From assembly GCA_020354025.1 (NCBI GenBank), contig CP070638.1, positions 579,523 through 643,522 on the forward strand: DNA of 64,000 bases, written 5' to 3'. Under the pieces are notes generated by a model that was not told where the DNA came from, searched no databases, and worked only from the letters and a program-made list of their open reading frames with translations. Below are positions 1-64,000 of the stretch, one piece after another (positions within the stretch are counted from its first letter, which is position 1; each line of letters opens with the position of its first letter). Made by a program: the position numbers and the translations under genes. The stretch is from Fidelibacterota bacterium (GTDB lineage: Bacteria > Fidelibacterota > Marinisomatia > SCGC-AAA003-L08 > TS1B11).

Positions 1-78
1 CAGGATTCCACACACATGGCTGGAACGCAGCCATCAGGGTGTGCGTCTGAAAATCGACGTCGATCCGGTATCCCTTCT

Positions 79-1107
79 ATGAGACGCTTTCACGGCAGAC
101 TGATCACAGGCATACTGCTCGCGGGCGGGATAGCAGCCGCCGCTGAGATCCAACAGCTAAGCCCGGCCAGGCAGGATTCGCTGGTCATCTCAGGGTCATA
201 CACCAGTCAATTAGGAGAGTTTACGCTCTACCTGCCGGCAGACTATCCGTCGGGGACTGAGGATTTCCTACAGGAAATGATCGCGGATTTAGCCCTAGTG
301 CTTATCAGCCGATTCGGTCCGGTGGATCCCGCTGCTTTTGAGCTAGTGATTGTGAATGCCAGGGAAGAGCTATCGGCCTGGACCGGGCGTGAACTACCAC
401 GCTGGATTCACGCCGTGGCCCTGGAGCATCCCCCCAGGATCGTTGTGCTGGGCCCCGCCACCGATATATCCGACCATACCAGCCACAATCTCGAACAGGC
501 CCTTCTTCACGAGCTTACCCACATATATCTCTACCGCCTTTATCCCAGCCGTAACGGTGGTCCCCTGCCCGGATGGTTCCACGAAGGGCTGGCGGTTTAC
601 TTCAGCAGCGGCCTTGACCGGGGGATGCACCGGGCCCTCATCCGGGGACGGCTCACCAACCGGTTCTATACCCTGGGACAGCTGGACCGAATTTATCACA
701 CTTCAACAGTGCTCAGCGAGCTGGCCTATGCCCAATCGATAGTTGCAGCCCAGAGCATGACAGCTTTCTACGGTGAGGATGTGTTTCATTCTCTCTTCGA
801 CGAGATTCGACGAGGGTACTCCTTCGCCCCCGCTTTCGCCCTGGCTGCCGGGGAAAACCTGGAACAGTTCCAGACCCGTTACAAAGCCGAGCTACACCGA
901 CGCTATAACTTTCTCCTGGTGCTGGCTGATCCCAGCGTACTATTCATTCTATTGCCAATCCTGGTGCTATTGGCCTATTTTATACGTATCTGGCGCAGCC
1001 GGATCATCACCGCACGGTGGGCCGCCGAAGGCTACGGCGGTGGAGACGATCCGGGGAGGGATATTACTCCCGCCGATGATAAAAGCCGGACGGTTGATGA
1101 GGAATAG
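79..1107 (+). CDS. Peptidase MA-like membrane-anchored metallohydrolase
   Basis: A 342-residue protein with an N-terminal signal sequence (MRRFHGRLITGILLAGG) and a gluzincin zinc site: HELTH at about residues 144-148, and the third ligand in HEGLAVYF at about residue 169. This is the layout of the peptidase MA family. One hydrophobic helix near residue 290, followed by Arg-rich residues, should anchor it with the catalytic part outside the cytoplasm. An in-frame ATG at 16 would add 21 polar residues before the signal peptide, so I prefer the ATG at 79, although neither has a clear ribosome-binding site. The next gene follows within 3 bases, so they are probably co-transcribed. The substrate is unknown. 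Confidence 0.8.
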   Translation: MRRFHGRLITGILLAGGIAAAAEIQQLSPARQDSLVISGSYTSQLGEFTLYLPADYPSGTEDFLQEMIADLALVLISRFGPVDPAAFELVIVNAREELSAWTGRELPRWIHAVALEHPPRIVVLGPATDISDHTSHNLEQALLHELTHIYLYRLYPSRNGGPLPGWFHEGLAVYFSSGLDRGMHRALIRGRLTNRFYTLGQLDRIYHTSTVLSELAYAQSIVAAQSMTAFYGEDVFHSLFDEIRRGYSFAPAFALAAGENLEQFQTRYKAELHRRYNFLLVLADPSVLFILLPILVLLAYFIRIWRSRIITARWAAEGYGGGDDPGRDITPADDKSRTVDEE

Positions 1108-1110
1108 TTG

Positions 1111-2088
1111 ATGAGCCGCACTCTCCTGGTATCGCTAATGGTTGGATTATGGTTACCGACCACCCCGGAAGCCCAGACCAGCTTCGACTGGCTGAACGAC
1201 GCCGTCCACCCTCGTGGCATGGCCCTGGCCAACGCCTCGGTAGCAGCGGTAAACCCGGCGGAGGCCCTAAACCTGAATCCTGCCGGGCTACGATGGCTGG
1301 TTTCGCCTTCGTCACCGGCGCGTACTTTTCAATTGAGCCTCTGTCGCTACCCAGCCGGGGTCAACCAGTTAATGACCCAGATCATACTGCCGACTAGTGC
1401 ACAGGTGTTGGGGATTGAAATCCGCCGTTTTAACTACGGCACCTTTCCCGGCTACGACGAAGAAGGCCTGAGGCAGGAGGACTACAGCGCTGCCGATGTG
1501 CTTGTCAGGGGTGGAATGATGCGACATATGGGTAAATACCTGGCCGCAGGTACCACAGCCGGGATTCTGTCCAGCCGCCTGGAGGAATCCACCGCCCTGG
1601 CGGTCTTGTGGTCGTTTGGTTTGCAGCTGGAGGCAGCGCCGCTGGGCGCCCGTCTGGGTGCCGTAGTCCTGAACCGAGGACGGTTCATAACACAGTACGG
1701 AAACACCCGCCCCGATAGCCTTCCTGCTACCTGGTTGGTGGGGCTGACAAAGTCGCTGGCTTATCTGCCCTTGATCCTCCATATCTCCGCGGGGGAGAAT
1801 ACTGCCACCGGGCAACTCCTCTGGCGATTGGGAGGTGAGTTTCGATTGCATAGGAAGCTGGCCCTGCGCCTGGGAGTGGATCAAGGAAAGCTGGACTATC
1901 ACCGGGGCAACACCTACGCCGATCTGTTGTCGGGTTTATCCCTAGGGTTCGGCACGCTCTCCGCAGAAACGACCAATCCATCGGCAACGGGCCTGAAACG
2001 GTTCACCGGCTTTTCCCTGGACGGGGCGGTCAAGTTCGCGGGTCCCCTGGGTTTCAGTGCCTCATTTGCGCTGGGGCTGAAGTTTTAG
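1111..2088 (+). CDS. PorV/PorQ-like outer-membrane beta-barrel protein
   Basis: About 325 residues with a signal peptide ending near PEAQT. It then has the segment HPRGMALANASVAAVNPAEAL..LNPAGL, typical of the PorV/PorQ (UPF0164-like) barrels of FCB bacteria, in which a conserved N-P-A-G motif follows the first strands. The remainder is alternating hydrophobic/polar beta-strand sequence ending in LGLKF, a usual C-terminal barrel strand. In-frame TTG (1108) and ATG (1111) are adjacent; ATG is chosen. It lies directly behind the peptidase-MA gene, suggesting a shared envelope role. PorV-type proteins shuttle type IX secretion cargo and PorQ-type bind its surface partner; which applies here cannot be told. 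Confidence 0.7.
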   Translation: MSRTLLVSLMVGLWLPTTPEAQTSFDWLNDAVHPRGMALANASVAAVNPAEALNLNPAGLRWLVSPSSPARTFQLSLCRYPAGVNQLMTQIILPTSAQVLGIEIRRFNYGTFPGYDEEGLRQEDYSAADVLVRGGMMRHMGKYLAAGTTAGILSSRLEESTALAVLWSFGLQLEAAPLGARLGAVVLNRGRFITQYGNTRPDSLPATWLVGLTKSLAYLPLILHISAGENTATGQLLWRLGGEFRLHRKLALRLGVDQGKLDYHRGNTYADLLSGLSLGFGTLSAETTNPSATGLKRFTGFSLDGAVKFAGPLGFSASFALGLKF

Positions 2089-2259
2089 GATCGCGGGCAA
2101 CATTTCTTTCTTACGAAGGCACTTTTCAGGACCGGAAAGGGAACTGGCAGCGCGGCTGGCGGCGGGATTTGTCAGCCAGCCGGGTAATTCGCCCAAGTAC
2201 AAGCATTTTCCTATATTTTATTGGCTACATCGGGAGGGCTACCCCGGATAACAGTATCC

Positions 2260-2289
2260 TTGACTATTATCTCAGAAAGAGCTTATATT
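2260..2289 (+). promoter_or_regulatory. Sigma-70-like promoter for the 73-residue protein genes
   Basis: TTGACT (2260-2265), an 18-base gap, then TATATT (2284-2289). This is a close match to the -35/-10 consensus, about 200 bases upstream of the first small gene. It implies a transcript start near 2296 and a long untranslated leader. Identified by eye. Confidence 0.45.
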
Positions 2290-2295
2290 TCCGCA

Positions 2296-2494
2296 GGGAA
2301 CATTTGAAAGGGCAGCATGAATTGCATGATTGCCCTCTCAAGAATAGATATCCTTTTACCGAGCATACTTCCACAGATGGTGATCATAAATTTAGGAATC
2401 GCCTGTAAAATCCGGGCGGTTCCTGTCTGCTATTCTACCGTCCCAAGGGTAGAAGATCGTAGTTGTCAACCTACACAAAAAGGGGGTGTATCGC
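2296..2494 (+). other. Structured 5' leader, no gene seen
   Basis: The rest of the 400-base gap between the PorV-like gene and the small-protein genes. It holds two hairpins: GGGCA..TGCCC at about 2309-2335 with inner CATG/CATG pairing, and a 7-base stem TTCTACC/GGTAGAA at 2434-2455. Short open frames here have no family resemblance or ribosome-binding site. The leader may control expression or stability of the downstream messages. The part before 2260 shows nothing I recognise. Confidence 0.35.
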
Positions 2495-2716
2495 ATGGCG
2501 TCGATTAACGACCTGTTTGATACCGTAGTTGGCTGGCTGAAGGCCCTGGTCGAGCTCGGCTTCGCCCTGGCTCTGGTCTTCCTCGTAGTCGATGTACTGT
2601 TTGGACCGCTTACTGGAATTGTTGACAATGTAGCTGCGCTGATCAACACGTTCGTTGATAACGGTGTGGTTGGTCTGATTGCCCTGTTGTTCTTCCTGGC
2701 AATCTATAAGAGCTAG
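2495..2716 (+). CDS. Small two-helix membrane protein, copy 1
   Basis: A 73-residue protein of unknown function. The N-terminal third is amphipathic (SINDLFDTVVGWLKALVEL), followed by a hydrophobic helix (residues ~25-42), a short loop (GIVDNVAALINTFVDNG) and a second hydrophobic helix ending in a Lys-containing tail (AIYKS). The ATG at 2495 has a strong AGGGGG site 8-9 bases upstream, so it is preferred over the GTG at 2486. The gene at 2868 encodes a protein of exactly the same length and pattern, so this is a tandem duplication. I do not recognise the family; size and topology would fit a holin-like, membrane-bending or small-subunit protein, but nothing decides. Confidence 0.75.
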   Translation: MASINDLFDTVVGWLKALVELGFALALVFLVVDVLFGPLTGIVDNVAALINTFVDNGVVGLIALLFFLAIYKS

Positions 2717-2731
2717 CGATATAGCATCAAA

Positions 2732-2760
2732 TATTCGCCCCTTATAAAAGGGGCGGAATA
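2732..2760 (+). terminator. Hairpin between the tandem small genes
   Basis: Arms ATTC-GCCCCTT and AAGGGGCGGAAT around a short AT loop form a strong stem 16 bases after the first small gene. No long T-run follows (AATCTTCTC), so it is more likely a partial terminator or an mRNA-stabilising hairpin that sets the ratio of the two products. Confidence 0.5.
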
Positions 2761-2867
2761 AATCTTCTCACCGCTGCCTGGTTCTCTATGGTGGGGATAG
2801 CGGGAGCGGTTTCGGCTGAAACGGCTTCCGATGGTGGTGGACCCTTGACAACAATGGAGGAGTGGTT

Positions 2868-3089
2868 ATGGCTGGAATAAAGGATATTATCGACAGTGTC
2901 AGTGGATGGCTAAGGGCCCTGATTGACTTTGGTTTGGCAGTCATTCTGGTCTTCGTAATAATCGATATCCTATTTCCTGGAACGACGGGGATAATCGGTA
3001 ATATCGAGACCATAGTTGGCTCTTTTGCCGATAAGGGCGTTGTGGGCTTGATTGCCCTGCTGCTCTTTTTGTTGGTTTATAAGAAGTAA
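2868..3089 (+). CDS. Small two-helix membrane protein, copy 2
   Basis: A 73-residue paralogue of the gene at 2495. Shared features are a W-L-[KR]-A-L segment in the N-terminal amphipathic helix, a V-x-x-D-[IV]-L-F after the first hydrophobic helix, and the near-identical end [DK]-x-GVVGLIALL..YK. ATG 2868 is preceded by GGAGG at 2857-2861. An in-frame GTG at 2862 lies too close to that site. The matching length of both copies supports this start for both. A bidirectional terminator follows at 3177. Function unknown; the pair looks like a dedicated small transcription unit that is probably well expressed, given its promoter and ribosome-binding sites. Confidence 0.75.
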   Translation: MAGIKDIIDSVSGWLRALIDFGLAVILVFVIIDILFPGTTGIIGNIETIVGSFADKGVVGLIALLLFLLVYKK

Positions 3090-3176
3090 GGTTCCTATCC
3101 ATCCCGGCGATTTCCCCGATACCGGGGATACAGGACCACCGTTGGTGGCCCCTGTAGGGTGTTGATCGCCATTTAT

Positions 3177-3203
3177 AAAAAGGCCCCCTCAGGAGCCTTT
3201 TTT
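3177..3203. terminator. Bidirectional intrinsic terminator
   Basis: AAAAAGGC and GCCTTTTTT arms with an inner CC/GG pair around CTCA. The T-run on one strand and A-run on the other let it serve both the small-gene unit (+) and the convergent M1 peptidase gene (-), whose stop is at 3295. Confidence 0.85.
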
Positions 3204-3294
3204 CTTTCGCAGCAAATAGATATTTTTCGATTTCAACCGTGAAGCCTTTTCATGTGTCGCGCAGAAGGAATTTATCAAGTCTCGTCCTTCAAGG

Positions 3295-6200
3295 TCATAG
3301 ATTCAACCGAGGGAGAGAGATGCTAACACGCCAGCTTTTATAGGGCTGCTGACCGTCCTCAGCTGCCCAACTGTGCCACAAGGGTATAATAAACTTTATC
3401 AGTCCCAGTCTCAGGATGATACCGGCGTCCATGTATGTTTGCCAGGATGCATTCCCACCATTGTTGGTGCCGGCAACGTCGGCGAACAGAGCTATTGGGA
3501 ATCCGCTGGTAACGTCCAGATTCATTGACCAGGCAGTCATTCCCGGGCTTTCAGTGGTCAATGCCCGGATACCTGGTCCCTCATCGGGAATATAGAACTG
3601 TCGATAGACAGCAAGCGCACCGGTCCCGGTGCGGTTGAGAGCGACCAGGTTATTAAAATCGGTATTCAGCCCGCCGCTGAGCCAGAAACGGTACTGATCA
3701 GGGACCAGGTGCTTGTCGGTGAGGGTGTGCCCCAGCCAGGCGCGCAGTCGGATCAGGCCTTTCCAAGCATGGCGATATGATACCCTAGCGCTGCTCTGGA
3801 GGATGACCGCTTCCCGGACGGGATCTGAACCATCAGCCTGTCCGGTTACGGTGCGTAGATGGGCGTCGAGGTCCCAGTCCAGCAAGGCATGGGCGTGGTT
3901 CCAATACTTGGCATTTAGAGCGGCACTAGTGAAAGTGCCGGTGTCCCAGAGGGTTTCATCAAGGGCATCCTCAGTCAGATTCTGCTCATCGAGCACAATG
4001 CTCACTGATAGAGCCGGGGAACTTACGGCCCGCTCCCGAAAAATGGCTTCAGCCCCGAAGCGCATCAGGCTGTAGTCCGGGTAACCGGAGTATTTCATTT
4101 TTACGGAGAGCTGGTCCGTTCCCCAGAGGCGATAGCGCGTGAGGGCCAGCCCCGCGCTCCCTGCCAGACGTTTTCGCTTAAGGCTGTAATACAGGCCGCC
4201 GGTGAAGGCGTTCTTCGAGGGAGGCAGTGCACCGCCATAGAAAGCGGCACCCGGCAGTAAGCCGCTGTAAGCGGTACCATAAAGCATGGGCAGGAAGAAA
4301 AGCTGTGACCGACCCATTTCCGGCGCGCTGAGGAGGAACCGCAGAGCCGGTTTTTGCAGATTGATATCTCCCAGGCGCAATAAGGGTAAGTGATCGTTGG
4401 AGCGATCGGCGTCCGGCGCGTAGCGGCCCGGATCCGTTGTGGCAGAGTAGACACCGCCGCCACTGAAGGTGATGGTTCTTGATCCGGTGAATCCTGGTAT
4501 CCACTTTAAGGCTAGAACCGCTCCCTGCTCGTCAAGCGTAGCGACTTCCACGGGTGCTTCAATCTCGCCGTAATTGGTTACCGTCAGCTTAACCTCGGAG
4601 CCCAGCCGGGTCATTCCACTCACACCGTAGTCCAACTGTTTTGTAGTACCGATAAGGTCATCGAAGAACCAGGAGAGGTCCTCGCCGGTGACGGTCTCAT
4701 AGGCCATTCTCAGATCCCCAGGTCCCGGGTGAGCGAATGACCAGGTCTCTGCAAAGGCATCCCAGAGAGTCCGGTTACGCTCCTCGCCCAAGTAGTGTCC
4801 CACAAAATCGAAAACAACAGGAGCTTTTTGATGGACTGTAAAGGCATAGCTAAACAGGCTACCAGTGGTGAAATCACTATTTATCGGTACATTATCACGA
4901 GTTCCGATGACGAGGTTGGCAAAAAAGTAGTTCACAGAACGCCTGGTGAAAGGTTTCCTCAATAGCCGGTTCAATCCATCAGGGAGACCGTAGAAGAAAC
5001 GGGCGCCGTTTTCAGGGCCGTACATGGTGTGCCAGTAAGGGATTTCCGAGTAGCCGGTAAGACCTTCGTCCAGCCAGGTGTGCTCCCGCTCATTGAATCC
5101 GAATATGCCATAGTGCCAGTTGTGCCCCACCTCGTGCATGATAGTTATTTCCAGCAGTTCTTTATTACCGGCGATGCCAATGATCGTGATATTTGGATAT
5201 TCCATGGCCTGGTTAGTAATCTCACGGGATGAAGCGGCAGAGACGTGGTTATAGGGGTATGTGCCATATTGCCGGCCCATCCATTGCGCGGCGTCATGGA
5301 TATACTCGATGGACTCTTCCCAGAGATCAGCAAGCTCAGGCAGGTAAAGGGACCACAGGGTGATAGCCCGGGAGGAATCCTCCACCCATAGAATCCCTTT
5401 CTGCACCAGGTAGCGTTTATCGGCGAACCAGGCGAAATCGTGGACCCGTTCCTGGTGGAAGTGTAGGGTCTTGGTGGGGCCTTCCCCCGGCTCGGCGAAT
5501 TCCCGTTTCTTTAGCTGCTTCAGCCAATTCCGGCGGGCTTTTCTATCGGGCAGGTCATTGTCGGTCTTCAGGGCGTAATACTCGGCGGTAACAGCCACTA
5601 AGCTGTCCAGGAAAACATACTCAGGGTCGCCCTCCGGCAGGTCCCCGGTAGCCATGACCACGTACTCTTCGGGGAGGGTAATACGCACGTCGAAGGAACC
5701 GAATTCACTGTAGAACTCGCCCAGATCCAGGTACGGCATAGCATGCCAGCCATGGCGGTCATACACCGCCGGCTTAGGGTACCACTGGGTGATCTCATAG
5801 TGGTTGCCGGTGTGCCCCATACGGCTGAAAATCCTGGGGATCTTAACGAAAAACGGCGTTTCAATGGTCACCACGCCTCCTGGTGGCAGAGGGTGAGGTA
5901 AATGAACTCTAGCTACATCAATCCACTCGGGGTGGTATTCCCACTTTAAGGTAGTCTCGCCGGATCGGAAGTCGAGGCTGTCGATGTAGCCGCGTTCTTC
6001 ATCACGGGTGTAGTAAAACTGTCTACTACCCTGCCGAAATCGTTGTTGAGCGAAAGCCGTTTGGTTGTTTCTATAACCGTTGGGCCACAGGTGGAACCAG
6101 ATAAAGTGCAGGGTATCGGGCGAGTTGTTGGTATAATCCAGGGAGAGGAAGGCTGACAGGGTGTGGTCCCTATCATCGAGCGTTACATCGATACGATAGG

Positions 6201-6312
6201 CCACGTCCTGCTGGAAGTAATCGTCGGGGCGGGTCAAGGTCTGAGCGTTTATCACACCTGCGAAACACAATCCTGCCAGAAGCAGGCGTCGCAATAAGGG
6301 AATATTCTGCAT
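3295..6312 (-). CDS. M1-family metallopeptidase with C-terminal outer-membrane barrel domain
   Basis: About 1005 residues. A signal peptide (MQNIPLLRRLLLAGLCFAGV) is followed by an M1-type beta-saddle and a catalytic domain: AMEYP as the substrate-binding loop, HEVGH, and the third zinc ligand in WLDEGL about 18 residues on. After roughly residue 640 the sequence changes to about 360 residues of alternating beta-strands with aromatic girdles, ending in SLPRLNL, which I read as an outer-membrane beta-barrel. The start is set by AGGAGG five bases before the ATG at 6312; an ATG six codons upstream would put this site inside the gene. It probably displays an aminopeptidase-like domain at the outer membrane. 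The barrel is inferred from pattern, not family match. Confidence 0.75.
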   Translation of the reverse strand: MQNIPLLRRLLLAGLCFAGVINAQTLTRPDDYFQQDVAYRIDVTLDDRDHTLSAFLSLDYTNNSPDTLHFIWFHLWPNGYRNNQTAFAQQRFRQGSRQFYYTRDEERGYIDSLDFRSGETTLKWEYHPEWIDVARVHLPHPLPPGGVVTIETPFFVKIPRIFSRMGHTGNHYEITQWYPKPAVYDRHGWHAMPYLDLGEFYSEFGSFDVRITLPEEYVVMATGDLPEGDPEYVFLDSLVAVTAEYYALKTDNDLPDRKARRNWLKQLKKREFAEPGEGPTKTLHFHQERVHDFAWFADKRYLVQKGILWVEDSSRAITLWSLYLPELADLWEESIEYIHDAAQWMGRQYGTYPYNHVSAASSREITNQAMEYPNITIIGIAGNKELLEITIMHEVGHNWHYGIFGFNEREHTWLDEGLTGYSEIPYWHTMYGPENGARFFYGLPDGLNRLLRKPFTRRSVNYFFANLVIGTRDNVPINSDFTTGSLFSYAFTVHQKAPVVFDFVGHYLGEERNRTLWDAFAETWSFAHPGPGDLRMAYETVTGEDLSWFFDDLIGTTKQLDYGVSGMTRLGSEVKLTVTNYGEIEAPVEVATLDEQGAVLALKWIPGFTGSRTITFSGGGVYSATTDPGRYAPDADRSNDHLPLLRLGDINLQKPALRFLLSAPEMGRSQLFFLPMLYGTAYSGLLPGAAFYGGALPPSKNAFTGGLYYSLKRKRLAGSAGLALTRYRLWGTDQLSVKMKYSGYPDYSLMRFGAEAIFRERAVSSPALSVSIVLDEQNLTEDALDETLWDTGTFTSAALNAKYWNHAHALLDWDLDAHLRTVTGQADGSDPVREAVILQSSARVSYRHAWKGLIRLRAWLGHTLTDKHLVPDQYRFWLSGGLNTDFNNLVALNRTGTGALAVYRQFYIPDEGPGIRALTTESPGMTAWSMNLDVTSGFPIALFADVAGTNNGGNASWQTYMDAGIILRLGLIKFIIPLWHSWAAEDGQQPYKSWRVSISLPRLNL

Positions 6313-6463
6313 GTGGACCTCCTGAGGCATAAATTTAGCCGACGTGCCAGGACAAGAGTTAGACCAGTCTATGCGACTATTTGTTGCACGAACAACTGGA
6401 AATTACCGGGCTGACGCTCTGATGGACGATTGAAACCCTCAACACCGAACTTTAAGGTCAATC

Positions 6464-7405
6464 ATGCGTGAACTGTATCCTCCCACCGAACCCTATCGTG
6501 AAGAATATCTGAAGGTATCCGATATTCATACAATCCACTACGAGGAGTGCGGCACTCCCGATGGGCTACCGGCGCTGTTCGTCCATGGTGGGCCCGGCGG
6601 CGGGATCGAAACCATCTACCGCCGGTATTTCGATCCGGAAAAGTACAGACTAATCCTAGTGGACCAGCGGGGCTCAGGTAAAAGCACACCCCACGCCGAG
6701 CTGCGGGAGAACACCACCCAGGACCTTATTGCCGATATGGAGCGGGTGCGCGAGCACACAAATGTGGACCGTTGGCTAGTCTTCGGGGGTTCGTGGGGTA
6801 GCACTCTGGGGCTGGCCTACGCCCAAGCCCACCCCGAGCGGGTTACAGGGCTGATTCTGCGGGGCATCTTCCTGTGCCGGGACGAGGAGATCCACTGGTT
6901 CTACCAGGACGGTGCCAGCCGCATCTTCCCCGACTACTGGGAGCGGTTCCTGACTCCCATCCCGCCGGGGGAGCGCGGCGATCTGCTACACGCATACTAC
7001 CAGCGTCTTACCAGCGACGATCCGGCAGTACGACTGGAAGCGGCCCGGGCCTGGAGCATCTGGGAAGGCTCCACCAGCAAGCTATTTTTTGACGAGAGCC
7101 TGGCTGAACGGTTCGGACGGGACGAATTCAGTCTGGCCTTCGCGCGCATCGAGTGCCACTACTTCGTCAATCACGCCTTTCTGGAGGAGAACCAACTGCT
7201 ACGGGACATCGACCGAATCCGCCACATCCCGGGGGTCATAGTCCAGGGGCGCTATGACGTGGTCTGCCCGATGACCAGTGCCTGGGACCTGCACCGGGCC
7301 TGGCCCGAGGCAGAGCTGCACGTCATCCCCGACGCGGGCCACTCCACAACCGAGCCGGGCATCATCGACAAGCTCGTTGAGGCCACGGACCGGTTTGCAG
7401 AGTGA
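6464..7405 (+). CDS. pip: Proline iminopeptidase
   Basis: A 313-residue cytosolic alpha/beta hydrolase of peptidase family S33 that removes N-terminal proline from peptides. Visible family features are HGGPGGG (oxyanion loop, ~41-47), VDQRGSGKS (~66-74), the nucleophile elbow GGSWGS with Ser110, an Asp in GRYDVVCP (~265) and the His in DAGHS (~293). Length and start (MRELYPPTEPY) are as usual for the family. It stands alone, divergent from the M1 peptidase gene and convergent with acpH. Together with the neighbouring peptidases it fits peptide use as a nutrient. Confidence 0.93.
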   Translation: MRELYPPTEPYREEYLKVSDIHTIHYEECGTPDGLPALFVHGGPGGGIETIYRRYFDPEKYRLILVDQRGSGKSTPHAELRENTTQDLIADMERVREHTNVDRWLVFGGSWGSTLGLAYAQAHPERVTGLILRGIFLCRDEEIHWFYQDGASRIFPDYWERFLTPIPPGERGDLLHAYYQRLTSDDPAVRLEAARAWSIWEGSTSKLFFDESLAERFGRDEFSLAFARIECHYFVNHAFLEENQLLRDIDRIRHIPGVIVQGRYDVVCPMTSAWDLHRAWPEAELHVIPDAGHSTTEPGIIDKLVEATDRFAE

Positions 7406-7420
7406 TAATTACTACGGCCG

Positions 7421-8053
7421 CTAATCGGGCGCAGCGTCTTTAAGAGAATCGGCGTAGTCCACCAGCCGGGGGAAGAAGGCGACGAAGTCCTCCTCAAGAT
7501 CTAGGTAATTCGCCTGTAATTCATCCAAGCCCCTGTTCAGCTTATTCTCATGACTCAGCCGTCGGGACAAGCCGGTCAGGGCGCGGCCGATATTGGCAGT
7601 ATCGCGGTAGGCTAGGAGCCAGTCATCGGTGGCCATAGGGGGAAGGATGCTTTGCAGTCGCCGCGGCAGGATGCCCCAGTGTACCTCCAGGGCCTGATAG
7701 ACGCGGCTGGTAAACGCGGGCAGAGGCTCAACAGTGTATTGATCCCAGTCCCTAGCCAGGAAATGATCGTAGAACAGGTCCACCAGAATGCCTTTAGTGT
7801 GACGGTAGCTGCTGTGGATGCGGCGTTTGCTCCGGCGGTAGACTGGGTGGGTGTTGCTGTAGGCGTCAATCCGCCGATGGAGGAGGATGGCCTGCTGGAT
7901 GCCGGTGCTGTATTGGTAATAGCCATCCCCCTTGACGAAGTCCCCCATGAGGCTGCCCACGAGGGACTCTTCGCAGTCGTCGGTCAGGGTTACCCGGCGC
8001 CGGCTCAAATCAGCGGGCAGGGCAGCCAGGTATAGGTGGGCCAGGTAGTTCAC
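7421..8053 (-). CDS. acpH: Acyl carrier protein phosphodiesterase-like (DUF479/AcpH)
   Basis: About 210 residues starting at a GTG (NYLAHLYLA). This N-terminus, together with GSLMGDFVKG, HRRIDAYSN and VDLFYDHFLARDW, is diagnostic of the AcpH family, which hydrolyses 4'-phosphopantetheine from ACP. The metal-binding Asp/His residues in GDF, HRRID and YDHF are present. The reading frame is open for 27 more codons upstream, but the family begins at this GTG and the longer version would run into the promoter zone of the divergent yjbQ gene. No good ribosome-binding site is seen. Confidence 0.85.
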   Translation of the reverse strand: MNYLAHLYLAALPADLSRRRVTLTDDCEESLVGSLMGDFVKGDGYYQYSTGIQQAILLHRRIDAYSNTHPVYRRSKRRIHSSYRHTKGILVDLFYDHFLARDWDQYTVEPLPAFTSRVYQALEVHWGILPRRLQSILPPMATDDWLLAYRDTANIGRALTGLSRRLSHENKLNRGLDELQANYLDLEEDFVAFFPRLVDYADSLKDAAPD

Positions 8054-8116
8054 GGTATTATTGCCGGGAGTCCGGTTTAAATTTGGCCCATAACTTAAGT
8101 CACAAAGGGAGGCACT

Positions 8117-8536
8117 ATGAAATCCTACCGTCAAGAACTCTGGTTTAACGTACCTGCCCGCATGGACTTCGTTAACGTCACACCGCAGGTTCAGGAGGCG
8201 GTGCAGGCGTCCGGTGTGCAGGAGGGCCTATGCCTGGTGAACGCCATGCACATCACCGCGTCGGTGTTCATCAACGACGATGAGCCGGGGCTACACCGGG
8301 ACTACAAGCGCTGGCTGGAAGAGCTGGCCCCCAACGAACCGCACTCCCGCTACGAGCACAACCGCACCGGTGAGGACAATGGCGATGCCCATCACAAGCG
8401 CCAGGTAATGGGCCGGGAGGTTACGGTAGCCGTGACTGAGGGGCGCCTGGACTTTGGTCCCTGGGAGCAGATATTCTACGGTGAGTTCGACGGGCGGCGC
8501 CGGAAGCGGGCGTTGGTAAAGATTATCGGGGAGTAG
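8117..8536 (+). CDS. YjbQ family protein (UPF0047)
   Basis: 139 residues, the full length of the YjbQ/UPF0047 family. Signatures are VTPQVQEAV near the N-terminus, [23 protein letters not shown] in two adjacent pieces, the [16 protein letters not shown] metal/active-site block, and the C-terminal [13 protein letters not shown]. Members are homotrimers reported to have weak thiamine-phosphate-synthase-like activity; the true role is unresolved. GGGAGG lies 6 bases before the ATG. It is divergent from acpH with only 63 bases between. Confidence 0.92.
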
Positions 8537-8548
8537 GGGTTAGCGAGG

Positions 8549-8770
8549 CTAGCTGTCCTGTTGGGGATATTCCAGCAGTTCCAGGGCATCCCCGGCCTGG
8601 TCCTGCGCTACCATCAGCCGCACGGTGGCACCCCACAGCAGGCCCGGCAGGATGCCTCCCAGGTCGCCGGCGAGTATCACGGCAGGAATACCGGAGGATT
8701 CCAGGAACTCCCGGTCCATCTCGGCCTCGTGCCGGTTGAGATAAGTTTTAATACAAGTGGCTTCGTTCAC
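8549..8770 (-). CDS. DUF2007 domain protein
   Basis: 73 residues matching the small DUF2007 (putative signal-transducing) fold. It has TYLNRHEAEMDREFLESSGIPA (helix swap element), then a GG..PGLLWGATVRLMV loop and strand, and a final amphipathic helix ALELLEY. The next gene upstream encodes a second, longer copy. Proteins of this family are often single-domain and of unknown ligand. Convergent with yjbQ, 12 bases apart. Confidence 0.8.
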   Translation of the reverse strand: MNEATCIKTYLNRHEAEMDREFLESSGIPAVILAGDLGGILPGLLWGATVRLMVAQDQAGDALELLEYPQQDS

Positions 8771-8817
8771 GGCTTATCACTCTGCTTTCGATCCCGGGAC
8801 CAGCTTAAAAGGGGGTA

Positions 8818-9117
8818 TCACGAGTCTTGCTTCGGTTCCTGTTCCTGCTTGCTTGATTTTTTCCCAGCGGATTTCCGACGGGCGGCTTTTACGGCTTTTT
8901 TAAGCAGCTCCTGGGCCTGCTCGGCCTGATTTTTCGGTACCAGAAGCCGCACTCCCTGGCCTCCGAAAGCTCTTCCAGGTGCGGTACCCGAGAGGTCGTC
9001 ACCCTGCATGATGACCCGAATGCCTTTGGATTCCAGAAAGGCCTTATCAAAATCCGCTTCGTGCCGGTGAGGGTAGGTCTTTATAGTGATGTGTTTTGTG
9101 CGAGTGTGTCTGGACAT
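8818..9117 (-). CDS. DUF2007 domain protein with Lys-rich tail
   Basis: 99 residues, paralogue of the gene at 8549. Shared elements are KTYPHRHEADFDKAFLESKGI, a GDDLSGTAPG loop and VRLLVPKNQAEQAQELL. It differs by a C-terminal extension of about 25 residues rich in Lys, Ser, Gln and Glu (from KKAVKAARRKSAG onward) that looks disordered. The two genes lie head to tail and probably form one transcript. Function unknown. Confidence 0.78.
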   Translation of the reverse strand: MSRHTRTKHITIKTYPHRHEADFDKAFLESKGIRVIMQGDDLSGTAPGRAFGGQGVRLLVPKNQAEQAQELLKKAVKAARRKSAGKKSSKQEQEPKQDS

Positions 9118-9128
9118 ATCTGCCTCGG

Positions 9129-9356
9129 CTATTTTAGGGTCATCAGCTTACAAGTTGCCACCAGGTCGATGCCACAATTTAATCGCGGCCCTCCTATCTT
9201 GATACGGTGGAAGCAAATCCCGCCGGCTACTGGTATTCCTCTCTTGTCTTTTCCGTTCCAGCCAGCTATCTGCCACCCTGGTACGAGAGGCTGATGCACT
9301 AGGGTGGCTGACTCCCAGTCCATCCCGGGCCAGTGCAAGTTAAGATAGAGATTCAT
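9129..9356 (-). pseudogene. Remnant of a type IX-like C-terminal sorting domain
   Basis: A 75-codon open frame whose second half reads GWNGKDKRGIPVAGG..FHRIKIG and ends CKLMTLK. This is the last part of an FlgD-Ig/type IX-like sorting tail, normally W-x-G-R-(D/N)-x-x-G-x-P-(V/M)-(A/P)-(S/T)-G-(I/V)-Y-F-Y-R. The intact gene just upstream on the same strand ends with the same module (WLGRNQAGIPMASGIYFYR). Here the rest of the tail and any passenger are missing and Cys replaces the usual Tyr. It is best read as a decayed fragment of a duplicated secreted-protein gene. Confidence 0.5.
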
Positions 9357-9404
9357 ATAGACGGCGGTTGATTACGGCAGGTGTGACGGATCTAAAGCCG
9401 GCTA

Positions 9405-11423
9405 TCAGCGCAGCAGGACCGTTTTCTGTGTCTCCGTGAAATTGACGGCGTTTGATTCAGGATCTCGCGCCTCAATGCGGTAGAAGTAAATCCCGCTGGC
9501 CATTGGTATGCCAGCTTGATTCCGCCCGAGCCAAGTGGCCGTATACCTACCCGGGTCGTGGGGATTATCGACCAGGGTGATTACCTGCCGTCCCAACAAG
9601 TCATAGACCACAAGCGTGATCCGGAATGGTCTCAGGACGTAGTAGCGGATATGTGACACAGTATTGAAGGGATTGGGATAGTTCCGGTCGACAACGAATT
9701 CTGCCGGGCGGGGGGAAACGGAGACAACTTTTTTCAATATCCAGCCTTCCTGGTCAAGGGCAATCCCAACCGGAGCGGCGGGGAGGGCAATCCGAAATGC
9801 CTGTGATGCACTATCATTGAACACGGTGACCACGGTATCGCCTAGATCCGTCAGGATGGTGATATCGATGGGCATGGGGAACAGCGCCCGCTCAGGCACC
9901 TGGGTTTGCTCGATAAGCAGGTTCAAGACCGGCGAGCCCGCCGAGTCGCCAGGGCTCCACTCGACCCGGTATTCCGGCCGGCCCACTTCATATATCCACG
10001 GTTGGAAAAACCAGTCCAGGTCCTGCCCCGATACCGACTCACACACTGATTGAAAGCCGGCGGTGGTGGTGTTGCCGTAGGCGAAGCGGGGGTCATTGGA
10101 ATAGGCCAGCAGGATGTCAAAGAAGGTGGAGTCCCCGACGATGTGGCGAAGCATGTGCAGGAACCACCCGGCCTTATCGTACACCGTGATGTTAAAGATG
10201 CGTCTTACCGAGGTAGTATCGTCGACATAGATGGGATAGGGGTAATCACGGTCCATCCATTCCATGTAACCGTGGAAGTACGCCTGGCCCAGGGTGTGTT
10301 CGAAATACAGGGCCTCGGCATAGGAAGCGAAGCCCTCGTTCAGCCAGATCTCGTGCCAGCTGGAGTTGGTGATCTTATCGCCCCACCACTGGTGCGCCAG
10401 TTCGTGTGCAGTGAGGGGGGCACCGAAGGTGGTCTGACTGGTGATAGTCTGGTGCTCCATACCGCCACCCCGGGGGAACTGGGCGAGGCCATATTTCTCT
10501 GATAGAAATGGATACGGGCCGAAGATCTCGTGGAAATAATCCAGCATATCCAGGGTTTCGGTGAGCTCCGCGCGAACCGAACTGCTGTCTTCCGGGTAGA
10601 TATAGTAGCGCACTTCCATGGAGTCCCCAGGCTGGTAATGGAACCACTCTGACCAGATGGCATAGTTGGTGATGGCCAGCGAGACCAGGTAGGTGGTGAT
10701 GGGATAGGCCTCGTGCCAGTGGAAGGTGCGGGTGCCGTCGCCGTTATCTACGGTGCTCTGTAGAGTTCCATTGGACGCGGCGGTCAGGTCAGCCGGGACA
10801 GTGACGATCATGTCTACCGAATCGGCCTTGTCGCTGGGCGTGTCCCTGCAAGGCCACCAGGTCCGGGCGCCATAGGGCTGGCTCAGGGTCCAGATGACAG
10901 GATCGTCACCGTGATAATCGAAGGCGAATGCACCCCCGAGCTCGTAACTGACCGGCTGCCCGTGGTAATTCACCCGGATAGTGAAGAGCGCGTCTTTCTG
11001 GATGGGTTGGACCAGTTCGACATGCAGCAAGTTCCCGTTGTGGGTGTATTCGTTGGCGTCACCGCCTACGCTATCCACGGTCATACTGGAGTCCAGGTCC
11101 AGCTGCACCGTCGCGAAGTCATTGGTCCCGGCCCGGGCGGTCATTGTTACCGTGCCCGATATTTGCATTTCAGCAGTATCGATAGCCATCTCGATCTGGT
11201 AGTGGGATACGTCGTAATTCTCCTGGGCTGCGTAAACCTCCGCGGACTTCATTAAACGGCGGTGCTCAAGGGATGCCCGCCGGGTGTCGATCTCCGATCG
11301 CCGCATCTCAAGGAGGTCATCGCGGGTTGGTAATTGCTCCTGGGAAAAAGCGATTCCCACAATGAGAGTGGTCATACACAGTCCTGTCAGCCAGTGAGAG
11401 AGAGAGGCTACTTCATCGGCCAT
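9405..11423 (-). CDS. Secreted M1-family aminopeptidase with C-terminal sorting tail
   Basis: About 672 residues: signal peptide (..HWLTGLCMTTLIVGIAFSQ), M1 N-terminal saddle, GGGMEHQT as the GAMEN-type exopeptidase motif, HELAHQWWGD, and the third zinc ligand in WLNEGFASY. The last ~90 residues are a type IX-like sorting domain: RNYPNPFN, VYDLLGRQV, and GIPMASGIYFYR, ending VLLR. It should be exported and attached at the cell surface. ATG 11423 is chosen because it begins a compact signal peptide; an in-frame TTG at 11462 would add 13 polar residues. It is the last gene of a leftward group with two barrels and a lipoprotein. Confidence 0.88.
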   Translation of the reverse strand: MADEVASLSHWLTGLCMTTLIVGIAFSQEQLPTRDDLLEMRRSEIDTRRASLEHRRLMKSAEVYAAQENYDVSHYQIEMAIDTAEMQISGTVTMTARAGTNDFATVQLDLDSSMTVDSVGGDANEYTHNGNLLHVELVQPIQKDALFTIRVNYHGQPVSYELGGAFAFDYHGDDPVIWTLSQPYGARTWWPCRDTPSDKADSVDMIVTVPADLTAASNGTLQSTVDNGDGTRTFHWHEAYPITTYLVSLAITNYAIWSEWFHYQPGDSMEVRYYIYPEDSSSVRAELTETLDMLDYFHEIFGPYPFLSEKYGLAQFPRGGGMEHQTITSQTTFGAPLTAHELAHQWWGDKITNSSWHEIWLNEGFASYAEALYFEHTLGQAYFHGYMEWMDRDYPYPIYVDDTTSVRRIFNITVYDKAGWFLHMLRHIVGDSTFFDILLAYSNDPRFAYGNTTTAGFQSVCESVSGQDLDWFFQPWIYEVGRPEYRVEWSPGDSAGSPVLNLLIEQTQVPERALFPMPIDITILTDLGDTVVTVFNDSASQAFRIALPAAPVGIALDQEGWILKKVVSVSPRPAEFVVDRNYPNPFNTVSHIRYYVLRPFRITLVVYDLLGRQVITLVDNPHDPGRYTATWLGRNQAGIPMASGIYFYRIEARDPESNAVNFTETQKTVLLR

Positions 11424-11482
11424 TGGTTTACGGCTCTTCCTTTGGCTGAATTGACTGGTCAAAAGCGGCTGCGGTGGGTATG

Positions 11483-12211
11483 TCAGAAGCTGTATGCCAG
11501 ACCCAGCATCAGCGATACTCCACCGATATTGAGGTTTTCGTGTGTGATCCAGGTCCCGTCCTCGTCATCGACGATACGGACGTTGCTGGGAATCCAGGTA
11601 TATTTGAGCTGGGCCTCCAGTAAAATGTCGTAGTACAGCGGGCGGTGGAAGCCGGCGATGCCGTGCAAGCCCAGGCCGGTGAACTCGGTCGATTCTGCGG
11701 TTTGATTAAGTGTCTCACCGGGATAATACTCGTGCATAGTATTCCAATAGGAGCTATAAAAGCCCACTCCGGCACCCATATAGGGAACCGTGCTGGTCCG
11801 TTCAAGGAAGAAGCGGTAAATGCGGCTGACGGCGATCGGGAAAATAGTATTCAAGTAATTGTCGTAAACCTCCGGTTTGCCGTCAGGGGCCAGGGTGAGG
11901 TTGGCTTTATTATTCAGGATCCGTGCGCCCAGTTCCACCAGCCAGGCACTGCCGTCAGGCGAGGTGTAGCTGATGCTCAGGGCCACCTCCCCGCCGTCGC
12001 CGAAGCCGGAAATGTAGACATCGTCGGGGGCACCGCCCGCATCATAGCTGACGAAATACGAGCCCTGCAGCGTCGAGTTCTGGGGCACTGCGAATCCGCC
12101 CCGGATACCGACTGTAAACGGCTTATCCTGGGGAAAAACAGCAAGAGGAACAGCCAGAACCACTGCGCATAGTCCCATTTTACTGATAAAGGTTGATATC
12201 CTTTCAGTCAT
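11483..12211 (-). CDS. Outer-membrane beta-barrel protein
   Basis: 242 residues. A signal peptide (MTERISTFISKMGLCAVVLAVPL) is followed by GIRGGFAVPQ and a series of amphipathic strands ending in SLMLGLAYSF, a C-terminal aromatic strand typical of OmpA/OmpX-like barrels. No soluble domain is seen. A GAGGAA site lies about 9 bases before the ATG. It lies between the FadL-like gene and the secreted M1 peptidase on the same strand. Function unknown; probably a structural or transport barrel of 8-10 strands. Confidence 0.65.
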   Translation of the reverse strand: MTERISTFISKMGLCAVVLAVPLAVFPQDKPFTVGIRGGFAVPQNSTLQGSYFVSYDAGGAPDDVYISGFGDGGEVALSISYTSPDGSAWLVELGARILNNKANLTLAPDGKPEVYDNYLNTIFPIAVSRIYRFFLERTSTVPYMGAGVGFYSSYWNTMHEYYPGETLNQTAESTEFTGLGLHGIAGFHRPLYYDILLEAQLKYTWIPSNVRIVDDEDGTWITHENLNIGGVSLMLGLAYSF

Positions 12212-12301
12212 GATTTATTCCTCATCTGATAAAAGTGGTTGAAATACTCCATGTTCTGTTCATGGTGTCGCAAGGAGGGGAGCTGAATGAAGGGCGCTTT
12301 A

Positions 12302-13543
12302 TCAAAATCTATAGATCAGGTTCACCATCATATTGCCGGCGGAGGTTGTCTCACTTGCATCACCGCTCAGATCCCGCTGCCAGGATGTGAGGCTGTAGGC
12401 GGCGTCAATCTTGACCTGCGGCACCGGTACCACACTCAGACCCAGGGCAAAGGTTTGCTGGGTCATTTTAGCAGGGGAATCCTTATTAATGGGTGGATCG
12501 CTGCGGTAGCCACCCCGCAGCTTGGCGTTTACCAGTGGCAGCAGCAGTTCCGCCCCGGCGGCATAGCCAAGGGCAGGAGTGTATTGAGTGAGCAGGTTTT
12601 CGTTGATGGAGATGTCGATGGGAATTTTAATGGAGTCTACGATGTCAACCAGATCGGATTCAAAGCGTATCTGGGAGTAATCCAGCCAAAACAGGTCGCC
12701 GCTGATGAGAACCGGACCTAATGTGAGGGATGATCCCAGGCGGAAGTAGTAGGTGGCTTGGGATTTGTATTCGTAGGTTGAGCTAAAACCACTGGCGTCC
12801 CGGTAGATCTGGTCGACGCTGATTTCCTGGGGGCTGCGCAGGAGGAGTCCTATCCGCCAGGCCGGTAAAGGCGCGATGAGTACTCCCAGACTCAGGCCCA
12901 CTCCTGAGTATTCGGGTTTGATAAGGATGTAGTCACTGGTATCAACATTCATTCCGGTAGTAACGGTGCTGTCCCAGGAGTAAACGTTTTTCCCGGCTAG
13001 AATGTCCACTGCGCCCCCCAGAGCCAACTGAGGTGAGACCTGGTAGGCTATACCCAGGCTCCAGGTACCGAGCCATCCCTCCTCTGTCAGCACTTCCCTG
13101 ATGGTAGAGGCTTCGCCGTAAGTGAAGAGTTGTTCCCGCCGACGCTCGAAAGACCGTACCTGATTGAAGCCGAGGGCTGCGGTTAGTTTCAAGCCGGGGA
13201 TGGGAAAAGCGAAGCCAAGGTCGCCCAGCCTGGTGGCGGCGATGGTGGCGGTATTTGACGTTCCTTGAGCGCTGACGTCGGTAACGACATTGAGATAAGT
13301 GAGCCCCAGGTTGAATTCGGCCCTGGTAAGGTGGGCCAGCCCGGCGGGATTGTAATGCAGGGCGGTGATATCGTCCGCTATGCCGGTGAAAGCCAGTCCC
13401 AGGCCGCCAGCCCGGCTACCGGGACCGCCGAGCCCGGTAAAAGGCCGCACCGCATCCATATCGTCCTGGCCGCTGAGCGATACAGAGACAATTATAATTA
13501 ACAGGGCTCCCCTACGCATGATCTCGAGAAAATAGCGAATCAT
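12302..13543 (-). CDS. FadL/OmpP1-like outer-membrane protein
   Basis: About 413 residues. After the signal peptide comes the FadL/TodX/PorV-like opening GPGSRAGGLGLAFTGIADDITALHYNPAGLA, seen here as two adjacent pieces around the conserved N-P-A-G-L. The rest is long alternating strands ending NLIYRF, with a predicted barrel of about 14 strands. FadL proteins pass hydrophobic substrates through the outer membrane by lateral opening. In this phylum the same fold also occurs in secretion partners, so transport of hydrophobic compounds is only likely. An internal ATG at 13519 (MRRGALLIIIVS) would also give a good signal peptide. It follows the lipoprotein gene by 20 bases. Confidence 0.7.
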   Translation of the reverse strand: MIRYFLEIMRRGALLIIIVSVSLSGQDDMDAVRPFTGLGGPGSRAGGLGLAFTGIADDITALHYNPAGLAHLTRAEFNLGLTYLNVVTDVSAQGTSNTATIAATRLGDLGFAFPIPGLKLTAALGFNQVRSFERRREQLFTYGEASTIREVLTEEGWLGTWSLGIAYQVSPQLALGGAVDILAGKNVYSWDSTVTTGMNVDTSDYILIKPEYSGVGLSLGVLIAPLPAWRIGLLLRSPQEISVDQIYRDASGFSSTYEYKSQATYYFRLGSSLTLGPVLISGDLFWLDYSQIRFESDLVDIVDSIKIPIDISINENLLTQYTPALGYAAGAELLLPLVNAKLRGGYRSDPPINKDSPAKMTQQTFALGLSVVPVPQVKIDAAYSLTSWQRDLSGDASETTSAGNMMVNLIYRF

Positions 13544-13563
13544 ATTTAAAAGGAGACGAAAGC

Positions 13564-14541
13564 CTACGGCTTCCGACTACGCGGGCGGGAGGATTTGGCG
13601 TTACTGCTTTTTCCGCTGCTTTTGGAAGAGGACCTGGTTGTGCTGGTTGAGCGCGAGGATGACCGGGTTTGCCCGCTTGAAGAGGCGCTGCTGCTCCCGC
13701 TGTCCCGCTTGCGGCTCCCTCGGAATAATCTAGTGAGAGTGCCTTTGGGTTTTGATTTGTCGGATTTTGATGCCGCAGCCTTACCCTTGTCAGCGCTTTT
13801 TTCGGAATCCGACCCGGCTGAGGAGCTTCTGGTTCGCAACGGGACAGTGGGTATATCGCTACCAGAGATGGGAGCCAGTCCAGTGGGCAGATCCCTCCGG
13901 CCCCGGAGGCGACGCTCGGTAGCCTTGGTTTGGACTGAACGGGTGGTACGAGTCCCGTACCAGGGATGCCAGCCGTAGCCGCCGCCGTAGTAGGAGTAGG
14001 AATGCCCATAGTGCCAGGGATCGTAGTAGCCGTACCAGGGATCATAGAATCCGTACCAGGGATCATAGAAGCTATACCATGGATCATACCAGGGGTCATG
14101 CCAATAGGAATAGTCACGCCACGGGTCGTACCACCTGCCGGCGTACCAGGGCAGCCGCTGCCAGCGCCGCTGGTACTGAAGCCAGTAGCGGGACTGGAAG
14201 TCGCGGTAATGATAGGGGCCGTAGAGGTGGTAGCTGAGGTTGAACTGGAAGGCGTCGTTATCACGGTAGCGGTTGCGATACCAGTCCTGGTAGGTATAAT
14301 CGCGGTCTTCGGGCGCTTCTTCTGCTCTCGAATGGACAAGCGAGGGCTGCCGGATTGGAGCCGCCGGGGGGATGAGCGTTTCACGGTCGATGATGGCGGC
14401 GGTTACGCCCCGGGAGGGCTTGGCCTGGTGATATCCCGCGAAGCGGGGGTTATCCCTTTGTATTGCATACGAGACACACCCGGTTAGCCAAATCCCGCAA
14501 AGGAGCAGGAGCGCCGATCGAAGTAATTTACGTCCCGCCAT
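13564..14541 (-). CDS. Lipoprotein with Tyr/Trp/Asp/Pro repeats and basic Ser-rich tail
   Basis: 325 residues with a lipobox LTGC at about residues 19-22. The middle (~110-200) is a low-complexity aromatic region containing repeated Y/S-x-Y-D-P-W-Y units, for example YDPWYGFYDPWYGYYDP. The last ~110 residues are rich in Ser, Arg and Lys (SSSRSTSTTRSSSKSS) and very basic. A GGGAGGT site precedes the ATG. Aromatic YDPWY repeats could form a surface-exposed sticky or polysaccharide-binding stretch, but I know no defined family. On the minus strand an overlapping frame of similar length exists, but only this frame has a lipobox and ribosome-binding site. Confidence 0.7.
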   Translation of the reverse strand: MAGRKLLRSALLLLCGIWLTGCVSYAIQRDNPRFAGYHQAKPSRGVTAAIIDRETLIPPAAPIRQPSLVHSRAEEAPEDRDYTYQDWYRNRYRDNDAFQFNLSYHLYGPYHYRDFQSRYWLQYQRRWQRLPWYAGRWYDPWRDYSYWHDPWYDPWYSFYDPWYGFYDPWYGYYDPWHYGHSYSYYGGGYGWHPWYGTRTTRSVQTKATERRLRGRRDLPTGLAPISGSDIPTVPLRTRSSSAGSDSEKSADKGKAAASKSDKSKPKGTLTRLFRGSRKRDSGSSSASSSGQTRSSSRSTSTTRSSSKSSGKSSNAKSSRPRSRKP

Positions 14542-14732
14542 AATCTACCTCCCGTGTAAATGTAGGTAGAGGTTGTTCGATTTACAACCTTTTCCGCTAC
14601 AATAGGCTAACGGTCCAGTGCGTTGAATGGTTCCCGATGGGGATAAACCACAGAAGGGGATTGCCGCCGGGGAGCTGTTTCCAGGATGACATCCCGGCTT
14701 TAACACGGGAATGATCCACCCAGCAGTCTCTT

Positions 14733-14873
14733 CGGCATGTTATGATAGAGATTATAAAGGCTTTAAAGGCAGAAACATGCCGCATGAATCGGACCTAAAC
14801 CCCGTACTGGATATTTCCCGTAAGTCACCTTTTTTAGAAGGTTACAACATCGTTTCGAAAGTATTTTACGGGA
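14733..14873. other. Two nested inverted repeats in a divergent intergenic region
   Basis: The 390-base gap between the lipoprotein gene and the PorD-like gene holds CGGCATGTT (14733-14741) / AACATGCCG (14774-14782) and, just after, TCCCGTAA (14816-14823) / TTACGGGA (14866-14873). The second pair encloses a smaller ACCTT/AAGGT pair. These could be an RNA with two hairpins or operators between divergent genes. No coding frame here is convincing. Confidence 0.35.
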
Positions 14874-14930
14874 GTGGATTGATTATGTCTTTCTCTTGGC
14901 AATGAGCCATTCTGATTCTATCTTTAGCCC

Positions 14931-15785
14931 ATGCAAAAGACAATAATCACTATCCTGGTTGTCCTCGCTAGCTCATTGCATGGTCAATTTGCCGAGGTTG
15001 CGGTTCGGACGGACGTTGAGCGGCTGAAGGAAAGAGAGCGTCAGGACCTGCAGGGGCTGGAGGAAGCCATCCAGCAGTTCTATATCAGTTCACCATGGGA
15101 ACAGGCCATTGACGATCTTGAAATGTACCTGGACGTGCAGTTGGTGTTCCAGTCCACGCTTGCCGTTGGCAATGAGATGTATTACCAGGCCCAGATTCTT
15201 TTCAGCAATCGCCAGGACCAACGCTATTTTATCCGCGATGCAACGTTTCCTTTCTCTCCGGGACGTTCGGTGAACCTGTCATCAGCGTTCGATCCCCTGG
15301 CCTCCCTACTGGAGTTTTTCGCATATCTGCTCATCGCCGGGGAGCTGGACACCTATGAAATCCTGGCCGGATCACCGTATTACACGAAAGCCTCTTCGCT
15401 GGCAGTCATAGGCAAGAATGATCCGTACGTCGGTCGGGGATGGACCGACCGCTTGCGGATGGCGGAGCGCCTCGCAGCCAACCAGGAGTTGCGCCGGGGC
15501 AAAGCCTACTTCTATCGGGCCTTTGACATCCTGGCTGATGAAAAGCTCGACCTGGAGGAGCTGCGCAAGACCCTGGATCAATTCTATAAGTCCATACAGA
15601 CGGTTATTAAGCGCGAAGGCCAGGAGCGCCAGACCTCGATCTTCCTATCGGGACACGCGGAAGAGATAGCCGAGATGCTGGCTCTGGCCGGCATGTGGAC
15701 CGAGCTGGCCGATATGAAGTTATTGAACCCGGACGGCGAGCGGATCTACCAGAATTACCTGGAAGGCAAAAACAGGGAGCAGTAG
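14931..15785 (+). CDS. DUF4835 (PorD-like) family protein
   Basis: 284 residues with a signal peptide (MQKTIITILVVLASSLHG). Family-like features are an early helix with L..AI.QF (binding-domain start), then V..QS....NEMYYQAQILFSNRQ, and FDPLASLLEFFAYLLIAGELDTYE..GSPYY..A, which matches the conserved S-x-x-A-F-Y-A-Y-x-x-x-G-x-D-x-D-T-F pattern of DUF4835. The end has helical segments. DUF4835 proteins are annotated as PorD and occur with type IX secretion in FCB bacteria, which agrees with the tailed proteins elsewhere in the window. No clear ribosome-binding site. Confidence 0.65.
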   Translation: MQKTIITILVVLASSLHGQFAEVAVRTDVERLKERERQDLQGLEEAIQQFYISSPWEQAIDDLEMYLDVQLVFQSTLAVGNEMYYQAQILFSNRQDQRYFIRDATFPFSPGRSVNLSSAFDPLASLLEFFAYLLIAGELDTYEILAGSPYYTKASSLAVIGKNDPYVGRGWTDRLRMAERLAANQELRRGKAYFYRAFDILADEKLDLEELRKTLDQFYKSIQTVIKREGQERQTSIFLSGHAEEIAEMLALAGMWTELADMKLLNPDGERIYQNYLEGKNREQ

Positions 15786-15887
15786 GCCGGGTTTAAGTTT
15801 CTAATCCCCACCTTGGGACCTTCTTCTTTTCTCCGAATTTTCCAGCCGGTAGTCGACAGCCGGTTACCTCTCTCAAGATCCAAGAAT

Positions 15888-15915
15888 CAAGTCCCGTAGT
15901 GGGGTCTTTTTTTTT
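15888..15915 (+). terminator. Intrinsic terminator after the PorD-like gene
   Basis: AAG-T-CCC and GGGG-T-CTT arms around GTAGT, with one mismatch, followed by nine or ten T residues. The stem is short but the T-run is long. Confidence 0.5.
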
Positions 15916-16006
15916 CAGTCATGGCAAATTATGTTTCCTGTTTGCTGGAAAACGCCATATATTCTTTAGTGTTTCTGCCTCATTAACAAATAAACATCGG
16001 TGTATC

Positions 16007-17248
16007 ATGAAACGACTACCCATCGACTACGGCTTCAGCTCCCACGCCATCCACGCCGGGGAGCTAACCGATGACATCTGCCAGGCCCACATAGCCCCCA
16101 TCTACCAGACCTCCACCTTCTGTTTCAAGGACGTGGAACAAGGCCGACGCCAGTTCACCGGTAAGGAAAAGGGTTATATCTACAGCCGCTGGTACAATCC
16201 CACCGTTGAGGCCATTGAAGAGAAGGTTGCTGCCCTAGAGGGAATGGAGCTGCGGCAAAATACCAAAGAAGGTGAATCCTGCCCGGAAGTCGTCGCTTTG
16301 GCCTTCTCCTCAGGTATGGCGGCTATCAGCACCCTGCTGCTGACCTTGCTGGAGCCCGGCGACACTGTCGTCACCCACGGTGGCCTCTACGGCGGCACCA
16401 CCGAGCTGGTCGAAAAACTGCTCCCGGAGATGGAGATCAACCACGTGCTGGTACGCATGGACAAGCCGGAGGAGGTAGAGAAGGCGATCAAGCAGACCGA
16501 GCGGCTCGGCCTAATCTATCTGGAGACGCCGGCAAATCCAACCCTGAACATGTGTGACATCGCGCAGATTTGCGAGATCGCCCACGCTCACGGTCTGAAA
16601 GTAGCGGTGGATAACACCTTCGCCACGCCGATTCTGCAGCAGCCTTTGGCCCTGGGCGCAGACTACGTAGTACACAGCACCACCAAGTATCTCAACGGCC
16701 ACGGCACCACCGTGGGAGGCATAGTAGTTTCCCGGGAGCTGGACTTCGTGCGTAACGACCTGTGGAGCCACAAGGAGCTGATGGGCGGTATCCCCAGTCC
16801 CTTCGACGCCTGGTTAATCAACCAGGGCCTTAAGACGCTGGCGCTGCGCGTGGAGCGCCACTGCGCCAATGCTATGGCAGTAGCCCGGTGGCTGGACCAG
16901 CATCCCAAAGTGGCCTATGTGGCCTATCCCGGTCTGGAGCACTTCCACCACCACGAGCTGGCCCGGCGGCAGATGAGGGACTTCGGCGGGATGATATCCT
17001 TCGAGCTCAAGGGGGGCCTGGAGGCGGGTGTGACGGTGATGAACAACGTATTTCTTTGCACCCTGGCGGTGAGCCTGGGTACGGTTGACACCCTCATTCA
17101 GCATCCGGCTTCCATGACCCACTCCAATGTACCGCTGGAAGAGCGGGAAGCGTTCGGCATTACCGATGGGCTGGTGCGGCTCTCGGTGGGGATCGAGGAT
17201 GTGGAGGACATAATCGACGACCTGGACCGGGCGCTAGGGAAGATTTGA
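16007..17248 (+). CDS. PLP-dependent trans-sulfuration enzyme (cystathionine/methionine gamma-lyase or synthase type)
   Basis: 413 residues of the Cys/Met metabolism PLP family. Visible are IAPIYQTSTF, YSRWYNPTVEAIE (phosphate-binding loop of the partner subunit), SSGMAAI, GGLYGGTTELVEKLLP, DNTFATP, the Schiff-base lysine in STTKYLNGH, and SPFDAWLINQGLKTLALR. A Gly instead of Cys after the GLYG Tyr argues against a classical methionine gamma-lyase; cystathionine lyase/synthase or O-acylhomoserine sulfhydrylase remain possible. The start at ATG 16007 is where the family begins; an upstream in-frame extension is rejected. The downstream Lrp-type gene, 28 bases away, may regulate it. Confidence 0.85.
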   Translation: MKRLPIDYGFSSHAIHAGELTDDICQAHIAPIYQTSTFCFKDVEQGRRQFTGKEKGYIYSRWYNPTVEAIEEKVAALEGMELRQNTKEGESCPEVVALAFSSGMAAISTLLLTLLEPGDTVVTHGGLYGGTTELVEKLLPEMEINHVLVRMDKPEEVEKAIKQTERLGLIYLETPANPTLNMCDIAQICEIAHAHGLKVAVDNTFATPILQQPLALGADYVVHSTTKYLNGHGTTVGGIVVSRELDFVRNDLWSHKELMGGIPSPFDAWLINQGLKTLALRVERHCANAMAVARWLDQHPKVAYVAYPGLEHFHHHELARRQMRDFGGMISFELKGGLEAGVTVMNNVFLCTLAVSLGTVDTLIQHPASMTHSNVPLEEREAFGITDGLVRLSVGIEDVEDIIDDLDRALGKI

Positions 17249-17276
17249 GTTTCTAGTTCAAAGTCGGCACGGAGCC

Positions 17277-17747
17277 ATGAATAAACTGGACAGTATCGAT
17301 AAGAAAATCCTGACCCTGCTCCAGCAGCGGGGGCGGATTACCAATGCCGAGCTCAGCAAGCGGGTAGGGCTATCGGCGGCTTCGGCTCTGGAGCGGGTGA
17401 AGAAGCTGGAGCGGGGTGGGATAATCAAGGGCTACCACGCCCGACTGGACCCTGCTGCGGTGGGCATCGGCCTGGTGATCCTGGTGGAAGTAACCCTGGC
17501 ACGACACCAACATGACGCCATCTTGCGGTTCGTTGAGGCGGTGCAGACGGTGGAGGAGATCGTGGACTGCTACCACGTTACCGGGCGGGCGGACTACCTG
17601 CTGCGGGTAGTGGCCAAAGACATCCCCAGCTACGAGCTGTTCGTCATGGAGACGCTCAGCACCCTGCCCGGTGTCCAGCACATCGAAACCATGATGATCC
17701 TCTCGGCGGTGAAGGAGTCGAAGGGCCTACCGATCATGGTGGAGTAG
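17277..17747 (+). CDS. Lrp/AsnC-family transcriptional regulator
   Basis: 156 residues. The N-terminal winged helix-turn-helix (LDSIDKKILTLLQQRGRITNAELSKRVGLSA) is shown here in its usual order with the AsnC pattern D-x-x-I-L-x-x-L. The C-terminal RAM/ACT-like ligand domain starts near residue 65 and includes YHVTGRADYLLRV and the GVQHIET turn. GGAG lies just before the ATG. Regulators of this type sense amino acids; its position right behind a Met/Cys enzyme gene suggests a sulfur amino acid as effector. Confidence 0.93.
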   Translation: MNKLDSIDKKILTLLQQRGRITNAELSKRVGLSAASALERVKKLERGGIIKGYHARLDPAAVGIGLVILVEVTLARHQHDAILRFVEAVQTVEEIVDCYHVTGRADYLLRVVAKDIPSYELFVMETLSTLPGVQHIETMMILSAVKESKGLPIMVE

Positions 17748-17868
17748 CCATGCGTGCAGCTAGAGCAGCTGAATCCGTTTGGAGTTGTATTACCAGATAA
17801 AAATAAATACTTTGTAGGGCAGCCGGAGGGCTGGCTGCTGACCGCTGATGACGGACTACTGAATACTG

Positions 17869-18315
17869 ATGGCTAACTCCCCTCTACTGTCCCTCTTATC
17901 CGACCTGGTAGCCGCGTTCCACCTGGCGTATGCCTCTTTCGTGGTGGTGGGATTCATCCTCATCCTGGTGGGGGGTCTTTTCGGGTGGCGCTGGATCAGG
18001 AACCCGGTTTTTCGGTGGGTTCACCTAGGGTGCATCGGCGTGGTGGCGGTGGAGGCGGTTGTTGGTCAGATCTGCCCGCTTACGCTGCTGGAGAACTGGC
18101 TGCTGGTGGGTTCCGGCCAGGCCGGATACGAACGCACCTTCATCGGCCAACTGATATATACTCTGCTCTATTATGACTTCCCGACCTGGGTTTTCACGGT
18201 TGCCTACGTATCCCTGGCGGGCCTCACCGGGCTGACTTTAGTGCTGATACCACCGATACGGCGAGCGGCCGAGGCCCGCATAAAGACATCCCCTGAAAAT
18301 ACAGGTACAGACTGA
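17869..18315 (+). CDS. DUF2784 membrane protein
   Basis: 148 residues with four predicted membrane helices. The family pattern is visible: A-D-L-V..FH..Y..FVV.GF near the start, WR..RNPVFRWVH, and the diagnostic ICPLTLLENWL followed by GYERTFIGQLI. DUF2784 is a widespread integral membrane protein of unknown function. It stands alone with 120 bases upstream, which contain an AT-rich stretch but no certain promoter. Confidence 0.88.
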   Translation: MANSPLLSLLSDLVAAFHLAYASFVVVGFILILVGGLFGWRWIRNPVFRWVHLGCIGVVAVEAVVGQICPLTLLENWLLVGSGQAGYERTFIGQLIYTLLYYDFPTWVFTVAYVSLAGLTGLTLVLIPPIRRAAEARIKTSPENTGTD

Positions 18316-18476
18316 GTCAAATTCAACCGGAGGTTGTAGCACTACCCCTGGTTTTATGTCAGTTGCTCGCCGGACTGTTTTCCAGTAGATTCATATCCCT
18401 GATCCGATAGCGGAAACCGACCGCATGGGAGTAATTACCAGCGAACGATGCTATCCAGTAGCTGTTAGGAGGGTAC

Positions 18477-19979
18477 ATGACAGGTGACGGCAAATCAAAC
18501 CGGCTACTTATTGCAATCCTTATTGGCATTGTTCTTGGCATGCTGCTGGGCGGGCTTTCTCCGGCGGCGGGCAGGGCGGTAAAGTTTATCGGTGAAATCT
18601 TCATTCGGGCCCTGCTGATGTTGGTAGTGCCCCTGATCATCGCCACTATGACCGTCGGGATCAGCCGGTTGGGTGATATTCGACGAATAGGAGGCATAGG
18701 CGGCAAAACCATTACCTATTACCTAGCCACGACGGCGCTGTCAGTGGTAGTGGGTATTACGCTGGTGAATCTCATCCAACCGGGACGAGCGGATACGGAA
18801 CAGGGACGCATTGCCATGCGGGGGGGGGAACTACTCACGGATGTAGCATATCGGATTTATGATAATACTTTGACGCTGGATACCGATACGTTCCAGCGAG
18901 CTTATGACAACCGCTACATGGTCCTGTTACAGGATCAGGATGATATTCGAGGCGTGGTAGCCAAAAGCCATGATCCTTTTGTATCCAGTCTTATCATTTC
19001 CGAATGGACGGATGGTGAAGGGAACCGGGTCACTCCAAGTGACCAGGGGGTGAGCATCAGGGTTGATCTTGCTGTTGCTGAGGGGATAAAGGGGAAATCG
19101 CGTTCTATCGGTACCGTGCTACGTGATGTAGTCGTGGGTTTAGTACCCCGCAACCTGTTCGCTGCGATGATGAACAATGATGTACTGCCACTCATCATAT
19201 TCTCCCTGATTTTTGGTGCGGTGTTAACCACGTTGGGTGAACGCGGGCGTCCGGTCCTTATTTTCTTTGAGGGCCTAAATGAAGCGATCATGAGAATTGT
19301 CCATCTTTTGATGTTGACCGCTCCTGTTGGTATCGGGGCCTTGATCGCCGGGCGGCTTGGAGATGCTGGCGGCTTCATCGGTTTTGGGCCAGAATTTGTT
19401 AGATTGGGACAATATGCCGCTACCGTTCTGACAGGACTGCTGATTCATGGCCTGATTACATTACCATTGATACTTTTTTTCTTCGGCAAACAACGGGTAT
19501 GGCCATATAGTGTGAATTCGGTAGCGGCTCTCACCACCGCGTTTTCTACCGCCTCCAGCGCTGCCACGTTGCCATTGACGATGCAATGTACCACGGAGAA
19601 GAATAAAATCTCTGAGCGCACGGCCAGTTTTGTACTGCCATTGGGTGCCACTATAAATATGGACGGCACCGCCCTCTATGAGGCCGTAGCCGCTATCTTC
19701 ATCGCTCAGATTTATGGTATCGATCTTGGTTCGGTGCACATGGTAGTGATCTTCCTGACAGCGACCCTGGCCGCCATCGGCGCTGCCGGGATCCCCGAAG
19801 CAGGTCTGGTCACCATGGTCATCGTCCTGCAGGCGGTGAATCTACCCATTGAGGGGATCTCGTTGATCCTGGTCATCGACTGGTTCTTGGATCGCTGTCG
19901 TACCACGGTTAACGTGTGGGGTGACACGGTGGGTGCTGCCGTTGTTCACAACCTGGAAGGGGAAGGAGATACGGATTGA
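18477..19979 (+). CDS. Dicarboxylate/amino acid:cation symporter (DAACS/GltP type)
   Basis: 500 residues, against a usual ~420-450. It couples Na+ or H+ entry to uptake of glutamate, aspartate or C4-dicarboxylates. Family marks are the Ser-rich re-entrant loop [13 protein letters not shown], the [10 protein letters not shown] motif (NMDGT; substrate/Na+ site), and [14 protein letters not shown] with the second hairpin, then the terminal [16 protein letters not shown] loop at about residues 103-210 between early helices is roughly 80 residues longer than normal and polar ([15 protein letters not shown]..). AGGAGG precedes the ATG. The neighbouring genes do not identify the substrate. Confidence 0.92.
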
Positions 19980-20187
19980 ACAGGTGGGTCCAAGGGTGAG
20001 ACCGGGTTCACTGCGGAGCTCCTTGCTGCATCCACCCCTGGACCTTCAAGGTTCCCTCGCAGTTCATGAACACCACGAAAGGGAAAGGATCTCAAACGAT
20101 TGCTGACATATTAATAGATGTGGCCAAACAAGCGCCATTGTTTGTCATAGCGCTGATTGGCATCGACCTATTAGAAGAGGAGCTCTA

Positions 20188-20559
20188 ATGGAGTTCTGTA
20201 CTGCCATTAACTGCATGGATGGAAGAGTACAGCTTCCAGTTATCAGTTACCTAGAGCAACGCTTCAATGCCCGCTATGTAGATGTTATTTCTGAACCTGG
20301 TTCGAACCTTATCCTTGCGGAGCAAACTGATCCGAACTTAGTTGAGTCCATTCTACAGCGACTCGCTATTTCAGTGAATCATCATCATTCCCAAGGGATT
20401 GCCATAGTAGGGCATCACGATTGTGCCGGAAACACTGCCGGTAAGGCTGAACAGATTTCACATCTGCGAGCAGCTATTGCAGTACTAAGTGAGCACTATC
20501 CTGAAATTGAGATGATCGGACTGTGGGTAGATGAAAACTGGCAGGTAAACGAAGTGTGA
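20188..20559 (+). CDS. Small beta-carbonic-anhydrase-like protein
   Basis: 123 residues, much shorter than typical beta-carbonic anhydrases (~200). It keeps the two zinc-site motifs: CMDGR (Cys, and the Asp-Arg dyad, near residues 9-13) and HHDC (His-x-x-Cys, ~75-78) in GHHDCAGN. It fits the small putative carbonic anhydrase group rather than the canonical enzyme; activity cannot be assumed. GAGGAG lies 6 bases before the ATG. Codon use is more AT-rich than in nearby genes, as in the transporter downstream, so the two may have been acquired together. The 208 bases upstream hold nothing I recognise. Confidence 0.75.
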   Translation: MEFCTAINCMDGRVQLPVISYLEQRFNARYVDVISEPGSNLILAEQTDPNLVESILQRLAISVNHHHSQGIAIVGHHDCAGNTAGKAEQISHLRAAIAVLSEHYPEIEMIGLWVDENWQVNEV

Positions 20560-20737
20560 AGTCCTGATATCGATGGAGCAGCTGACAGGCTAATGCACCT
20601 GACTTCTTCTCACTATGGTCCAATATTCGGGTGATCTCTTTCGCAGGATTTAAGGCTGAATTCCGAGCGAATGAATCCCTTAACAACAGTTTCTCAACAT
20701 ATCCAATACAAAATGACATCATTCCTGTCCTGGGTTT

Positions 20738-22120
20738 ATGGGAGAGGCTCGGAGCGGAATAATCTCACGATCCGATAGCCTCCTCGAACCGCGACAGCCC
20801 ACACTGCGCAAGACGCTCGGCGTCTTTGACGGTGTAGCCATCTTGATCGGTATTACCATTGGCGCGGGCATCTACTCAACACCCCAGATCATTGCGGGCT
20901 ATCAGGAGTCCTTCTATCCCATTATTGCTCTCTGGATATTCGTGGGTTTTTTTGTCTTCCTCGGCGGCCTGATTTATGCGGAGCTGGGAAGCCGACTTCC
21001 CAATACGGGTGGAGAATACGTATACATCAGCCGGTGCTTCGGTCCTTTCGCCGGATTCATGTTTGGATGGGCACAGCTTTTCATTATAAGGACCAGCCCC
21101 GCTGCCGGCCTGGCAATCGTTACCGCGAACTACATGGGGTACTTTGTAGAATTAAACAGATTCGCACATACCGCTGTGGCCCTTTCCGTCATTGGATTGC
21201 TGGGTGCGCTCAATTACGTTGGCATCCGAAGGGCGAGCGTGTATCAGCAGCTTTCGACTGTACTGAAGGTTGGAGGCCTTACTGCTCTGGTGATACTTGG
21301 ATTGACCCTGGTCCAAGGCCAGGAAAACCTACTTTCCGACAGGGTGCCACCGATCGGTACTCTAAGCCCCTTTGGCAATACTGTTGCGGCGCTGATGTTG
21401 ATTGCTTTCACGTACATTGGATGGGATCGCGTTGGCTATGCTGCCGGTGAAATGAAGAATCCGCGGCGTGTCATCCCGCTGAGCATGTTTATCGGCATCG
21501 CTACCCTCATTCTCGTTTATGCTTTAATAAACGTAATCTATCACCGAACGCTCGGTATGGAGGGAATGCGCGCGAGTACCATAGTGGCTTCCGATGTGGC
21601 CGCCAGCCTGATTGGCCCCCTCGGCGCTGGCAGCATCGCATTATTGGTAATGATATCGGCTACGGGGAGCATAAACGGGACCATGATGACTGCCACGCGA
21701 GCGTATTATGCTATGGCGAGGGACGGCCTGTTTTTCAAGTGGCTCAGTTTTGTACATCCTAAGTTTCGAACCCCTTCGCGGGCGATCCTGGCCCACTGTT
21801 TTTGGGCTGCTGTGATCCTGCTGATAAGAGGTACATTCGAGACGATCGTTGCTGGTATGGTGTTCGCAATTCTCATATTCTATACGTTTACCACCCTCGC
21901 CCTTTTCAAAATGCGAAAAGATGCGGTTGGTGGTCAGGATGTCTACCGGGTGCCGCTATTTCCGGTTCTTCCCGGTCTTTATCTTGCCGGAATCCTGGCC
22001 TTGCTCATTTTCCGTGCCATATTTGAATGGGAAAAGTCGCTGGTCGATCTCGCTTTCATCGCAACGGGGCTGCCATTTTCCCTGATCTGGTGCCGGCGGG
22101 AAAGGAAGCTGGCTACGTAG
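20738..22120 (+). CDS. APC-superfamily amino acid permease
   Basis: 460 residues with about 12 membrane helices. The N-terminal FDGVAILIGITIGAGIYSTP contains the G-[IV]-T-[IV]-G-[AS]-G-I-F/Y substrate-binding bend of the LAT/APA branch. GGEYVYISRCFGPFAGFMFGW follows in helix 3-4, and FTYIGWDRVGYAAGEMKNPRR in helix 6-7 is the typical E-x-x-N-P-x-R. It should exchange or take up amino acids (polar, basic or large neutral not decided). It is probably separate from the downstream operon, since a leader and terminator lie between. Confidence 0.9.
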   Translation: MGEARSGIISRSDSLLEPRQPTLRKTLGVFDGVAILIGITIGAGIYSTPQIIAGYQESFYPIIALWIFVGFFVFLGGLIYAELGSRLPNTGGEYVYISRCFGPFAGFMFGWAQLFIIRTSPAAGLAIVTANYMGYFVELNRFAHTAVALSVIGLLGALNYVGIRRASVYQQLSTVLKVGGLTALVILGLTLVQGQENLLSDRVPPIGTLSPFGNTVAALMLIAFTYIGWDRVGYAAGEMKNPRRVIPLSMFIGIATLILVYALINVIYHRTLGMEGMRASTIVASDVAASLIGPLGAGSIALLVMISATGSINGTMMTATRAYYAMARDGLFFKWLSFVHPKFRTPSRAILAHCFWAAVILLIRGTFETIVAGMVFAILIFYTFTTLALFKMRKDAVGGQDVYRVPLFPVLPGLYLAGILALLIFRAIFEWEKSLVDLAFIATGLPFSLIWCRRERKLAT

Positions 22121-22296
22121 CCATTGGCAACAGGTCCAGCGGCGCCGTGGTGATTGCTCACTGAGGGGGAAATGGGGTAAATCTCCAGATAGGCGATGAT
22201 CCAGCAATTTAGCCGGGACTTCAATAATTATCCTTGCATGATTCTAGTTGATAGGATAAACTACGGCTTATAAGTAAGTACTTTGAATTTAAATTG

Positions 22297-22395
22297 ATGC
22301 TTACAATAGACCATAACACCCGTGACATGTACATGCCGATGATGAGCATGATGATGGATAGCTCCAGTCTTGCGGGCGTGGAGTGGGAGTTGTAG
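22297..22395 (+). CDS. Methionine-rich leader peptide
   Basis: A 32-codon frame (ATG 22297; an internal ATG at 22327 would give 22 codons) ending at TAG 22393-22395, just upstream of an intrinsic terminator and the threonine-synthase-like gene. Codons 22327-22356 read MYMPMMSMMM, seven Met in ten, followed by DSSSLAGVEWEL. Met codons concentrated in a leader before a terminator are the hallmark of ribosome-mediated attenuation. The segment 22375-22389, near its end, can pair imperfectly with 22423-22437 and so compete with the terminator. Weak point: neither ATG has a good ribosome-binding site. Upstream, TTGCAT (22233-22238) and TAAACT (22256-22261) may be the promoter. Confidence 0.55.
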   Translation: MLTIDHNTRDMYMPMMSMMMDSSSLAGVEWEL

Positions 22396-22420
22396 CCTAA
22401 GCGTTTAAAAATCAGATTTA

Positions 22421-22456
22421 ACCCCCTCTACCCCGCCGGTAGAGGGGTTTTTTTTT
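22421..22456 (+). terminator. Intrinsic terminator / attenuator before the aspartate-family operon
   Basis: A perfect 10-base stem, CCCCTCTACC (22423-22432) with GGTAGAGGGG (22438-22447), loop CCGCC, then nine T residues (22448-22456). The ribosome-binding site of the next gene (AAGGAG) begins only two bases after the T-run, so this terminator can only act as a switch inside the leader of that operon or end a short upstream transcript. Confidence 0.85.
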
Positions 22457-22466
22457 AAAGGAGTAG

Positions 22467-23732
22467 ATGAGAGTGAGCCAATTCCTAGAATGCCGCTCCT
22501 GTGGCGAAAAGATCGAGTTCAGGCCGGAGACCGTCTGTCCAACGTGTTTCAGTCCGCTTGAGGTGGTCTATGATTATGAAGCCCTCCGTAATACTTTACA
22601 ACATTCGGACATTGAAGGTCGCCCCGGAACCATGTGGCGTTATCAAGAGCTATTGCCGGAAGTTCCCGGTGGTATCCCCGACACCCCCGTAGGCTGGACC
22701 CCACTAATCCGTGCCCGGCGTCTCGGGGAAGCCCTGAACATGCCGAACCTCTATATCAAGAACGACGCTGTGAACTTTCCTTCACTCTCGTTCAAGGACC
22801 GGGTGGTATCGGTGGCTCTGGCCAAGGCAGTAGATTTCGGGTTCAGAACCATCGGCTGTGCTTCAACGGGTAATCTGGCAAACGCTGTTGGCGCACAAGC
22901 GTCCATGCTAGGGCTTAAAAGCGTTATTCTTATCCCCCAAGGATTGGAGCAGCAGAAGATACTGGCGTCCGCCTGTTACAATACACAGGTCATCAAGGTC
23001 GCCGGTTCCTATGACGATGTAAACCGCCTATGCACCGAACTCGCCTACCGGGAAGGGATCGGTATCGTGAATGTAAACCTCAGGCCCTTTTATGCCGAAG
23101 GCTCCAAGACCGTGGGTTTTGAGATAACGGAGCAGCTGGGATGGACTCTTCCCGACCAGGTTGTTGTGCCTATGGCCGGGGGCTCACTGATCTCAAAGGT
23201 CGGTAAGGCCTTCAGAGAGCTGATCCAGGTGGGACTGGTGGGAGAGAAGCCTGCGAAGCTGTTCGGTGCCCAAGCCACAGGCTGCGCTCCGATTTCCACC
23301 CTGGTGAAGACGAGTGCCGATGAGTTGGTACCCGTAAAACCGGACACAATTGTGAAGTCCCTGGCTATCGGGACGCCGGCTGATGGCCGTAAGGCTGCGG
23401 ATAGTATTCACCAGTCAGGCGGCTGGGCTGAGGACGTGAGCGATGAGGAGACCGTAGAGGGGATTGCCCTGCTGGCAGAGACCGAGGGAATCTTCACTGA
23501 GACTGCCGGGGGTGTTACGGTAGCCGTTGCCGGGAAGCTGCTGAAGCAGGGTCGTCTGGACCGGCGGGCTCTGACGGTTCTATGCATCACGGGTAACGGA
23601 TTGAAGACGGCCGACCTGATGGAATATAAAGCAGCTGACCTGGCGGTTATTGAACCCAAGTACTCGGCGTTTCAAGCCTATATTAACAGCCAACAAAAAG
23701 AGGAGAAGGAGCACTATGTCAGTGCGTGTTGA
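22467..23732 (+). CDS. thrC: Threonine synthase-like PLP enzyme (candidate O-phosphohomoserine sulfhydrylase)
   Basis: 421 residues, fold-type II PLP enzyme. An N-terminal zinc-ribbon (Cys9, Cys12, Cys24, Cys27) precedes the catalytic domain. The Schiff-base lysine is Lys110 in SLSFKDRVVS; ASTGNLA and the Gly-rich MAGGSLI are also present. By family it converts O-phosphohomoserine to threonine. However, it is preceded by a Met-rich leader and overlaps by 17 bases a sulfur-carrier gene, the setting of PLP enzymes that take sulfur from a protein thiocarboxylate. It may therefore make homocysteine; sequence alone cannot decide. ATG 22467 lies 3 bases after AAGGAG; an in-frame GTG at 22473 has better spacing. 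Confidence 0.85.
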   Translation: MRVSQFLECRSCGEKIEFRPETVCPTCFSPLEVVYDYEALRNTLQHSDIEGRPGTMWRYQELLPEVPGGIPDTPVGWTPLIRARRLGEALNMPNLYIKNDAVNFPSLSFKDRVVSVALAKAVDFGFRTIGCASTGNLANAVGAQASMLGLKSVILIPQGLEQQKILASACYNTQVIKVAGSYDDVNRLCTELAYREGIGIVNVNLRPFYAEGSKTVGFEITEQLGWTLPDQVVVPMAGGSLISKVGKAFRELIQVGLVGEKPAKLFGAQATGCAPISTLVKTSADELVPVKPDTIVKSLAIGTPADGRKAADSIHQSGGWAEDVSDEETVEGIALLAETEGIFTETAGGVTVAVAGKLLKQGRLDRRALTVLCITGNGLKTADLMEYKAADLAVIEPKYSAFQAYINSQQKEEKEHYVSAC

Positions 23733-23991
23733 GTTTCTCGGACCGCTAAAGCAAGTGGTAGGCGGCGAGGACATAATCGAATTGGAGGCAGGTACCATTG
23801 CCGGAGTTATTGAGAAACTGAACGAGCAATACCAGGGCGTGACCGATCGCCTGCTCGAACCGGAAGGCACCCTTCACCGCCATATCAATATCTACATTAA
23901 CGAGGAAGATATCCGCTTCAAAGAGCAGCTGCAGACCGCCTTGTCACCGGGCGATGTAGTTACCGTCATATCCGCGATCGCCGGGGGCTAG
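23716..23991 (+). CDS. MoaD/ThiS-family sulfur-carrier protein ending in Gly-Gly
   Basis: 91 residues with the ubiquitin-like beta-grasp pattern: SVRVEFLGPLKQVVGG at the start, then an LEAGTIAGVIEKL helix, INIYINEEDIR, SPGDVVTVISAIAGG at the end. The free C-terminal Gly-Gly is what an E1 enzyme adenylates and converts to a thiocarboxylate, so no protease trimming is needed. ATG 23716 follows AGGAGAAGGAG and overlaps the end of the threonine-synthase-like gene by 17 bases, implying translational coupling. No molybdopterin or thiamine genes are near, which argues for amino-acid sulfur transfer. Confidence 0.9.
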   Translation: MSVRVEFLGPLKQVVGGEDIIELEAGTIAGVIEKLNEQYQGVTDRLLEPEGTLHRHINIYINEEDIRFKEQLQTALSPGDVVTVISAIAGG

Positions 23992-23996
23992 TGAGA

Positions 23997-24905
23997 ATGG
24001 TTTCACCGCCTAAAACCGACAAACAGCAGGATTGGCATAATCGCTATGCCCGCCATATCGTCCTGGAGGGGGTGGGAGAATCAGGCCAGAAGGCTCTCAA
24101 TAGGGCCTCGGTGCTGATAGTCGGCACCGGCGGCCTCGGTTCGCCGGCGGCCTTTTACCTGACCGCGGCTGGCGTCGGCACCTTGGGATTGGTGGATGAT
24201 GATGACGTTTCCCTGAATAACCTTCAGCGTCAGCTCCTGCATGGGACGTCTGATATCGGGAGGCCAAAAGTTCACTCTGCCCTGGAGACATTGAACGAGA
24301 TCAATCCGGAAGTGAATATACACACCTATCTGGAGAAGGTAACACCGGAGATCATCTGGGATCTTGTCAGTGACTACGACCTGTTAGTGGATGCCAGCGA
24401 CAATTTTGCCACCCGGTTCCTGATTAACGATGTGTGTGTACAGGCTGGGAACCCCCTGGTTTTCGGAGCGGTGCTGCAGTTTTCCGGCCAAGTAACTACG
24501 TTTACCCAGGAGGACGACTGCGGGTGCTACCGCTGCCTGTTCCCCGAAGCACCGCCCCCCCAATACGTGCCAACTTGTGAACAAGCGGGGATCTTTGGCG
24601 TCATACCTGGAATTATCGGGACGCTGCAGGCGGCCGAGGCCTTGAAGCTAATTCTCGGACGCAGTGGCCATGAGGTGGGAACCATCCTCAAGAACCGGCT
24701 GCTGCTATATGATGGAAAGGACTCATCCTTCCGGACCGTGAAGCTCAGCAAGAATCCCGGCTGCCCGGTCTGCGCCGATCCCGCTTTTAATTTCCGCAGG
24801 GTGAATTATCACAATACCTGTGCCCTTGAGGGCTCACCGGCGACTCCGCTGGGATCACAAAGCACAGCCGATCCGTCTGTGGCTGCCGAGGCTGCCAAAT
24901 CGTGA
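23997..24905 (+). CDS. MoeB/ThiF-like E1 enzyme activating the sulfur carrier
   Basis: 302 residues. An adenylating E1-like enzyme with HNRYARHIVLEGVGESGQ, the nucleotide loop IVGTGGLGSP (~41-50), the Asp-rich DDDDVSLNNLQRQ segment with the catalytic Arg, and DASDNFATR. Two Cys pairs (177/180 and 256/259) should bind zinc, and Cys194 in VPTCEQAG matches the position of the catalytic or persulfide Cys of the family. No rhodanese domain is attached; a ~40-residue Ala/Ser-rich tail follows. The start may be this ATG or the GTG at 23991 that overlaps the carrier stop codon. It should adenylate the Gly-Gly end of the upstream carrier. Confidence 0.9.
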   Translation: MVSPPKTDKQQDWHNRYARHIVLEGVGESGQKALNRASVLIVGTGGLGSPAAFYLTAAGVGTLGLVDDDDVSLNNLQRQLLHGTSDIGRPKVHSALETLNEINPEVNIHTYLEKVTPEIIWDLVSDYDLLVDASDNFATRFLINDVCVQAGNPLVFGAVLQFSGQVTTFTQEDDCGCYRCLFPEAPPPQYVPTCEQAGIFGVIPGIIGTLQAAEALKLILGRSGHEVGTILKNRLLLYDGKDSSFRTVKLSKNPGCPVCADPAFNFRRVNYHNTCALEGSPATPLGSQSTADPSVAAEAAKS

Positions 24906-24950
24906 GCAGAGATCTATTTAAGGGTGAGAATTGACTAACCAGCCAGCAGA

Positions 24951-25862
24951 ATGAGCATTCGTATTCACACATCAGTCCCGGCCAGCACGGCCAACCTAGG
25001 TCCCGGCTACGACGTCCTGGGACTGGCGTTAAGCTTACGGCTTAAGACCACAGCTACGCCGGCCGGCGAGTGGTCAGTAGTGATCGTTGGTGAGGGCGCC
25101 CACCTTCTTGATAATTGCAGTGAGAACCTGATCGCCCGCGCCTGTCAACAAGCCTGTGAGTGGAACGGTTGGGAAGCTCAGCCCCTGCGTATAGAAAGCG
25201 AGAATCCCATCCCAATAGCCCGGGGTCTGGGCAGCAGCGCAGCGGCCATCGTCACTGGGATGGCCTTAGCCCAGCTGACAAATCTCGACAGAATTGACAA
25301 GGACGCCCTGTTCCGGGATGCGGCAGTAATGGAGGGTCACCCGGACAACGTGGCAGCCGCGGTTTACGGCGGGCTCCAGGAAGTAATACAGAATGGAGAC
25401 GGTTATAAGGCCCATTCAAGACAGCTAGACAACACAGTGCGGATCCTGCTAGCGGTTCCTGGTAGTATGAAATCCACGGCCAGACTACGGGAAATCGTGC
25501 CGAAGGAGTTGCCTGCGGAGGTTCTGGCGGCTAACGATATGGCCTTGAAACAGGTCTTGGCTGGATTGGCGCAGGGTGATGCGGCCCTATTGCGCTATTC
25601 CGAGGCGGATAAGCGCCACCAACCCTATCGGCTAGGCGTCCAACCGGAATCCCAGGCTATTTTCGGACTGCTACAGGAAATTCCCGGTGTGGCCGGTGTA
25701 TTTCTCAGCGGCGCGGGGACTGCGGTTGGAGGCTGGGTACTGGACGAAGCAGACTACATCTCCCAGGTCGAACAGCTACTTAAAAAGCGGTCCATTTCGG
25801 CGTTGGTACAGGTGATCCCACCGGACCTGAAGGGGATTGAAGGTGAAATCATCAAACGGTAA
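24951..25862 (+). CDS. thrB: Homoserine kinase (GHMP family)
   Basis: 303 residues. It phosphorylates homoserine to O-phosphohomoserine, the substrate of the first gene of the operon. It shows the N-terminal VPASTANLGPGYDVLGLAL, the GHMP phosphate loop PIARGLGSSAAA, EGHPDNVAAA (Asn/Asp near the substrate), and the C-terminal glycine-rich GVFLSGAGTAVGG. Length and start are normal. It overlaps the aspartokinase start by 20 bases. Confidence 0.95.
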   Translation: MSIRIHTSVPASTANLGPGYDVLGLALSLRLKTTATPAGEWSVVIVGEGAHLLDNCSENLIARACQQACEWNGWEAQPLRIESENPIPIARGLGSSAAAIVTGMALAQLTNLDRIDKDALFRDAAVMEGHPDNVAAAVYGGLQEVIQNGDGYKAHSRQLDNTVRILLAVPGSMKSTARLREIVPKELPAEVLAANDMALKQVLAGLAQGDAALLRYSEADKRHQPYRLGVQPESQAIFGLLQEIPGVAGVFLSGAGTAVGGWVLDEADYISQVEQLLKKRSISALVQVIPPDLKGIEGEIIKR

Positions 25863-27234
25863 TTGTTACATATTCAAGTTCGGTGGAACCTCACTTCAGA
25901 CCGCCGAACGTATCCTCAAGGTACTGGATATTATATCTGGTTTCGATCAGCCGTTGGCGGTGGTCACTTCTGCTGTAGGAGGTATTACCGATCTGCTGGT
26001 GGAAGCAAGTTCCAATCCGGCTTCGCTCCATAGCAGAAAGGATGAAATCCACCGGCTTCATCTCAGGCTGGCGGGGGAGCTGGGTTTGGAGGGTGTTTCC
26101 CTGGCCGAATACGAAGCTCATCTTTGCGAAACTCTTGCCGATCTTGAAGCGGCGGGATCAACCGGGGACGGTAAGGCGCGCGATCTCATACTATCCACGG
26201 GAGAACGCCTATCTACCTCCTTGATCGCCAAGACGCTGGAATTGAGGGGTATTAGATGCGAGTACATCGACAGTCGGCCATTCATCCGGACCGACAGCAA
26301 TTGGCATGAGGCCCGAGTAGATCTCGCCGCAACCGATGATCTGACGTCAAAGGCGTTGGATCCTCTCATTGAGAGGGGAGTGATCCCGATAGTAACCGGT
26401 TTTCTGGGCAGCAATGAGAAGGGCGAGACTACCACCATAGGCCGCAATGGCTCTGACTTGACGGCCACTTTGCTGGGAGCCTGCCTAAACGCCGCGGAGG
26501 TCTGGATCTGGACCGACGTCGACGGGATTTTTACCGCTGACCCGCGTTACCACCGGGGTGCCCGACTGTTGCCCGAAATTTCTTTCCGCGAAGCAGCCGA
26601 GGTAGCCTACTTCGGCGCCACCGTGATTCATCCTCATACCTTATGGCCACTGTTACAGACGGAGGTAGCCGTGCGAATCAAGAATACCCTTAATCCAGAG
26701 CAGCCCGGAACCCTTATCTGCTCCGAACCGAAGGAACGTGGTAAAATCCTCATTACAACCTCTGTTGAAGGAGTATCCGCGATTACGGTCGGGGGCTATG
26801 GTATGGTCGGAGTTCCCGGCATAGCCGCCGAGATCTTTTCGACGGTCAGGGATGAAGGTACGAATGTACTCATGATCAGTCAGAGTTCAGCTGAACACAA
26901 CATCACATTTGTGATCCGGAATGAGGAAGTGCCACAGACGGTGGCTTCGTTGGAAAAGGCTCTCAAAGAGTGGATTGAGAAGGACCATCGCATAGACCGG
27001 ATTCGGGTTGTTCCGGACACGGCCATTATTACCGTTGTCGGTGAGAACATGCGGGGACGCCACGGTATTGCTGGTAAGATATTTTCCGCCCTGGGACGGA
27101 ATGAAATCAATGTGGTCGCCATTGCCCAGGGTTCATCCGAATACTCTATCTCTATGGTCTTGAAGGCTGCGGACAGGCGCCTGGCCGTGGATGCCATCCA
27201 CGGGGAGCTCGATGAGGAGAACGGTAATGTCTAG
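25843..27234 (+). CDS. lysC: Aspartate kinase with two ACT domains
   Basis: 463 residues. First committed step of the aspartate family, making aspartyl phosphate. It opens with FKFGGTSL (KFGGTS signature), then LSTGERLSTSLIA, TIGRNGSDLTA and the WTDVDGIFTADPR loop. Two ACT regulatory domains follow (from ~300: GVSAITVGGYG and VVPDTAIITVVGENM), giving feedback sensing by threonine or lysine. The GTG at 25843 follows AAGGGG and overlaps thrB by 20 bases. There is no fused homoserine dehydrogenase and none elsewhere in the window, so that enzyme must be encoded elsewhere. Confidence 0.93.
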   Translation: MKSSNGNCYIFKFGGTSLQTAERILKVLDIISGFDQPLAVVTSAVGGITDLLVEASSNPASLHSRKDEIHRLHLRLAGELGLEGVSLAEYEAHLCETLADLEAAGSTGDGKARDLILSTGERLSTSLIAKTLELRGIRCEYIDSRPFIRTDSNWHEARVDLAATDDLTSKALDPLIERGVIPIVTGFLGSNEKGETTTIGRNGSDLTATLLGACLNAAEVWIWTDVDGIFTADPRYHRGARLLPEISFREAAEVAYFGATVIHPHTLWPLLQTEVAVRIKNTLNPEQPGTLICSEPKERGKILITTSVEGVSAITVGGYGMVGVPGIAAEIFSTVRDEGTNVLMISQSSAEHNITFVIRNEEVPQTVASLEKALKEWIEKDHRIDRIRVVPDTAIITVVGENMRGRHGIAGKIFSALGRNEINVVAIAQGSSEYSISMVLKAADRRLAVDAIHGELDEENGNV

Positions 27235-28273
27235 ACTGAAAGTGGGTATCCTGGGTGCCACAGGTGCCGTGGGGCAGCGGTTCGTTGAGCTACTGGAGGG
27301 GCATGCCTGGTTTGAGGTGGCGGCGCTCTACGCCTCGGAGCGCTCGGCGAAAAAGCCATACCGGGAGGCGGTGAATTGGCAGGTACCGGTCCCGCGCCCT
27401 ACCTATGTAGATGACCTTATTGTCAGGGAGCTGGAGCCTGACGGTGAGGTGGACCTCGTGTTTTCAGCCCTTCCCAGGGGACCAGCCAGGGTGATCGAAG
27501 CGGCCTTTGCCCGGGCGGGCGTCCCGGTTATTTCAAACGCCAGCGCTTTCCGCATGGATGGTGATGTACCGCTCGTTGTCCCGGAGGTAAATCCGGAGCA
27601 TACCGCTCTGATCGAGGTACAGCGAAGAGATCGCGACTGGCAGGGTTTCATTGTTACCAATCCTAACTGCGCGGTTATCGGGCTAGTGCTGCCCCTGAAA
27701 CCCCTGCATGACGCGTTTTGCCTACGTCAGGTACAGGTGGTGACGATGCAGGCGAGATCGGGGGCGGGCTATCCGGGTCCGCCGCCGGAGGCTATTGACG
27801 ATAACGTCCTGCCTTTTATCGGGGGCGAGGAAGAGAAGGTCGAGGAGGAACCCCGTAAGCTCCTGGGCACTATCACCGGTGATGGGATCAGGGAGGCGGA
27901 CCTGACTGTCTCAGCCCAGTGCAACCGGGTAAACGTCCTCGATGGGCACCTGGAGTCGGTGAGTCTGGGCTTTGAAAAGCGACCCACTGTAGAGGAGGTC
28001 GCCCGGACGTTGCGGGAATTCCGCGGACTGCCCCAGGAAGCCGGTCTACCCTCAGCACCTGAGTGTCCGGTCCTGGTACTGGACGATGAGGATCGCCCCC
28101 AGCCCAAGCTCGACCGGGATGCGGGTAAAGGTATGGCGGTTACCGTTGGTCGCATCCGGCCCGACAGCGTCGTTGACATCAAATTCATGGTACTTTCGCA
28201 TAACACCATCAGGGGCGCGGCCGGTGCCGCCATCCTTAATGCGGAACTGCTCAAACATCAGGGGTACTTATGA
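27227..28273 (+). CDS. asd: Aspartate-semialdehyde dehydrogenase, archaeal/fungal type
   Basis: 348 residues. It reduces aspartyl phosphate to the semialdehyde. GATGAVGQRFVELLEGH begins the Rossmann fold, the catalytic Cys is in NPNCAVIGLVLPL, and MQARSGAGYPGPPPEAIDDNV (two adjacent pieces) with PFIGGEEEKVE..E..KLLG is the block of the archaeal/eukaryotic-type enzyme rather than the E. coli type. ATG 27227 has GAGGAG upstream and overlaps lysC by 8 bases; a longer frame start at 27191 lies inside lysC without a site. The stop overlaps the next gene (ATGA). Confidence 0.93.
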   Translation: MSRLKVGILGATGAVGQRFVELLEGHAWFEVAALYASERSAKKPYREAVNWQVPVPRPTYVDDLIVRELEPDGEVDLVFSALPRGPARVIEAAFARAGVPVISNASAFRMDGDVPLVVPEVNPEHTALIEVQRRDRDWQGFIVTNPNCAVIGLVLPLKPLHDAFCLRQVQVVTMQARSGAGYPGPPPEAIDDNVLPFIGGEEEKVEEEPRKLLGTITGDGIREADLTVSAQCNRVNVLDGHLESVSLGFEKRPTVEEVARTLREFRGLPQEAGLPSAPECPVLVLDDEDRPQPKLDRDAGKGMAVTVGRIRPDSVVDIKFMVLSHNTIRGAAGAAILNAELLKHQGYL

Positions 28274-29025
28274 TTGATATAACTGACAAGGTAGCACTTA
28301 TCACCGGAGCGGCGAGGGGAATCGGCGCAGCGTGTGCCGTTCTCTTTGCCAAGGCCGGTGCCAACGTGGGGCTGGTGGATCGCTCCCACGATGACGAAGC
28401 CCGTGCGGTGCAGACCGAAGTAGAGCGGCTGGGTCGACGGGCAGTACTTCTCAAGGGAGATGTATCTGAATTTCGCACTGCCAAAGCCCACGTAGAGCAA
28501 TTGGTTGATACCTTTGGCAGCGTGGACGTGCTGGTAAACAACGCCGGTATCTGGACCTACCTAGAGACGGGGACCGGCAATGAGGCCGAATGGGACCAGG
28601 TAATGGCGGTGAACCTGAAATCGGTGTTCAATTATACAGACGCAGTGGTACCCGTAATGAAGAAAGCGAGCGGAGGCAGCATCATCCACCTTTCTTCCAC
28701 CGCCGGTCAGCGCGGCGAGGCATTTCACTCCCATTACGCCGCCGCGAAGGGTGGTATTATCGCCTATACCAAGTCCCTAGCGGTTGAGCTGGCTCCTCAC
28801 ATCCGGGTGAATGCCGTGGCCCCGGGCTGGGTGGATACTCACCTGAACGATGAGGTCTTTGGGGATAAAAGCTTCAAGGAGCAGGTTCGGAAAGGTATTC
28901 CGCTCGACCGCATTCCCCCACCCGAAGACTTGGCGGGGCCGATCCTCTTTCTAGCCAGCGACCTGGCGCGCCACATCACCGGGGAGATATTGAACGTGAA
29001 CGGCGGGGCGGTGCTATGCGGGTGA
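28270..29025 (+). CDS. Short-chain dehydrogenase/reductase
   Basis: 251 residues, classical SDR. NAD(P)-binding TGAARGIGA near the start, NNAG (~90), catalytic Ser in HLSSTAG and Tyr-x-x-x-Lys in YAAAKGG, and the C-terminal FLASDLARHITGEILNVNGG. An Asp (VDRS) after the second strand suggests NAD. Its ATG overlaps the asd stop by 4 bases, so it is translated with the aspartate-family genes. FabG-like sequences have many substrates; a homoserine-dehydrogenase-like or other carbonyl step in this pathway is an attractive but unsupported idea. Confidence 0.88.
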   Translation: MIDITDKVALITGAARGIGAACAVLFAKAGANVGLVDRSHDDEARAVQTEVERLGRRAVLLKGDVSEFRTAKAHVEQLVDTFGSVDVLVNNAGIWTYLETGTGNEAEWDQVMAVNLKSVFNYTDAVVPVMKKASGGSIIHLSSTAGQRGEAFHSHYAAAKGGIIAYTKSLAVELAPHIRVNAVAPGWVDTHLNDEVFGDKSFKEQVRKGIPLDRIPPPEDLAGPILFLASDLARHITGEILNVNGGAVLCG

Positions 29026-29097
29026 TCGAACCTCGACCGATACGTCTATATCCTTATTCATCTGATATGGCTGAAAACCGTTGTCTCTGAGGGTGTC

Positions 29098-30240
29098 ATG
29101 AGGAACGCGCTCGCTTCACCCAAGAAAAAGCGGATTATCGTAAAAATCGGTAGCCATGTTCTAAGCGAGAGCGGCCGATTCACACACGAGGCAGTACAGC
29201 GCCTGGCGGATCAACTGATCGAAGTGACGGTAGCCGGGAATGAAGTGCTACTGATTACCAGCGGTGCCATCCTGATGGGCCGCAATATCATGGGGCTGGA
29301 CCTGGACCTTTATCCTCAGAACCTGCGCCAATCGCTGGCTGCCGTAGGGCAGGTGTCACTCATCCATGAGTACCAGAACATCTTCGACCGGCTGGAGCAG
29401 CCTATCGGGCAGATCCTGCTCAACCTGGAGGATTTCAACAACCGTCGGCGCTACCTCAGCCTGAAGGAAACCATCCTGGGCCTTTTCAAACTGAAGGTCC
29501 TGCCTATTCTGAACGAGAACGACTGTATTCATACTGAGGACTTCTCCTTCGGGGACAACGACAACCTGGCGGCCCAGGTAGCCGGTATGCTGGACGCGGA
29601 CCTGCTGCTTATCCTCAGCACTGTAGACGGACTTTATGACGGTGACCCCAGGCATCCGGACAGCCGGGTGCTTCCCACCGTTGAGACCATTACTCCCAGA
29701 ATGCTGGAGGATGCCCTGTCCAAGGGGCAGTTGCTCTCAACCGGCGGGATGGCGGCCAAGCTCCAGGCGATCGACAAGGCGTTGCATTTCGGGGTGCCAG
29801 TGGTCCTGGCCAATGGTGAGGCACCCGACATCCTCAGGCGGCTCTTTGCCGGTGAGGAAATAGGAACCCTGTTCCTGCCAGAGACCAAGCGTATGCCCCT
29901 GAAAAAGCGCTGGCTGGCCTACTCCACCAAGGTGAAGGGGCAGGTAGTTGTTGATGACGGTGCCTACCGGGCCATAATGGAACGGAATGCCAGCCTGCTC
30001 AGCAAGGGAGTGGTGGACAGTCAGGGTGATTTCGAGGCCCAGGATGTGGTAGCCATCGTAAACGCCAGGGGACAGGAGTTTGCCCGGGGGATCACTCATT
30101 ACGGCTGCGAGGATCTGAAAAAGATCGCCGGCCTGTCCAGCAGCGAGATCGAGAAGACCCTGGGAGTTAAATACTTTGACGAGGTAGTCCACCGGGAGGA
30201 ACTGGTACTCCTGCCAACCAGGACGAGGAAGGAAACATGA
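29098..30240 (+). CDS. proB: Glutamate 5-kinase
   Basis: 380 residues: amino-acid-kinase domain (RIIVKIGSHVLSESGRFT, ITSGAILMGR, NENDCIHTEDFSFGDNDNLAAQVA in two parts) plus a C-terminal PUA domain (from ~285: GQVVVDDGAYRAI) as in full-length ProB. It starts proline synthesis. GAGGGTG precedes the ATG. It lies 72 bases after the SDR gene, perhaps in the same transcript, and overlaps proA by 4 bases (ATGA). Confidence 0.95.
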   Translation: MRNALASPKKKRIIVKIGSHVLSESGRFTHEAVQRLADQLIEVTVAGNEVLLITSGAILMGRNIMGLDLDLYPQNLRQSLAAVGQVSLIHEYQNIFDRLEQPIGQILLNLEDFNNRRRYLSLKETILGLFKLKVLPILNENDCIHTEDFSFGDNDNLAAQVAGMLDADLLLILSTVDGLYDGDPRHPDSRVLPTVETITPRMLEDALSKGQLLSTGGMAAKLQAIDKALHFGVPVVLANGEAPDILRRLFAGEEIGTLFLPETKRMPLKKRWLAYSTKVKGQVVVDDGAYRAIMERNASLLSKGVVDSQGDFEAQDVVAIVNARGQEFARGITHYGCEDLKKIAGLSSSEIEKTLGVKYFDEVVHREELVLLPTRTRKET

Positions 30241-31496
30241 AAACCGCCAGCTATGTGACCCGGCTAGGCCTGGATGCCCGGGAAGCGGGATACCAACTAG
30301 CCACAGCCCCCAGCATTCTAAAAAACAAGATGTTAACTAGCTTGGCCCGGTTGCTGAGGGAGCGAACTGAGGAGGTCCTGGCAGCCAATACCGAAGATAT
30401 CCGGGCCGCGGAAGAGCAACAGCTCTCCAATGCCATGATCGACCGGCTGAGACTGACCACGGAGCGACTGGAAGCGCTGGCCGGGTCCGTGGAAGAGATC
30501 GCTGCGCTACCCGACCCGGTGGGACAGGTCTCGCAGATGACCCTACGCCCCAACGGACTCCAGGTGGGGCGCATGCGCATTCCGCTGGGGGTGGTGGCTT
30601 TCATCTATGAGTCGCGGCCGAACGTCACCATTGATGCCGCCGCCCTGTGTGTCAAGAGCGGCAACGCGGTGATCCTCCGGGGCGGCAAGGAGGCCCTCCA
30701 CAGCAACCTGGCCTTTGCCACACTAACGAGCAAGGCGTTGACCGAGGCCGGTCTGCCGCCCAAGGCCGTACAAGTGGTGGAGACAACTGATCGTGCGGTG
30801 GTAGAGGAGCTGCTCAAGCAGAAGGAGACCATCAACCTGATAATCCCCAGGGGAGGGGAGGGGCTCATCCGCTACGTGGACGAGAACTCCCAGGTGCCGG
30901 TGATAAAGCACTATAAGGGGGTGTGTCACGTCTACGTGGACAAGGACGCGGACCCGGACAAGGCTCTGGCCATTGCCATGAACAGCAAGGTCCAGCGCCC
31001 TGGCGTGTGCAACGCGGCGGAGACCCTCCTGGTCCATCAGGATATCGCCGACCGGTTCTTGCCTGCCTTCATCAAAGAGGCCAGGACCTGTTCGCTGGAA
31101 CTGCGGGGGTGTCCCCGTACGTGTGCTTATAATCCCGAGGGAATTGTCCCGGCTACCGACGACGACTGGCCCGCCGAGTACCTGGACCTGATCCTGGCGG
31201 TGAAGGTAGTGGACAACTACGGCGAGGCAGTGGCTCACATCCAGCGCTACGGTTCGGAGCATACCGACGTAATAGTTACCGAGAACTACACCACAGCTCA
31301 CGATTTTATCCGGTCGGTTCAAAGTTCGCTGGTCCTGGTGAATGCCAGCACCAGGTTCAACGACGGCGGCCAACTGGGCCTGGGTGCGGAGATCGGCATC
31401 AGCACCACCAAGCTGCATGCCTTTGGTCCGATGGGCCTTGAACACCTGACAATCGAGAAACACATCGCCTACGGCGACGGACAGATCAGAGAATAG
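30237..31496 (+). CDS. proA: Glutamate-5-semialdehyde dehydrogenase (gamma-glutamyl phosphate reductase)
   Basis: 419 residues, normal length. It has IPLGVVAFIYESRPNVT, SGNAVILRGGKEA, IPRGGEGLIRYVDEN, KHYKGVCHVYVD, the catalytic Cys in RPGVCNAAETLLVH, and the final LGAEIGISTTKLHAFGPMGLE. It converts glutamyl phosphate from ProB into the semialdehyde. Translationally coupled to proB; a strong terminator follows. Confidence 0.96.
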   Translation: MKTASYVTRLGLDAREAGYQLATAPSILKNKMLTSLARLLRERTEEVLAANTEDIRAAEEQQLSNAMIDRLRLTTERLEALAGSVEEIAALPDPVGQVSQMTLRPNGLQVGRMRIPLGVVAFIYESRPNVTIDAAALCVKSGNAVILRGGKEALHSNLAFATLTSKALTEAGLPPKAVQVVETTDRAVVEELLKQKETINLIIPRGGEGLIRYVDENSQVPVIKHYKGVCHVYVDKDADPDKALAIAMNSKVQRPGVCNAAETLLVHQDIADRFLPAFIKEARTCSLELRGCPRTCAYNPEGIVPATDDDWPAEYLDLILAVKVVDNYGEAVAHIQRYGSEHTDVIVTENYTTAHDFIRSVQSSLVLVNASTRFNDGGQLGLGAEIGISTTKLHAFGPMGLEHLTIEKHIAYGDGQIRE

Positions 31497-31526
31497 GTTT
31501 ACTTAGATAGACCCGCAGGGGTCAGG

Positions 31527-31563
31527 GAGTCACCCTTCGAGAACCTCAGGGTGACTCTTTTTT
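31527..31563 (+). terminator. Intrinsic terminator after proA
   Basis: A perfect 10-base stem GAGTCACCCT (31527-31536) / AGGGTGACTC (31548-31557) followed by six T residues. It separates the proline genes from the convergent thyX gene, whose stop codon directly abuts it. Confidence 0.9.
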
Positions 31564-33168
31564 CTACAGCAGCCGCTCGTACTCGCCGATATCCAGATTC
31601 CAGACAGGCACACCGCAGTAGCGGTCGCCCTCTGGGCAGTACGGCTTGGCACCCGCTATCCGCCGCAGGGTACAGGGAGGGAGCAAGTACCTGCCGATGC
31701 GGGAGTGCACCTGCCGTACCTGTTCGGCCTCGTCTACGCTAGCCCGCCAGATCTCCTCCTGGGAGTTGTAGCACAGCCGCATGCGATGCTTGTGGTGCAG
31801 GTTGAGCAGGTCAGCCGACTCGGTAAAGCGTACTGCCACGGCATTAGGCAGCAGGTAGTGGGCGAACTCCGGTAATAGGCCCAGTTTTTTGAGCTTCTCG
31901 ATAGCCTCCCAGGTGCGGTCCATGATCTCCCGGTAGCGCTGGAGGGAGGACTCATCGGCCTGGATGAGGGCTGGGGTGATGAAATCGGGTTCGTCGGAGA
32001 GCTGGGCGGCGAGTATGGGTCGGCTGGCAGGAGTCATGCGGTGGCGCTGGTCCTGGCTGTCGGCGGTGTGGGACAGGTACTTGCGGAAGGTGTAGCCGGG
32101 ATGGTGCAGGGTGCGGGTGAGTTTGGCGTGGGTGGTGAGGTTGAGCACTTCTCCGAAAACGGGATTCCGGTCCGGGTCCAAGGCCAGGGCGATAGCATCA
32201 TCATCGGGCAGCTCGGACCTGCTCCTGCCCAGCACCTCGCGGACAGCCATCGCAAGGGTCTCCTCGCCGCCGGTCTTGTAGTCCACCAACCGGGAGACAC
32301 GCCCCTCCAGCGAGGCGTCGAACTCCTCTTTAAAGCCGGGGCCGGGGCGTGCCGTATCCTGAATCCAGGGGAACTCGGCGAAGTCGGCCTCCTCCAACGG
32401 TTCCTCCAATACCAGTTCATATCCCGGATCATGCGCCAGCACCGCCCGAACCATCAGTTCCACCACCTGCCGCTGTTCATGGGAAGCGTCCGTCTGTCGG
32501 CAGCTGCGCCAGTAGCGCAGGAGGGTGACAGCGCTGATGGTGTGGTACAGATAGGTCAGGGTCGCCACGGGGGCCACGTAGCGGACCGCCTCCTGGGTCT
32601 TCCTCTGAATATCACGCTTATAGTGTTCCCGCCGCTTGCTCCGGGCTGGAAAGATGCGGAAGTACTCGGCCTCCGCTGCTGGGAAGAGGGCCTCGCGGAG
32701 CTCATGATAGACAGCCATCTGCCGGTCAATGGTCTTACGATACAGCTCCAACCCGGCGCCGGTGATGGGCGGGATATAAAAGGAATCCTTGTCAAGGCGG
32801 ACATACCGCTGGCTCACCTGCTCCGAGTTGTAGAAGGGGTGGCTGTGCAGGAAAGACCAGACGAAGTGGCGGGAGATTTCGCTCAGGGTGAACTGGAACT
32901 GGGCGTGCTGGAAGGTGGTGTGGTGTCCCGCCCGGTATATGGAAGCGGCTATGGCGCGGTCGCGGCTGTCCTCCTCGAGACTTATCTGCTCGTCATCAAT
33001 AATTCCCTTGCTGCTGTAGCAGGTACGGGCGGCGGCTATGACGTTTTTGAAGGGCGAGCTGAATGCCTTGGTGAGGGTGACCTGAGGGATAGTGGCAATA
33101 TTGGTAGTCAGCTGTCGTCCCTTACAATTTTTTACGGGCTTTATACAGATCCAGGAAGGCCTGCACAA
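31564..33168 (-). CDS. thyX: Double-length ThyX-like flavin-dependent thymidylate synthase
   Basis: About 534 residues, twice the usual ThyX length, with two ThyX-like modules. The N-terminal module has FKNVIAAARTCYSSKGI, RAGHHTTFQHAQFQF and RHFVWSFLHSHPFYNSEQ..SQRYV; the ThyX motif RHRxxSxNExSxRY is thus split by an insertion. The C-terminal module (~310-520) has TRTLHHPGYTF, DQRHRMTPASRP and HLHHKHRMRL-like segments, and ends with a Cys-containing stretch (PPCTLRRIAGAKPYCPEG). It may methylate dUMP. The start is uncertain: the only in-frame conventional start is a TTG that overlaps the upstream cysQ gene by 47 bases; family homology begins at about residue 28. Confidence 0.78.
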   Translation of the reverse strand: MCRPSWICIKPVKNCKGRQLTTNIATIPQVTLTKAFSSPFKNVIAAARTCYSSKGIIDDEQISLEEDSRDRAIAASIYRAGHHTTFQHAQFQFTLSEISRHFVWSFLHSHPFYNSEQVSQRYVRLDKDSFYIPPITGAGLELYRKTIDRQMAVYHELREALFPAAEAEYFRIFPARSKRREHYKRDIQRKTQEAVRYVAPVATLTYLYHTISAVTLLRYWRSCRQTDASHEQRQVVELMVRAVLAHDPGYELVLEEPLEEADFAEFPWIQDTARPGPGFKEEFDASLEGRVSRLVDYKTGGEETLAMAVREVLGRSRSELPDDDAIALALDPDRNPVFGEVLNLTTHAKLTRTLHHPGYTFRKYLSHTADSQDQRHRMTPASRPILAAQLSDEPDFITPALIQADESSLQRYREIMDRTWEAIEKLKKLGLLPEFAHYLLPNAVAVRFTESADLLNLHHKHRMRLCYNSQEEIWRASVDEAEQVRQVHSRIGRYLLPPCTLRRIAGAKPYCPEGDRYCGVPVWNLDIGEYERLL

Positions 33169-33910
33169 TAGCGGGATTGCCCGCTATTAGCCCCGGCTTG
33201 ATCACCGTATGTCGGTTGTTGTAGCGTTGTTCCTTTCCGGTAAGGCCCCGCAGCACGGCGCCCGCTTCCTTGAGGATGATGTGCCCGGCGCAGACGTCCC
33301 ATTCGTTCTTCGGCCTAAGGGTGGCGAAAATGTCCGCCCGCCCGGCCGCCGTCAGGCCGAGCTTGTACGCAACGCTGCCCATCGGTTTCAGAAGTCGGAG
33401 GTAAGGTTCATAGCGTTTCCAGAGTCCCCACCTGGTCTCAGAGCGGCTGTTGAGAATCTCTGCCTCCTCAAGGCTCTCGACCTTTGATGCCATGACAGGC
33501 TCGCCGTTCAGGGTGGTACCCTGTCCCTCAGCAGCACTGAATGTCTCCCCGGTGACGGGATTATGCAGCACGCCCAAAACCGGCTGGCCTTTCTCGGCCA
33601 GGGCTATGCTCACCACGAACTGGGGCAATCCTTCGATGAACTCCTTGGTGCCGTCAAGGGGATCAACCACCCATACCCGTTCTTTGTTCAGTCGGTCGCG
33701 GGTATCGGCGGTCTCCTCGGATAGCCAGCCGTAGGTGGGGAAGCTGTCCCGCAGCCGCTCTTCCAAGCAGTGGTTGCTGGCGTAGTCAGCGGTGGTAACG
33801 GGATTATGGAAGCCCTTGTCGCGGACCTGGTAGTCGGCGTTGAAGTAATCCAGCAGGATTTTGCCGGCAGCATGAGCTGCTTCGTTAGCTGTGGCGAGGA
33901 CGCTCTGCAT
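33122..33910 (-). CDS. cysQ: 3'(2'),5'-bisphosphate nucleotidase (CysQ/inositol monophosphatase family)
   Basis: 262 residues. Metal-dependent Li-sensitive phosphatase of adenosine 3',5'-bisphosphate. NPVTTADYASN, the metal site SEETAD (Glu), DPLDGTKEFIEG, and the second metal Asp in EWDVCAGHIILKEAGA are in order. GLPQFVVSIAL is the usual CysQ region. It would remove PAP formed in sulfate assimilation or sulfation. The end overlaps the thyX frame. Confidence 0.92.
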   Translation of the reverse strand: MQSVLATANEAAHAAGKILLDYFNADYQVRDKGFHNPVTTADYASNHCLEERLRDSFPTYGWLSEETADTRDRLNKERVWVVDPLDGTKEFIEGLPQFVVSIALAEKGQPVLGVLHNPVTGETFSAAEGQGTTLNGEPVMASKVESLEEAEILNSRSETRWGLWKRYEPYLRLLKPMGSVAYKLGLTAAGRADIFATLRPKNEWDVCAGHIILKEAGAVLRGLTGKEQRYNNRHTVIKPGLIAGNPAIVQAFLDLYKARKKL

Positions 33911-33961
33911 CCCTCAAAATTACATCGCCTCTGAAAGAAAGGCGAGGAGCAGGATAGGTAC

Positions 33962-34519
33962 CTATTCCCTGCCAGCTATTCCGATGACACCGCAGGCGAT
34001 GCGTGGACCGGCTGCACCGCTGGGCTGGGAGGTCAGATCGTCCGCCCCGGCATGGAGAACCACCGCCCGTCCGACAATGCCATTTGGTCCTTCCAGGGTC
34101 AGGAGATGGTCCACTACGTCCAGGTAGGCGTTGCCCGTTTCGTCCGCGATGATATTGCCCAGATCGCCCAGGTGCCGCTTGCCGGTATCGGGACCAGCAT
34201 GGGGCGCGCCAGTTGGATTGAAATGTCCTCCTGCTGAACTGGCATCCGGTGCACTGCAATCGCCGTACTGGTGAATGTGGAAGCCGTGGGGCCCGGGCGT
34301 CAGCCCGTGCAGTTGAGCTACCACCCGGACACCGTGATCCGCCTGGATGAAGCGCACCGAACCGCTGGCGCCGTTGCCTCCGGTTGGATATAGTACGGCT
34401 ATAGCCCGGGTCGCGCCTTCCTCGCGAGTTGGTGTTTCTGCTCCCAAGATGGCAGTTAGAAACCAGATGATGAAAACTATTGCGACAGCGGATATGACGA
34501 TTCGCATCTGTTTCAGCAT
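33962..34519 (-). CDS. sodC: Cu/Zn superoxide dismutase, exported
   Basis: 185 residues. An N-terminal membrane helix/signal (VISAVAIVFIIWFLTAIL) is followed by the SodC fold: HGFHIHQYGDCS (copper His pair and disulfide Cys), GGHFNPTGAPH, HLGDLGNIIAD (zinc ligands), VGRAVVLHAGADD and RIACGVIG (second disulfide Cys). All metal ligands appear present. GGGAGGGGG precedes the ATG. It detoxifies superoxide outside the cytoplasm, showing that the cell meets oxygen. Confidence 0.95.
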   Translation of the reverse strand: MLKQMRIVISAVAIVFIIWFLTAILGAETPTREEGATRAIAVLYPTGGNGASGSVRFIQADHGVRVVAQLHGLTPGPHGFHIHQYGDCSAPDASSAGGHFNPTGAPHAGPDTGKRHLGDLGNIIADETGNAYLDVVDHLLTLEGPNGIVGRAVVLHAGADDLTSQPSGAAGPRIACGVIGIAGRE

Positions 34520-34640
34520 ATTTTCCCCCTCCCCGTTGAGATGAATAATTCTCCAGGAAACACGCGCTTCAATTTAGTGATCTTCCCAGCGCGATATAAC
34601 TGGAGGTTCAGGACCTATGCCCCGGGGCCGGCCAGTCCCG

Positions 34641-34925
34641 CTATTTGAGGCCGGTGATAAACTCCTCGATGGGCATGGCCGCCAGGGTGGTGATCTTTAC
34701 ACTGCCCCGGGCACCCATCTGGGCTGAGACGCGGGCAATGGCCTGATTATCAGGCGCTTCCACGACGTTCACAAAATCATAGGGGCCTAAAACCGCGTAC
34801 TGAGCGGTCACCTTGACACCCATACTCTCGAGCTCCTGGTTCACTTCCTGGATGCGCTCGGGATGTTTGGTGATTTTCTCAGCGCCATCATCGGTGAGGT
34901 TGCTTAGCAGGATATACGTTGGCAT
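34641..34925 (-). CDS. GYD-domain protein
   Basis: 94 residues, full GYD (dimeric alpha-beta barrel-like) domain: PTYILLSNLTDDGAEKI, GVKVTAQYAVLGPYDFVNV (in which GPYD takes the GxYD position) and a C-terminal MGARGSVKITTLAAM. The ATG at 34925 follows AAAGGAGG; an in-frame start 19 codons upstream would include this site and is rejected. Function of the family is unknown; many members are stress-linked or near small-molecule enzymes. Confidence 0.88.
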   Translation of the reverse strand: MPTYILLSNLTDDGAEKITKHPERIQEVNQELESMGVKVTAQYAVLGPYDFVNVVEAPDNQAIARVSAQMGARGSVKITTLAAMPIEEFITGLK

Positions 34926-35116
34926 GTGAGGCCTCCTTTCCGGGTGGATGGTATTAGGAACCGGCCTTTCTCTCCATGGCAAAGCCGGACCTGCCGGGGA
35001 AAGGTAGCGTCTGAACCGGTAAATGACAAGTATGAAAGAGACGGCAGTTATCGAGCTTACAAATATGGACTATCTCGAAGAGAACCCTTTGCGGGGAATC
35101 CCAGACAGAATCCCGG

Positions 35117-35275
35117 TTACTTCTCAGCCCGGTTACGCAGCTCACGCTTGGTCTGCGATTCGATTCTTTGGCCGATATTTTCCCAGTAATCTTCGTTACC
35201 CCTGGGCTCTTCCGCCCAGTCGCTCCGTTGTGCAGCATTCCTGTTTAAAATGAAATGACTTGCACCGGCACAGAA
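35117..35275 (-). pseudogene. Fragment of a helical lipoprotein tail
   Basis: In the 617-base gap between the GYD gene and the secreted protein gene, a 53-codon open frame without a start ends ..EDYWENIGQRIESQTKRE.. then LRNRAEK and a TAA stop. This is almost the same as the C-terminus of the lipoprotein at 39465 (EWEEIGRKIEEKIKRELRN, then WAEK). The N-terminal lipobox part is missing. I read it as a broken copy of that gene. Confidence 0.45.
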
Positions 35276-35410
35276 TCAAAGCCTACCGGTTAAGCTATGC
35301 TGAGTACTAATAGAAGAATACTCCTTCAGGTCCTGGTAAGATACCGCGGTAAAAGAGACTGCTGTCATCTTTTCAGTATTGCTGGAAGATAATGGGAATT
35401 CGGGCTTCCA

Positions 35411-35426
35411 TGTGATCAATATCACA
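35411..35426. promoter_or_regulatory. CRP/FNR-family operator upstream of the secreted protein gene
   Basis: TGTGATCAATATCACA, a perfect palindrome matching the CRP consensus TGTGA-N6-TCACA; its TGTGAT-N4-ATCACA form also resembles FNR/DNR sites. It is 117 bases before the start codon at 35543. Between them, TTG (35463-35465), 20 bases and GAACTTTG (35486-35493) resemble the Bacteroidetes-type -33/-7 promoter, placing the operator upstream of RNA polymerase as for an activator. A second copy occurs at 49276. Confidence 0.5.
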
Positions 35427-35542
35427 AAATGATCCTATCCGGCAGCAGCTTGAAAAATGATGTTGTTTTTTTTGTACCTTGTGAAGAACTTTGCTAGCAG
35501 CAGAGAGTCCAGTTCACGAATACAATAGAAGGACGATTAATT

Positions 35543-37267
35543 ATGAAGAAAGTAGGTGTTCTCTACACCGGTATATTCAGCAGTGTATTTGTATTGTTCG
35601 CTCTTTCCTTTGTTCCGATAAGTCTGTATTCAGCAAAGAAACCCTATAACGATGCCTACAGCATGGAAGTTCAGGCACTTAAGGGACCTGAGATGACCGA
35701 TGTTTATGCCCGGTTTTCCACAGCTGATGAAGGTGCATTCCCGATTCCTGCCCAATTGAAAAAAATGCAGGTGAAGATCAAAGACCAAGATGATGAGGTA
35801 GTTTTCATCCTCAATAAGAAAAGTGTAGATATAGTGGATGGTATGGCTACGATGGCGGTGGGAGATCCAAGTCCCCAGCGGATGTTGTATGTTCAGTCAC
35901 ATATTAAGACGACTACACGTGAAGTGGTTCTCATGGGTGAGGCGCCCGTTCTCTTCCGGCCCGATCTGGTGGTCAGCAACCTGAGCTCACCGGATACGGT
36001 GAAAGATAATGAATTTTTCGATATCGAAATGATTATTCAGGAAGTGAATCACGATGTCGGGGCCACGGCCACGGTATCGCTATTTGATGGAAACGAACAA
36101 CTGGTTTCAATGCCTGATGTTTATGTCCCCGCAGGGGAACAGGTAACGGTCGTCATTACTTCATTAGGGCTTGTGGATATAGGCACGCATAGCTTGACTG
36201 TGGTGATATCCGATGCTGATCCGGCGGAGTATGATGACACCAACAATACCTACTCATTTACCGTCGAAGTCATTGAACATATCATTAATCAACAGTCATC
36301 GTTCACTTTGACTTACGAGAATTACGCTGATTACTCGTATTCCTACAGTTATTATAATTCCTGCTATTATAGCACTAGCAATGGTAAGCACGGCCAATGG
36401 GACCTGCTTGAGTTGTCGGCCGATTCCGACGGTGAAGTTCCGGAAGGGGTCATCGATGAGGTCTGGTGGCAAGTTGAAACGGAAGCCGGCATTAGGCATG
36501 AAAAGTCCACGACAGCTGTTGCCCCGGTAAACATTTCCGAAACACTGATATCCTATCACATTTACGATCCGGGACAAAATACGATTGTTGATATCAATGC
36601 CTATCCCCTAGATGGACTTGTCCAATACACATTTCGGCAACAAACGGGGTACTATTATTCCTACAGCTACTATTGGGGTAGCTGGTATTATTATACGAAT
36701 CCTGGTGATTACGTAGACGCTCAAGACTATGTAACCCTGCGACTGCTCATACAGGATGAAAATCTGAGAATCGGAGGTGAAGCCACTGCACAGCTATCCT
36801 CCACACCTGTAAACGAGCATAGTTCCAGTTCTGGATCGAGCGGTAGCTGGTGGGGAAGACGCTGCTATTGGTCCAGGAGTGAGACGACCACTTACACCTA
36901 TATAGAGGGTAGTGCTACAGGAACCCTTAGTCCTGCTATATTGGCCAAATCAATTCGCCAGGCACAAGCATCTGATGCGGCCTTACCAGCCACAATCAGT
37001 CTAGACGGCACTTATCCGAATCCATTTAATCCGGAGACACATATCCAATTTGCATTACCAGAGGGACAGAGGATGAGTCTGGTGGTGTATGATGTATTAG
37101 GCAGAGAGGTTATCCGGCTGGTGGATGGTTTTATGACCGCTGGATACCATAACGTACTCTGGCGAGGGCAAACGCAAACGGGATCTCCGGTGCCAACTGG
37201 CATTTATATTGCCCGTATGACTGCTGAAGACTACGGCCATTCCATAAAGTTGGTGTTGATGAAGTAA
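35543..37267 (+). CDS. Secreted protein with CARDB-like domain and C-terminal sorting tail
   Basis: 574 residues. Signal peptide MKKVGVLYTGIFSSVFVLFALS; a CARDB-like beta-sandwich at ~135-240 (PDLVVSNLSSPDTVKDNEFF and the DTNNTYSF ending); a Tyr/Ser-rich middle (YSYSYYNSCYYS, then YYYSYSYYWGSWYYY); and at ~480-574 the type IX-like tail GTYPNPFNPETHI, VYDVLGREV, and GIYIARM ending LVLMK. It should be secreted and surface-attached. The DNA is AT-richer than the neighbours. The upstream CRP-like site suggests regulation by carbon or oxygen status. A terminator follows 26 bases after the stop. Its ligand is unknown; CARDB domains are adhesion modules. Confidence 0.82.
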   Translation: MKKVGVLYTGIFSSVFVLFALSFVPISLYSAKKPYNDAYSMEVQALKGPEMTDVYARFSTADEGAFPIPAQLKKMQVKIKDQDDEVVFILNKKSVDIVDGMATMAVGDPSPQRMLYVQSHIKTTTREVVLMGEAPVLFRPDLVVSNLSSPDTVKDNEFFDIEMIIQEVNHDVGATATVSLFDGNEQLVSMPDVYVPAGEQVTVVITSLGLVDIGTHSLTVVISDADPAEYDDTNNTYSFTVEVIEHIINQQSSFTLTYENYADYSYSYSYYNSCYYSTSNGKHGQWDLLELSADSDGEVPEGVIDEVWWQVETEAGIRHEKSTTAVAPVNISETLISYHIYDPGQNTIVDINAYPLDGLVQYTFRQQTGYYYSYSYYWGSWYYYTNPGDYVDAQDYVTLRLLIQDENLRIGGEATAQLSSTPVNEHSSSSGSSGSWWGRRCYWSRSETTTYTYIEGSATGTLSPAILAKSIRQAQASDAALPATISLDGTYPNPFNPETHIQFALPEGQRMSLVVYDVLGREVIRLVDGFMTAGYHNVLWRGQTQTGSPVPTGIYIARMTAEDYGHSIKLVLMK

Positions 37268-37292
37268 TTAACCTCCAAATAAACTGAATAGA

Positions 37293-37323
37293 GAAGCCCC
37301 CTGATAAATCGGGGGGCTTTTCT
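37293..37323 (+). terminator. Intrinsic terminator after the secreted protein gene
   Basis: AAGCCCCC and GGGGGGCTT arms around TGATAAATC, followed by TTTTCT. It ends the single-gene transcript. Confidence 0.85.
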
Positions 37324-37382
37324 ATTAATTAGTTTTGTGGAGTCAAACGATGTCTCGTATGACATTCAGGCAACGAGGTGCT

Positions 37383-39230
37383 CTATGATTCACTTTTCCG
37401 TATTCCCTGACCCTTTTCCAGGGTAATAAACTGATCCACCGAATCGACGGGGAAAAACTCTCGCATGCCTCCCGGCCAAAGAACCTCGATTTTGTCCACG
37501 ACGACAGCCGAATCCAGGCCGAAATGGACCCGCGGATCATGGCTGGCAAGGAATCCGTATCCCGGTGCTACCTGGCGTGAAAAGCGGCGACTGTCCGCAA
37601 TAACTGTGATAATGGCGCCGATAGCGTCACGTTGCAGGGCAGGATCCATAGCCCGGAGCATCAGCCAATGGCCCTTGCCGGGAACTTCGTTTCGGTAAAG
37701 ACGCGCTCGGCCGCCCTCGTTAATGACAAGCAGGTCGATATCACCATCATTGTCCACGTCGCCGAAAGCCAGCCCCCGGCTAGTTTCAATCCTTGAGGAG
37801 AACAGCCCAGCGCGACCGCTTGCGTTACGGAATCGCCCCGACCCAACATTTTCGAAAAGCAGGTTCGGTTCAGAATAGTCATCCCAATAGTTGGGAGCCT
37901 TCTCTTTCACAAGGAGGTCTCCCCGCGTAACCCGCCCATTAACCAGGGCAAGATCCAGGTCACCGTCGTGGTCATAGTCGAAAAAGCCTGTCCCGAAACC
38001 TGTGTAGGGCATGCTCATGCCGACAAGTCCCGCTGATGAGGTCTCATCCTGGAAACCGGCAGCCTCGACGTAACGGTACAAGGTATTACTTTCGTTCCTG
38101 AGATGGGTTATGAATAGATCGATATTATCATCACCGTCGATATCACCCATTGCTACGCCCATGCTCGCTTGGACTTGCCCCATCTTGTCCAGCGCGACCC
38201 CCCGCTTCAAAGCTTCATCCAGAAAGGAACCGTCACGCTGATTGATCCAGAGTTCATTAGCCTCCATGTCGTTGGTGACGTAAATATCCGGGTAATGGTC
38301 ACCATTGAAATCTACGCTGATAACTCCCAGCCCTTTGCCGGCACCTTTGGCGATGCCGGACGATTGGGAGACGTCAGTAAAAGTGCCATCCCCCTCGTTA
38401 CGAAACAGTTTGTCAGGAATCCCGGGGAAGGGATTTGGGCCGCAATAGTCTGGAAGCCCATCCTGATATGCGCAGGTGACGGCTGTATCATATAATACAT
38501 AGTTCGCAACGTAGATATCGAGGAAACCATCCAGGTTGTAATCGAGCATGGCAGCCGAACACCCCCACGCGGGATTGTCGATACCAGCTGATTCCGTGAT
38601 ATTGGCAAATGTGCCGTCACCGTTGTTTCTGTACAGGGCATCCGGACCGTAATTGGTCACATATACATCCACATGGCCATCATTATCGATATCCCCTGCG
38701 GCCACGCCCATGCCATACCCTGCGTCTCCCAGACCGGACGGTTCGGTAACATCTACGAATGTTATCCCGCTGTCCTGGCGGAAGAGGTGATTGGTCCAGG
38801 GCTGATCAATTACTCCAGGTTCACCACGCCAGGCCGTGTTGATCAAGTAAATGTCCAGGTCACCATCATTATCATAGTCCAGAAACGCTCCACCCGATCC
38901 GATGCTTTCAGGCATATAATGACTACTGTCTACAACCGGATTATGAACAAAATGTAATTGGGACTGGTCGGTGATCTCAGTAAAGAAAGGTTCAGAGGTG
39001 GTGGCATTTGTCTGTATATCACCGGTCCGTGATTGGTCGCATCCGAAGCCTATTAATAAAAGGATAATTGTGGCTACCACCCACATAGGGACGCGGAGAT
39101 AGTCGAGAGCACTGTTGATGATCCAGATAATAAGGAATGCAATACCTGCATTCAAAGCCGCCACCCGGGACATCCGGTGGAGGCGCTGCTCGGCTATGAA
39201 GGCGGTGAGTATTGAAGGCGGATCACTCAT
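37383..39230 (-). CDS. CRTAC1-family protein: FG-GAP/VCBS repeats plus ASPIC/UnbV domain
   Basis: 615 residues. The N-terminus has one or two hydrophobic helices (AFLIIWIINSAL; MWVVATIILLLIGFGC, which could be a lipobox if translation began at ATG 39086). Then come about seven FG-GAP/VCBS repeats with calcium-binding D-x-D-x-D-G motifs (FLDYDNDGDLDIYL, DIDNDGHVDVYV, DVDNDGDIDLLV). The C-terminal ASPIC/UnbV domain is RDAIGAIITVIADSR..ASHDPRVHFGLDSA. It folds as a beta-propeller outside the cytoplasm; such proteins are common in FCB genomes and bind ligands or polysaccharides. Exact role unknown. Confidence 0.88.
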   Translation of the reverse strand: MSDPPSILTAFIAEQRLHRMSRVAALNAGIAFLIIWIINSALDYLRVPMWVVATIILLLIGFGCDQSRTGDIQTNATTSEPFFTEITDQSQLHFVHNPVVDSSHYMPESIGSGGAFLDYDNDGDLDIYLINTAWRGEPGVIDQPWTNHLFRQDSGITFVDVTEPSGLGDAGYGMGVAAGDIDNDGHVDVYVTNYGPDALYRNNGDGTFANITESAGIDNPAWGCSAAMLDYNLDGFLDIYVANYVLYDTAVTCAYQDGLPDYCGPNPFPGIPDKLFRNEGDGTFTDVSQSSGIAKGAGKGLGVISVDFNGDHYPDIYVTNDMEANELWINQRDGSFLDEALKRGVALDKMGQVQASMGVAMGDIDGDDNIDLFITHLRNESNTLYRYVEAAGFQDETSSAGLVGMSMPYTGFGTGFFDYDHDGDLDLALVNGRVTRGDLLVKEKAPNYWDDYSEPNLLFENVGSGRFRNASGRAGLFSSRIETSRGLAFGDVDNDGDIDLLVINEGGRARLYRNEVPGKGHWLMLRAMDPALQRDAIGAIITVIADSRRFSRQVAPGYGFLASHDPRVHFGLDSAVVVDKIEVLWPGGMREFFPVDSVDQFITLEKGQGIRKSES

Positions 39231-39464
39231 AATCAGGTCTAATTTGAAAAAAGTACTGTATTGTATTCATTATCAATGTGGGGGTAAACAAGGAGTGATG
39301 CAAGCGATCTAGAGAAATATTGACTCAGCTTGGCCTATTAACCCGCGGGTTTATCCGTGGGATTAGGGAAGCGCAGCAAAATCAAAATGCGAGTCCCTTT
39401 TGGGATTTTCACTTACACTCGCGGCATTCTCCATTCATCAATCATCAATCGACAATCCGCCCGC

Positions 39465-39932
39465 TTATTTCTCCGCCCAGTTGCGGAGCTCGCGCTTGAT
39501 TTTCTCCTCGATCTTGCGTCCGATCTCCTCCCATTCGCCTTCCTTCTCGTCGGATTCCTCCGCCCATTTTCGGATGCCGCGGCTGATCTTCTCCTCAACC
39601 TTTGCGCCGATATCGTCCCATTCCTCGTCACAGGGCAGGCGGGCTCGCTTTTTTCGGCCTTTTGATCCCGCACTGCTGCCGAAGAAAATAGCGACTCCCA
39701 GCAGGAAGCCGAAATTGTACCAGCCGCCGGTATTGTTGACCTCGTACATATGTACGCTGTCGCTGAACAGGCTGATGATGAACGTAAACAAGCAGATCAG
39801 GCCGTGCCACAGACCGGCCCAGAAACCGGCGGGACCGGCAACGAACCGCTCATTGCCGGGCGCACAGGCGGCAATCAACAGAAGCAGCAAGATCAGTACA
39901 GGCATCAGCCGTTTCCATTGTCTGGTATTCAT
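39465..39932 (-). CDS. Lipoprotein with two helical W-x-x-I-G repeats
   Basis: 155 residues. Lipobox LLIAAC (Cys at ~23), then a conserved-looking membrane segment (GPAGFWAGLWHGLICLFTFI, a Tyr/Asn-containing loop, GWYNFGFLLGVAIFFG). The last 60 residues are charged helix with two copies of E-W-[DE]-[DE]-I-G-x-K-[IV]-E-E-K-I-x-R-x-[IL]-R-[KN]-W-A-E, ending RNWAEK. AAGGAGAT precedes the ATG. The family of small GFWAGLWHG proteins is familiar but unnamed to me. A broken copy of the tail is at 35117. The 234 bases downstream towards the CRTAC1 gene contain nothing recognisable. Confidence 0.72.
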   Translation of the reverse strand: MNTRQWKRLMPVLILLLLLIAACAPGNERFVAGPAGFWAGLWHGLICLFTFIISLFSDSVHMYEVNNTGGWYNFGFLLGVAIFFGSSAGSKGRKKRARLPCDEEWDDIGAKVEEKISRGIRKWAEESDEKEGEWEEIGRKIEEKIKRELRNWAEK

Positions 39933-39957
39933 ATATCTATCTCCTTATTTAAAGTGG

Positions 39958-41367
39958 TTACTCCGCATAAAGGTCAATGATCCGCTCGATGGCCTCGCGG
40001 CAGACCCGACAGAAGCTTTGACGATGGCGGCTGAACATGATGCAGTCCACCTCGGGGCGGTAGAATCCCTTGGCCTGATACCCGGCTCCCTCGAACGCGC
40101 CCACTTTGCCGAAGTACGGCTCCGCTTCCAGCATAGGTTGGATGATCCGTTCTCTCTCCTGGAAATGCTCATCCATCACCTCCTCGGGGACCTTATCCGC
40201 TCGCAGCTGGCTCCGCCTCTCCTGCCAGGGGTAAGCCACCTCATCATATGCCGCCTGGTTCCAGGGCGTAGGTACGGGAGTATCGGTGTCCAGGAGATGC
40301 CACCACTTCAGATTACTAGGATCGAGCAAGGCGGTAATGTTGGGTTCCCACGGCTCCACGCCCGGTGGATTGAAGTCCTCGTAAGACACCGGCGAGGTAT
40401 AGTATTCATCGGCCAGACCTACGAAAGAGTGGCCGAACTCGTGCACGATCAGATAAGGTGCGCTGCTGCTGTTGGCCGAGGCAGTGGCGTAGAGGTTAAA
40501 GATACCCCCACCGCCGTACTTGCGGTCGTTGAACAGAATGATCAGGGCGTCGTATGGTGTCTGGGCGGACACCTCACGGACGGTGCGGTTGGCGTAAGTG
40601 AGTACATAGCGATCGGAGTCAAGCGCGTTGAAACTCAGACCAAGGGGGCTGTCACGCCAGACTCCGGCGCGGGGATTGGAGATGCCGGATTCGGGGGCGG
40701 GCAGGTCAATAGCCCGGACGTTGAAGTCCTCTTCCCGCGACCGGAAAGGCTCGGTCTCGAACAGGGCGCCCACCAGCCGCTTAACGTCCTTGTGGAACTT
40801 TCGCTTGTCTTTTTTCCGGTAGCCGTCCCCCAGGATCAGTAGGTCCACCCTGGCGGCAGGAGGGCCGTTATTATGCAGGGTCCATACCTTACCCAGGGCA
40901 GTGATAGGCGCCCGGCTGACGAAGCGGCTGGCCGGGTTCACTATACTGGTGTAGATGGGGTGAAAGGCACCGTCCGGGCCGCGCTTACTCAGGATCAGCC
41001 GCACCGGTTTTCGCGGCTCGGGGAAGCGCTGGGACTCGTGGAAGCTACGCCAGGTTCCCTTTCTGGCCTCGGCGGTGGTTTCCCACTCGCGGTAGATACT
41101 CGAAAATCCCCGGGAGTAGGTCACCAGACCGGTGGAAGTATCCACAACTTCGAAGAAATACTGGCCCAGGTTGGTCTCGTCCAGCAGGTGTCCCCGGCTA
41201 CCGGGCCAAGGGCCCTCCAGACGTACCTGGTCAAGGCTGATGTGCTCCTCGGTGGCAGTGCCGCTGTGGCAGTAGTCAAAGCGCAAGGTCTGGCCGGTGA
41301 AATAGGCGTCGAAGGATTGACCCAATCCGAGGGTCAGGGGGATCAGCAGGTATAGAAACCAGCGCAT
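39958..41367 (-). CDS. M64-family peptidase (IgA peptidase-like)
   Basis: 469 residues. Signal peptide MRWFLYLLIPLTLGLGQ; beta-rich M64 N-terminal domain; the catalytic domain begins VDLLILGDGYRKKDK.KF and holds the metzincin-type zinc site HEFGHSFVGLADEYY, which is complete with H-E-x-x-H-x6-E. FNVRAIDLPAPESGIS is also typical of family M64. GAGGTAAC precedes the ATG. The enzyme is exported, probably to the periplasm or surface, and adds to the several peptidases of this window. The IgA specificity of the founding member should not be assumed. Confidence 0.9.
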   Translation of the reverse strand: MRWFLYLLIPLTLGLGQSFDAYFTGQTLRFDYCHSGTATEEHISLDQVRLEGPWPGSRGHLLDETNLGQYFFEVVDTSTGLVTYSRGFSSIYREWETTAEARKGTWRSFHESQRFPEPRKPVRLILSKRGPDGAFHPIYTSIVNPASRFVSRAPITALGKVWTLHNNGPPAARVDLLILGDGYRKKDKRKFHKDVKRLVGALFETEPFRSREEDFNVRAIDLPAPESGISNPRAGVWRDSPLGLSFNALDSDRYVLTYANRTVREVSAQTPYDALIILFNDRKYGGGGIFNLYATASANSSSAPYLIVHEFGHSFVGLADEYYTSPVSYEDFNPPGVEPWEPNITALLDPSNLKWWHLLDTDTPVPTPWNQAAYDEVAYPWQERRSQLRADKVPEEVMDEHFQERERIIQPMLEAEPYFGKVGAFEGAGYQAKGFYRPEVDCIMFSRHRQSFCRVCREAIERIIDLYAE

Positions 41368-41448
41368 AATGTTACCTCGTCATAGTTTTCATTCACGCAT
41401 CAAGAGCCGCAGGTCAAAGCGTCTCCGCGTTCAGTATTTGACAATCCG

Positions 41449-43437
41449 TCAGCTGACAGATTGATCACCAATTCTTCCCATCACCCAACCCTCCAGTCCG
41501 CCCGCGATGATGATCTCCTGGGCGACGATGCCTGCGGGGCTGATGGGGTATTCCTTCCCATCAACAGATACCGACGCGCGACCGAAGTCAACACTGGCTG
41601 TCAGTCCAGTACGTATGCTAGGCTCCTCGCTACCGAAGCGCTGTTTCAGCTCGTCCACCAGCTCCGGAGTCTCGATTACCAGAAAGCCGTTGTTGATGGC
41701 GTTGCGCTGGTAGGTCGCGCTGAATGACCCGGCCAGTACCATTTGAATACCTCGGTACTTGAGGGCGGTGGCGGCCTGCTCGCGGGAGCTGCCAGTGCCG
41801 AAATTATAGCCTCCCACCAGGATCTCCCCATCATGAACCAGGCGACTGAACTCGGGGTCATAATTTTCCATTACTACCTGGGCCTGCTGCTGGGGCGTAA
41901 AACCATCGATGTAGGTATACTTGCCGGGGAATATGCCATCGGTGTTCAGGTTGTCCTGGTGGCAAAAGATGAGTTTCCCTTCGACCGACATAGGGAATCC
42001 GGGGAGTATGGATACAGCGGCCTCGCTTTTTTCCGGCCTGGGATTCAGCTTCACACTCCCAGCCGGCCTGATACTTTCCCGGCCGTTGGGAGCGGTGATC
42101 TTGCCGGCAACGGCTGAAGCCGCCACAACCGCTGGCGAGGCCAGGTAGGCCTGGGCTTCCCGCGAGCCCATGCGTCCCTTGAAGTTGCGGTTGGTGGCCG
42201 AGATACCTACCTCACTGTCCTGAAGCAGGCCCTGGCCCAGCCCGATGCACGGCCCACAGCCTGGTGGTAGAGGGGTGGCTCCGGCTTCCAACAAAGCCAG
42301 CCAGTCGCCGCGCTTCTCACTCTCGGCCTGTACTTCGCTGGAAGCGGCGGCGATATAGAACTCCACGCCCTTGGCAATCTTCCTGCCGCTCACCACTTTG
42401 GCTGCCGCTGCCAGGTCGGCCACCCGGCTGTTAACGCAGGAAACCAGGTAAGCCTTATTGATCTTAACGTTCTTGCCGTCCAGCTCGGCCGCGCTGGTCA
42501 TGACCTTGACCTGGTCGGGACCTGAGACGTACGGAGTTACCGTGGTAAGGTCCAGCGATAGTTCTTTTGCGTAGTAAGCCTCCGCGTCGGGTTGCAGGGG
42601 ATCGGCCTCCAACCGGGCAATGCGGATTTCGTTCAGGCGGGGGTGAATACCATCAACAACATCGGCGTCGGAGGGAACTCTCGCCAGGCCGCGCCGGGAA
42701 ATAAAAGCCGCCCGTTCCCTTAACCACTTGATTGTCACATCGTCTGCCGGGAATACCCCCGCCAGTGCTCCCCATTCGGTGGTCATATTTGCAATGGTCA
42801 GGCGGTCGTCAATCGGCAGGTTGGCTACACCACTGCCGGTGAATTCTATGGCGTGGTTGAGGACCTCGTCGCTGTTGAACAGGCCGCAGAGGGTGATGAT
42901 GACGTCTTTGCCGTTGCTGCCCGGCGGTAGCTCTCCGCGCAGCTCAACCTGGGCTACGGGCGGGATCTGCCACCAGGTACGTCCCGTGGCCCAGATGGCG
43001 GCCGCGTCGGTGCGCACTACCGGTGTGCCCAGACAGCCCAGGCCACCGTACATGTTGCTGTGGCTGTCCGAGGCTACCACGAAACTACCAGGCCAGGCGT
43101 AGCCTTCCTCACACATAATCTGGTGGCCGATGCCCCGCCCTGCCGGGTAGAAATCGACTCCCATTTCGCTGGCAAAGGCTTCGATGGCAGCGTACTTCTT
43201 CAGGTTGGCTTCGCCAGTGTCCTGCACACCGTGATCCAGTGCGAAGACGGGCTGGCGGGGAATGGCTATTTTACTCGCGCCGATGGCCCGGAATTTGTTC
43301 ATCACGGCGCCGGTGTTGTCATGAGTCATGACGTAGGCAGGCCGGAAGGAGATGAAGTCACCGCTATGGACCTGCTGCCCCGGTTCCAGGTCCATCGCAA
43401 ATCGCTGGGCGATTTTTTCGATGAGGGTTTGGGGCAT
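41449..43437 (-). CDS. Aconitase-superfamily hydratase, Lys4-like fused large and small subunits
   Basis: 662 residues, combining the Fe-S domain and the swivel domain in one chain as in fungal homoaconitase. SDSHSNMYGGLGCLGTP and RTDAAAIWATGRTWWQIPP are very like Lys4. The 4Fe-4S cysteines lie in SCVNSR (~350) and PPGCGPCIG. The swivel domain has GGYNFGTGSSREQA. Substrate is unclear: homoaconitate by homology, but the operon with CitDE and CitF suggests mesaconate/citramalate or citrate. The start is 7 bases after the HD-like gene. Confidence 0.85.
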   Translation of the reverse strand: MPQTLIEKIAQRFAMDLEPGQQVHSGDFISFRPAYVMTHDNTGAVMNKFRAIGASKIAIPRQPVFALDHGVQDTGEANLKKYAAIEAFASEMGVDFYPAGRGIGHQIMCEEGYAWPGSFVVASDSHSNMYGGLGCLGTPVVRTDAAAIWATGRTWWQIPPVAQVELRGELPPGSNGKDVIITLCGLFNSDEVLNHAIEFTGSGVANLPIDDRLTIANMTTEWGALAGVFPADDVTIKWLRERAAFISRRGLARVPSDADVVDGIHPRLNEIRIARLEADPLQPDAEAYYAKELSLDLTTVTPYVSGPDQVKVMTSAAELDGKNVKINKAYLVSCVNSRVADLAAAAKVVSGRKIAKGVEFYIAAASSEVQAESEKRGDWLALLEAGATPLPPGCGPCIGLGQGLLQDSEVGISATNRNFKGRMGSREAQAYLASPAVVAASAVAGKITAPNGRESIRPAGSVKLNPRPEKSEAAVSILPGFPMSVEGKLIFCHQDNLNTDGIFPGKYTYIDGFTPQQQAQVVMENYDPEFSRLVHDGEILVGGYNFGTGSSREQAATALKYRGIQMVLAGSFSATYQRNAINNGFLVIETPELVDELKQRFGSEEPSIRTGLTASVDFGRASVSVDGKEYPISPAGIVAQEIIIAGGLEGWVMGRIGDQSVS

Positions 43438-43444
43438 GCCGGGC

Positions 43445-43981
43445 CTACGCTTTAAACGGTTCGAAGCTCACAAAATCGGCGTGGTGGACGATGATGGACT
43501 CAACCGTCCGGGGACCCAGGTCACCCTCCTTGGAGTGAGTGGCGATGATGTGCTGCACTTCCGGTGGTAAGTCGAAGCGGGCGGCGATGGCTGCTCCGCT
43601 GAAGGGGTGACGGAGGAGCTTGCCCACATCACTCGTTTTGAGCTGACCGTCAACGATCTCATACTCCATGAGTTTTCCGACGTCAATCAGGATGGCTCCG
43701 GCAATTAAGGTATCCATATCGATGCTGAGCTCATCGCTGAAGTTCGCCTGCATGCGCTTAGCGATGTCCACCGCCAGCTGCACGCAGGTGCGTTTATGGT
43801 TTATAAAGGATACCTTACAGTCCTTAATGAGGAGAGAGAAAGGTATCTTTTCCAGGTCTTCCGGGGTCAGGGCACTATTCTTGATGGCATAAGCCCAGGC
43901 GTCGGCTACCTTCTCCTGTAACGCCTTATCCTGTATCCATTCGATCTCAGGCCAGATGGCCAAGACTTTGTTACGCATCAT
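43445..43981 (-). CDS. HD-domain-like protein
   Basis: 178 residues. It follows the HD hydrolase pattern: His in FINHKRTC, then AGAILIDVGKLMEYE where HD should be (Ile replaces His; Asp kept), then RHPFSGAAIAARF, IATHSKEG and the final VHHADFVSFEPF. The loss of the central His suggests a weak or altered metal site. It overlaps the end of citF by 11 bases (ATGATGCGTAA), preceded by AAAGGGA, and is followed 7 bases later by the aconitase gene. Its tight place in the operon points to a role in the same pathway, perhaps as a small-molecule hydrolase or regulator. Confidence 0.75.
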   Translation of the reverse strand: MMRNKVLAIWPEIEWIQDKALQEKVADAWAYAIKNSALTPEDLEKIPFSLLIKDCKVSFINHKRTCVQLAVDIAKRMQANFSDELSIDMDTLIAGAILIDVGKLMEYEIVDGQLKTSDVGKLLRHPFSGAAIAARFDLPPEVQHIIATHSKEGDLGPRTVESIIVHHADFVSFEPFKA

Positions 43982-45536
43982 TTGTTCCCTTTACCTTAAA
44001 CACGCTGTCCAGCACTGTACCGTCAACCCACTTGACGATACCGATGACCTGGTCGGTGAACTCGGGTTTGGCCGGCGGGCCGCCGCACAGCTCTTCAACC
44101 TCGGCCTTAATCTCCGTGATCGGCCGGATGGGGAGGCCGCTGTCTTTCGTGGCTTTAATGAGGTCCTTTCGCAGCGGATTGATGGTGATGCCCCGCTCGG
44201 TGACGATCACATCGATAAGCTCACCTGGGCCGCAGAGGGTGGTGACGCGGTCAACGATGATAGGGATACGGTCCCGGAAGGAAGGAATGGGGAGGATGGT
44301 ACATTTTGAGAACAGGCAGTTCTGCCACCCGCCGATTCCGTGGAGCAGTATACCGTCGGAGTGGGTCACCACATTGGCGTTAAAGTCAACGTCCACCTCC
44401 GTGGCACCTAACACCACCACGTCCACCATGCTGGCGAAGTTCCCCTTTCCATGCCAGTTGTAGGAGGTAAACGGTGAAGTGTCGATATGCCGTGGATTTT
44501 CCCGCATGGATCGCACCCCCTCCAGGTCGAAGGTCTGGCCGTCCAGGATAAAGTCGGTCAGGTTCTCTTCCAGCATCTCCACCAGGTATTTGGTGGAACC
44601 GCCCCGGATAAAGCGGGCTTTTATCCCCGCTTCCTTCATCATCTCCTTAAGATATATAGCAAAGGCCAGGGAAGTGCCTCCCGCCCCGGCCTGGAAGCTG
44701 AAGCCATCGCGCAGGATACCCGCCGCTCGTACGAACTCGGCAGTGAGTTCAGCGATATACTGGCGGTCGGGGGAGCGGGTCAGCTCGGTGGTGCCGGAGA
44801 CGATTTCCTCCGGGTTCCCGATCCGGTCTACTTCCACTACGTAGTCGATGTTCTGCCCCATGATCTGCCAGGGCAAACAGGGGAATGGTACCAGATTGTC
44901 GGTGACCACGATGGACTTGTCGGCGTATAGGGAATCCACAAGGCCGAAGCCCAGTAACCCGCAGGCCGAGGGGCCCCGGTCTCCGGTGGCGTTGCCGAAG
45001 GAGTCGGCTGTAGGAGCGGCAATCACGGCAATGTCAATGTGCACCTCACCATCCTGCACCGCCTGCCAGCGCCCACCGTGGCTGCGCAGCACGGCCGTAC
45101 CATTCATTTTGCCCGATGAGGCGTACTCACCCAGGGGTCCATTCAGCGATCCCTCAATCCAGGTGATAAGGCCGCTTTCCAAATGCTTGATGATCGGCTC
45201 GTGACAAGGAAAAGACGCAGATGGGAACCAGCGCAGGTTCTTCACTCCCAGCTCCGCCGCAGCTTCAAACACCTGCACCATGAGCAGGTCGCCATCGCGG
45301 AAATGATGGTGGGAAGATATGGTCATGCCGTCCCGGAGGCCGGCCTTCTGCAGGGCTTCCTTAAGAGACCTAACCCGCTTATCGCCTCCCGGAGGGTAAT
45401 CCGTGCAGGTGCGAACAGGTGGGGCAGCCTTGTTGCCGGTGGGCCGGTATTCGCCCACCCCCTGGAAGGGCGTTTGTTCTGTGCCGTTGACCTCAGTAGG
45501 GACAGGCCTGCCGGCGGTGTTCTCAACGAGTTTCAA
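43971..45536 (-). CDS. citF: Citrate lyase alpha-subunit-like CoA transferase
   Basis: 521 residues, CitF family (acyl-ACP:citrate/citramalate transferase). N-terminal GEYRPTGNKAAPPVRTC, then SHHHFRDGD (family block), EGSLNGPLGEYASSGKM, AAPTADSFGNATGDRGPSACG as two pieces, and FQAGAGGTSLAFA. It would swap the acetyl group on the carrier for a citrate-like acid, working with CitD and CitE. TTG 45536 is the start, with AGGA about 10 bases upstream. The same protein type also serves citramalate lyase, which I favour given the aconitase neighbour; this is inference. Confidence 0.88.
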   Translation of the reverse strand: MKLVENTAGRPVPTEVNGTEQTPFQGVGEYRPTGNKAAPPVRTCTDYPPGGDKRVRSLKEALQKAGLRDGMTISSHHHFRDGDLLMVQVFEAAAELGVKNLRWFPSASFPCHEPIIKHLESGLITWIEGSLNGPLGEYASSGKMNGTAVLRSHGGRWQAVQDGEVHIDIAVIAAPTADSFGNATGDRGPSACGLLGFGLVDSLYADKSIVVTDNLVPFPCLPWQIMGQNIDYVVEVDRIGNPEEIVSGTTELTRSPDRQYIAELTAEFVRAAGILRDGFSFQAGAGGTSLAFAIYLKEMMKEAGIKARFIRGGSTKYLVEMLEENLTDFILDGQTFDLEGVRSMRENPRHIDTSPFTSYNWHGKGNFASMVDVVVLGATEVDVDFNANVVTHSDGILLHGIGGWQNCLFSKCTILPIPSFRDRIPIIVDRVTTLCGPGELIDVIVTERGITINPLRKDLIKATKDSGLPIRPITEIKAEVEELCGGPPAKPEFTDQVIGIVKWVDGTVLDSVFKVKGTNDA

Positions 45537-45686
45537 GTTTCAAGTTCCTATTAAAGACTAAGATAGCCTGGTTCTGCTCTGTATCGGGAGGCGATGGCAA
45601 GTGCTCGGGCGTCACCCTTAGGGAATCCTCCCCCATACTCAGTATGGCTTCAGAACGATAGGATCGCCGGAATACTACAACCATCG

Positions 45687-46913
45687 CTATTCCAGGTGCT
45701 TCCAATCCTTCTCCAACGATCCCCCGGCTACCGCCAGATCCACGATACGCTGGGCACGCTTAACCACTGGGGGATCGATCATCTTGGTGCCTAGCGAGAC
45801 CACCCCCAGTCCTTTAGCCTGGGCTTCGTCAAAAGCCAGGACGATCTCCTTAGCCATCTCAATCTCATCCTCAGTGGGGGCGAAAGCCTTGTGGATCACC
45901 CTGATCTGCCGGGGATGAATGGCTCCCATACCGTCAAAGCCCAAGGACTTAGCCTCCATAGCCGTAGACCGCAGCCCCTCCATGTCGTCCACATCACTGA
46001 AGACGGTGCCGGTAGCCTGTAGACCAGCCGACCGGGCCGCGTTCACCACCATGCTGCGGGCGAAAATGGACTCCTGCCCCTCAGCGGTCCGCTGGACACC
46101 CAGATCTGCGGTATAGTCTTCCAGGCCGATAGCTAATGCGACGTTATTGCCGCTTGCCCTGGCAATGGCCGGGGCGTCGACAATACCCTGGGTACTCTCC
46201 AGTATGGGCATGAGAAACACCGGCTCTTCCCGGCCGCAGCTCTTGCATATCTCAGCAATTTTAGCGTCGACGGTCCGGATCTGGTCCGCAGTCTCTGCTT
46301 TGGGAATCAGGACGAGGTGTACCGGTTGGGGCACCACTGCCTCCAGGTCCTCCAGTCCCAGGTCGCCCTGGTTTATGCGTACCATGGGTTCAGCATCAAA
46401 GAAGTCCAGGGTCCGGAGTGCATTGCGTACAATGAATCGCGCCGAGAGCTTCTCCGGAGGGGCGACCGAATCCTCCAGGTCCAGGATGATGGCATCCGGC
46501 TGGTGAATGCCCGCATTGAGCATGAACTTGGGCATGGTGCCGGGGATATAGAGGCGGCTGCGGCGGAAGCGGTCCCGCCGTGATCCCTGGCGGGTCTGGT
46601 CTTTCAGCTCCGGCAGGGATACGGCCTCTAATTCAGGATGGGCCATTTTTACTGCGGCCTCGATGCGGGCTTGAACCACAAAAGGCAGAGCACCGTAATC
46701 TTCAATATGCAGGGATGCGTGGGCAATGCCGAGTTCCGTCAGAGTCTGTTCGGCCAGCTGGTGGATGGACTGACCGTACATGACCATGACCCTGGATTCC
46801 AGCCCGATATCAAGCCCGCCGGAAGTCCTGGGTCGGTACCGGATGATACAGTCCGAGCGGATTTCCATCTCGGGATCGGGTTCGGGAGCGGCGGAAATGA
46901 AATCAGTATTCAT
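45687..46913 (-). CDS. CitD-CitE fusion: carrier domain joined to citrate-lyase beta subunit
   Basis: About 408 residues. Residues ~20-105 match the CitD carrier (RYRPRTSGGLDIGLESRV, TLTELGI, DYGALPFVVQARIEAAV), normally a separate ~95-residue protein. Then comes CitE (RSRLYIPGTMPKFMLNAG, DAIILDLEDSVAPPEK, IGLEDYTADLG, GAIHPRQI). At the site of the prosthetic-group serine in E. coli/Klebsiella CitD (..ES-S/G-D..), this protein reads IRSD: Arg in the exact position, Ser one place on. No citC, citX or citG is near. ATG 46913 is used; a GTG at 46982 would add 23 residues before any homology. Confidence 0.8.
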   Translation of the reverse strand: MNTDFISAAPEPDPEMEIRSDCIIRYRPRTSGGLDIGLESRVMVMYGQSIHQLAEQTLTELGIAHASLHIEDYGALPFVVQARIEAAVKMAHPELEAVSLPELKDQTRQGSRRDRFRRSRLYIPGTMPKFMLNAGIHQPDAIILDLEDSVAPPEKLSARFIVRNALRTLDFFDAEPMVRINQGDLGLEDLEAVVPQPVHLVLIPKAETADQIRTVDAKIAEICKSCGREEPVFLMPILESTQGIVDAPAIARASGNNVALAIGLEDYTADLGVQRTAEGQESIFARSMVVNAARSAGLQATGTVFSDVDDMEGLRSTAMEAKSLGFDGMGAIHPRQIRVIHKAFAPTEDEIEMAKEIVLAFDEAQAKGLGVVSLGTKMIDPPVVKRAQRIVDLAVAGGSLEKDWKHLE

Positions 46914-47075
46914 GTCTAAAGCTACGCTCTCTTCCTTCACAGCTCCACTTGTGGTTATCGTTGCGTTTTGTAATGGTGACACCGGTACACGTTACGGATT
47001 TCATCCTCGGTGGCATTGGGCTTGAGGAGCGTATGGTCAATCCCGGATGCGATATCATCATCGGATTTCATATTC

Positions 47076-48434
47076 CTATTTGCTTACCTGGGCCACGACC
47101 TTACGGGCCTCATCCACCAGCGCCCTGGCTTCTTCGGCGGTGGGCGCTTCAGAGTGGATACGAATGATTGGTTCAGTGTTTGACTTACGCACGTGAATCC
47201 ATCTGTCTGGCCACTGTAGTTTCAGACCGTCAGTGGTGATTTGCTCTGCTTCGGGGTAAAGCTCGGCGATGAGCCGGGATACTTCATCGGGATCATGGTC
47301 ATCGATGCTGATCCTATCCTTAACCAATCGGAGCTGAGGAAGCTGGGCCAGAACAGCACTCAGGGGCTGTTTCTCCTGGGCCAACAGGTCCAGCACCAGG
47401 GCAGCCCCCACTAGGGAGTCCCGCCCCAGGTGTGACTCGGCCAGGATAACCCCGCCATTGCCCTCGCCGCCGATCTCACCGCCCACCGACCGCATCAGGT
47501 TCACTACGTTTACCTCCCCCACCGCCGAGCGCAGGACTTCGATCCCATAGCGTTTGGCCACATGGTCCAGGACCATGGAGGAGGAGAGGGTGGTGGTCAC
47601 CGGTTTACGCCCACCGGTGCGGCGCAGAAAACCGTCTATAGCCAGTACCTGGGTCAACTCCTCCCCCGGAGGCGTACCGGTCTCGTCCACCAGGGCAAGG
47701 CGGTCGGCGTCCGGATCGGTAGCCATGCCCAGATCGGCCCCGTGTTCGGAGACCGCCCGGCAGAGGTCGGTCAGGTTTTCGGGCAGAGGTTCGGTTCCCC
47801 TGGGAAACGTACCGTCGGGTGTGGTATACAGACGGACTACTTCACAGCCCAACGCTTCCAGAAGGGTCGGCAGGGCGAACGAACCGGCGCCGTTGACCGC
47901 GTCCACTACCACCTTGAACCGGCAGCGAAGTATGGCTTCGGTATCAATGCAGCCTAGGTGAAGGGTGTCCAGAATGTGCAGACCCGCTGCGTCCAGTACT
48001 ACCTGGCTCCGGATGCGTTTTGAAGGAATACTGGCAGGTGCTTCAGTTTGATCCGCCCGGGCGAAAAGTACGTCGATCTGCTCGGCACCAAGGAAGCAGC
48101 CGTCACCGCCGATGAACTTCAGGCCATTGTACTCGATGGGATTGTGGGAAGCGGTCAGGACGATAGCCCCGGCCAGGTGTTTCCGGGGCACGATAAACTG
48201 GGCGGTAGGAGTGGGCACCAGGTCGACGAAGATTACCGGGCGTCGGGCTTGCTGCATTGCCTGGGCTGCAGTCTCAAGGAGCTGCCTGCCGTGAGGCCGG
48301 CTGTCTCGGGCCAGGAGTATCGGTCCCGGTGGTTGCAGAGCGGCAAAAGCACCGGCATAGCGATAGACCACCGCGGCATCCAGATCCTGTCCCACGATAC
48401 CGCGGACTCCGGAAACGGAGCGGATCAGTGCCAC
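47076..48434 (-). CDS. Phosphohexomutase (phosphoglucosamine/phosphomannomutase family)
   Basis: 452 residues. LIRSVSGVRGIVG at the start, phosphoserine loop TASHNPIEYNGLKF, metal loop DPDADRLALVDETG, sugar-binding GEGNGGVI, and the phosphate-binding RKSNTEPIIRIHSEA at the end. These are the four blocks of the alpha-D-phosphohexomutases; the GlmM/ManB division cannot be set with confidence, though the N-terminal ISGVRG-type opening is common in archaeal-like GlmM. GTG start, with AGGGGTG upstream. Confidence 0.9.
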   Translation of the reverse strand: MALIRSVSGVRGIVGQDLDAAVVYRYAGAFAALQPPGPILLARDSRPHGRQLLETAAQAMQQARRPVIFVDLVPTPTAQFIVPRKHLAGAIVLTASHNPIEYNGLKFIGGDGCFLGAEQIDVLFARADQTEAPASIPSKRIRSQVVLDAAGLHILDTLHLGCIDTEAILRCRFKVVVDAVNGAGSFALPTLLEALGCEVVRLYTTPDGTFPRGTEPLPENLTDLCRAVSEHGADLGMATDPDADRLALVDETGTPPGEELTQVLAIDGFLRRTGGRKPVTTTLSSSMVLDHVAKRYGIEVLRSAVGEVNVVNLMRSVGGEIGGEGNGGVILAESHLGRDSLVGAALVLDLLAQEKQPLSAVLAQLPQLRLVKDRISIDDHDPDEVSRLIAELYPEAEQITTDGLKLQWPDRWIHVRKSNTEPIIRIHSEAPTAEEARALVDEARKVVAQVSK

Positions 48435-48540
48435 GACTTCACCCCTGCGCGCACCACCGATTTCATGCCGATAGGTTGATCCTTAATATTGACAGGTAAC
48501 AGGTTCATCTTTAAGCTAGGCCGCATGTAAGTATAAAAAG

Positions 48541-48570
48541 AAAAAATCCAGACTGGAAGCCTGGATTTTG
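48541..48570 (-). terminator. Intrinsic terminator after rpsU
   Basis: On the minus strand AAAATCCAG / CTGGATTTT arms with loop GCTTCCAGT, followed by a T-rich run. It lies 36 bases downstream of the rpsU stop codon. Confidence 0.8.
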
Positions 48571-48606
48571 CACTATGTTGAAACACGAAAAGGAGGCGTC
48601 ACACTA

Positions 48607-48804
48607 CTAGCGATTGAGATAATGCATAGTACGGCGCATACGGCGGCGGGCTTTGGAGCGCTTAATGCGCTTCTCGGCGCTGGGTTTCAGATAGTATGAA
48701 TTGCGCTTGATGTCCTTCAGGATACCGGCCTTCTCATACTTCTTCTTGAACCGCCGCAACGCCTTCTCCAGGGGCTCGTCTTTTCTGACGGTCACTTCTA
48801 CCAT
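48607..48804 (-). CDS. rpsU: Ribosomal protein S21
   Basis: 65 residues, small-subunit ribosomal protein bS21: VEVTVRKDEPLEKALRRFKK, then KKYEKAGILKDIKRNSYY and a basic tail of Arg/Lys (RRRMRRTMHYLNR). The start is MVEVTV at 48804, preceded by AAAGGAGGTGA, a near-perfect ribosome-binding site though 13 bases away. An earlier in-frame ATG would contain that site. Own terminator downstream. Confidence 0.95.
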   Translation of the reverse strand: MVEVTVRKDEPLEKALRRFKKKYEKAGILKDIKRNSYYLKPSAEKRIKRSKARRRMRRTMHYLNR

Positions 48805-49621
48805 CCAGTCTTTGTCACCTCCTTTACGTGCATAGAACAAATAATAAAGCGCGTGAAATTAGGGCCTCTTCCTCGTGAAAACAATGTCAACGTGGTGTCT
48901 GCCTATCAAATTTATTGAGGGGGAGTACGGCGGTATATCCGCGACAGGTCCCCCCAACCGCGGGGATTAAAGTAAGTAAGACCAGCCGATTTGACTAAGG
49001 TTACGATCTCCCTCTCGTATTTCAGGCACTTGAAAAAGCCAGATTCATTGACGGTGAGGGCATCATGCGGGGTGATCACCGCCTGCCCTGTGTATACCCG
49101 ATCTCGGGATAGCTCATTCAACGGTTCCAGAGGGAGCCTGGCGGACCAGGCAGTACTGTGCGCTCCCGTCGAAGTGAGGAAGATTGTATGCAATTTAATA
49201 GATTGTTGCTCTAGTATCTTGGAGTAATTATACCTACTCAATCCACTCTGTTCCGACGGGGTAGAAGAAATAATATGTGATATAGATCACTTTTTATTTG
49301 CATTCTTCCTGATAATGTGTTTAATCTCAGTGGTTGACGTTTGGTAGCAGGGGGACCAGCTATACAGTGTGCAACAATTTTCTTTTGAGAACAAGTCGGG
49401 ACGCAGATGCTTAGCTATCGCCGACGAGATATTATTCAAATTCAGATTACTCTCGATGCGAATCTTGTGCCGCTCGAAGAGTCTCTCCATAATGATTCCC
49501 AAATAAGGTGCTACTCAGTCAGGTGCGTAGGCAGTCTAAAAAGTGCTTATTTATGGTAGCATATATCCATCTTTATGCTTCCATTGGACTTGCCTAAAAA
49601 ATTCAATGTAGTGAGGTTCAA
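48805..49621. other. 817-base region without a supported gene
   Basis: Between rpsU and the outer-membrane operon. The rpsU promoter and leader must lie in the first part. Two minus-strand open frames (48912-49241, 49287-49490) have no good ribosome-binding site or family resemblance; the second, rich in Asn, Lys and Cys, is the less unlikely. The region is AT-rich after 49200 and contains the CRP-like operator at 49276. Confidence 0.4.
49276..49291. promoter_or_regulatory. CRP/FNR-family operator, second copy
   Basis: TGTGATATAGATCACT: TGTGA-N6-TCACT, and TGTGAT-N4-ATCACT, one base off a perfect palindrome. It shares both half-sites with the operator at 35411, in a non-coding AT-rich stretch 331 bases before the five-gene outer-membrane operon. 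Confidence 0.4.
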
Positions 49622-51484
49622 ATGAAGACAAAGCGATTTCTTTTTCCTTTGAAAGCAGGACTGGGGATACTGGTTGTGTCCTTTGTTTTCTGGCGGTGTG
49701 AGGTAGAGACCACTGGGGAACCTCGCCCCAATACTCTGCCGGAGACCTACATCTCGGAAATTAGCCCTGGAGTTGCGACGAGAGTTTCATGGTATGGTAC
49801 AGACTCAGACGGGCGAGTGGAGAGTTTTGAGTATAGATGGGACGAGGGGAGCTGGATAGCAACCGCCAGCCTTGATGAAACCTTCCCGGTGGATGACCCT
49901 GCCAGCCCCTATGCCGATTTCGGTTTTGCCGATCTGGAGGAACAGCGGACATTCTACGTGCGGGCGATCGATGACCGGGGCGGCACAGACCCGTATCCCG
50001 CATCCGCGACGGTATCGGCCAATACCGTCAAGCCCGAGACACAGATCATAGAAGGGCCGCAGTTTGGTGAAACCTACGGGCCGGATGTGAGATTCAAGTG
50101 GAGCGGTGTTGACAAGGATGGCAGTGTCGTAGGTTTCGAGTACGCTATGGATGATGTAACAGATTGGACGTATGTCGCGGCCGTGGATGAAGCGGGAACA
50201 CCCGTTGGTGAAAGATCATTTCTGGACCTTGCCGCTGGGGCTCACATCTTTTATGTGAGATCGGTGGATGACATGGGAGCGATGGATCAAACCCCCGCTC
50301 AGACTCCCTTCAACGTGGTTGCAGGCCAAAAGCCCCTCCTTGTAAGTACCAGTCCGATCGTGGATGGCGGCGGCTGGTTTGCCGCGGTGGGTGTCACCTT
50401 CTCGTGGACGATCAATGTTGAGTACTACGGCGGGCAACTGCCAGAGGGGTACGCCACATACGCGTTTGATGATTCCACCGGCTATTCCGATGATGCGGCC
50501 AGCCTGCAGTACTCCTGGCGTCCGGCATTGAGCTTTGACATCGAGGGCAGTGATATCGCTCCGGGTGATCATACCTTCTACGTCAAGGTCCGTGATACCC
50601 AGGGCACTGTATCGAAGTTCAGTATCGGTTTCGGCGCGGCAGGATTCAATCCCACCAAGGGCATCCTGGTGGTGAATGGTGTTTCACCGGCCTATGGACC
50701 AGAGATTACTGAAATGTACGATAGTTCGGCTTATTGGGGGACGACAGATGTCGATTTCTGGGATCTGTTTGGCTCCTCATCTTCGCCCTCCATTTCGACC
50801 ATGCCGGTGCAAACCGCCAGCGCCGACGATCCATTTTACTACGTGGGCGGCGGCGGTCCCACTACGCCGGACGTCCTGAAAGACTATTCTTCGGTCGTCT
50901 GGGTCGGGAACGCATACCTGGGTGACCTGGAACTGTGGCTGCTCAGCCCCATCTATCCCTATCTCCTGGCCGGCGGGAATATCATACTCACTTCCCGGTA
51001 TGGTGAGGACTTCTGCATCGGGCCTCTCACGGATTATCTGGAGATCAGCTGGAGGTCTGCAGAGACGGCCACGGTATATCCCCATATTGCCCCGGGGCTG
51101 AAGGACCTGACCCCATTCTCTTCGTACCGGTCCGGCGGTATTAGTGCTACCGGGTATTTCTCGATGGGATCCTATACGAATAATGACGCACTCAGTCATT
51201 ATCATGAGGATCTTCCCTTCCCGGAGGATTGGTATCACAACAGCAGCGGCACGTCAACCCTGCTCTTTTACAATGATACGGACTGGTCCTACGTCCGGGG
51301 AATGGGCGCGTGGGCGCACCCCAATTTGGAGCTCGGTGATAATGAGGCTCCGACCTTCCCGGTCACCGGCGATGCCAAGAAGGGCAATTTTGTATTCATT
51401 TCCGGCCGGAACTATGGATTTAACCGTCAAAACTCCGCCTTTAACTTCGATTACATCCTGACCAACTTCTTTGGGGAGCCTTAA
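49622..51484 (+). CDS. Exported beta-sandwich protein, probable lipoprotein
   Basis: 620 residues. N-terminal hydrophobic helix ending FVFWRC; the Cys may be lipidated, but Arg before it is unusual. It has two or three fibronectin-III-like modules (RVSWYGTDSDGRVESFEYRW; RFKWSGVDKDGSVVGFEYAM; each ending with a FYVR[AS][IV]DD strand), then a Rossmann-like domain from ~345 (KGILVVNGVSP...VVWVGNAY..LLAGGNIILTSR) resembling a class-I amidotransferase-like fold without an evident catalytic Cys. First gene of the outer-membrane operon; the next gene has the same build. GAGGTT precedes the ATG. Ligand unknown. Confidence 0.7.
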   Translation: MKTKRFLFPLKAGLGILVVSFVFWRCEVETTGEPRPNTLPETYISEISPGVATRVSWYGTDSDGRVESFEYRWDEGSWIATASLDETFPVDDPASPYADFGFADLEEQRTFYVRAIDDRGGTDPYPASATVSANTVKPETQIIEGPQFGETYGPDVRFKWSGVDKDGSVVGFEYAMDDVTDWTYVAAVDEAGTPVGERSFLDLAAGAHIFYVRSVDDMGAMDQTPAQTPFNVVAGQKPLLVSTSPIVDGGGWFAAVGVTFSWTINVEYYGGQLPEGYATYAFDDSTGYSDDAASLQYSWRPALSFDIEGSDIAPGDHTFYVKVRDTQGTVSKFSIGFGAAGFNPTKGILVVNGVSPAYGPEITEMYDSSAYWGTTDVDFWDLFGSSSSPSISTMPVQTASADDPFYYVGGGGPTTPDVLKDYSSVVWVGNAYLGDLELWLLSPIYPYLLAGGNIILTSRYGEDFCIGPLTDYLEISWRSAETATVYPHIAPGLKDLTPFSSYRSGGISATGYFSMGSYTNNDALSHYHEDLPFPEDWYHNSSGTSTLLFYNDTDWSYVRGMGAWAHPNLELGDNEAPTFPVTGDAKKGNFVFISGRNYGFNRQNSAFNFDYILTNFFGEP

Positions 51485-51558
51485 AGGATTGATGGGTAGG
51501 AAACCGCGGTGGTTTTGAAGAGCTACAATAACTCAATTACTGTTGGATGGAGGTTTTG

Positions 51559-53508
51559 ATGTTTAGAATCAACGCCTGGCGGCTAGTGGGCCTTACCTCG
51601 GCCCTGGTACTGTTTTTCATCGGTTGTGAGCAACTGCTCAATCCTGAGGACGAAAAAAGTGTGGATGAGGCGGCGCCCATCGAGATAAATACGATCATCA
51701 CCGAAGGGCCTGCCGACGGAGCAACGCTCCTTTACAGTGCCTCGCCGACCTTCCGCTGGAAGGGGGAAGTCCGTCCCGGGTATGTGGCGGCCTATCAATT
51801 TGCGTTTGAAGAGTCAACCGTCACCAGCGATGATTACCACGACTGGTCGACCGAGATGATGACTACATTAGAGAACCTGGAGGCGGGGTATTACGTCTTC
51901 GCGGTTCGGGCCAAGGATGACAAGGATTCGGTGGATGTCACCCCGGCGACGCGTTCCTTCACCGTCAATGAGGCAGATTCCCTGGCCCCGTTGATCCGGT
52001 TTGTGCAAAGTCCCACCGACAGCTCCAGCCGGGCGCCCGGTTCCAGCATTTTCTTCGAGTGGACGGCTACCGACGCTTCCGCCTTCGGATCGGTGGACGG
52101 CTACCGCTACCGTCTGGCCGGCACGGGCCCCGACACGACGGACTGGAGCGGCTGGAACCTTAACACCACCACCGCCGCCTATTCGGATTTGAGCATCGGC
52201 AACTATGTCTTCCAGGTGGAAGCGGAGGATAACGCCGGGATCGCCAGCGACAAGGCTGAAATCACCGTTTTCGTGAAAGATGCTACTATTCTGGTGGTGG
52301 ACAACTACGTCCCGCATGATGATCCCTTCCTGAATGAAATCGCCACCGACAAGCTCGTGGCTGAGATCCTGCGGGACTGGTCCTGGGCTGAATGGGATGT
52401 AGCAGTAGATGGCTATCCCACAGCTGCTGACCTGGCGACCTATTCTTCGGTTATCTGGTACGTGGACGATGGCGCCGGCGAGTTCTACGACTATCACCTT
52501 TCGCCCGATTCCGCCGGTTATGTTGACAATCCGCTAGATGATTACCTTGATGGCGGTGGCAACCTCTGGCTGATGGGTAGTGAGATCTTGTACGCCTCCT
52601 ATGTTGCTGTAACCAGCTGGGGTGATTTTACTGTTACGGGTGAATCGATAGCTACAAATGACACCACAGGATTGCCCATCTCTTTTAGAACAGATAGGAG
52701 TTATTTGATCGAAAGTACTCTGTCCCTGACAGTAACGCTCGACGCATTGGGTGATACGACCTGGGGCATAACCGATATAGACACAACCGTTACTCACATA
52801 GTCCTTGTTGGTGGTGATACAACATATATCGATACTGACACAGATACACTCATTACTGGTGTTGACACAACATATGTTGGTATTGATACGACAACCTACG
52901 ATACCACGTTTGGACCCGTGGATACAACGTGGACGGCTTCCACGTTCTCCACGGACTTAACGGATAACGGCGACGGAGACCTGCTCAACGCCTCGCTGGA
53001 CGTGGTTGGTTCGGTCAGCTATTCTTCAGGGTCGATTGAACTTGATACGCTGATGACCGATCTGACCGGCGTTGATATCGTGGTTGTCGCTTCGGCTACG
53101 GGTGATTATCATCGCCGTCATAATTATTTCAATCTGTTTGATGCGGACAAGTTCGCCGGGAAGTATCTAGGCGTAGCCGACGGTGGTGATGCCGGCGATG
53201 ATGCATTTACCGGGCTGGCATCGGTCGGCGTGGAAGGCTTCACCGAGATCGGTATTCCGGGTCTGGCCACGGGAACTGGCTGGCCCGATGAGCTGGTCCC
53301 CGCTGACACGCTCGATGCCATCTACGACCTCGGCGGGTACGCCGAGGGTACTACGGCGGGCGTACTATATGAAGAGGGGACCTTTAATGTCGTGTTCTGG
53401 GGGGTGAATTTCGCCTTTGTGGCTACCAACGGTAATCACCTGACCCTGGCACCGGTTGACATGTATCCCGTTGCGAATCACATCCTGAAGAATATCTTCA
53501 GCGAGTAA
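51559..53508 (+). CDS. Lipoprotein with fibronectin-like modules and an Asp-Thr-Thr-rich insert
   Basis: About 649 residues. Lipobox FFIGC; two beta-sandwich modules (TFRWKGEVRPGYVAAYQF; FFEWTATDASAFGSVDGYRY), then a Rossmann-like domain (ATILVVDNYVPHDDPF..SSVIWYVDDGAG..DDYLDGGGNLWLMGSE) as in the preceding gene. At ~395-460 the domain is interrupted by a low-complexity stretch with repeated Asp-Thr-Thr (DTTVTH, DTTYIDTDTDT, DTTYVGIDTTTYDTT). ATG 51559 follows GGATGGAGG by 5 bases and is chosen over ATG 51547. Second gene of the operon. Confidence 0.72.
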   Translation: MFRINAWRLVGLTSALVLFFIGCEQLLNPEDEKSVDEAAPIEINTIITEGPADGATLLYSASPTFRWKGEVRPGYVAAYQFAFEESTVTSDDYHDWSTEMMTTLENLEAGYYVFAVRAKDDKDSVDVTPATRSFTVNEADSLAPLIRFVQSPTDSSSRAPGSSIFFEWTATDASAFGSVDGYRYRLAGTGPDTTDWSGWNLNTTTAAYSDLSIGNYVFQVEAEDNAGIASDKAEITVFVKDATILVVDNYVPHDDPFLNEIATDKLVAEILRDWSWAEWDVAVDGYPTAADLATYSSVIWYVDDGAGEFYDYHLSPDSAGYVDNPLDDYLDGGGNLWLMGSEILYASYVAVTSWGDFTVTGESIATNDTTGLPISFRTDRSYLIESTLSLTVTLDALGDTTWGITDIDTTVTHIVLVGGDTTYIDTDTDTLITGVDTTYVGIDTTTYDTTFGPVDTTWTASTFSTDLTDNGDGDLLNASLDVVGSVSYSSGSIELDTLMTDLTGVDIVVVASATGDYHRRHNYFNLFDADKFAGKYLGVADGGDAGDDAFTGLASVGVEGFTEIGIPGLATGTGWPDELVPADTLDAIYDLGGYAEGTTAGVLYEEGTFNVVFWGVNFAFVATNGNHLTLAPVDMYPVANHILKNIFSE

Positions 53509-53577
53509 GATACAAGGGTGATTCAAGTAATAGATTCAAGTAATATTCGATGAATGATTAATGGAGGGTTCGTTGTC

Positions 53578-56500
53578 ATGACGAGAGAAAAAAACTGGAC
53601 AAAAATCCTGCTTCCGTTGTTTATTGTCGCACTTCTCGGCACCTGGGTATTCGGTGCCACTACTGGCAAGATCGCCGGTGTCGTGAGTGACAGTGAGACG
53701 GGAGAGCCGCTACCCGGTGCTAACGTCCTCATCGAGGGCACGAATTTTGGTGCCGCCGCTGATGAGGAGGGCCGATATTACATCCTTAACATCCCCGTAG
53801 GGACTTATTCCCTCCGGGCCGAGGTTATCGGGTATAAGCCGCATAACATTACGGATGTTGAAGTAACCATTGACCATACCACCACCATCGATTTTCCGAT
53901 GGAAGAGACGGTGATCGCTGGTGAAGAGGTGACGGTAACCGCCGAGCGGCCCCTGATGCGGATGGATAATACCGCTACCAGGACCTATATCACCAGTGAT
54001 CAGATCACGGGCGTTGCGGCGGAACAGATCACGGAGCTCGTTACGCTGGAGGCCGGTACGGTGGGCGCGAGTGTTCGCGGCGGCCGCGGCAGCGGCACTG
54101 TCTACTTCATAGACGGCATCAGCCTGCGCAATCCCATGGTGGGATACGCAGGTATGACCACCGCTGATTTTCGCGCTGGCGATAATTCTAATATGTATAC
54201 CGCAGACATAAGTCTGAGCGCGGAGCTGCCGGAATTCGCCTTCAGCGAGGTGGAAATGCTGACAGGCGGGTATTCCCCCGAGTTCGGGAATGCCATGGAC
54301 GGCGTGGTCAATATCGCGACCAAGGAAGGCCGCTCCCAACACCAGGGACTGGTAAGGATTACCACTGAGGGCATGCTCCTGGGCGATTATAACGGTATCG
54401 ACACCCGGGAGTGGTTTATTGATCCAACTCTGATACTACCGCCGGACGATGAAGTTGACATAACGTACATCGCGGATGCGGACGGATTCGGATATGAGGA
54501 AGGAGATACACTCCGGTCAGGCACGCTGGCCGTACAGGGTGGTCGCCTGGTTATGGGCGGCGTAGTAATGGATGCCACCGATATTGAAAATATCCATAAA
54601 AACAGTGTGTTGGATAACTACGGTCTCGCGTATAAGGAAAGCACGCCCATCTGGGAGGAAACCAGGGGCGACTGGGATCGCAAGCAGATATCATACAGCT
54701 TTTCCGGCCCGCTCTTCAGAAATGCTTACTATGCCCTTTCGGGGGAATATGAGGATCAGGCTAAAGGGCGCTATACCAACCAGACCCAGGATAATTACAA
54801 CGTATTGGGCAAGCTCACTTATCATCTGAGTGCAAGGACCAAGCTGAACCTGTCCACGATGTACTCGAAACAGGTCCGGGGTCTGCATTACTATACCGAC
54901 TCAAAGTACAACGGGGGGGCCGGTGGCTATTTCCCGGGAATCGGGCCCCTCTACCGCCAGTTGGACACGATAAATGATCGGTTCAAAACTGATCTTGTCA
55001 TGTCCGGGGTCCTGACCCAATCCCTGGGTCCCAACTCCTACCTGACGGTCACTTTAGGCCAGTATAATTCAGATTACGAACAGAAGCGCAAGGATTATGA
55101 CGATCGCGACGGTGACGGGGACCATGATGAGTACCTGGTCTGGAGGGAGACCCTGGTCAAGAGTGGCGAACCCGGCACGGAAGCATACGACGACACCCTG
55201 CTATGGCGTTTCACGACCGAGGATGAAGAGCTGGTCTACATCTGGACCCAGGATCCCACCCTCAGCGACTCGGTAAACTTCCCGAATACTTACGATCCCA
55301 TCTACAAGGGTGAGTGGAAAATCGGCAACGAGGACGTTTTGGCTGCTGACCACCTGTGGAGTGAGGGCAACCAGTTTGGCTGGAAAGAGGTCTGGACACC
55401 CCACTACGATCCCGGGACCGAAACCTGGGACTGGACGTCCGAGTGGCTGTTCGTTGGCGGTTACACTGAAACTGAGCTTGACGGTGCCCCCCATCCCGAA
55501 CTTGATGAAAAGATCTTTGGTGTAACGGATGCATTCTGGTATCACGCGGGCGATCGTTACCGGGCGGGTACAAATTCCTCGTCGAAGATCACCACTTTCA
55601 AAGTGGATTACGCCAATCAGGTTACCCCGATCCACTTTCTCCAGACCGGCGGGGAATTCCTGAGGTATAAGCTGGACATGGTCAGACTCAACGCGTCCTC
55701 CCTCTCGAACCTATACGTAGACGAGTGGCATCGGACGCCCTACGAATGGGCCCTTTATTTCCGGGATAAGATCGAGGCGGGCGGCATGATCGTGAACATC
55801 GGGTTCAGGCTCGATTCTTACCACCTGGGTAAAGATGTGGAATATTCCGCAGTCGCCGGTGATCCTTCCGATTACCCGTTGGATCTGATAACGGGTGAAC
55901 TCATTGAGCCTAAGACCTGGGATAATGCGAAGATATATGTCAGCCCGCGGCTGGGTATTTCCCATCCGATCACGGACCGGGATGTGCTCCACTTCAGCTA
56001 TAATCACACCCTCCAACGCCCCGATTGGAGGTACTTCTACCAGAACCCGGAATATCTGGACGTGGGAGCCTACCCGTGGATCCCCAACCCGGAGCTGGAA
56101 CCCCAGCGGACGGTAAACTATGAGGTGGGCTTCACCCATCAGTTTACCGAAAACATGAAAATAGACTTTACCGGCTATTACAAGGACGTCTTCGGCTGGG
56201 TACAGATGTCCCGGGGGGCCGAGAGGCCCGGCACCAAGTTCCGGTTCCCCAGGAATGCGGACTTCGGCAACGTGAAGGGGTTCGAGATCGCTCTCGATAA
56301 ACGGTACAGCAACTACTTCTCCGCGGACGTGAACTATACCTTCATGATCGCCAACGGGCGCCTGTCGGATCCGAGCGAGGGCGGCACCTACATGTGGCGC
56401 AGGCTGATCATGCCCAGGAAAGTCAACCCGCTGGATTGGGATCAGACGCATACCTTCAATGCGAACCTCAACATCTTCATTCCAGCCAGCAGGAATCCCT

Positions 56501-56886
56501 TTACGCTTTTCGGAAACTGGCGGATCAACATCACGGAGCGGTACGGTAGCGGACTGCCTTTCGATGGCCAGTCCCGGGCTGTGGCATTAAGGGTACCGCC
56601 CGAGAATGACAAGCGCCGGCCGTTCACCAACGAGGTGGATCTCCGGGTGGAGAAAAGGATTAATTTCGGGGGCGCTTACGCTTCTCTGTGGGTGGACGTG
56701 TTCAACCTGCTGAACTCATCGAACCTTGGTAATGAGCCCGACAACGCCGAGTGGTACCTATCTGAGGAAGACCGGGACGGAAATGGTGTGGCCGATCACT
56801 TCCAAGATCCGGAGGGCCGCTATCATGACTGGAAGGTCTGGAATACGACCCGGCGGGTTAAAGTCGGTATAGACGTCTCGTGGTGA
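53578..56886 (+). CDS. TonB-dependent receptor with carboxypeptidase-regulatory-like extension
   Basis: About 1102 residues. Signal peptide (..KILLPLFIVALLGTWVFG); a CarboxypepD_reg-like beta-sandwich (GKIAGVVSDSETGEPLPGANVLIEG), the plug domain (RPLMRMDNTATRTYI, GVAAEQITELVTLEAG, RGGRGSGTVYFIDGI), then a ~750-residue barrel with RPDWRYFYQNPEYLD and a C-terminal INFGGAYASLWVDVFNLLNSSN..RRVKVGIDVSW. It imports a large substrate through the outer membrane using TonB energy. ATG 53578 follows GGAGGG; ATG 53554 would put the site inside. Substrate unknown; no SusD-type partner is present. Confidence 0.9.
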   Translation: MTREKNWTKILLPLFIVALLGTWVFGATTGKIAGVVSDSETGEPLPGANVLIEGTNFGAAADEEGRYYILNIPVGTYSLRAEVIGYKPHNITDVEVTIDHTTTIDFPMEETVIAGEEVTVTAERPLMRMDNTATRTYITSDQITGVAAEQITELVTLEAGTVGASVRGGRGSGTVYFIDGISLRNPMVGYAGMTTADFRAGDNSNMYTADISLSAELPEFAFSEVEMLTGGYSPEFGNAMDGVVNIATKEGRSQHQGLVRITTEGMLLGDYNGIDTREWFIDPTLILPPDDEVDITYIADADGFGYEEGDTLRSGTLAVQGGRLVMGGVVMDATDIENIHKNSVLDNYGLAYKESTPIWEETRGDWDRKQISYSFSGPLFRNAYYALSGEYEDQAKGRYTNQTQDNYNVLGKLTYHLSARTKLNLSTMYSKQVRGLHYYTDSKYNGGAGGYFPGIGPLYRQLDTINDRFKTDLVMSGVLTQSLGPNSYLTVTLGQYNSDYEQKRKDYDDRDGDGDHDEYLVWRETLVKSGEPGTEAYDDTLLWRFTTEDEELVYIWTQDPTLSDSVNFPNTYDPIYKGEWKIGNEDVLAADHLWSEGNQFGWKEVWTPHYDPGTETWDWTSEWLFVGGYTETELDGAPHPELDEKIFGVTDAFWYHAGDRYRAGTNSSSKITTFKVDYANQVTPIHFLQTGGEFLRYKLDMVRLNASSLSNLYVDEWHRTPYEWALYFRDKIEAGGMIVNIGFRLDSYHLGKDVEYSAVAGDPSDYPLDLITGELIEPKTWDNAKIYVSPRLGISHPITDRDVLHFSYNHTLQRPDWRYFYQNPEYLDVGAYPWIPNPELEPQRTVNYEVGFTHQFTENMKIDFTGYYKDVFGWVQMSRGAERPGTKFRFPRNADFGNVKGFEIALDKRYSNYFSADVNYTFMIANGRLSDPSEGGTYMWRRLIMPRKVNPLDWDQTHTFNANLNIFIPASRNPFTLFGNWRINITERYGSGLPFDGQSRAVALRVPPENDKRRPFTNEVDLRVEKRINFGGAYASLWVDVFNLLNSSNLGNEPDNAEWYLSEEDRDGNGVADHFQDPEGRYHDWKVWNTTRRVKVGIDVSW

Positions 56887-56950
56887 TTTTATAAAGGGAA
56901 GCGATTAAAGATATCCTAATCTAGAATTGAATTAGTTTAAGGAGTCCAGG

Positions 56951-59041
56951 ATGTCAGTAATAAGGAAAAAACCATCGTGGCCGCGGATGGCAGCCATATC
57001 GTTTGCATTACTGCTAATAACGGGTACTGCTTTTAGTGTGGCTAACCCGGTGATGGCTGCTCGCGCCGGCAGAGCGGTCAAGAACCAGCTACGCAAGGCG
57101 GTGGACATCGGCGCTGTCTATCACTCCATCGGCCGCCTGTGGGTGAACGTGACCAACTGGGGATGGATGGGTGACGACAACATGGTAACACCCTCCATGG
57201 AGTGGCCGGGTGGCTCGAATAATCATTACCTGTATCAGGGTTCCATCTGGGTCGCCGGACGTGATTCGCTTGGTACTCTGCACGCTACGGCGGGTGACGA
57301 AGAGGAGTTCTACCCACTGCTGTCCCAGGCACGCATTGACTCCTTCAAGGCCAATGGATGGAGCGATTTCACCACGGAAGAGTACGCCATGGTAGTCGCC
57401 TCGGCGACCATGGGCCACAACCTCGACCCGGACTATGTCCTGTGGTATGATAAGGACGAGTACGGGAAAAGGGGGATAGATGACGATGGCGACGGGGCAG
57501 TGGATGAAGACCCGCTGGACTATATCGATAATGATGGTGACGGGCTAATCAACGAAGACTTTGCCGCCGTCTCCGAGGAAGATACCTATGCCATCTACAA
57601 CGATCTATGGCTGAACCAGCATGCGTCGGGTGATACCCCGCTGGGTGTGGAGGTGATCGAGCGCACGTATGCCTGGAGCTACAGCTACGCCCAGGACTTT
57701 GTCATCTACGATTATGAAGTGATCAATGTGGGGACTTCCTCGAAATCCAATTCCACGGATCTTTCGGAGATCGTACCTGATGAACCCCAGACTATCACTG
57801 ACCTCTATATAGCCATCCGTTTTGATTTTGATATTTCATCCGTGGCGGCGGGCGAGTACTGGTACGACGACTTAACGGCCTACCTGGCGTCCGATAAGCT
57901 GTCCTATGGATGGGACGGAGATGACCCTGAGGTGGAAGGCAATGACGCGGGGGAATTCGGCCTTTCTACCGGCTATCTGGGTGTGCGCACCCTGGATTAT
58001 TCAGAGGATGACAAGCGGAGGCCTGGCGGGCCGCACATACCGTCTTCCCATAACTGGTGGACCATCGACGACGATCCCTCCTCTGATGCCCTGAAGTTCC
58101 AGTTCATGTCTAACGGCGTTTACGCGGCGGAGCCGCCCTCGCCGTATGATTATCGCTACCTCCATAGCGTTGGTCCTTGGGACCTGGCTCCGGGAGACAC
58201 CATCCGTTGGATTGCAGCGGTTGGCGTTGGTGAAGGACTGGGTGACCCGGCCAACCCAGATCCCCATAATACCAAAGGCAGCCTGCGAGATGTTCTGGCC
58301 TTTGCCCAGGAGCTGTATGACGCCGATTGGCTGGCGGCCACTCCGCCTCCCATCCCTGATGTCACCGTAACACTCCAGGCAGACGGTTCCGTGCTTATGG
58401 ACTGGTCTGCTGGCCAGAGCACGGTGGAAGACTACATTGATCCCCTTTCAGGCGAAAAGGACTTCGAGGGCTATCGGGTCTACAAGAGTGACCGCACCGA
58501 TGCGGCCGGGGCCCGCGTCTGGCTGCCCCTGGCGTCTTTTGATATAGCCGGTAATGGTGTGGGCGGCGAGACCGGTCTGAAATATGAATTTGTAGACCGG
58601 GACGTGCTCAAGGGATTCAGCTACTATTATTCCGTAACTTCCTTTGATAACGGCCTGACGCCCATTGGTGAACTGGAAAGTTCAAAGGGCGCCGGCATCG
58701 CTGTACAAATGGCAGCGCCTCCTGCCGATGACCTGGACGATGTGGCGGTGGTTCCCAATCCCTACCTGGGCAGTGCCATCTGGGATCACCTACCTACCTA
58801 TGAGGAACAGTGGTGGGCGCAGATTCAGTTCATCAACCTTCCTGAGGGTGAAAGTACTATCCGCGTTTATACCCTGTCTGGTGATTTTTTAATCGAGATT
58901 GTCAATGATGACGGGGACAGTTTTGAATCCTGGGATCTTATCACCCGAAAGCAGGGCGATATTGTGAGTGGTGTATACCTGTTCGTAGTCGAGGATGCGG
59001 ATGGGAATACCAAGGTTGGCAAGTTTGTAGTCATTCGCTGA
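56951..59041 (+). CDS. Secreted protein with Ca-binding repeat and C-terminal sorting tail
   Basis: 696 residues. Signal peptide (..MAAISFALLLITGTAFSV). Residues ~175-200 hold two Ca-binding acidic repeats: GIDDDGDGAVDEDPLD and YIDNDGDGLINED. A beta-sandwich (~500-590; VTLQADGSVLMDWSAG..FEGYRVYKSD) resembles fibronectin type III. The end, from AVVPNPYLG, is a shortened type IX-like tail: STIRVYTLSGDFLI, GDIVSGVYLFVVE, ending GKFVVIR. AAGGAG precedes the ATG. Partner of the TonB receptor by position; probable surface protein of unknown ligand. This unit (receptor, tailed protein, PorV-like) recurs in FCB bacteria, from memory. Confidence 0.78.
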   Translation: MSVIRKKPSWPRMAAISFALLLITGTAFSVANPVMAARAGRAVKNQLRKAVDIGAVYHSIGRLWVNVTNWGWMGDDNMVTPSMEWPGGSNNHYLYQGSIWVAGRDSLGTLHATAGDEEEFYPLLSQARIDSFKANGWSDFTTEEYAMVVASATMGHNLDPDYVLWYDKDEYGKRGIDDDGDGAVDEDPLDYIDNDGDGLINEDFAAVSEEDTYAIYNDLWLNQHASGDTPLGVEVIERTYAWSYSYAQDFVIYDYEVINVGTSSKSNSTDLSEIVPDEPQTITDLYIAIRFDFDISSVAAGEYWYDDLTAYLASDKLSYGWDGDDPEVEGNDAGEFGLSTGYLGVRTLDYSEDDKRRPGGPHIPSSHNWWTIDDDPSSDALKFQFMSNGVYAAEPPSPYDYRYLHSVGPWDLAPGDTIRWIAAVGVGEGLGDPANPDPHNTKGSLRDVLAFAQELYDADWLAATPPPIPDVTVTLQADGSVLMDWSAGQSTVEDYIDPLSGEKDFEGYRVYKSDRTDAAGARVWLPLASFDIAGNGVGGETGLKYEFVDRDVLKGFSYYYSVTSFDNGLTPIGELESSKGAGIAVQMAAPPADDLDDVAVVPNPYLGSAIWDHLPTYEEQWWAQIQFINLPEGESTIRVYTLSGDFLIEIVNDDGDSFESWDLITRKQGDIVSGVYLFVVEDADGNTKVGKFVVIR

Positions 59042-59066
59042 CCAAATCATTTGAAGGAGTAGTCTG

Positions 59067-60053
59067 ATGAATAGAATTTATCTAGCTTTAGTACTGGCCA
59101 GCCTCAGCGGGTCACTGGTATTTGCGCAAGAGACTTCCGCTGACCAGAAAGTGGGCATGACCGGCGCGGATTTCTTATCGATCGGCGTTGGTGCCCGGGC
59201 AGCGGGGCTTGGTGAAGCCTATGTGGCCCTTGCCAACGATGCTTCCGCAGTTTTCTGGAATCCGGCCGGTCTGACACGCAATGAGGGGGGAGGTGCCTTT
59301 GCCTCTTATACTCAGTGGCCGGCTGACATTGTGTTTTCTGCTGCTGCGGTGGCTTTTGACGCCGGTGGAATAGGCAAGGTAGCCGTACACTATCTGGGAA
59401 TGCAGATGGGGCAGATGAGGATGCGGACACCATTCTCACCGGACGGTACGGGTGAGATGTTTTCCTACGGTAGTACGGCCGCCGGGATTTCATGGGCACG
59501 TTCTCTCACCGCAGGATTCGGTCTCGGATTCAACCTGAAGTACATCCGTGAGTCGGCGTACACCATCAGCTCACAAGGATGGGCTATCGATATCGGATCG
59601 ATTTTTGACACCGGCTGGAGAGGGATGAAGATCGGGATGGCCATGACGAATTTTGGACCTGACATCGCCTTTGATGGCACATACTCCAAATGGTCAGACG
59701 TCGAGGAACCCGGCGTAACCACCGATTTTGAATCGTATGCCCTGCCGATGGCATTCCGCTTCGGAGCAACGGTGGACGTAATGAGAATTGACGCTTCCGG
59801 AATTGCAGTGGTCCTGGTTGCAGATGCGGTCCATCCCCCTGATAATGTTGAGACCTATAACTTTGGCCTCGAGCTCACTGTCCTGCAGATGCTAAACGTG
59901 AGAGCGGGATATAGAATGGGGGTTGACGAAGGCGGACTAACGGCGGGCGCTGGTGTTAACGTGCCTTTCCTGAATGCATCCGCCGATATTGCATATTCCA
60001 CTTTCGGGCTTCTTGGAAGTGTAATGAACACCTCATTATCTCTTAACTTCTAA
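59067..60053 (+). CDS. PorV/PorQ-like outer-membrane protein
   Basis: 328 residues. Signal peptide MNRIYLALVLASLSGSLVFA; then the PorV signature FLSIGVGARAAGLGEAYVAL, ASAVFWNPAGLTR and the GPDIAFDGTYS segment; 14-strand barrel ending NTSLSLNF. It is the last gene of the operon, 25 bases behind the tailed secreted protein, with GAAGGAG upstream. PorV proteins receive tailed cargo during type IX secretion, so co-transcription with a tailed protein fits well. Confidence 0.88.
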   Translation: MNRIYLALVLASLSGSLVFAQETSADQKVGMTGADFLSIGVGARAAGLGEAYVALANDASAVFWNPAGLTRNEGGGAFASYTQWPADIVFSAAAVAFDAGGIGKVAVHYLGMQMGQMRMRTPFSPDGTGEMFSYGSTAAGISWARSLTAGFGLGFNLKYIRESAYTISSQGWAIDIGSIFDTGWRGMKIGMAMTNFGPDIAFDGTYSKWSDVEEPGVTTDFESYALPMAFRFGATVDVMRIDASGIAVVLVADAVHPPDNVETYNFGLELTVLQMLNVRAGYRMGVDEGGLTAGAGVNVPFLNASADIAYSTFGLLGSVMNTSLSLNF

Positions 60054-60098
60054 ACCCGGTAAGCATTGCGATAATTCACTACTAAGTCTTACTCAATA

Positions 60099-60133
60099 AA
60101 AGAAGCCCCTTCATCGTAGGAGGGGCTTCTTGC
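60099..60133. terminator. Bidirectional intrinsic terminator
   Basis: AGAAGCCCCT (60101-60110) and AGGGGCTTCT (60121-60130) form a perfect 10-base stem. The minus strand continues TTTTATTG and the plus strand TTGC, so it works best for the minus-strand gene but can end both transcripts. The remaining ~150 bases to 60285 contain nothing recognisable. Confidence 0.75.
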
Positions 60134-60284
60134 TATGTTCCCTCAATCTGTGATCCTTTCGGATATTATGGAAAAGCTTCGGGCATAAGCTACAGCGATC
60201 AGCAACGAACAACGGACGAGGTACGACGGATAGCCAGCTCTTTGCCAGGCTCAGGACAAGCCTCCTGTCCCAAGTCCCATACCC

Positions 60285-61988
60285 TCACCGTTTCACCCTC
60301 AAACCCTTGTCCTCGTGGACGAAGATCCAGGCGGCCACCTTACCCACGTTAAGCGGTTCATCGGCCGCCCAGTACTTATAGTCGTGCTCAAAACGACTGC
60401 TGCTGTCGTCTGGAGGTATCCCACCGGCCTCTGCCAGGATTGTCTGTGCCCGGGCCTGCCATTTTTTTACGTTTATCTCCCGCAGATCCACCCAGCCCGC
60501 CTCGGCCCAGGTGTCCACATCGCCGGGTGTAGTTGGGGCTTCGGTGCGGCCCAGTGAAGGAGGTATCTCAACCACCGGCCCGCGTAACAGCCGTCGTCCA
60601 TCGCTTAATAAAATGGGGATGCCAATGGAAATAATCTTGCTACGCACTTCGGAGTTATCAGCCACTCGCTTTTCCAGCTCCAGGGCAAGCTCGTGGGTGT
60701 CGGCCTCGGCGATGGCCCGGATCGACCCCCGTACCTGGCGTAAAAGGTCCGCCTCGTGGAGCAGCTTTGAAAGGCGCGGCGGGCCTAACAGCTCGAAGGC
60801 GACGCTGTCCACTCCGTGCTGCTCTACCAGTGTGCGCATGCGCTCCAAGGCCTGCACCCGCATGGAACCAGCCCGGTAGGTGGGACCCATGATGGCGTTG
60901 TCCAGGGCGTTGATTATGTCGTGCCCGGTATTATCGCCCTTGATCTCCAGGATTACATTGGTGGCGATCTCTTCGGGAGTAACGAATTCCATCTGCCCGA
61001 TGGTGGTAATGCACTCAAACTCGGCCAGGGAGAAAGTACCGTTTTCCCCTGTATCTATATATACGCTCTCCAGGTCTTGGCCCAGGGAATGCCAGTTACC
61101 GCGGTCCTGGAAGCTGAAGGTCCCATTAAGGACCACGGCTTCCTCAGGGGGGCAGTCCACGAGCTCGATGGGTTGGCCCAGTTTCTTTATCACACCGTAT
61201 TTAATAGCCTTCCAGGCGATGGCAGCCGCCGGCTTAATCTCCTTGGTGATGGGAGCATCCGGCGTGCGGCCCATGAGAAACAACAGCATGGTGTGGGCAC
61301 CGGCCAGGGACGACTTGGAAAGCAGCACCCGAGATGGTTTCTCCTCGCTGTGGGTATAGGGGATGTTCAACCCCATACCCCCTGTGCCGCTGGTACCGAT
61401 CTTGATATATACCTTGGTGTCATTCTCGATCATGCTGGCGTATAGTATCTGTATATGCCGGATTATCTGGGGGGTGTAAAGGGTTGCCATGAGTTTTTCC
61501 ACCTCGGACAGGAATCCCCCGGTGAGGGTATCCTGCTCACGGGCAGTAGCCATCTCTTTCTTCAGCATGTAGTAGCTGTGATAGATGTCCTGGTAGGCCA
61601 GCCCGGCGGCCGAGTTCACTGAATCGATGATAATGTGGGGTTGGTGGCAATTAATGATCTGGCGCAGGGTGGAATGCTCCATAATTTCATCGTCCAAAGG
61701 TTCCATGACATCAGCAATAAGGCGAGTTCTGTGCTGGGGATTGTTGAGGATTTCATCCCGGGAGAGGTCTTTCAGGTTGTCACGGACGAAGATGTTCCCC
61801 CACACCGGCGTGCAACGAACATCAGGGGCTTCCTGATTCATCTGCTCTACAGCGGCTCGGGCTTCTTCTTCCCACATGGAAGCGATGATCATCTCCGCCG
61901 GCTGCTCATCAGCCAGCTTGCGATTCACCGCCATTCCTACCATTCCGTATCCACCCAGGATCAGGATTTTACGGTTGTGAATATCCAT
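60285..61988 (-). CDS. Large Rossmann-fold NAD(P)-dependent protein
   Basis: 567 residues. It begins KILILGGYGMVGMAVNRKL, a classic G-x-x-G-x-x-G dinucleotide site, with a later KIGTSGTGGMGLNIPY stretch (~205-220). Roughly residues 1-300 are Rossmann/epimerase-like; the rest is helical (DTHELALELEKRVADN) and ends KGLRVKR. It is far longer than typical SDRs and I cannot name it. AAGGA precedes the ATG. It lies on the same strand, 32 bases after ptb, and so may belong to the acyl-phosphate pathway, perhaps as an acyl or aldehyde oxidoreductase; that is conjecture. Confidence 0.6.
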   Translation of the reverse strand: MDIHNRKILILGGYGMVGMAVNRKLADEQPAEMIIASMWEEEARAAVEQMNQEAPDVRCTPVWGNIFVRDNLKDLSRDEILNNPQHRTRLIADVMEPLDDEIMEHSTLRQIINCHQPHIIIDSVNSAAGLAYQDIYHSYYMLKKEMATAREQDTLTGGFLSEVEKLMATLYTPQIIRHIQILYASMIENDTKVYIKIGTSGTGGMGLNIPYTHSEEKPSRVLLSKSSLAGAHTMLLFLMGRTPDAPITKEIKPAAAIAWKAIKYGVIKKLGQPIELVDCPPEEAVVLNGTFSFQDRGNWHSLGQDLESVYIDTGENGTFSLAEFECITTIGQMEFVTPEEIATNVILEIKGDNTGHDIINALDNAIMGPTYRAGSMRVQALERMRTLVEQHGVDSVAFELLGPPRLSKLLHEADLLRQVRGSIRAIAEADTHELALELEKRVADNSEVRSKIISIGIPILLSDGRRLLRGPVVEIPPSLGRTEAPTTPGDVDTWAEAGWVDLREINVKKWQARAQTILAEAGGIPPDDSSSRFEHDYKYWAADEPLNVGKVAAWIFVHEDKGLRVKR

Positions 61989-62020
61989 ATCTCAGGTCCT
62001 TCCGAATTGCTGGTTGTATG

Positions 62021-63058
62021 TCAATTGAGTTTAAGACTTGTTTGTCGGCTATTACCGAAATCGGGGTGCTGGCTATAATGCAGGACCGTCGCCAGGGCTA
62101 GGGTAATAGAGTTGAGTCGGGTATCCGGTGAGTCGGAGCGGATCAGCAGGACGATGGGTGCCGTCGCACCCAGCACCACGCCACCACCCCTTGCACCCCC
62201 CAGCGACATGAGGGCCTTGACCATGAAGTTGGTGGCGGTAATATTGGGTCCCAGGAAGATGTCGGTACTGCCGGCGATTTTCGAGGGAATACTCTTTTTG
62301 TCGGCGGAGTCGATCGACAAGGCCACGTCCAAGGCCAGGGGACCCTCCACCACGCAGCGCCCGAATCGGCCCTGGTCCGCTTCCTGTGCCAGGGTTCGTG
62401 CCAGGCGGGTCTCCGGCAGTTTTTCGGTCACGTTCTCCACCAGGGCCAGGGCCGCCACATTGGGAACCGGTGTGTTCAGGGCCCAGCTCAGGTCCAGGGC
62501 GTTGTGCAGCATATCTCGGAGCACCGGCAGGGGCTGCTCAATGTTGACCCCGCCATCGGTAAAGAGCATCAACCGCGGGTATGAAGGGGATTCCACCGCT
62601 GCCACGTGGCTCAGGATGCGGGATGCAGGAGAGGTGCTATCTTCGCCCTCAGGTGCACGATCCACTGACCGTAACAATCCCGACTCCCGGTTGAGAACGG
62701 CCTTGAGGAGTTCGGCAGTAGGAGTCTTGCCCTTCATAAGCAGGTGGGCATCTCCCGAGCGCACCAGCTGCACCGCCCGTTCGGCTGTAAGGCCGGATTG
62801 TGTATCCTCAATGGTAAACGTATCAGGGTCCAACTCCAGCCGGGTCAGCAGCAGCTCCAGGTTTTCCCGCTCCCCTACCAGAAATGGCATTATCCAGCCG
62901 CGTGCTGTAGCATCAGCCAGTGCGGCCAGGATGGTCTCATCCTCTGGGGCCGAAACGGCAATCGTTAGAGGCGGAATCTTTTCCAGCCGCTGATAGAGCA
63001 GCTCGAACGAAGTAACCTGTCCAGTCTTCCCGCTGGCGGGACGGGTTGATTCATCCAT
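62021..63058 (-). CDS. ptb: Phosphate acyltransferase (phosphate butyryltransferase-like)
   Basis: 345 residues of the Pta/Ptb family, exchanging CoA of butyryl-CoA (or a branched acyl-CoA) for phosphate. Family blocks include LLMKGKTPTAELLKAVLN, RILSHVAAVESPSYPRLMLFTDGGVN in two pieces (SH and TDGG), NAALALVE-like ALALVENVTEKLPET, GPLALDVALS and DIFLGPNITATNFMVKAL. The C-terminus VVLGATAPIVLLIRSDS is also typical. Its ATG overlaps the end of the butyrate kinase gene by 8 bases, so the pair is coupled. Confidence 0.9.
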   Translation of the reverse strand: MDESTRPASGKTGQVTSFELLYQRLEKIPPLTIAVSAPEDETILAALADATARGWIMPFLVGERENLELLLTRLELDPDTFTIEDTQSGLTAERAVQLVRSGDAHLLMKGKTPTAELLKAVLNRESGLLRSVDRAPEGEDSTSPASRILSHVAAVESPSYPRLMLFTDGGVNIEQPLPVLRDMLHNALDLSWALNTPVPNVAALALVENVTEKLPETRLARTLAQEADQGRFGRCVVEGPLALDVALSIDSADKKSIPSKIAGSTDIFLGPNITATNFMVKALMSLGGARGGGVVLGATAPIVLLIRSDSPDTRLNSITLALATVLHYSQHPDFGNSRQTSLKLN

Positions 63059-64000
63059 ATTCTTTCACTTCCTCATCGCCGTTTATAATCCGCCAGGCTC
63101 CCAGAGCGAGGGCCTCCAGCTCCAAGGAACCGGCAAAAGTGATCACCGGGGCGATAAAGTTAACTTTGCTGGCAATATCACTACAGAATCGCTCTGACCT
63201 AGCCATGCCACCGGTTAAAATTACAGCGTCTACCCTGCCCTCCAGTCCCGTATCATGTGACGCCAGTACGGTAGCCATGGCACCAATCTCTTTGGCTATC
63301 TGGTAAACCATAGCCTGGTATACTTCGGCGGCCAGCTTATCCCCGGCATCAATTCGTCGCAGCACCTCCTCCAGATCAGTAGTGCCCAGGTAACCCCGAA
63401 GCCCTGACTCCCGGCTCAGCTTGTGGATCAGGGAGTCTAAGGTGTATTTCCCACTGAAGGCCAGGCGCAGCAGGCCCTCCAACGGCAGGGCCCCTGCCCG
63501 CTCCGGCGAGAAGGGCCCCATACCCAGCAGGGCGTCATTGACGTCCACGATCCGTCCCCCGCGCAGGGCGGCTACCGATATTCCACCCCCCATATGGGTC
63601 ACGACGAATCTGGTTTCAGTCAGCAAGTGGTCAAGCTGAGTGGCAGCTTTACGGGCAACCGCTTTGATATTCAGGGCGTGGCTCCTGCATCGGCGCGCTA
63701 TTTCCGGTACACCGGAGATGCGGGCTTCGGATTCGAATTCATCAGTTGTTACCGGATCAACGATATAGGCAGGTACGTCGAAGCGCTGGGCTACTTCCCG
63801 TGCCAGCAAGGCCCCCAGGTTGGAGGCATGATCAGCGTAGCGGGCAGAGGAAAGGTCGGCGATCATGGCGTCATTGATGGCGTAGGTGCCCCCGGGTAGC
63901 GGCTTGAGGAGTCCACCGCGTCCCGCCACCGCTGCGAGAGTGTTGCTGGGTATACGCTCCAGATGTGGCTCCACCGCAGCCCACCGTAAACTCATCTGCT
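63051..64000 (-). CDS. buk: Butyrate kinase, N-terminus beyond the window
   Basis: About 316 residues visible of a family length of ~355; the reading frame is open at the window edge, so roughly 40 N-terminal residues (with the first phosphate loop) are missing from view. It shows VAGRGGLLKPLPGGTYAIN, HASNLGALLA, VDPVTTDEF, RISGVPEIARRCRSHALN, VTHMGGGISVAAL and LTGGMARSERF. It makes ATP from butyryl (or isobutyryl/valeryl) phosphate produced by Ptb. Apparent ATG at 63995 is not the start. Confidence 0.93.
   Translation of the reverse strand, partial: QMSLRWAAVEPHLERIPSNTLAAVAGRGGLLKPLPGGTYAINDAMIADLSSARYADHASNLGALLAREVAQRFDVPAYIVDPVTTDEFESEARISGVPEIARRCRSHALNIKAVARKAATQLDHLLTETRFVVTHMGGGISVAALRGGRIVDVNDALLGMGPFSPERAGALPLEGLLRLAFSGKYTLDSLIHKLSRESGLRGYLGTTDLEEVLRRIDAGDKLAAEVYQAMVYQIAKEIGAMATVLASHDTGLEGRVDAVILTGGMARSERFCSDIASKVNFIAPVITFAGSLELEALALGAWRIINGDEEVKEYG

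Follow-up and report, generated by a model that had tools for sequence, protein, structure and literature searches.

The leader and the genes behind it

The locus lies in a window of 64,000 nucleotides (the whole stretch of DNA that was analysed) from the genome (G000) of an uncultured marine bacterium, a Candidatus Neomarinimicrobiota, and the leader and the six genes behind it are on its forward (+) strand. A short open reading frame at 22297–22395 (32 codons, MLTIDHNTRDMYMPMMSMMMDSSSLAGVEWEL, with its stop codon at 22393–22395; 22 codons if counted from the ATG at 22327) contains a run at 22327–22356 in which seven of ten codons are Met. No other stop-free stretch of ten codons with seven Met was found in the six frames of the 64 kb, and the maximum reached in 20 dinucleotide shuffles was four. 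The ORF is followed by an intrinsic terminator (22423–22456), composed of a 10-bp stem (22423–22432/22438–22447), a 5-nt loop (CCGCC) and nine T residues (22448–22456), the last of which is two bases 5' of the AGGAG of the next gene. The original prediction, a methionine attenuator made from the letters alone, had placed the ORF, the Met run, the stop at 22395 and the perfect 10-base stem with nine T before the threonine-synthase-like gene correctly to the base. The weak point it conceded, a leader without a clear ribosome-binding site, also stands, as no Shine-Dalgarno sequence precedes the start at 22297.

A promoter-like pair, TTGCAT (−35, 22234–22239) and TAAACT (−10, 22257–22262) separated by a 17-nt spacer, ends 34 nt 5' of the leader ATG and predicts a transcription start at about 22270; a strict consensus promoter scan did not report this pair. 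The pattern TTGNNN-N16-18-TANNNT precedes the leader also in a second copy in the same genome and in six further genomes (G001, G006, G007, G008, G010 and G198, see below), and a sigma-70-type promoter is predicted upstream of all leaders. In G006, G007 and G010 the leader ATG is so near the −10 element that the leader may begin at or close to the first base of a transcript whose start has not been mapped. A start downstream of 22360 would have refuted the attenuator; the promoter predicted at 22234–22262 places it well upstream.

Six genes follow. The first (22467–23732) encodes a threonine-synthase-like PLP enzyme (TIGR00260, 254 bits), predicted to be a homocysteine synthase of the MetM type. 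The second (23719–23991) encodes a ThiS/MoaD-type, MetO-like sulfur carrier (PF02597) with the Gly-Gly C-terminus AIAGG, and the third (23991–24905) an E1-like carrier-activating adenylyltransferase (ThiF/MoeB; PF00899 and NCBIfam). By annotation, homoserine kinase (thrB, 24951–25862), aspartate kinase (lysC, ending at 27234) and aspartate-semialdehyde dehydrogenase (asd, 27191–28273) complete the series. Near this operon, a methionine-gamma-lyase-like gene and then an Lrp-type regulator occupy 15899–17747 of the window.

Assignment of the operon to methionine synthesis

The genes had been labelled a threonine/lysine operon, for which control by Met was called unexpected. In order to place the first gene, a tree was built with FastTree and midpoint rooted; it did not include the MetM sequence of Streptomyces albulus. 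The gene fell into a clade of 44 sequences (support 0.997), from which the ThrC-like proteins encoded by these genomes were separate; within it, the leader-bearing members grouped as one subclade (support 1.0). Such a position outside ThrC is what one would expect of a threonine-synthase-like MetM, although a direct comparison with MetM of S. albulus is lacking. The genome has a separate ThrC-like gene elsewhere, and G001 carries one immediately 5' of its leader.

The neighbourhood points the same way. Nearly every locus of the clade has a MoaD/ThiS-type carrier close to the gene, often together with an E1, and the adjoining carrier ending in Gly-Gly that marks a MetM/MetO pair is present here. 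Streptomyces MetM and MetO have been reported to make homocysteine from O-phosphohomoserine (Hasebe et al. 2024, via PMC12172450). In other phyla, a SAM-I riboswitch stands before the gene at 22 of the 33 loci that lie outside the leader subclade and have upstream sequence, including loci from Acidobacteria, Zetaproteobacteria, Planctomycetes, Deltaproteobacteria and Verrucomicrobia. Judged from these contexts, the annotation of threonine-synthase-like genes preceded by SAM-I in many phyla (upstream regions L037–L066 and L072) is probably wrong, and methionine synthesis is their likely role. At two acidobacterial loci (L048 and L049) the gene has a SAM riboswitch and an adjoining homoserine kinase, with no carrier found in the locus. 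In a relative of Candidatus Hadarchaeum (L071), which falls outside the bacterial clade, carrier and E1 adjoin the gene and there is no SAM riboswitch.

Because of the separate ThrC clade, the carrier and E1 neighbours, the SAM riboswitches on orthologues and the match to the published MetM setting, we regard the operon as a methionine operon; the support is indirect, and the formation of homocysteine from O-phosphohomoserine is inferred without enzyme data. The products of thrB, lysC and asd would help to supply O-phosphohomoserine, an inference that leaves homoserine dehydrogenase out of its scope, and in G198 the attenuator precedes only metM, carrier and E1, with no thrB, lysC or asd after them. 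No MetX was detected above cut-off in the family, and MetH is present. Other routes to homocysteine are not excluded, because further PLP enzymes of Cys/Met metabolism (PF01053) exist. Control of threonine synthesis was considered and ruled out by the separate ThrC in the genome and by the SAM riboswitches on orthologues. The threonine/lysine label is therefore best replaced: by clade, context and riboswitches the first gene is a MetM-type paralogue predicted to form homocysteine, and since it is, control by Met is what one would expect of the operon.

The leader in related genomes and in a second copy

Six genomes of the family and one genome of another class have orthologues of the first gene, at 69–77% identity. 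At all six orthologous loci with readable sequence, one of them from the other class, a short ORF with Met codons ends just 5' of a terminator: MITATAHSQHCQGMMMMAMMMMHPRHRAGVERTL in G001, MKAGLRNITRSVYHNCPMCMAMDTPMMGPEGAL in G007, MYHNTQISTCMYMAMMGIMMPRPTLAGNEW in G008, MNIKKMAYNNQNNTRCVDMGIMMCLMCMYSSDTVGVEWLL in G198, MSGYEIFGIETGMRRMPMMAMIMCARRWGQERMG in G010 and MSGHEIFGIGTGMRRMPMIAKIMCARRWGQERME, which has the weakest Met run, in G006. G002 was kept out of this count; its ORF region is N-masked in both contig copies, and the terminator is retained. The antiterminator described below is likewise present, with the terminator, at all six loci and at the second copy in G000, those of G006 and G010 not exceeding shuffled sequence. 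As a control, the 450 nt upstream of the scanned orthologous and related loci outside the phylum contained no stretch with at least four Met per ten codons. A terminator kept in relatives without a Met-rich ORF would have spoken against the attenuator, and none of the six readable loci shows this. The alignment proposed as a check thus found the Met run, terminator and antiterminator kept and the rest of the leader diverged, as foreseen; the compensatory changes expected in the stems were sparse and amounted to one pair.

A covariance model spanning region 2 (the 5' half of the antiterminator) to the terminator (R1) recovered one further strong match within this genome (G000:C1:1645907-1646007, E=3e-15). 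The leader at this second copy, MRATAHTSPDKYIEMMCMMMLCPGSAGVEWEL, has the same promoter layout and terminator, includes the stretch MMCMMMLC with its Cys codons, and precedes cysK-cysE-nifS-nadA-ThiF/MoeB (E1) (L153:5700-11202 = G000:C1:1645700-1651200). The two copies can be aligned across the leader; judged by the alignment, the second therefore arose by duplication, with the Met run and the RNA elements kept and the start of the ORF and most codons in between changed. The element CAATAATTATCCTTGCATGAT is identical at and upstream of the −35 in both promoters of the genome (window 22210–22245; L153:5770-5792) and is possibly an upstream promoter element retained with the duplication.

Further copies in the phylum were also sought. 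The R1 matches fetched outside the known loci (L114–L126) had no Met-rich ORF and appeared to be no more than similar terminators. A search with the pattern ATGATGNNNATGATG recovered the known leaders; its other matches for which the locus was fetched, scanned only for short Met-rich ORFs, gave no comparable leader with the R1 elements.

Alternative RNA structures

The leader region folded better than all of 200 shuffles (z −2.9). Region 2 (22372–22392) lies inside the last part of the leader ORF and can form a duplex with region 3 (22419–22436), which overlaps the left terminator arm and most of its loop. This antiterminator duplex begins 14 nt after the last Met codon and has a predicted energy of −28.2 kcal/mol, compared with a mean of −14.0 for shuffles of region 2 (p=0.001). 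The pairing of 22375–22389 with 22423–22437 drawn by hand in the original prediction is real and can be extended to 22372–22392 with 22419–22436. The offset of exactly 14 nt past the last Met codon recurs in the second copy, G001, G008 and G198. Against shuffles, the antiterminator was supported in G001 (p=0.004), G008 (0.001), G198 (0.001), the second copy (0.001) and G007 (0.024), and was no better than shuffles in G006 (p=0.09) and G010 (p=0.2), where G+C-rich sequence gives a strong null.

We then simulated ribosome positions by folding the RNA left free by the ribosome up to the point before the right terminator arm is made, on the assumption that the leading edge of the ribosome lies about 12–13 nt past the start of the A-site codon. 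In the stalled state the antiterminator formed in eight of eight leaders, and with the ribosome at the stop codon in none (0/8). For G007, G006 and G010 the simulation assumes a stall at an earlier Met codon, since their last Met codon lies close to region 2 and only earlier stalls would work.

A third element, region 1 (22298–22326), at the start of the ORF, can pair with region 2 as a possible protector (−23.0 kcal/mol, p=0.03 against shuffles). This pairing is strong in G000, G001 and G198 and unsupported in G006, G007, G008 and G010. Because only three leaders support it, we keep it as an optional element. As to covariation, the one compensatory pair is a C-G to U-A change, joining region 2 to the terminator loop, in G198; most shuffle-based pair counts were unexceptional in the seven sequences, which are too few to decide.

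Proposed mechanism and other explanations

We propose that the leader is a ribosome-mediated transcription attenuator that senses methionine through the charging of elongator tRNA-Met and controls a methionine operon, and we give this reading a probability of roughly 0.88. The evidence is computational throughout and includes no data on expression, transcription start or ribosome position. The attenuator as first suggested is upheld by the promoter upstream and by the Met run, terminator and antiterminator that relatives keep, with the sensing of Met-tRNA charging as an inference. What defines such an attenuator can be compared with the locus point by point. A short ORF in which end-product codons follow one another closely stands in a leader whose transcription rests on the predicted promoter only. 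A terminator lies between the ORF and the first gene, and does so in all relatives. The antiterminator excludes the terminator, is covered with the ribosome at the stop and is free on a stall in the Met run, in computation and with the reservation on the duplexes of G006 and G010. The codon run and the alternative structures are conserved among relatives, with sparse compensatory change. The operon makes the amino acid coded in the leader, as indicated indirectly by the SAM riboswitches on orthologues, the MetM/MetO context and the separate ThrC.

Transcription would begin at about 22270, with the leader ORF translated behind the polymerase. When methionine suffices, the ribosome would clear the Met run, arrive at the stop codon (22393–22395) and cover region 2 (22372–22392), so that the terminator hairpin (22423–22447) forms and transcription ends at about 22456. 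When methionine is scarce, the ribosome would stall within the Met run and leave region 2 free to pair with 22419–22436 before the right terminator arm exists; with the antiterminator formed, the polymerase would continue into metM-metO-E1-thrB-lysC-asd. In an untranslated leader, region 1 could pair with region 2, which would favour termination. Computation has established the anatomy and its conservation, the mutual exclusion of the two structures and the assignment of the operon to methionine; that the leader is translated and that its ribosome stalls on uncharged tRNA are inferences, as are the read-through response and its size.

The aminoacyl-tRNA of Met also starts every protein, so that methionine is a special case in which translational sensing competes with the leader's own initiation. 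Methionine starvation also lowers the charging of initiator tRNA, and translation of the leader could drop; for this reason the response may be greatest at moderate limitation, for which several Met codons well past the start would, we infer, be suited. The system shows how a genome may live with this competition.

Cysteine may also contribute to sensing by the leader. It is possible, if doubtful, that Met and Cys codons are both regulatory and that the leaders sense a general shortage of sulfur amino acids, with a regulon of two operons answering to either. Seven of the eight leaders contain Cys codons, most of them within the Met run or next to it (MMCMMMLC in the second copy, MMCLMCM in G198), and the second copy precedes cysK-cysE. 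However, the leader in the window has no Cys codon, and Met codons are several-fold more numerous than Cys.

A sequence-specific arrest of the nascent peptide (TnaC-like), with direct sensing of SAM or methionine and the conserved AGVEWEL end serving as arrest motif, appears very unlikely. Five leaders do carry an AGVEW-like end. This stretch doubles as region 2 of the antiterminator, however, and because of that its conservation is explained by RNA pairing; moreover, the end differs in G006, G007 and G010, and identity among the leader peptides is low.

The RNA elements are the best-conserved part of the leader, and the terminator and antiterminator might alone matter, with the Met run incidental or selected as RNA sequence. 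We consider this hardly tenable. In the eight leaders, 49 of the 50 internal ATGs are in the frame of the ORF and one is out, while the codons in between change, a pattern that points to the codons, and not the RNA sequence, as the target of selection; in addition, the run is retained at the second locus and has no counterpart at the scanned loci outside the phylum. Finally, Met-rich small proteins, metal-binding ones for example, do exist, but a small functional peptide unrelated to attenuation can be practically dismissed for an ORF whose N-terminal half is not conserved, whose stop is similarly placed relative to the RNA elements and which was found only before sulfur-amino-acid operons.

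Comparison with known systems

In its mechanism, the methionine attenuator proposed here agrees with the trp, his, leu, thr, ilv and phe attenuators. It shares with them a promoter, a short leader ORF holding a series of end-product codons, a terminator just 5' of the first gene, and an antiterminator that overlaps the ORF end and the left terminator arm, and it differs in that the regulatory codons are Met. The attenuators covered by surveys respond to His, Leu, Thr, Trp, Ile/Val or Phe (PMC3766115); in Actinobacteria, Cys leaders are known as well (PMC1262725). A study of 2010 stated that none of this type were known outside Proteobacteria and Actinobacteria, and added Firmicutes (PMC2965389). 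Elsewhere, methionine genes are controlled by riboswitches, by T-boxes or by repressors (PMC4239095). Neither Rfam nor the literature searched, which mostly did not cover subscription papers, yielded a leader-peptide attenuator specific for Met, and an earlier report is not excluded. We consider it probable that the leader represents a Met-specific attenuator undescribed in these sources, in a phylum without known attenuators of such type, which occupies the place of the SAM riboswitch of other phyla and has been duplicated to an operon for cysteine and sulfur transfer, giving a small sulfur-amino-acid regulon that reads translation and not SAM. Thus the mechanism is known, and the amino acid and the phylum would be new.

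The methionine-specific T-box of Lactobacillaceae senses the charging of tRNA-Met and controls methionine genes (PMC4239095). Both properties are shared with the leader, for which the sensing of charging is inferred, whereas the T-box reads the tRNA directly via RNA structure; the T-box model of Rfam, by which such an element would be recognised, had no match here at gathering score or at E up to 10. Other known RNA families were tried and rejected, as none matched at gathering score; the low sub-threshold matches belonged to scattered families and lay mostly over the terminator or the Met run.

A further comparison is with the SAM-I riboswitch (S-box, RF00162), which in other phyla precedes orthologues of the first gene, several of them with a terminator at the same place. 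The leader differs in having no aptamer: RF00162 had no match in the window and none in the genomes of the family, so that a SAM riboswitch is not indicated. The phylum as a whole does not lack the riboswitch, because another Neomarinimicrobiota genome (G048, locus L092) has one before a cystathionine-synthase-like gene. Whether the attenuator replaced a SAM riboswitch or arose separately is not settled. In S. albulus the threonine-synthase-like MetM adjoins a sulfur carrier, as the first gene does here, and is reported to have a SAM riboswitch upstream (Hasebe et al. 2024, via PMC12172450). The leader peptide takes that position in the present operon, whose enzyme activity is inferred. The system supports moving the first gene from its annotation as threonine synthase into methionine synthesis. 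It also makes the leader the counterpart, on this gene, of the SAM riboswitch, and gives a clean example of a gene family that uses two unrelated RNA sensors in different phyla.

Follow-up and report, generated by a model that had tools for sequence, protein, structure and literature searches.

The window, as we call the 64,000-nucleotide stretch of DNA analysed here, belongs to a genome assembled as a single contig (3.40 Mb, 95% complete) that is closely related to Candidatus Neomarinimicrobiota (L032, CP070787). On one strand it carries citDE, then citF, a gene for an HD-fold protein and a gene for a hydratase, and these four alone make up the cluster in the window (Table 1). The HD-protein gene overlaps citF by 11 bases. 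The open frame of citDE runs over 45687-46982 (minus strand), and the ATG at 46913 agrees with the starts of homologues such as L003. The initial annotation described a carrier (gamma) domain placed ahead of the beta subunit in a single chain, and Pfam bears this out: PF06857 (ACP/CitD; E 2.9e-17, 63.2 bits, residues 43-113, profile positions 12-82 of 83) is followed in the same ORF by PF03328 (HpcH_HpaI/CitE; E 2.5e-52, 177.8 bits, residues 141-357), with residues numbered on the 431-aa reading P0001. The alpha subunit is present as well, since CitF scored 438.5 bits against PF04223, with a cut-off of 27. All three components missed their NCBIfam equivalog cut-offs (citF, 492.8 of 501.45 for TIGR01584; citE, 282.7 of 443.4; citD, 55.3 of 63.5). 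Between glmM and citDE we also recognised by eye a deoC stub (MKSDDDIASGIDHTLLKPNATEDEIRN...) at 46985-47073 (minus strand); the same place in L032 holds an intact-looking DeoC-like ORF of 292 aa (4935-5810), so deoC seems to be truncated in the window.

Table 1. Genes and features of the citDE cluster, in window positions.
Feature	Position	Strand	Evidence
citDE, carrier (gamma-like) domain fused to CitE-like lyase domain	45687..46913	-	Pfam, alignment
Carrier domain PF06857 as matched; attachment position just outside, before the match	46644..46856	-	Pfam
R-S-D at canonical Ser14-Ser15-Asp16	46851..46859	-	Alignment
CitE-like lyase domain, TIM barrel	45723..46562	-	Pfam; nearest solved folds free-CoA lyases
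citF-like alpha subunit (CoA/ACP transferase) of a distinct subfamily	43971..45536	-	PF04223, TIGR01584, tree
HD-fold partner protein, 178 aa; HD-doublet His replaced by Ile (IDVGK)	43445..43981	-	
Homoaconitase-type hydratase, aconitase superfamily, 662 aa	41449..43437	-	TIGR00139

We aligned the carrier domain with the canonical CitD of seven named records (Klebsiella, Peptoclostridium, Streptococcus, Gluconobacter, Azospirillum, Limosilactobacillus, and Fusobacterium), all of which carry the motif L/I-E-S-S-D. Klebsiella Ser14 aligned with an Arg of citDE (codon 46857-46859) and Ser15 with a Ser (codon 46854-46856), within the window motif IRSD, just as the initial annotation had read these two residues. 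A canonical CitD copy from Bacteroidales (L155) reads F-E-S-S-D, and E. coli K-12 CitD reads L-E-S-G-D. We take Ser14, the first Ser of the canonical motif, to be the residue bearing the prosthetic group; because E. coli CitD has no second Ser there, the attachment position must be the one aligned to Arg in citDE. Among 139 distinct fused proteins from Neomarinimicrobiota, Bacteroidota, and others, this position is R in 102, K in 27, Q in 5, P in 3, H in 1, and S in 1, and position 15 is S in 129, G in 6, and A in 4. The sole Ser at the attachment position occurs in a Bacteroidota protein (L158), in a genome (G485) from which CitG is absent. The Asp that follows the site is invariant in an 18-row alignment; the motif search pattern included this Asp and the preceding S/G/A, so that their constancy among the 139 proteins is partly built in. 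An Arg at the site is not a matter of chance or sequencing error, since the same pattern recurs in 139 distinct homologues. These results confirm that the attachment Ser has been lost in citDE and that the pattern extends well beyond the window.

Carrier sequences were gathered in three sets: 89 came from the phylum, of which 88 show the site; 37 from Bacteroidota, of which 36 show it; and 16 from other matches. The Bacteroidota set represents the genomes found to have the domain when 395 were sampled evenly. Rows were dropped where the contig begins within the motif (L111), the carrier part is lacking (L125), the N-terminal strand is missing from the frame (L182), or the N-terminal part is missing (G187), as were the G183 fragment and the second G035 fragment. 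L032, which is likely a repeat of L003, was excluded from the motif counts.

The operon of citDE lacks citC, citX, and citG, as had been proposed, and the absence extends to the whole 3.40-Mb genome. Neither CitX nor CitG was found there, and the sole CitC-family match (21.9 bits) is CoaD (TIGR01510, 200 bits), so no CitC is present. The initial annotation had named a Ser exactly at the attachment site, with citX and citG elsewhere in the genome, as the finding that would speak against it; we found Arg and neither gene. Across the phylum, PF06857 was present in 88 of 245 Neomarinimicrobiota genomes, and CitG and CitX in 0 of 245 each. A protein search likewise gave 88 of 245, in a set that is not quite identical because of broken contigs. 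PF06857 occurs at 91 places in the phylum, and at 86 of them it is fused, in an open frame of 389 aa or more; at the remaining five the frame is short (79-178 aa), and several of these short frames touch contig ends. Of the 395 sampled Bacteroidota genomes, 37 contain PF06857, always within a frame of 377-455 aa, and CitG was absent from all 37.

A further 17 genomes with the fused gene (among which G259 also belongs to the Bacteroidota set and L032 is a Neomarinimicrobiota genome) included two with CitG, G257 and G258. The former, from Bacteroidales, carries a separate canonical set, citD(ESSD)-citE-citF-citXG-citC, and its fused protein (L044) reads RSD; in the latter, a contig ends with a citXG fragment and citC. 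The canonical operon of G257 (L155) encodes CitX and CitG as a single fused chain of 454 aa. The same CitG search was positive in 7/7 records with canonical operons, which were chosen for those operons and so show that the search works, not how frequent CitG is. These searches covered the source genome for CitC, the 245 phylum genomes for CitX, and additionally the Bacteroidota and other genomes for CitG.

To characterize the protein further, we built an AlphaFold2 model of citDE from the 18-row alignment (mean pLDDT 87.7, pTM 0.86). For this model Foldseek placed human CLYBL and malyl-CoA lyases at the top, and the structures of several of these contain CoA or acyl-CoA; the carrier domain alone gave no match to solved structures at E up to 1. 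The lyase domain differs from canonical CitE at three positions (162 rows, reduced to 139 distinct, against 8 canonical; positions as in P0001): position 143 is Arg in 139/139 fused proteins and Met in 8/8 canonical ones, a basic residue (Lys or Arg) stands at position 152 in 131/139 and in 0/8, and all 139 fused proteins have Leu or Ile at position 225, whereas 7/8 canonical proteins have Arg and the exception, a copy beside glutamate-mutase genes, has Met. CitF was compared in 42 fused-associated and 7 canonical rows. Basic residues at 258 (R, 42/42), 308 and 311 (R, 37/42 each), and 316 (K/R, 37/42) are matched by none in the 7 canonical proteins, and three of these gained residues surround the GG loop. 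Position 132 is Asn in 42/42 as opposed to Arg in 6/7, and W404 (41/42) and N406 (42/42) stand where all seven canonical proteins have His and Asp. The charges gained in CitF could possibly grip free CoA; the covalent prosthetic group lacks the 3'-phosphate of free CoA. The exchanged arginines of CitE and CitF may mark a change of substrate; as the arginines that were lost are linked to citrate, homocitrate or a different homologue may take its place. A tree of 49 CitF proteins has a fully supported, long branch between the 42 fused-associated and the 7 canonical sequences; since the tree program cautions that long branches meet, we used this split alone. Fused proteins from several phyla share 48-77% identity with the window protein and an invariant core (18 rows). 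The complex is best read as citrate-lyase-like and as a distinct, old subfamily.

We then considered the genes around citDE in the window and in 20 longer stretches from the phylum, which were picked by contig extent before their gene content was known; some of them stop at a contig edge, and some neighbourhood queries were taken from these same loci. citF was present in 21/21, followed by the HD protein (16), an aconitase-superfamily gene (14), a dehydrogenase (12), a PrpD-like gene (10), an acyl-CoA dehydrogenase (5), and an anion symporter (1). In L199, L200, L205, L206, and L208 the PrpD-like and acyl-CoA dehydrogenase genes occur together in the cluster, and this acyl-CoA dehydrogenase is related to acryloyl-CoA reductase and glutaryl-CoA dehydrogenase. 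Outside the phylum, 2 of 13 stretches, L035 (Ignavibacteriales) and L044 (Bacteroidales), have the HD protein, the hydratase, and the dehydrogenase; the other 11 have no HD protein or hydratase within reach, and two of them (L042, L045) have the dehydrogenase. The HD-doublet His is replaced by I, A, M, or L in 20/20 HD proteins (the window, L157, L044, and other clusters), so the HD protein may not be a normal hydrolase. Compared with solved structures, it showed no convincing relative, with one match at E 0.099.

The hydratase passes the homoaconitase model TIGR00139 (860.7 bits, cut-off 529.9), and the genome holds a separate mitochondrial-type aconitase (TIGR01340, 1104.7 bits) and a citrate synthase. 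The clustered dehydrogenase is of the isocitrate/homoisocitrate type. It scored best with AksF2, under the cut-off of that model, and scored equally against the two kinds of solved enzyme, isocitrate dehydrogenase (229.9 bits) and homoisocitrate dehydrogenase (224.5 bits). Where solved isocitrate dehydrogenases show Asn it has Ile, as does Thermus homoisocitrate dehydrogenase; it lacks the Arg of the Thermus enzyme. No homocitrate synthase was seen beside the clustered hydratase and dehydrogenase. In family f23, to which G003 belongs, 15 genomes have the fused gene and 0/15 have citrate synthase. In G019, also of f23, citrate synthase is present and the fused gene absent.

The genes analysed here keep the fold and the partner subunit of citrate lyase, have joined carrier to lyase, have lost the attachment Ser in a set of 139 proteins, and occur without CitG and CitX. 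We consider it likely that they encode a prosthetic-group-free, citrate-lyase-like complex that uses free acetyl-CoA/acyl-CoA, and the enzyme probably works with ordinary free coenzyme A. We infer the use of free CoA, the order of the reactions, and the role of the carrier domain as follows. The covalent 2'-(5''-phosphoribosyl)-3'-dephospho-CoA arm would have been given up. The CitF-like subunit would transfer CoA from acetyl-CoA to a hydroxy-acid (citrate or a close homologue), yielding an acyl-CoA and acetate, and the CitE domain would split the acyl-CoA into a 2-oxoacid and acetyl-CoA. In sum, the hydroxy-acid would give a 2-oxoacid and acetate, with acetyl-CoA as catalyst; because acetyl-CoA would be used catalytically, neither CitG and CitX (for the arm) nor CitC (for priming) would be needed, which fits the pattern in the source genome. 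The carrier-like domain, tethered to CitE by the fusion, might serve in CitE-CitF assembly and possibly in non-covalent CoA binding.

Several lines of evidence favor the use of free CoA: the Ser is gone, CitG and CitX are absent, the canonical copy in G257 is accompanied by its own maturation set, CitC is absent from the source genome, CitF has gained basic residues, and some of the nearest solved folds are in complex with CoA or acyl-CoA. Dimroth and Eggerer reportedly found in 1975 that subunits isolated from canonical citrate lyase act on CoA thioesters. Moreover, characterised CitE-like enzymes outside citrate lyase use free acyl-CoA (PMC3832036). Counting against the use of free CoA are the Ser kept at position 15 in 129/139 proteins and the Ser of L158 at the attachment position. 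The constraint on the carrier domain, visible in its invariant residues (18 rows), weighs in the same direction, since an idle remnant would not need it, and the charges gained in CitF come from a comparison with just 7 canonical rows. An unrelated route of cofactor synthesis, or a modification elsewhere on the protein, is conceivable.

The initial annotation had left a choice between a Ser shifted by one and free CoA thioesters, and of these the second, a prediction from sequence, fits all the genomic evidence. In the first, an unrecognised transferase would place the prosthetic group on the Ser of RSD, one residue on, and this Ser is indeed present in 129 of the 139 distinct fused proteins. 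However, it corresponds to canonical position 15, a mere neighbour of Ser14 in LESSD that is Gly in E. coli, and it is replaced by Gly or Ala in 10/139, including a protein from a single-contig, 95% complete genome (G003; L138, ARGD). With the donor synthase CitG also absent from 245/245 phylum and 37/37 Bacteroidota genomes, attachment at this Ser is improbable. We give even less credence to the view that the carrier domain, or perhaps the entire complex, is decaying and inactive, which is hardly believable: the attachment Ser is essential for the canonical citrate lyase cycle and its loss would fit decay, but frames are intact at 86/91 PF06857 places in the phylum, partner genes are conserved, and identity remains at 48-77% across several phyla with an invariant core.

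A further alternative concerns the substrate only and is compatible with free CoA. Here the chemistry would be kept, but in place of citrate the enzyme would act on homocitrate or some other homologue that is longer or altered. The operon would interconvert a 2-oxoacid and its one-carbon-longer homologue by way of an alkylmalate, the dehydrated form of this compound, and a beta-decarboxylating dehydrogenase. In favor of this, the hydratase scores above the homoaconitase cut-off even though the genome has its own aconitase and citrate synthase, CitE 225 and 143 and CitF 132 differ from the canonical residues in a way that could alter specificity, the dehydrogenase has the Ile of Thermus homoisocitrate dehydrogenase and no Asn, and 10/21 clusters include a PrpD-like protein. 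Conversely, the role of these residues in specificity is predicted and the citramalate-type comparison consists of one exemplar, the dehydrogenase scores equally with both types and lacks the Thermus Arg, and the f23 genomes, with the fused gene and no citrate synthase, would fit a role with citrate. We regard such a substrate as a serious possibility, though we lean against it. Citrate itself, the substrate implied by the initial annotation, has nonetheless become less certain, given that both the residues and the neighbouring genes speak for a longer or altered one.

The PrpD-like and acyl-CoA dehydrogenase genes hint at a longer pathway. On a broader and rather doubtful reading, a prosthetic-group-free lyase would use free acetyl-CoA catalytically to cleave or form homocitrate or a different homologue of citrate, its former acyl-carrier domain serving in non-covalent CoA binding or assembly, and would head an undescribed ATP-free pathway. 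That pathway would comprise the lyase, the HD-fold factor, a PrpD-like dehydratase, a Lys4-like hydratase, and a beta-decarboxylating dehydrogenase, clustered in Neomarinimicrobiota and present in a shorter version in some other phyla.

Textbooks present citrate lyase as dependent on a special CoA derivative that is covalently bound. If free CoA is indeed used, a widespread relative works without the covalent arm, and the chemistry does not require that arm. This would also explain genomes that are annotated with citrate lyase and have no maturation genes, and it would bear on claims of a reductive TCA cycle that rest on this annotation, an example of which, in Marinimicrobia, is given in PMC5688066. 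Were the substrate a homologue of citrate, the annotation would be wrong and a new pathway would lie behind it. Within the open-access literature, screened by title and the start of the abstract and with subscription journals largely outside its reach, we found no report of a prosthetic-group-free or CitD-CitE-fused citrate lyase.

Compared with ATP-independent citrate lyase (EC 4.1.3.6) and citramalate lyase, the complex has the same CitD carrier, CitE lyase, and CitF transferase, and CitF adjoins CitE as in citrate lyase. Unlike in citrate lyase, CitD is fused to CitE and its attachment Ser is gone, the source genome has no CitC, CitX, or CitG, all three NCBIfam cut-offs are missed, and CitF lies on a long branch away from canonical CitF. 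With the free-CoA lyases (malyl-CoA lyase, human CLYBL, and (S)-citramalyl-CoA lyase) citDE has the TIM-barrel lyase domain in common; these enzymes use free acyl-CoA (PMC3832036), which for citDE is predicted, and they have no carrier domain or CitF partner, whereas citDE has both. The clustered hydratase passes the model of the fungal-type homoaconitase (TIGR00139), and the clustered dehydrogenase resembles homoisocitrate dehydrogenase in scoring best with AksF2, below its cut-off; unlike in the setting of those two enzymes, they are found here together with a citrate-lyase-like complex. Together, these comparisons suggest a complex that would work like citrate lyase, yet fails several of its defining features.
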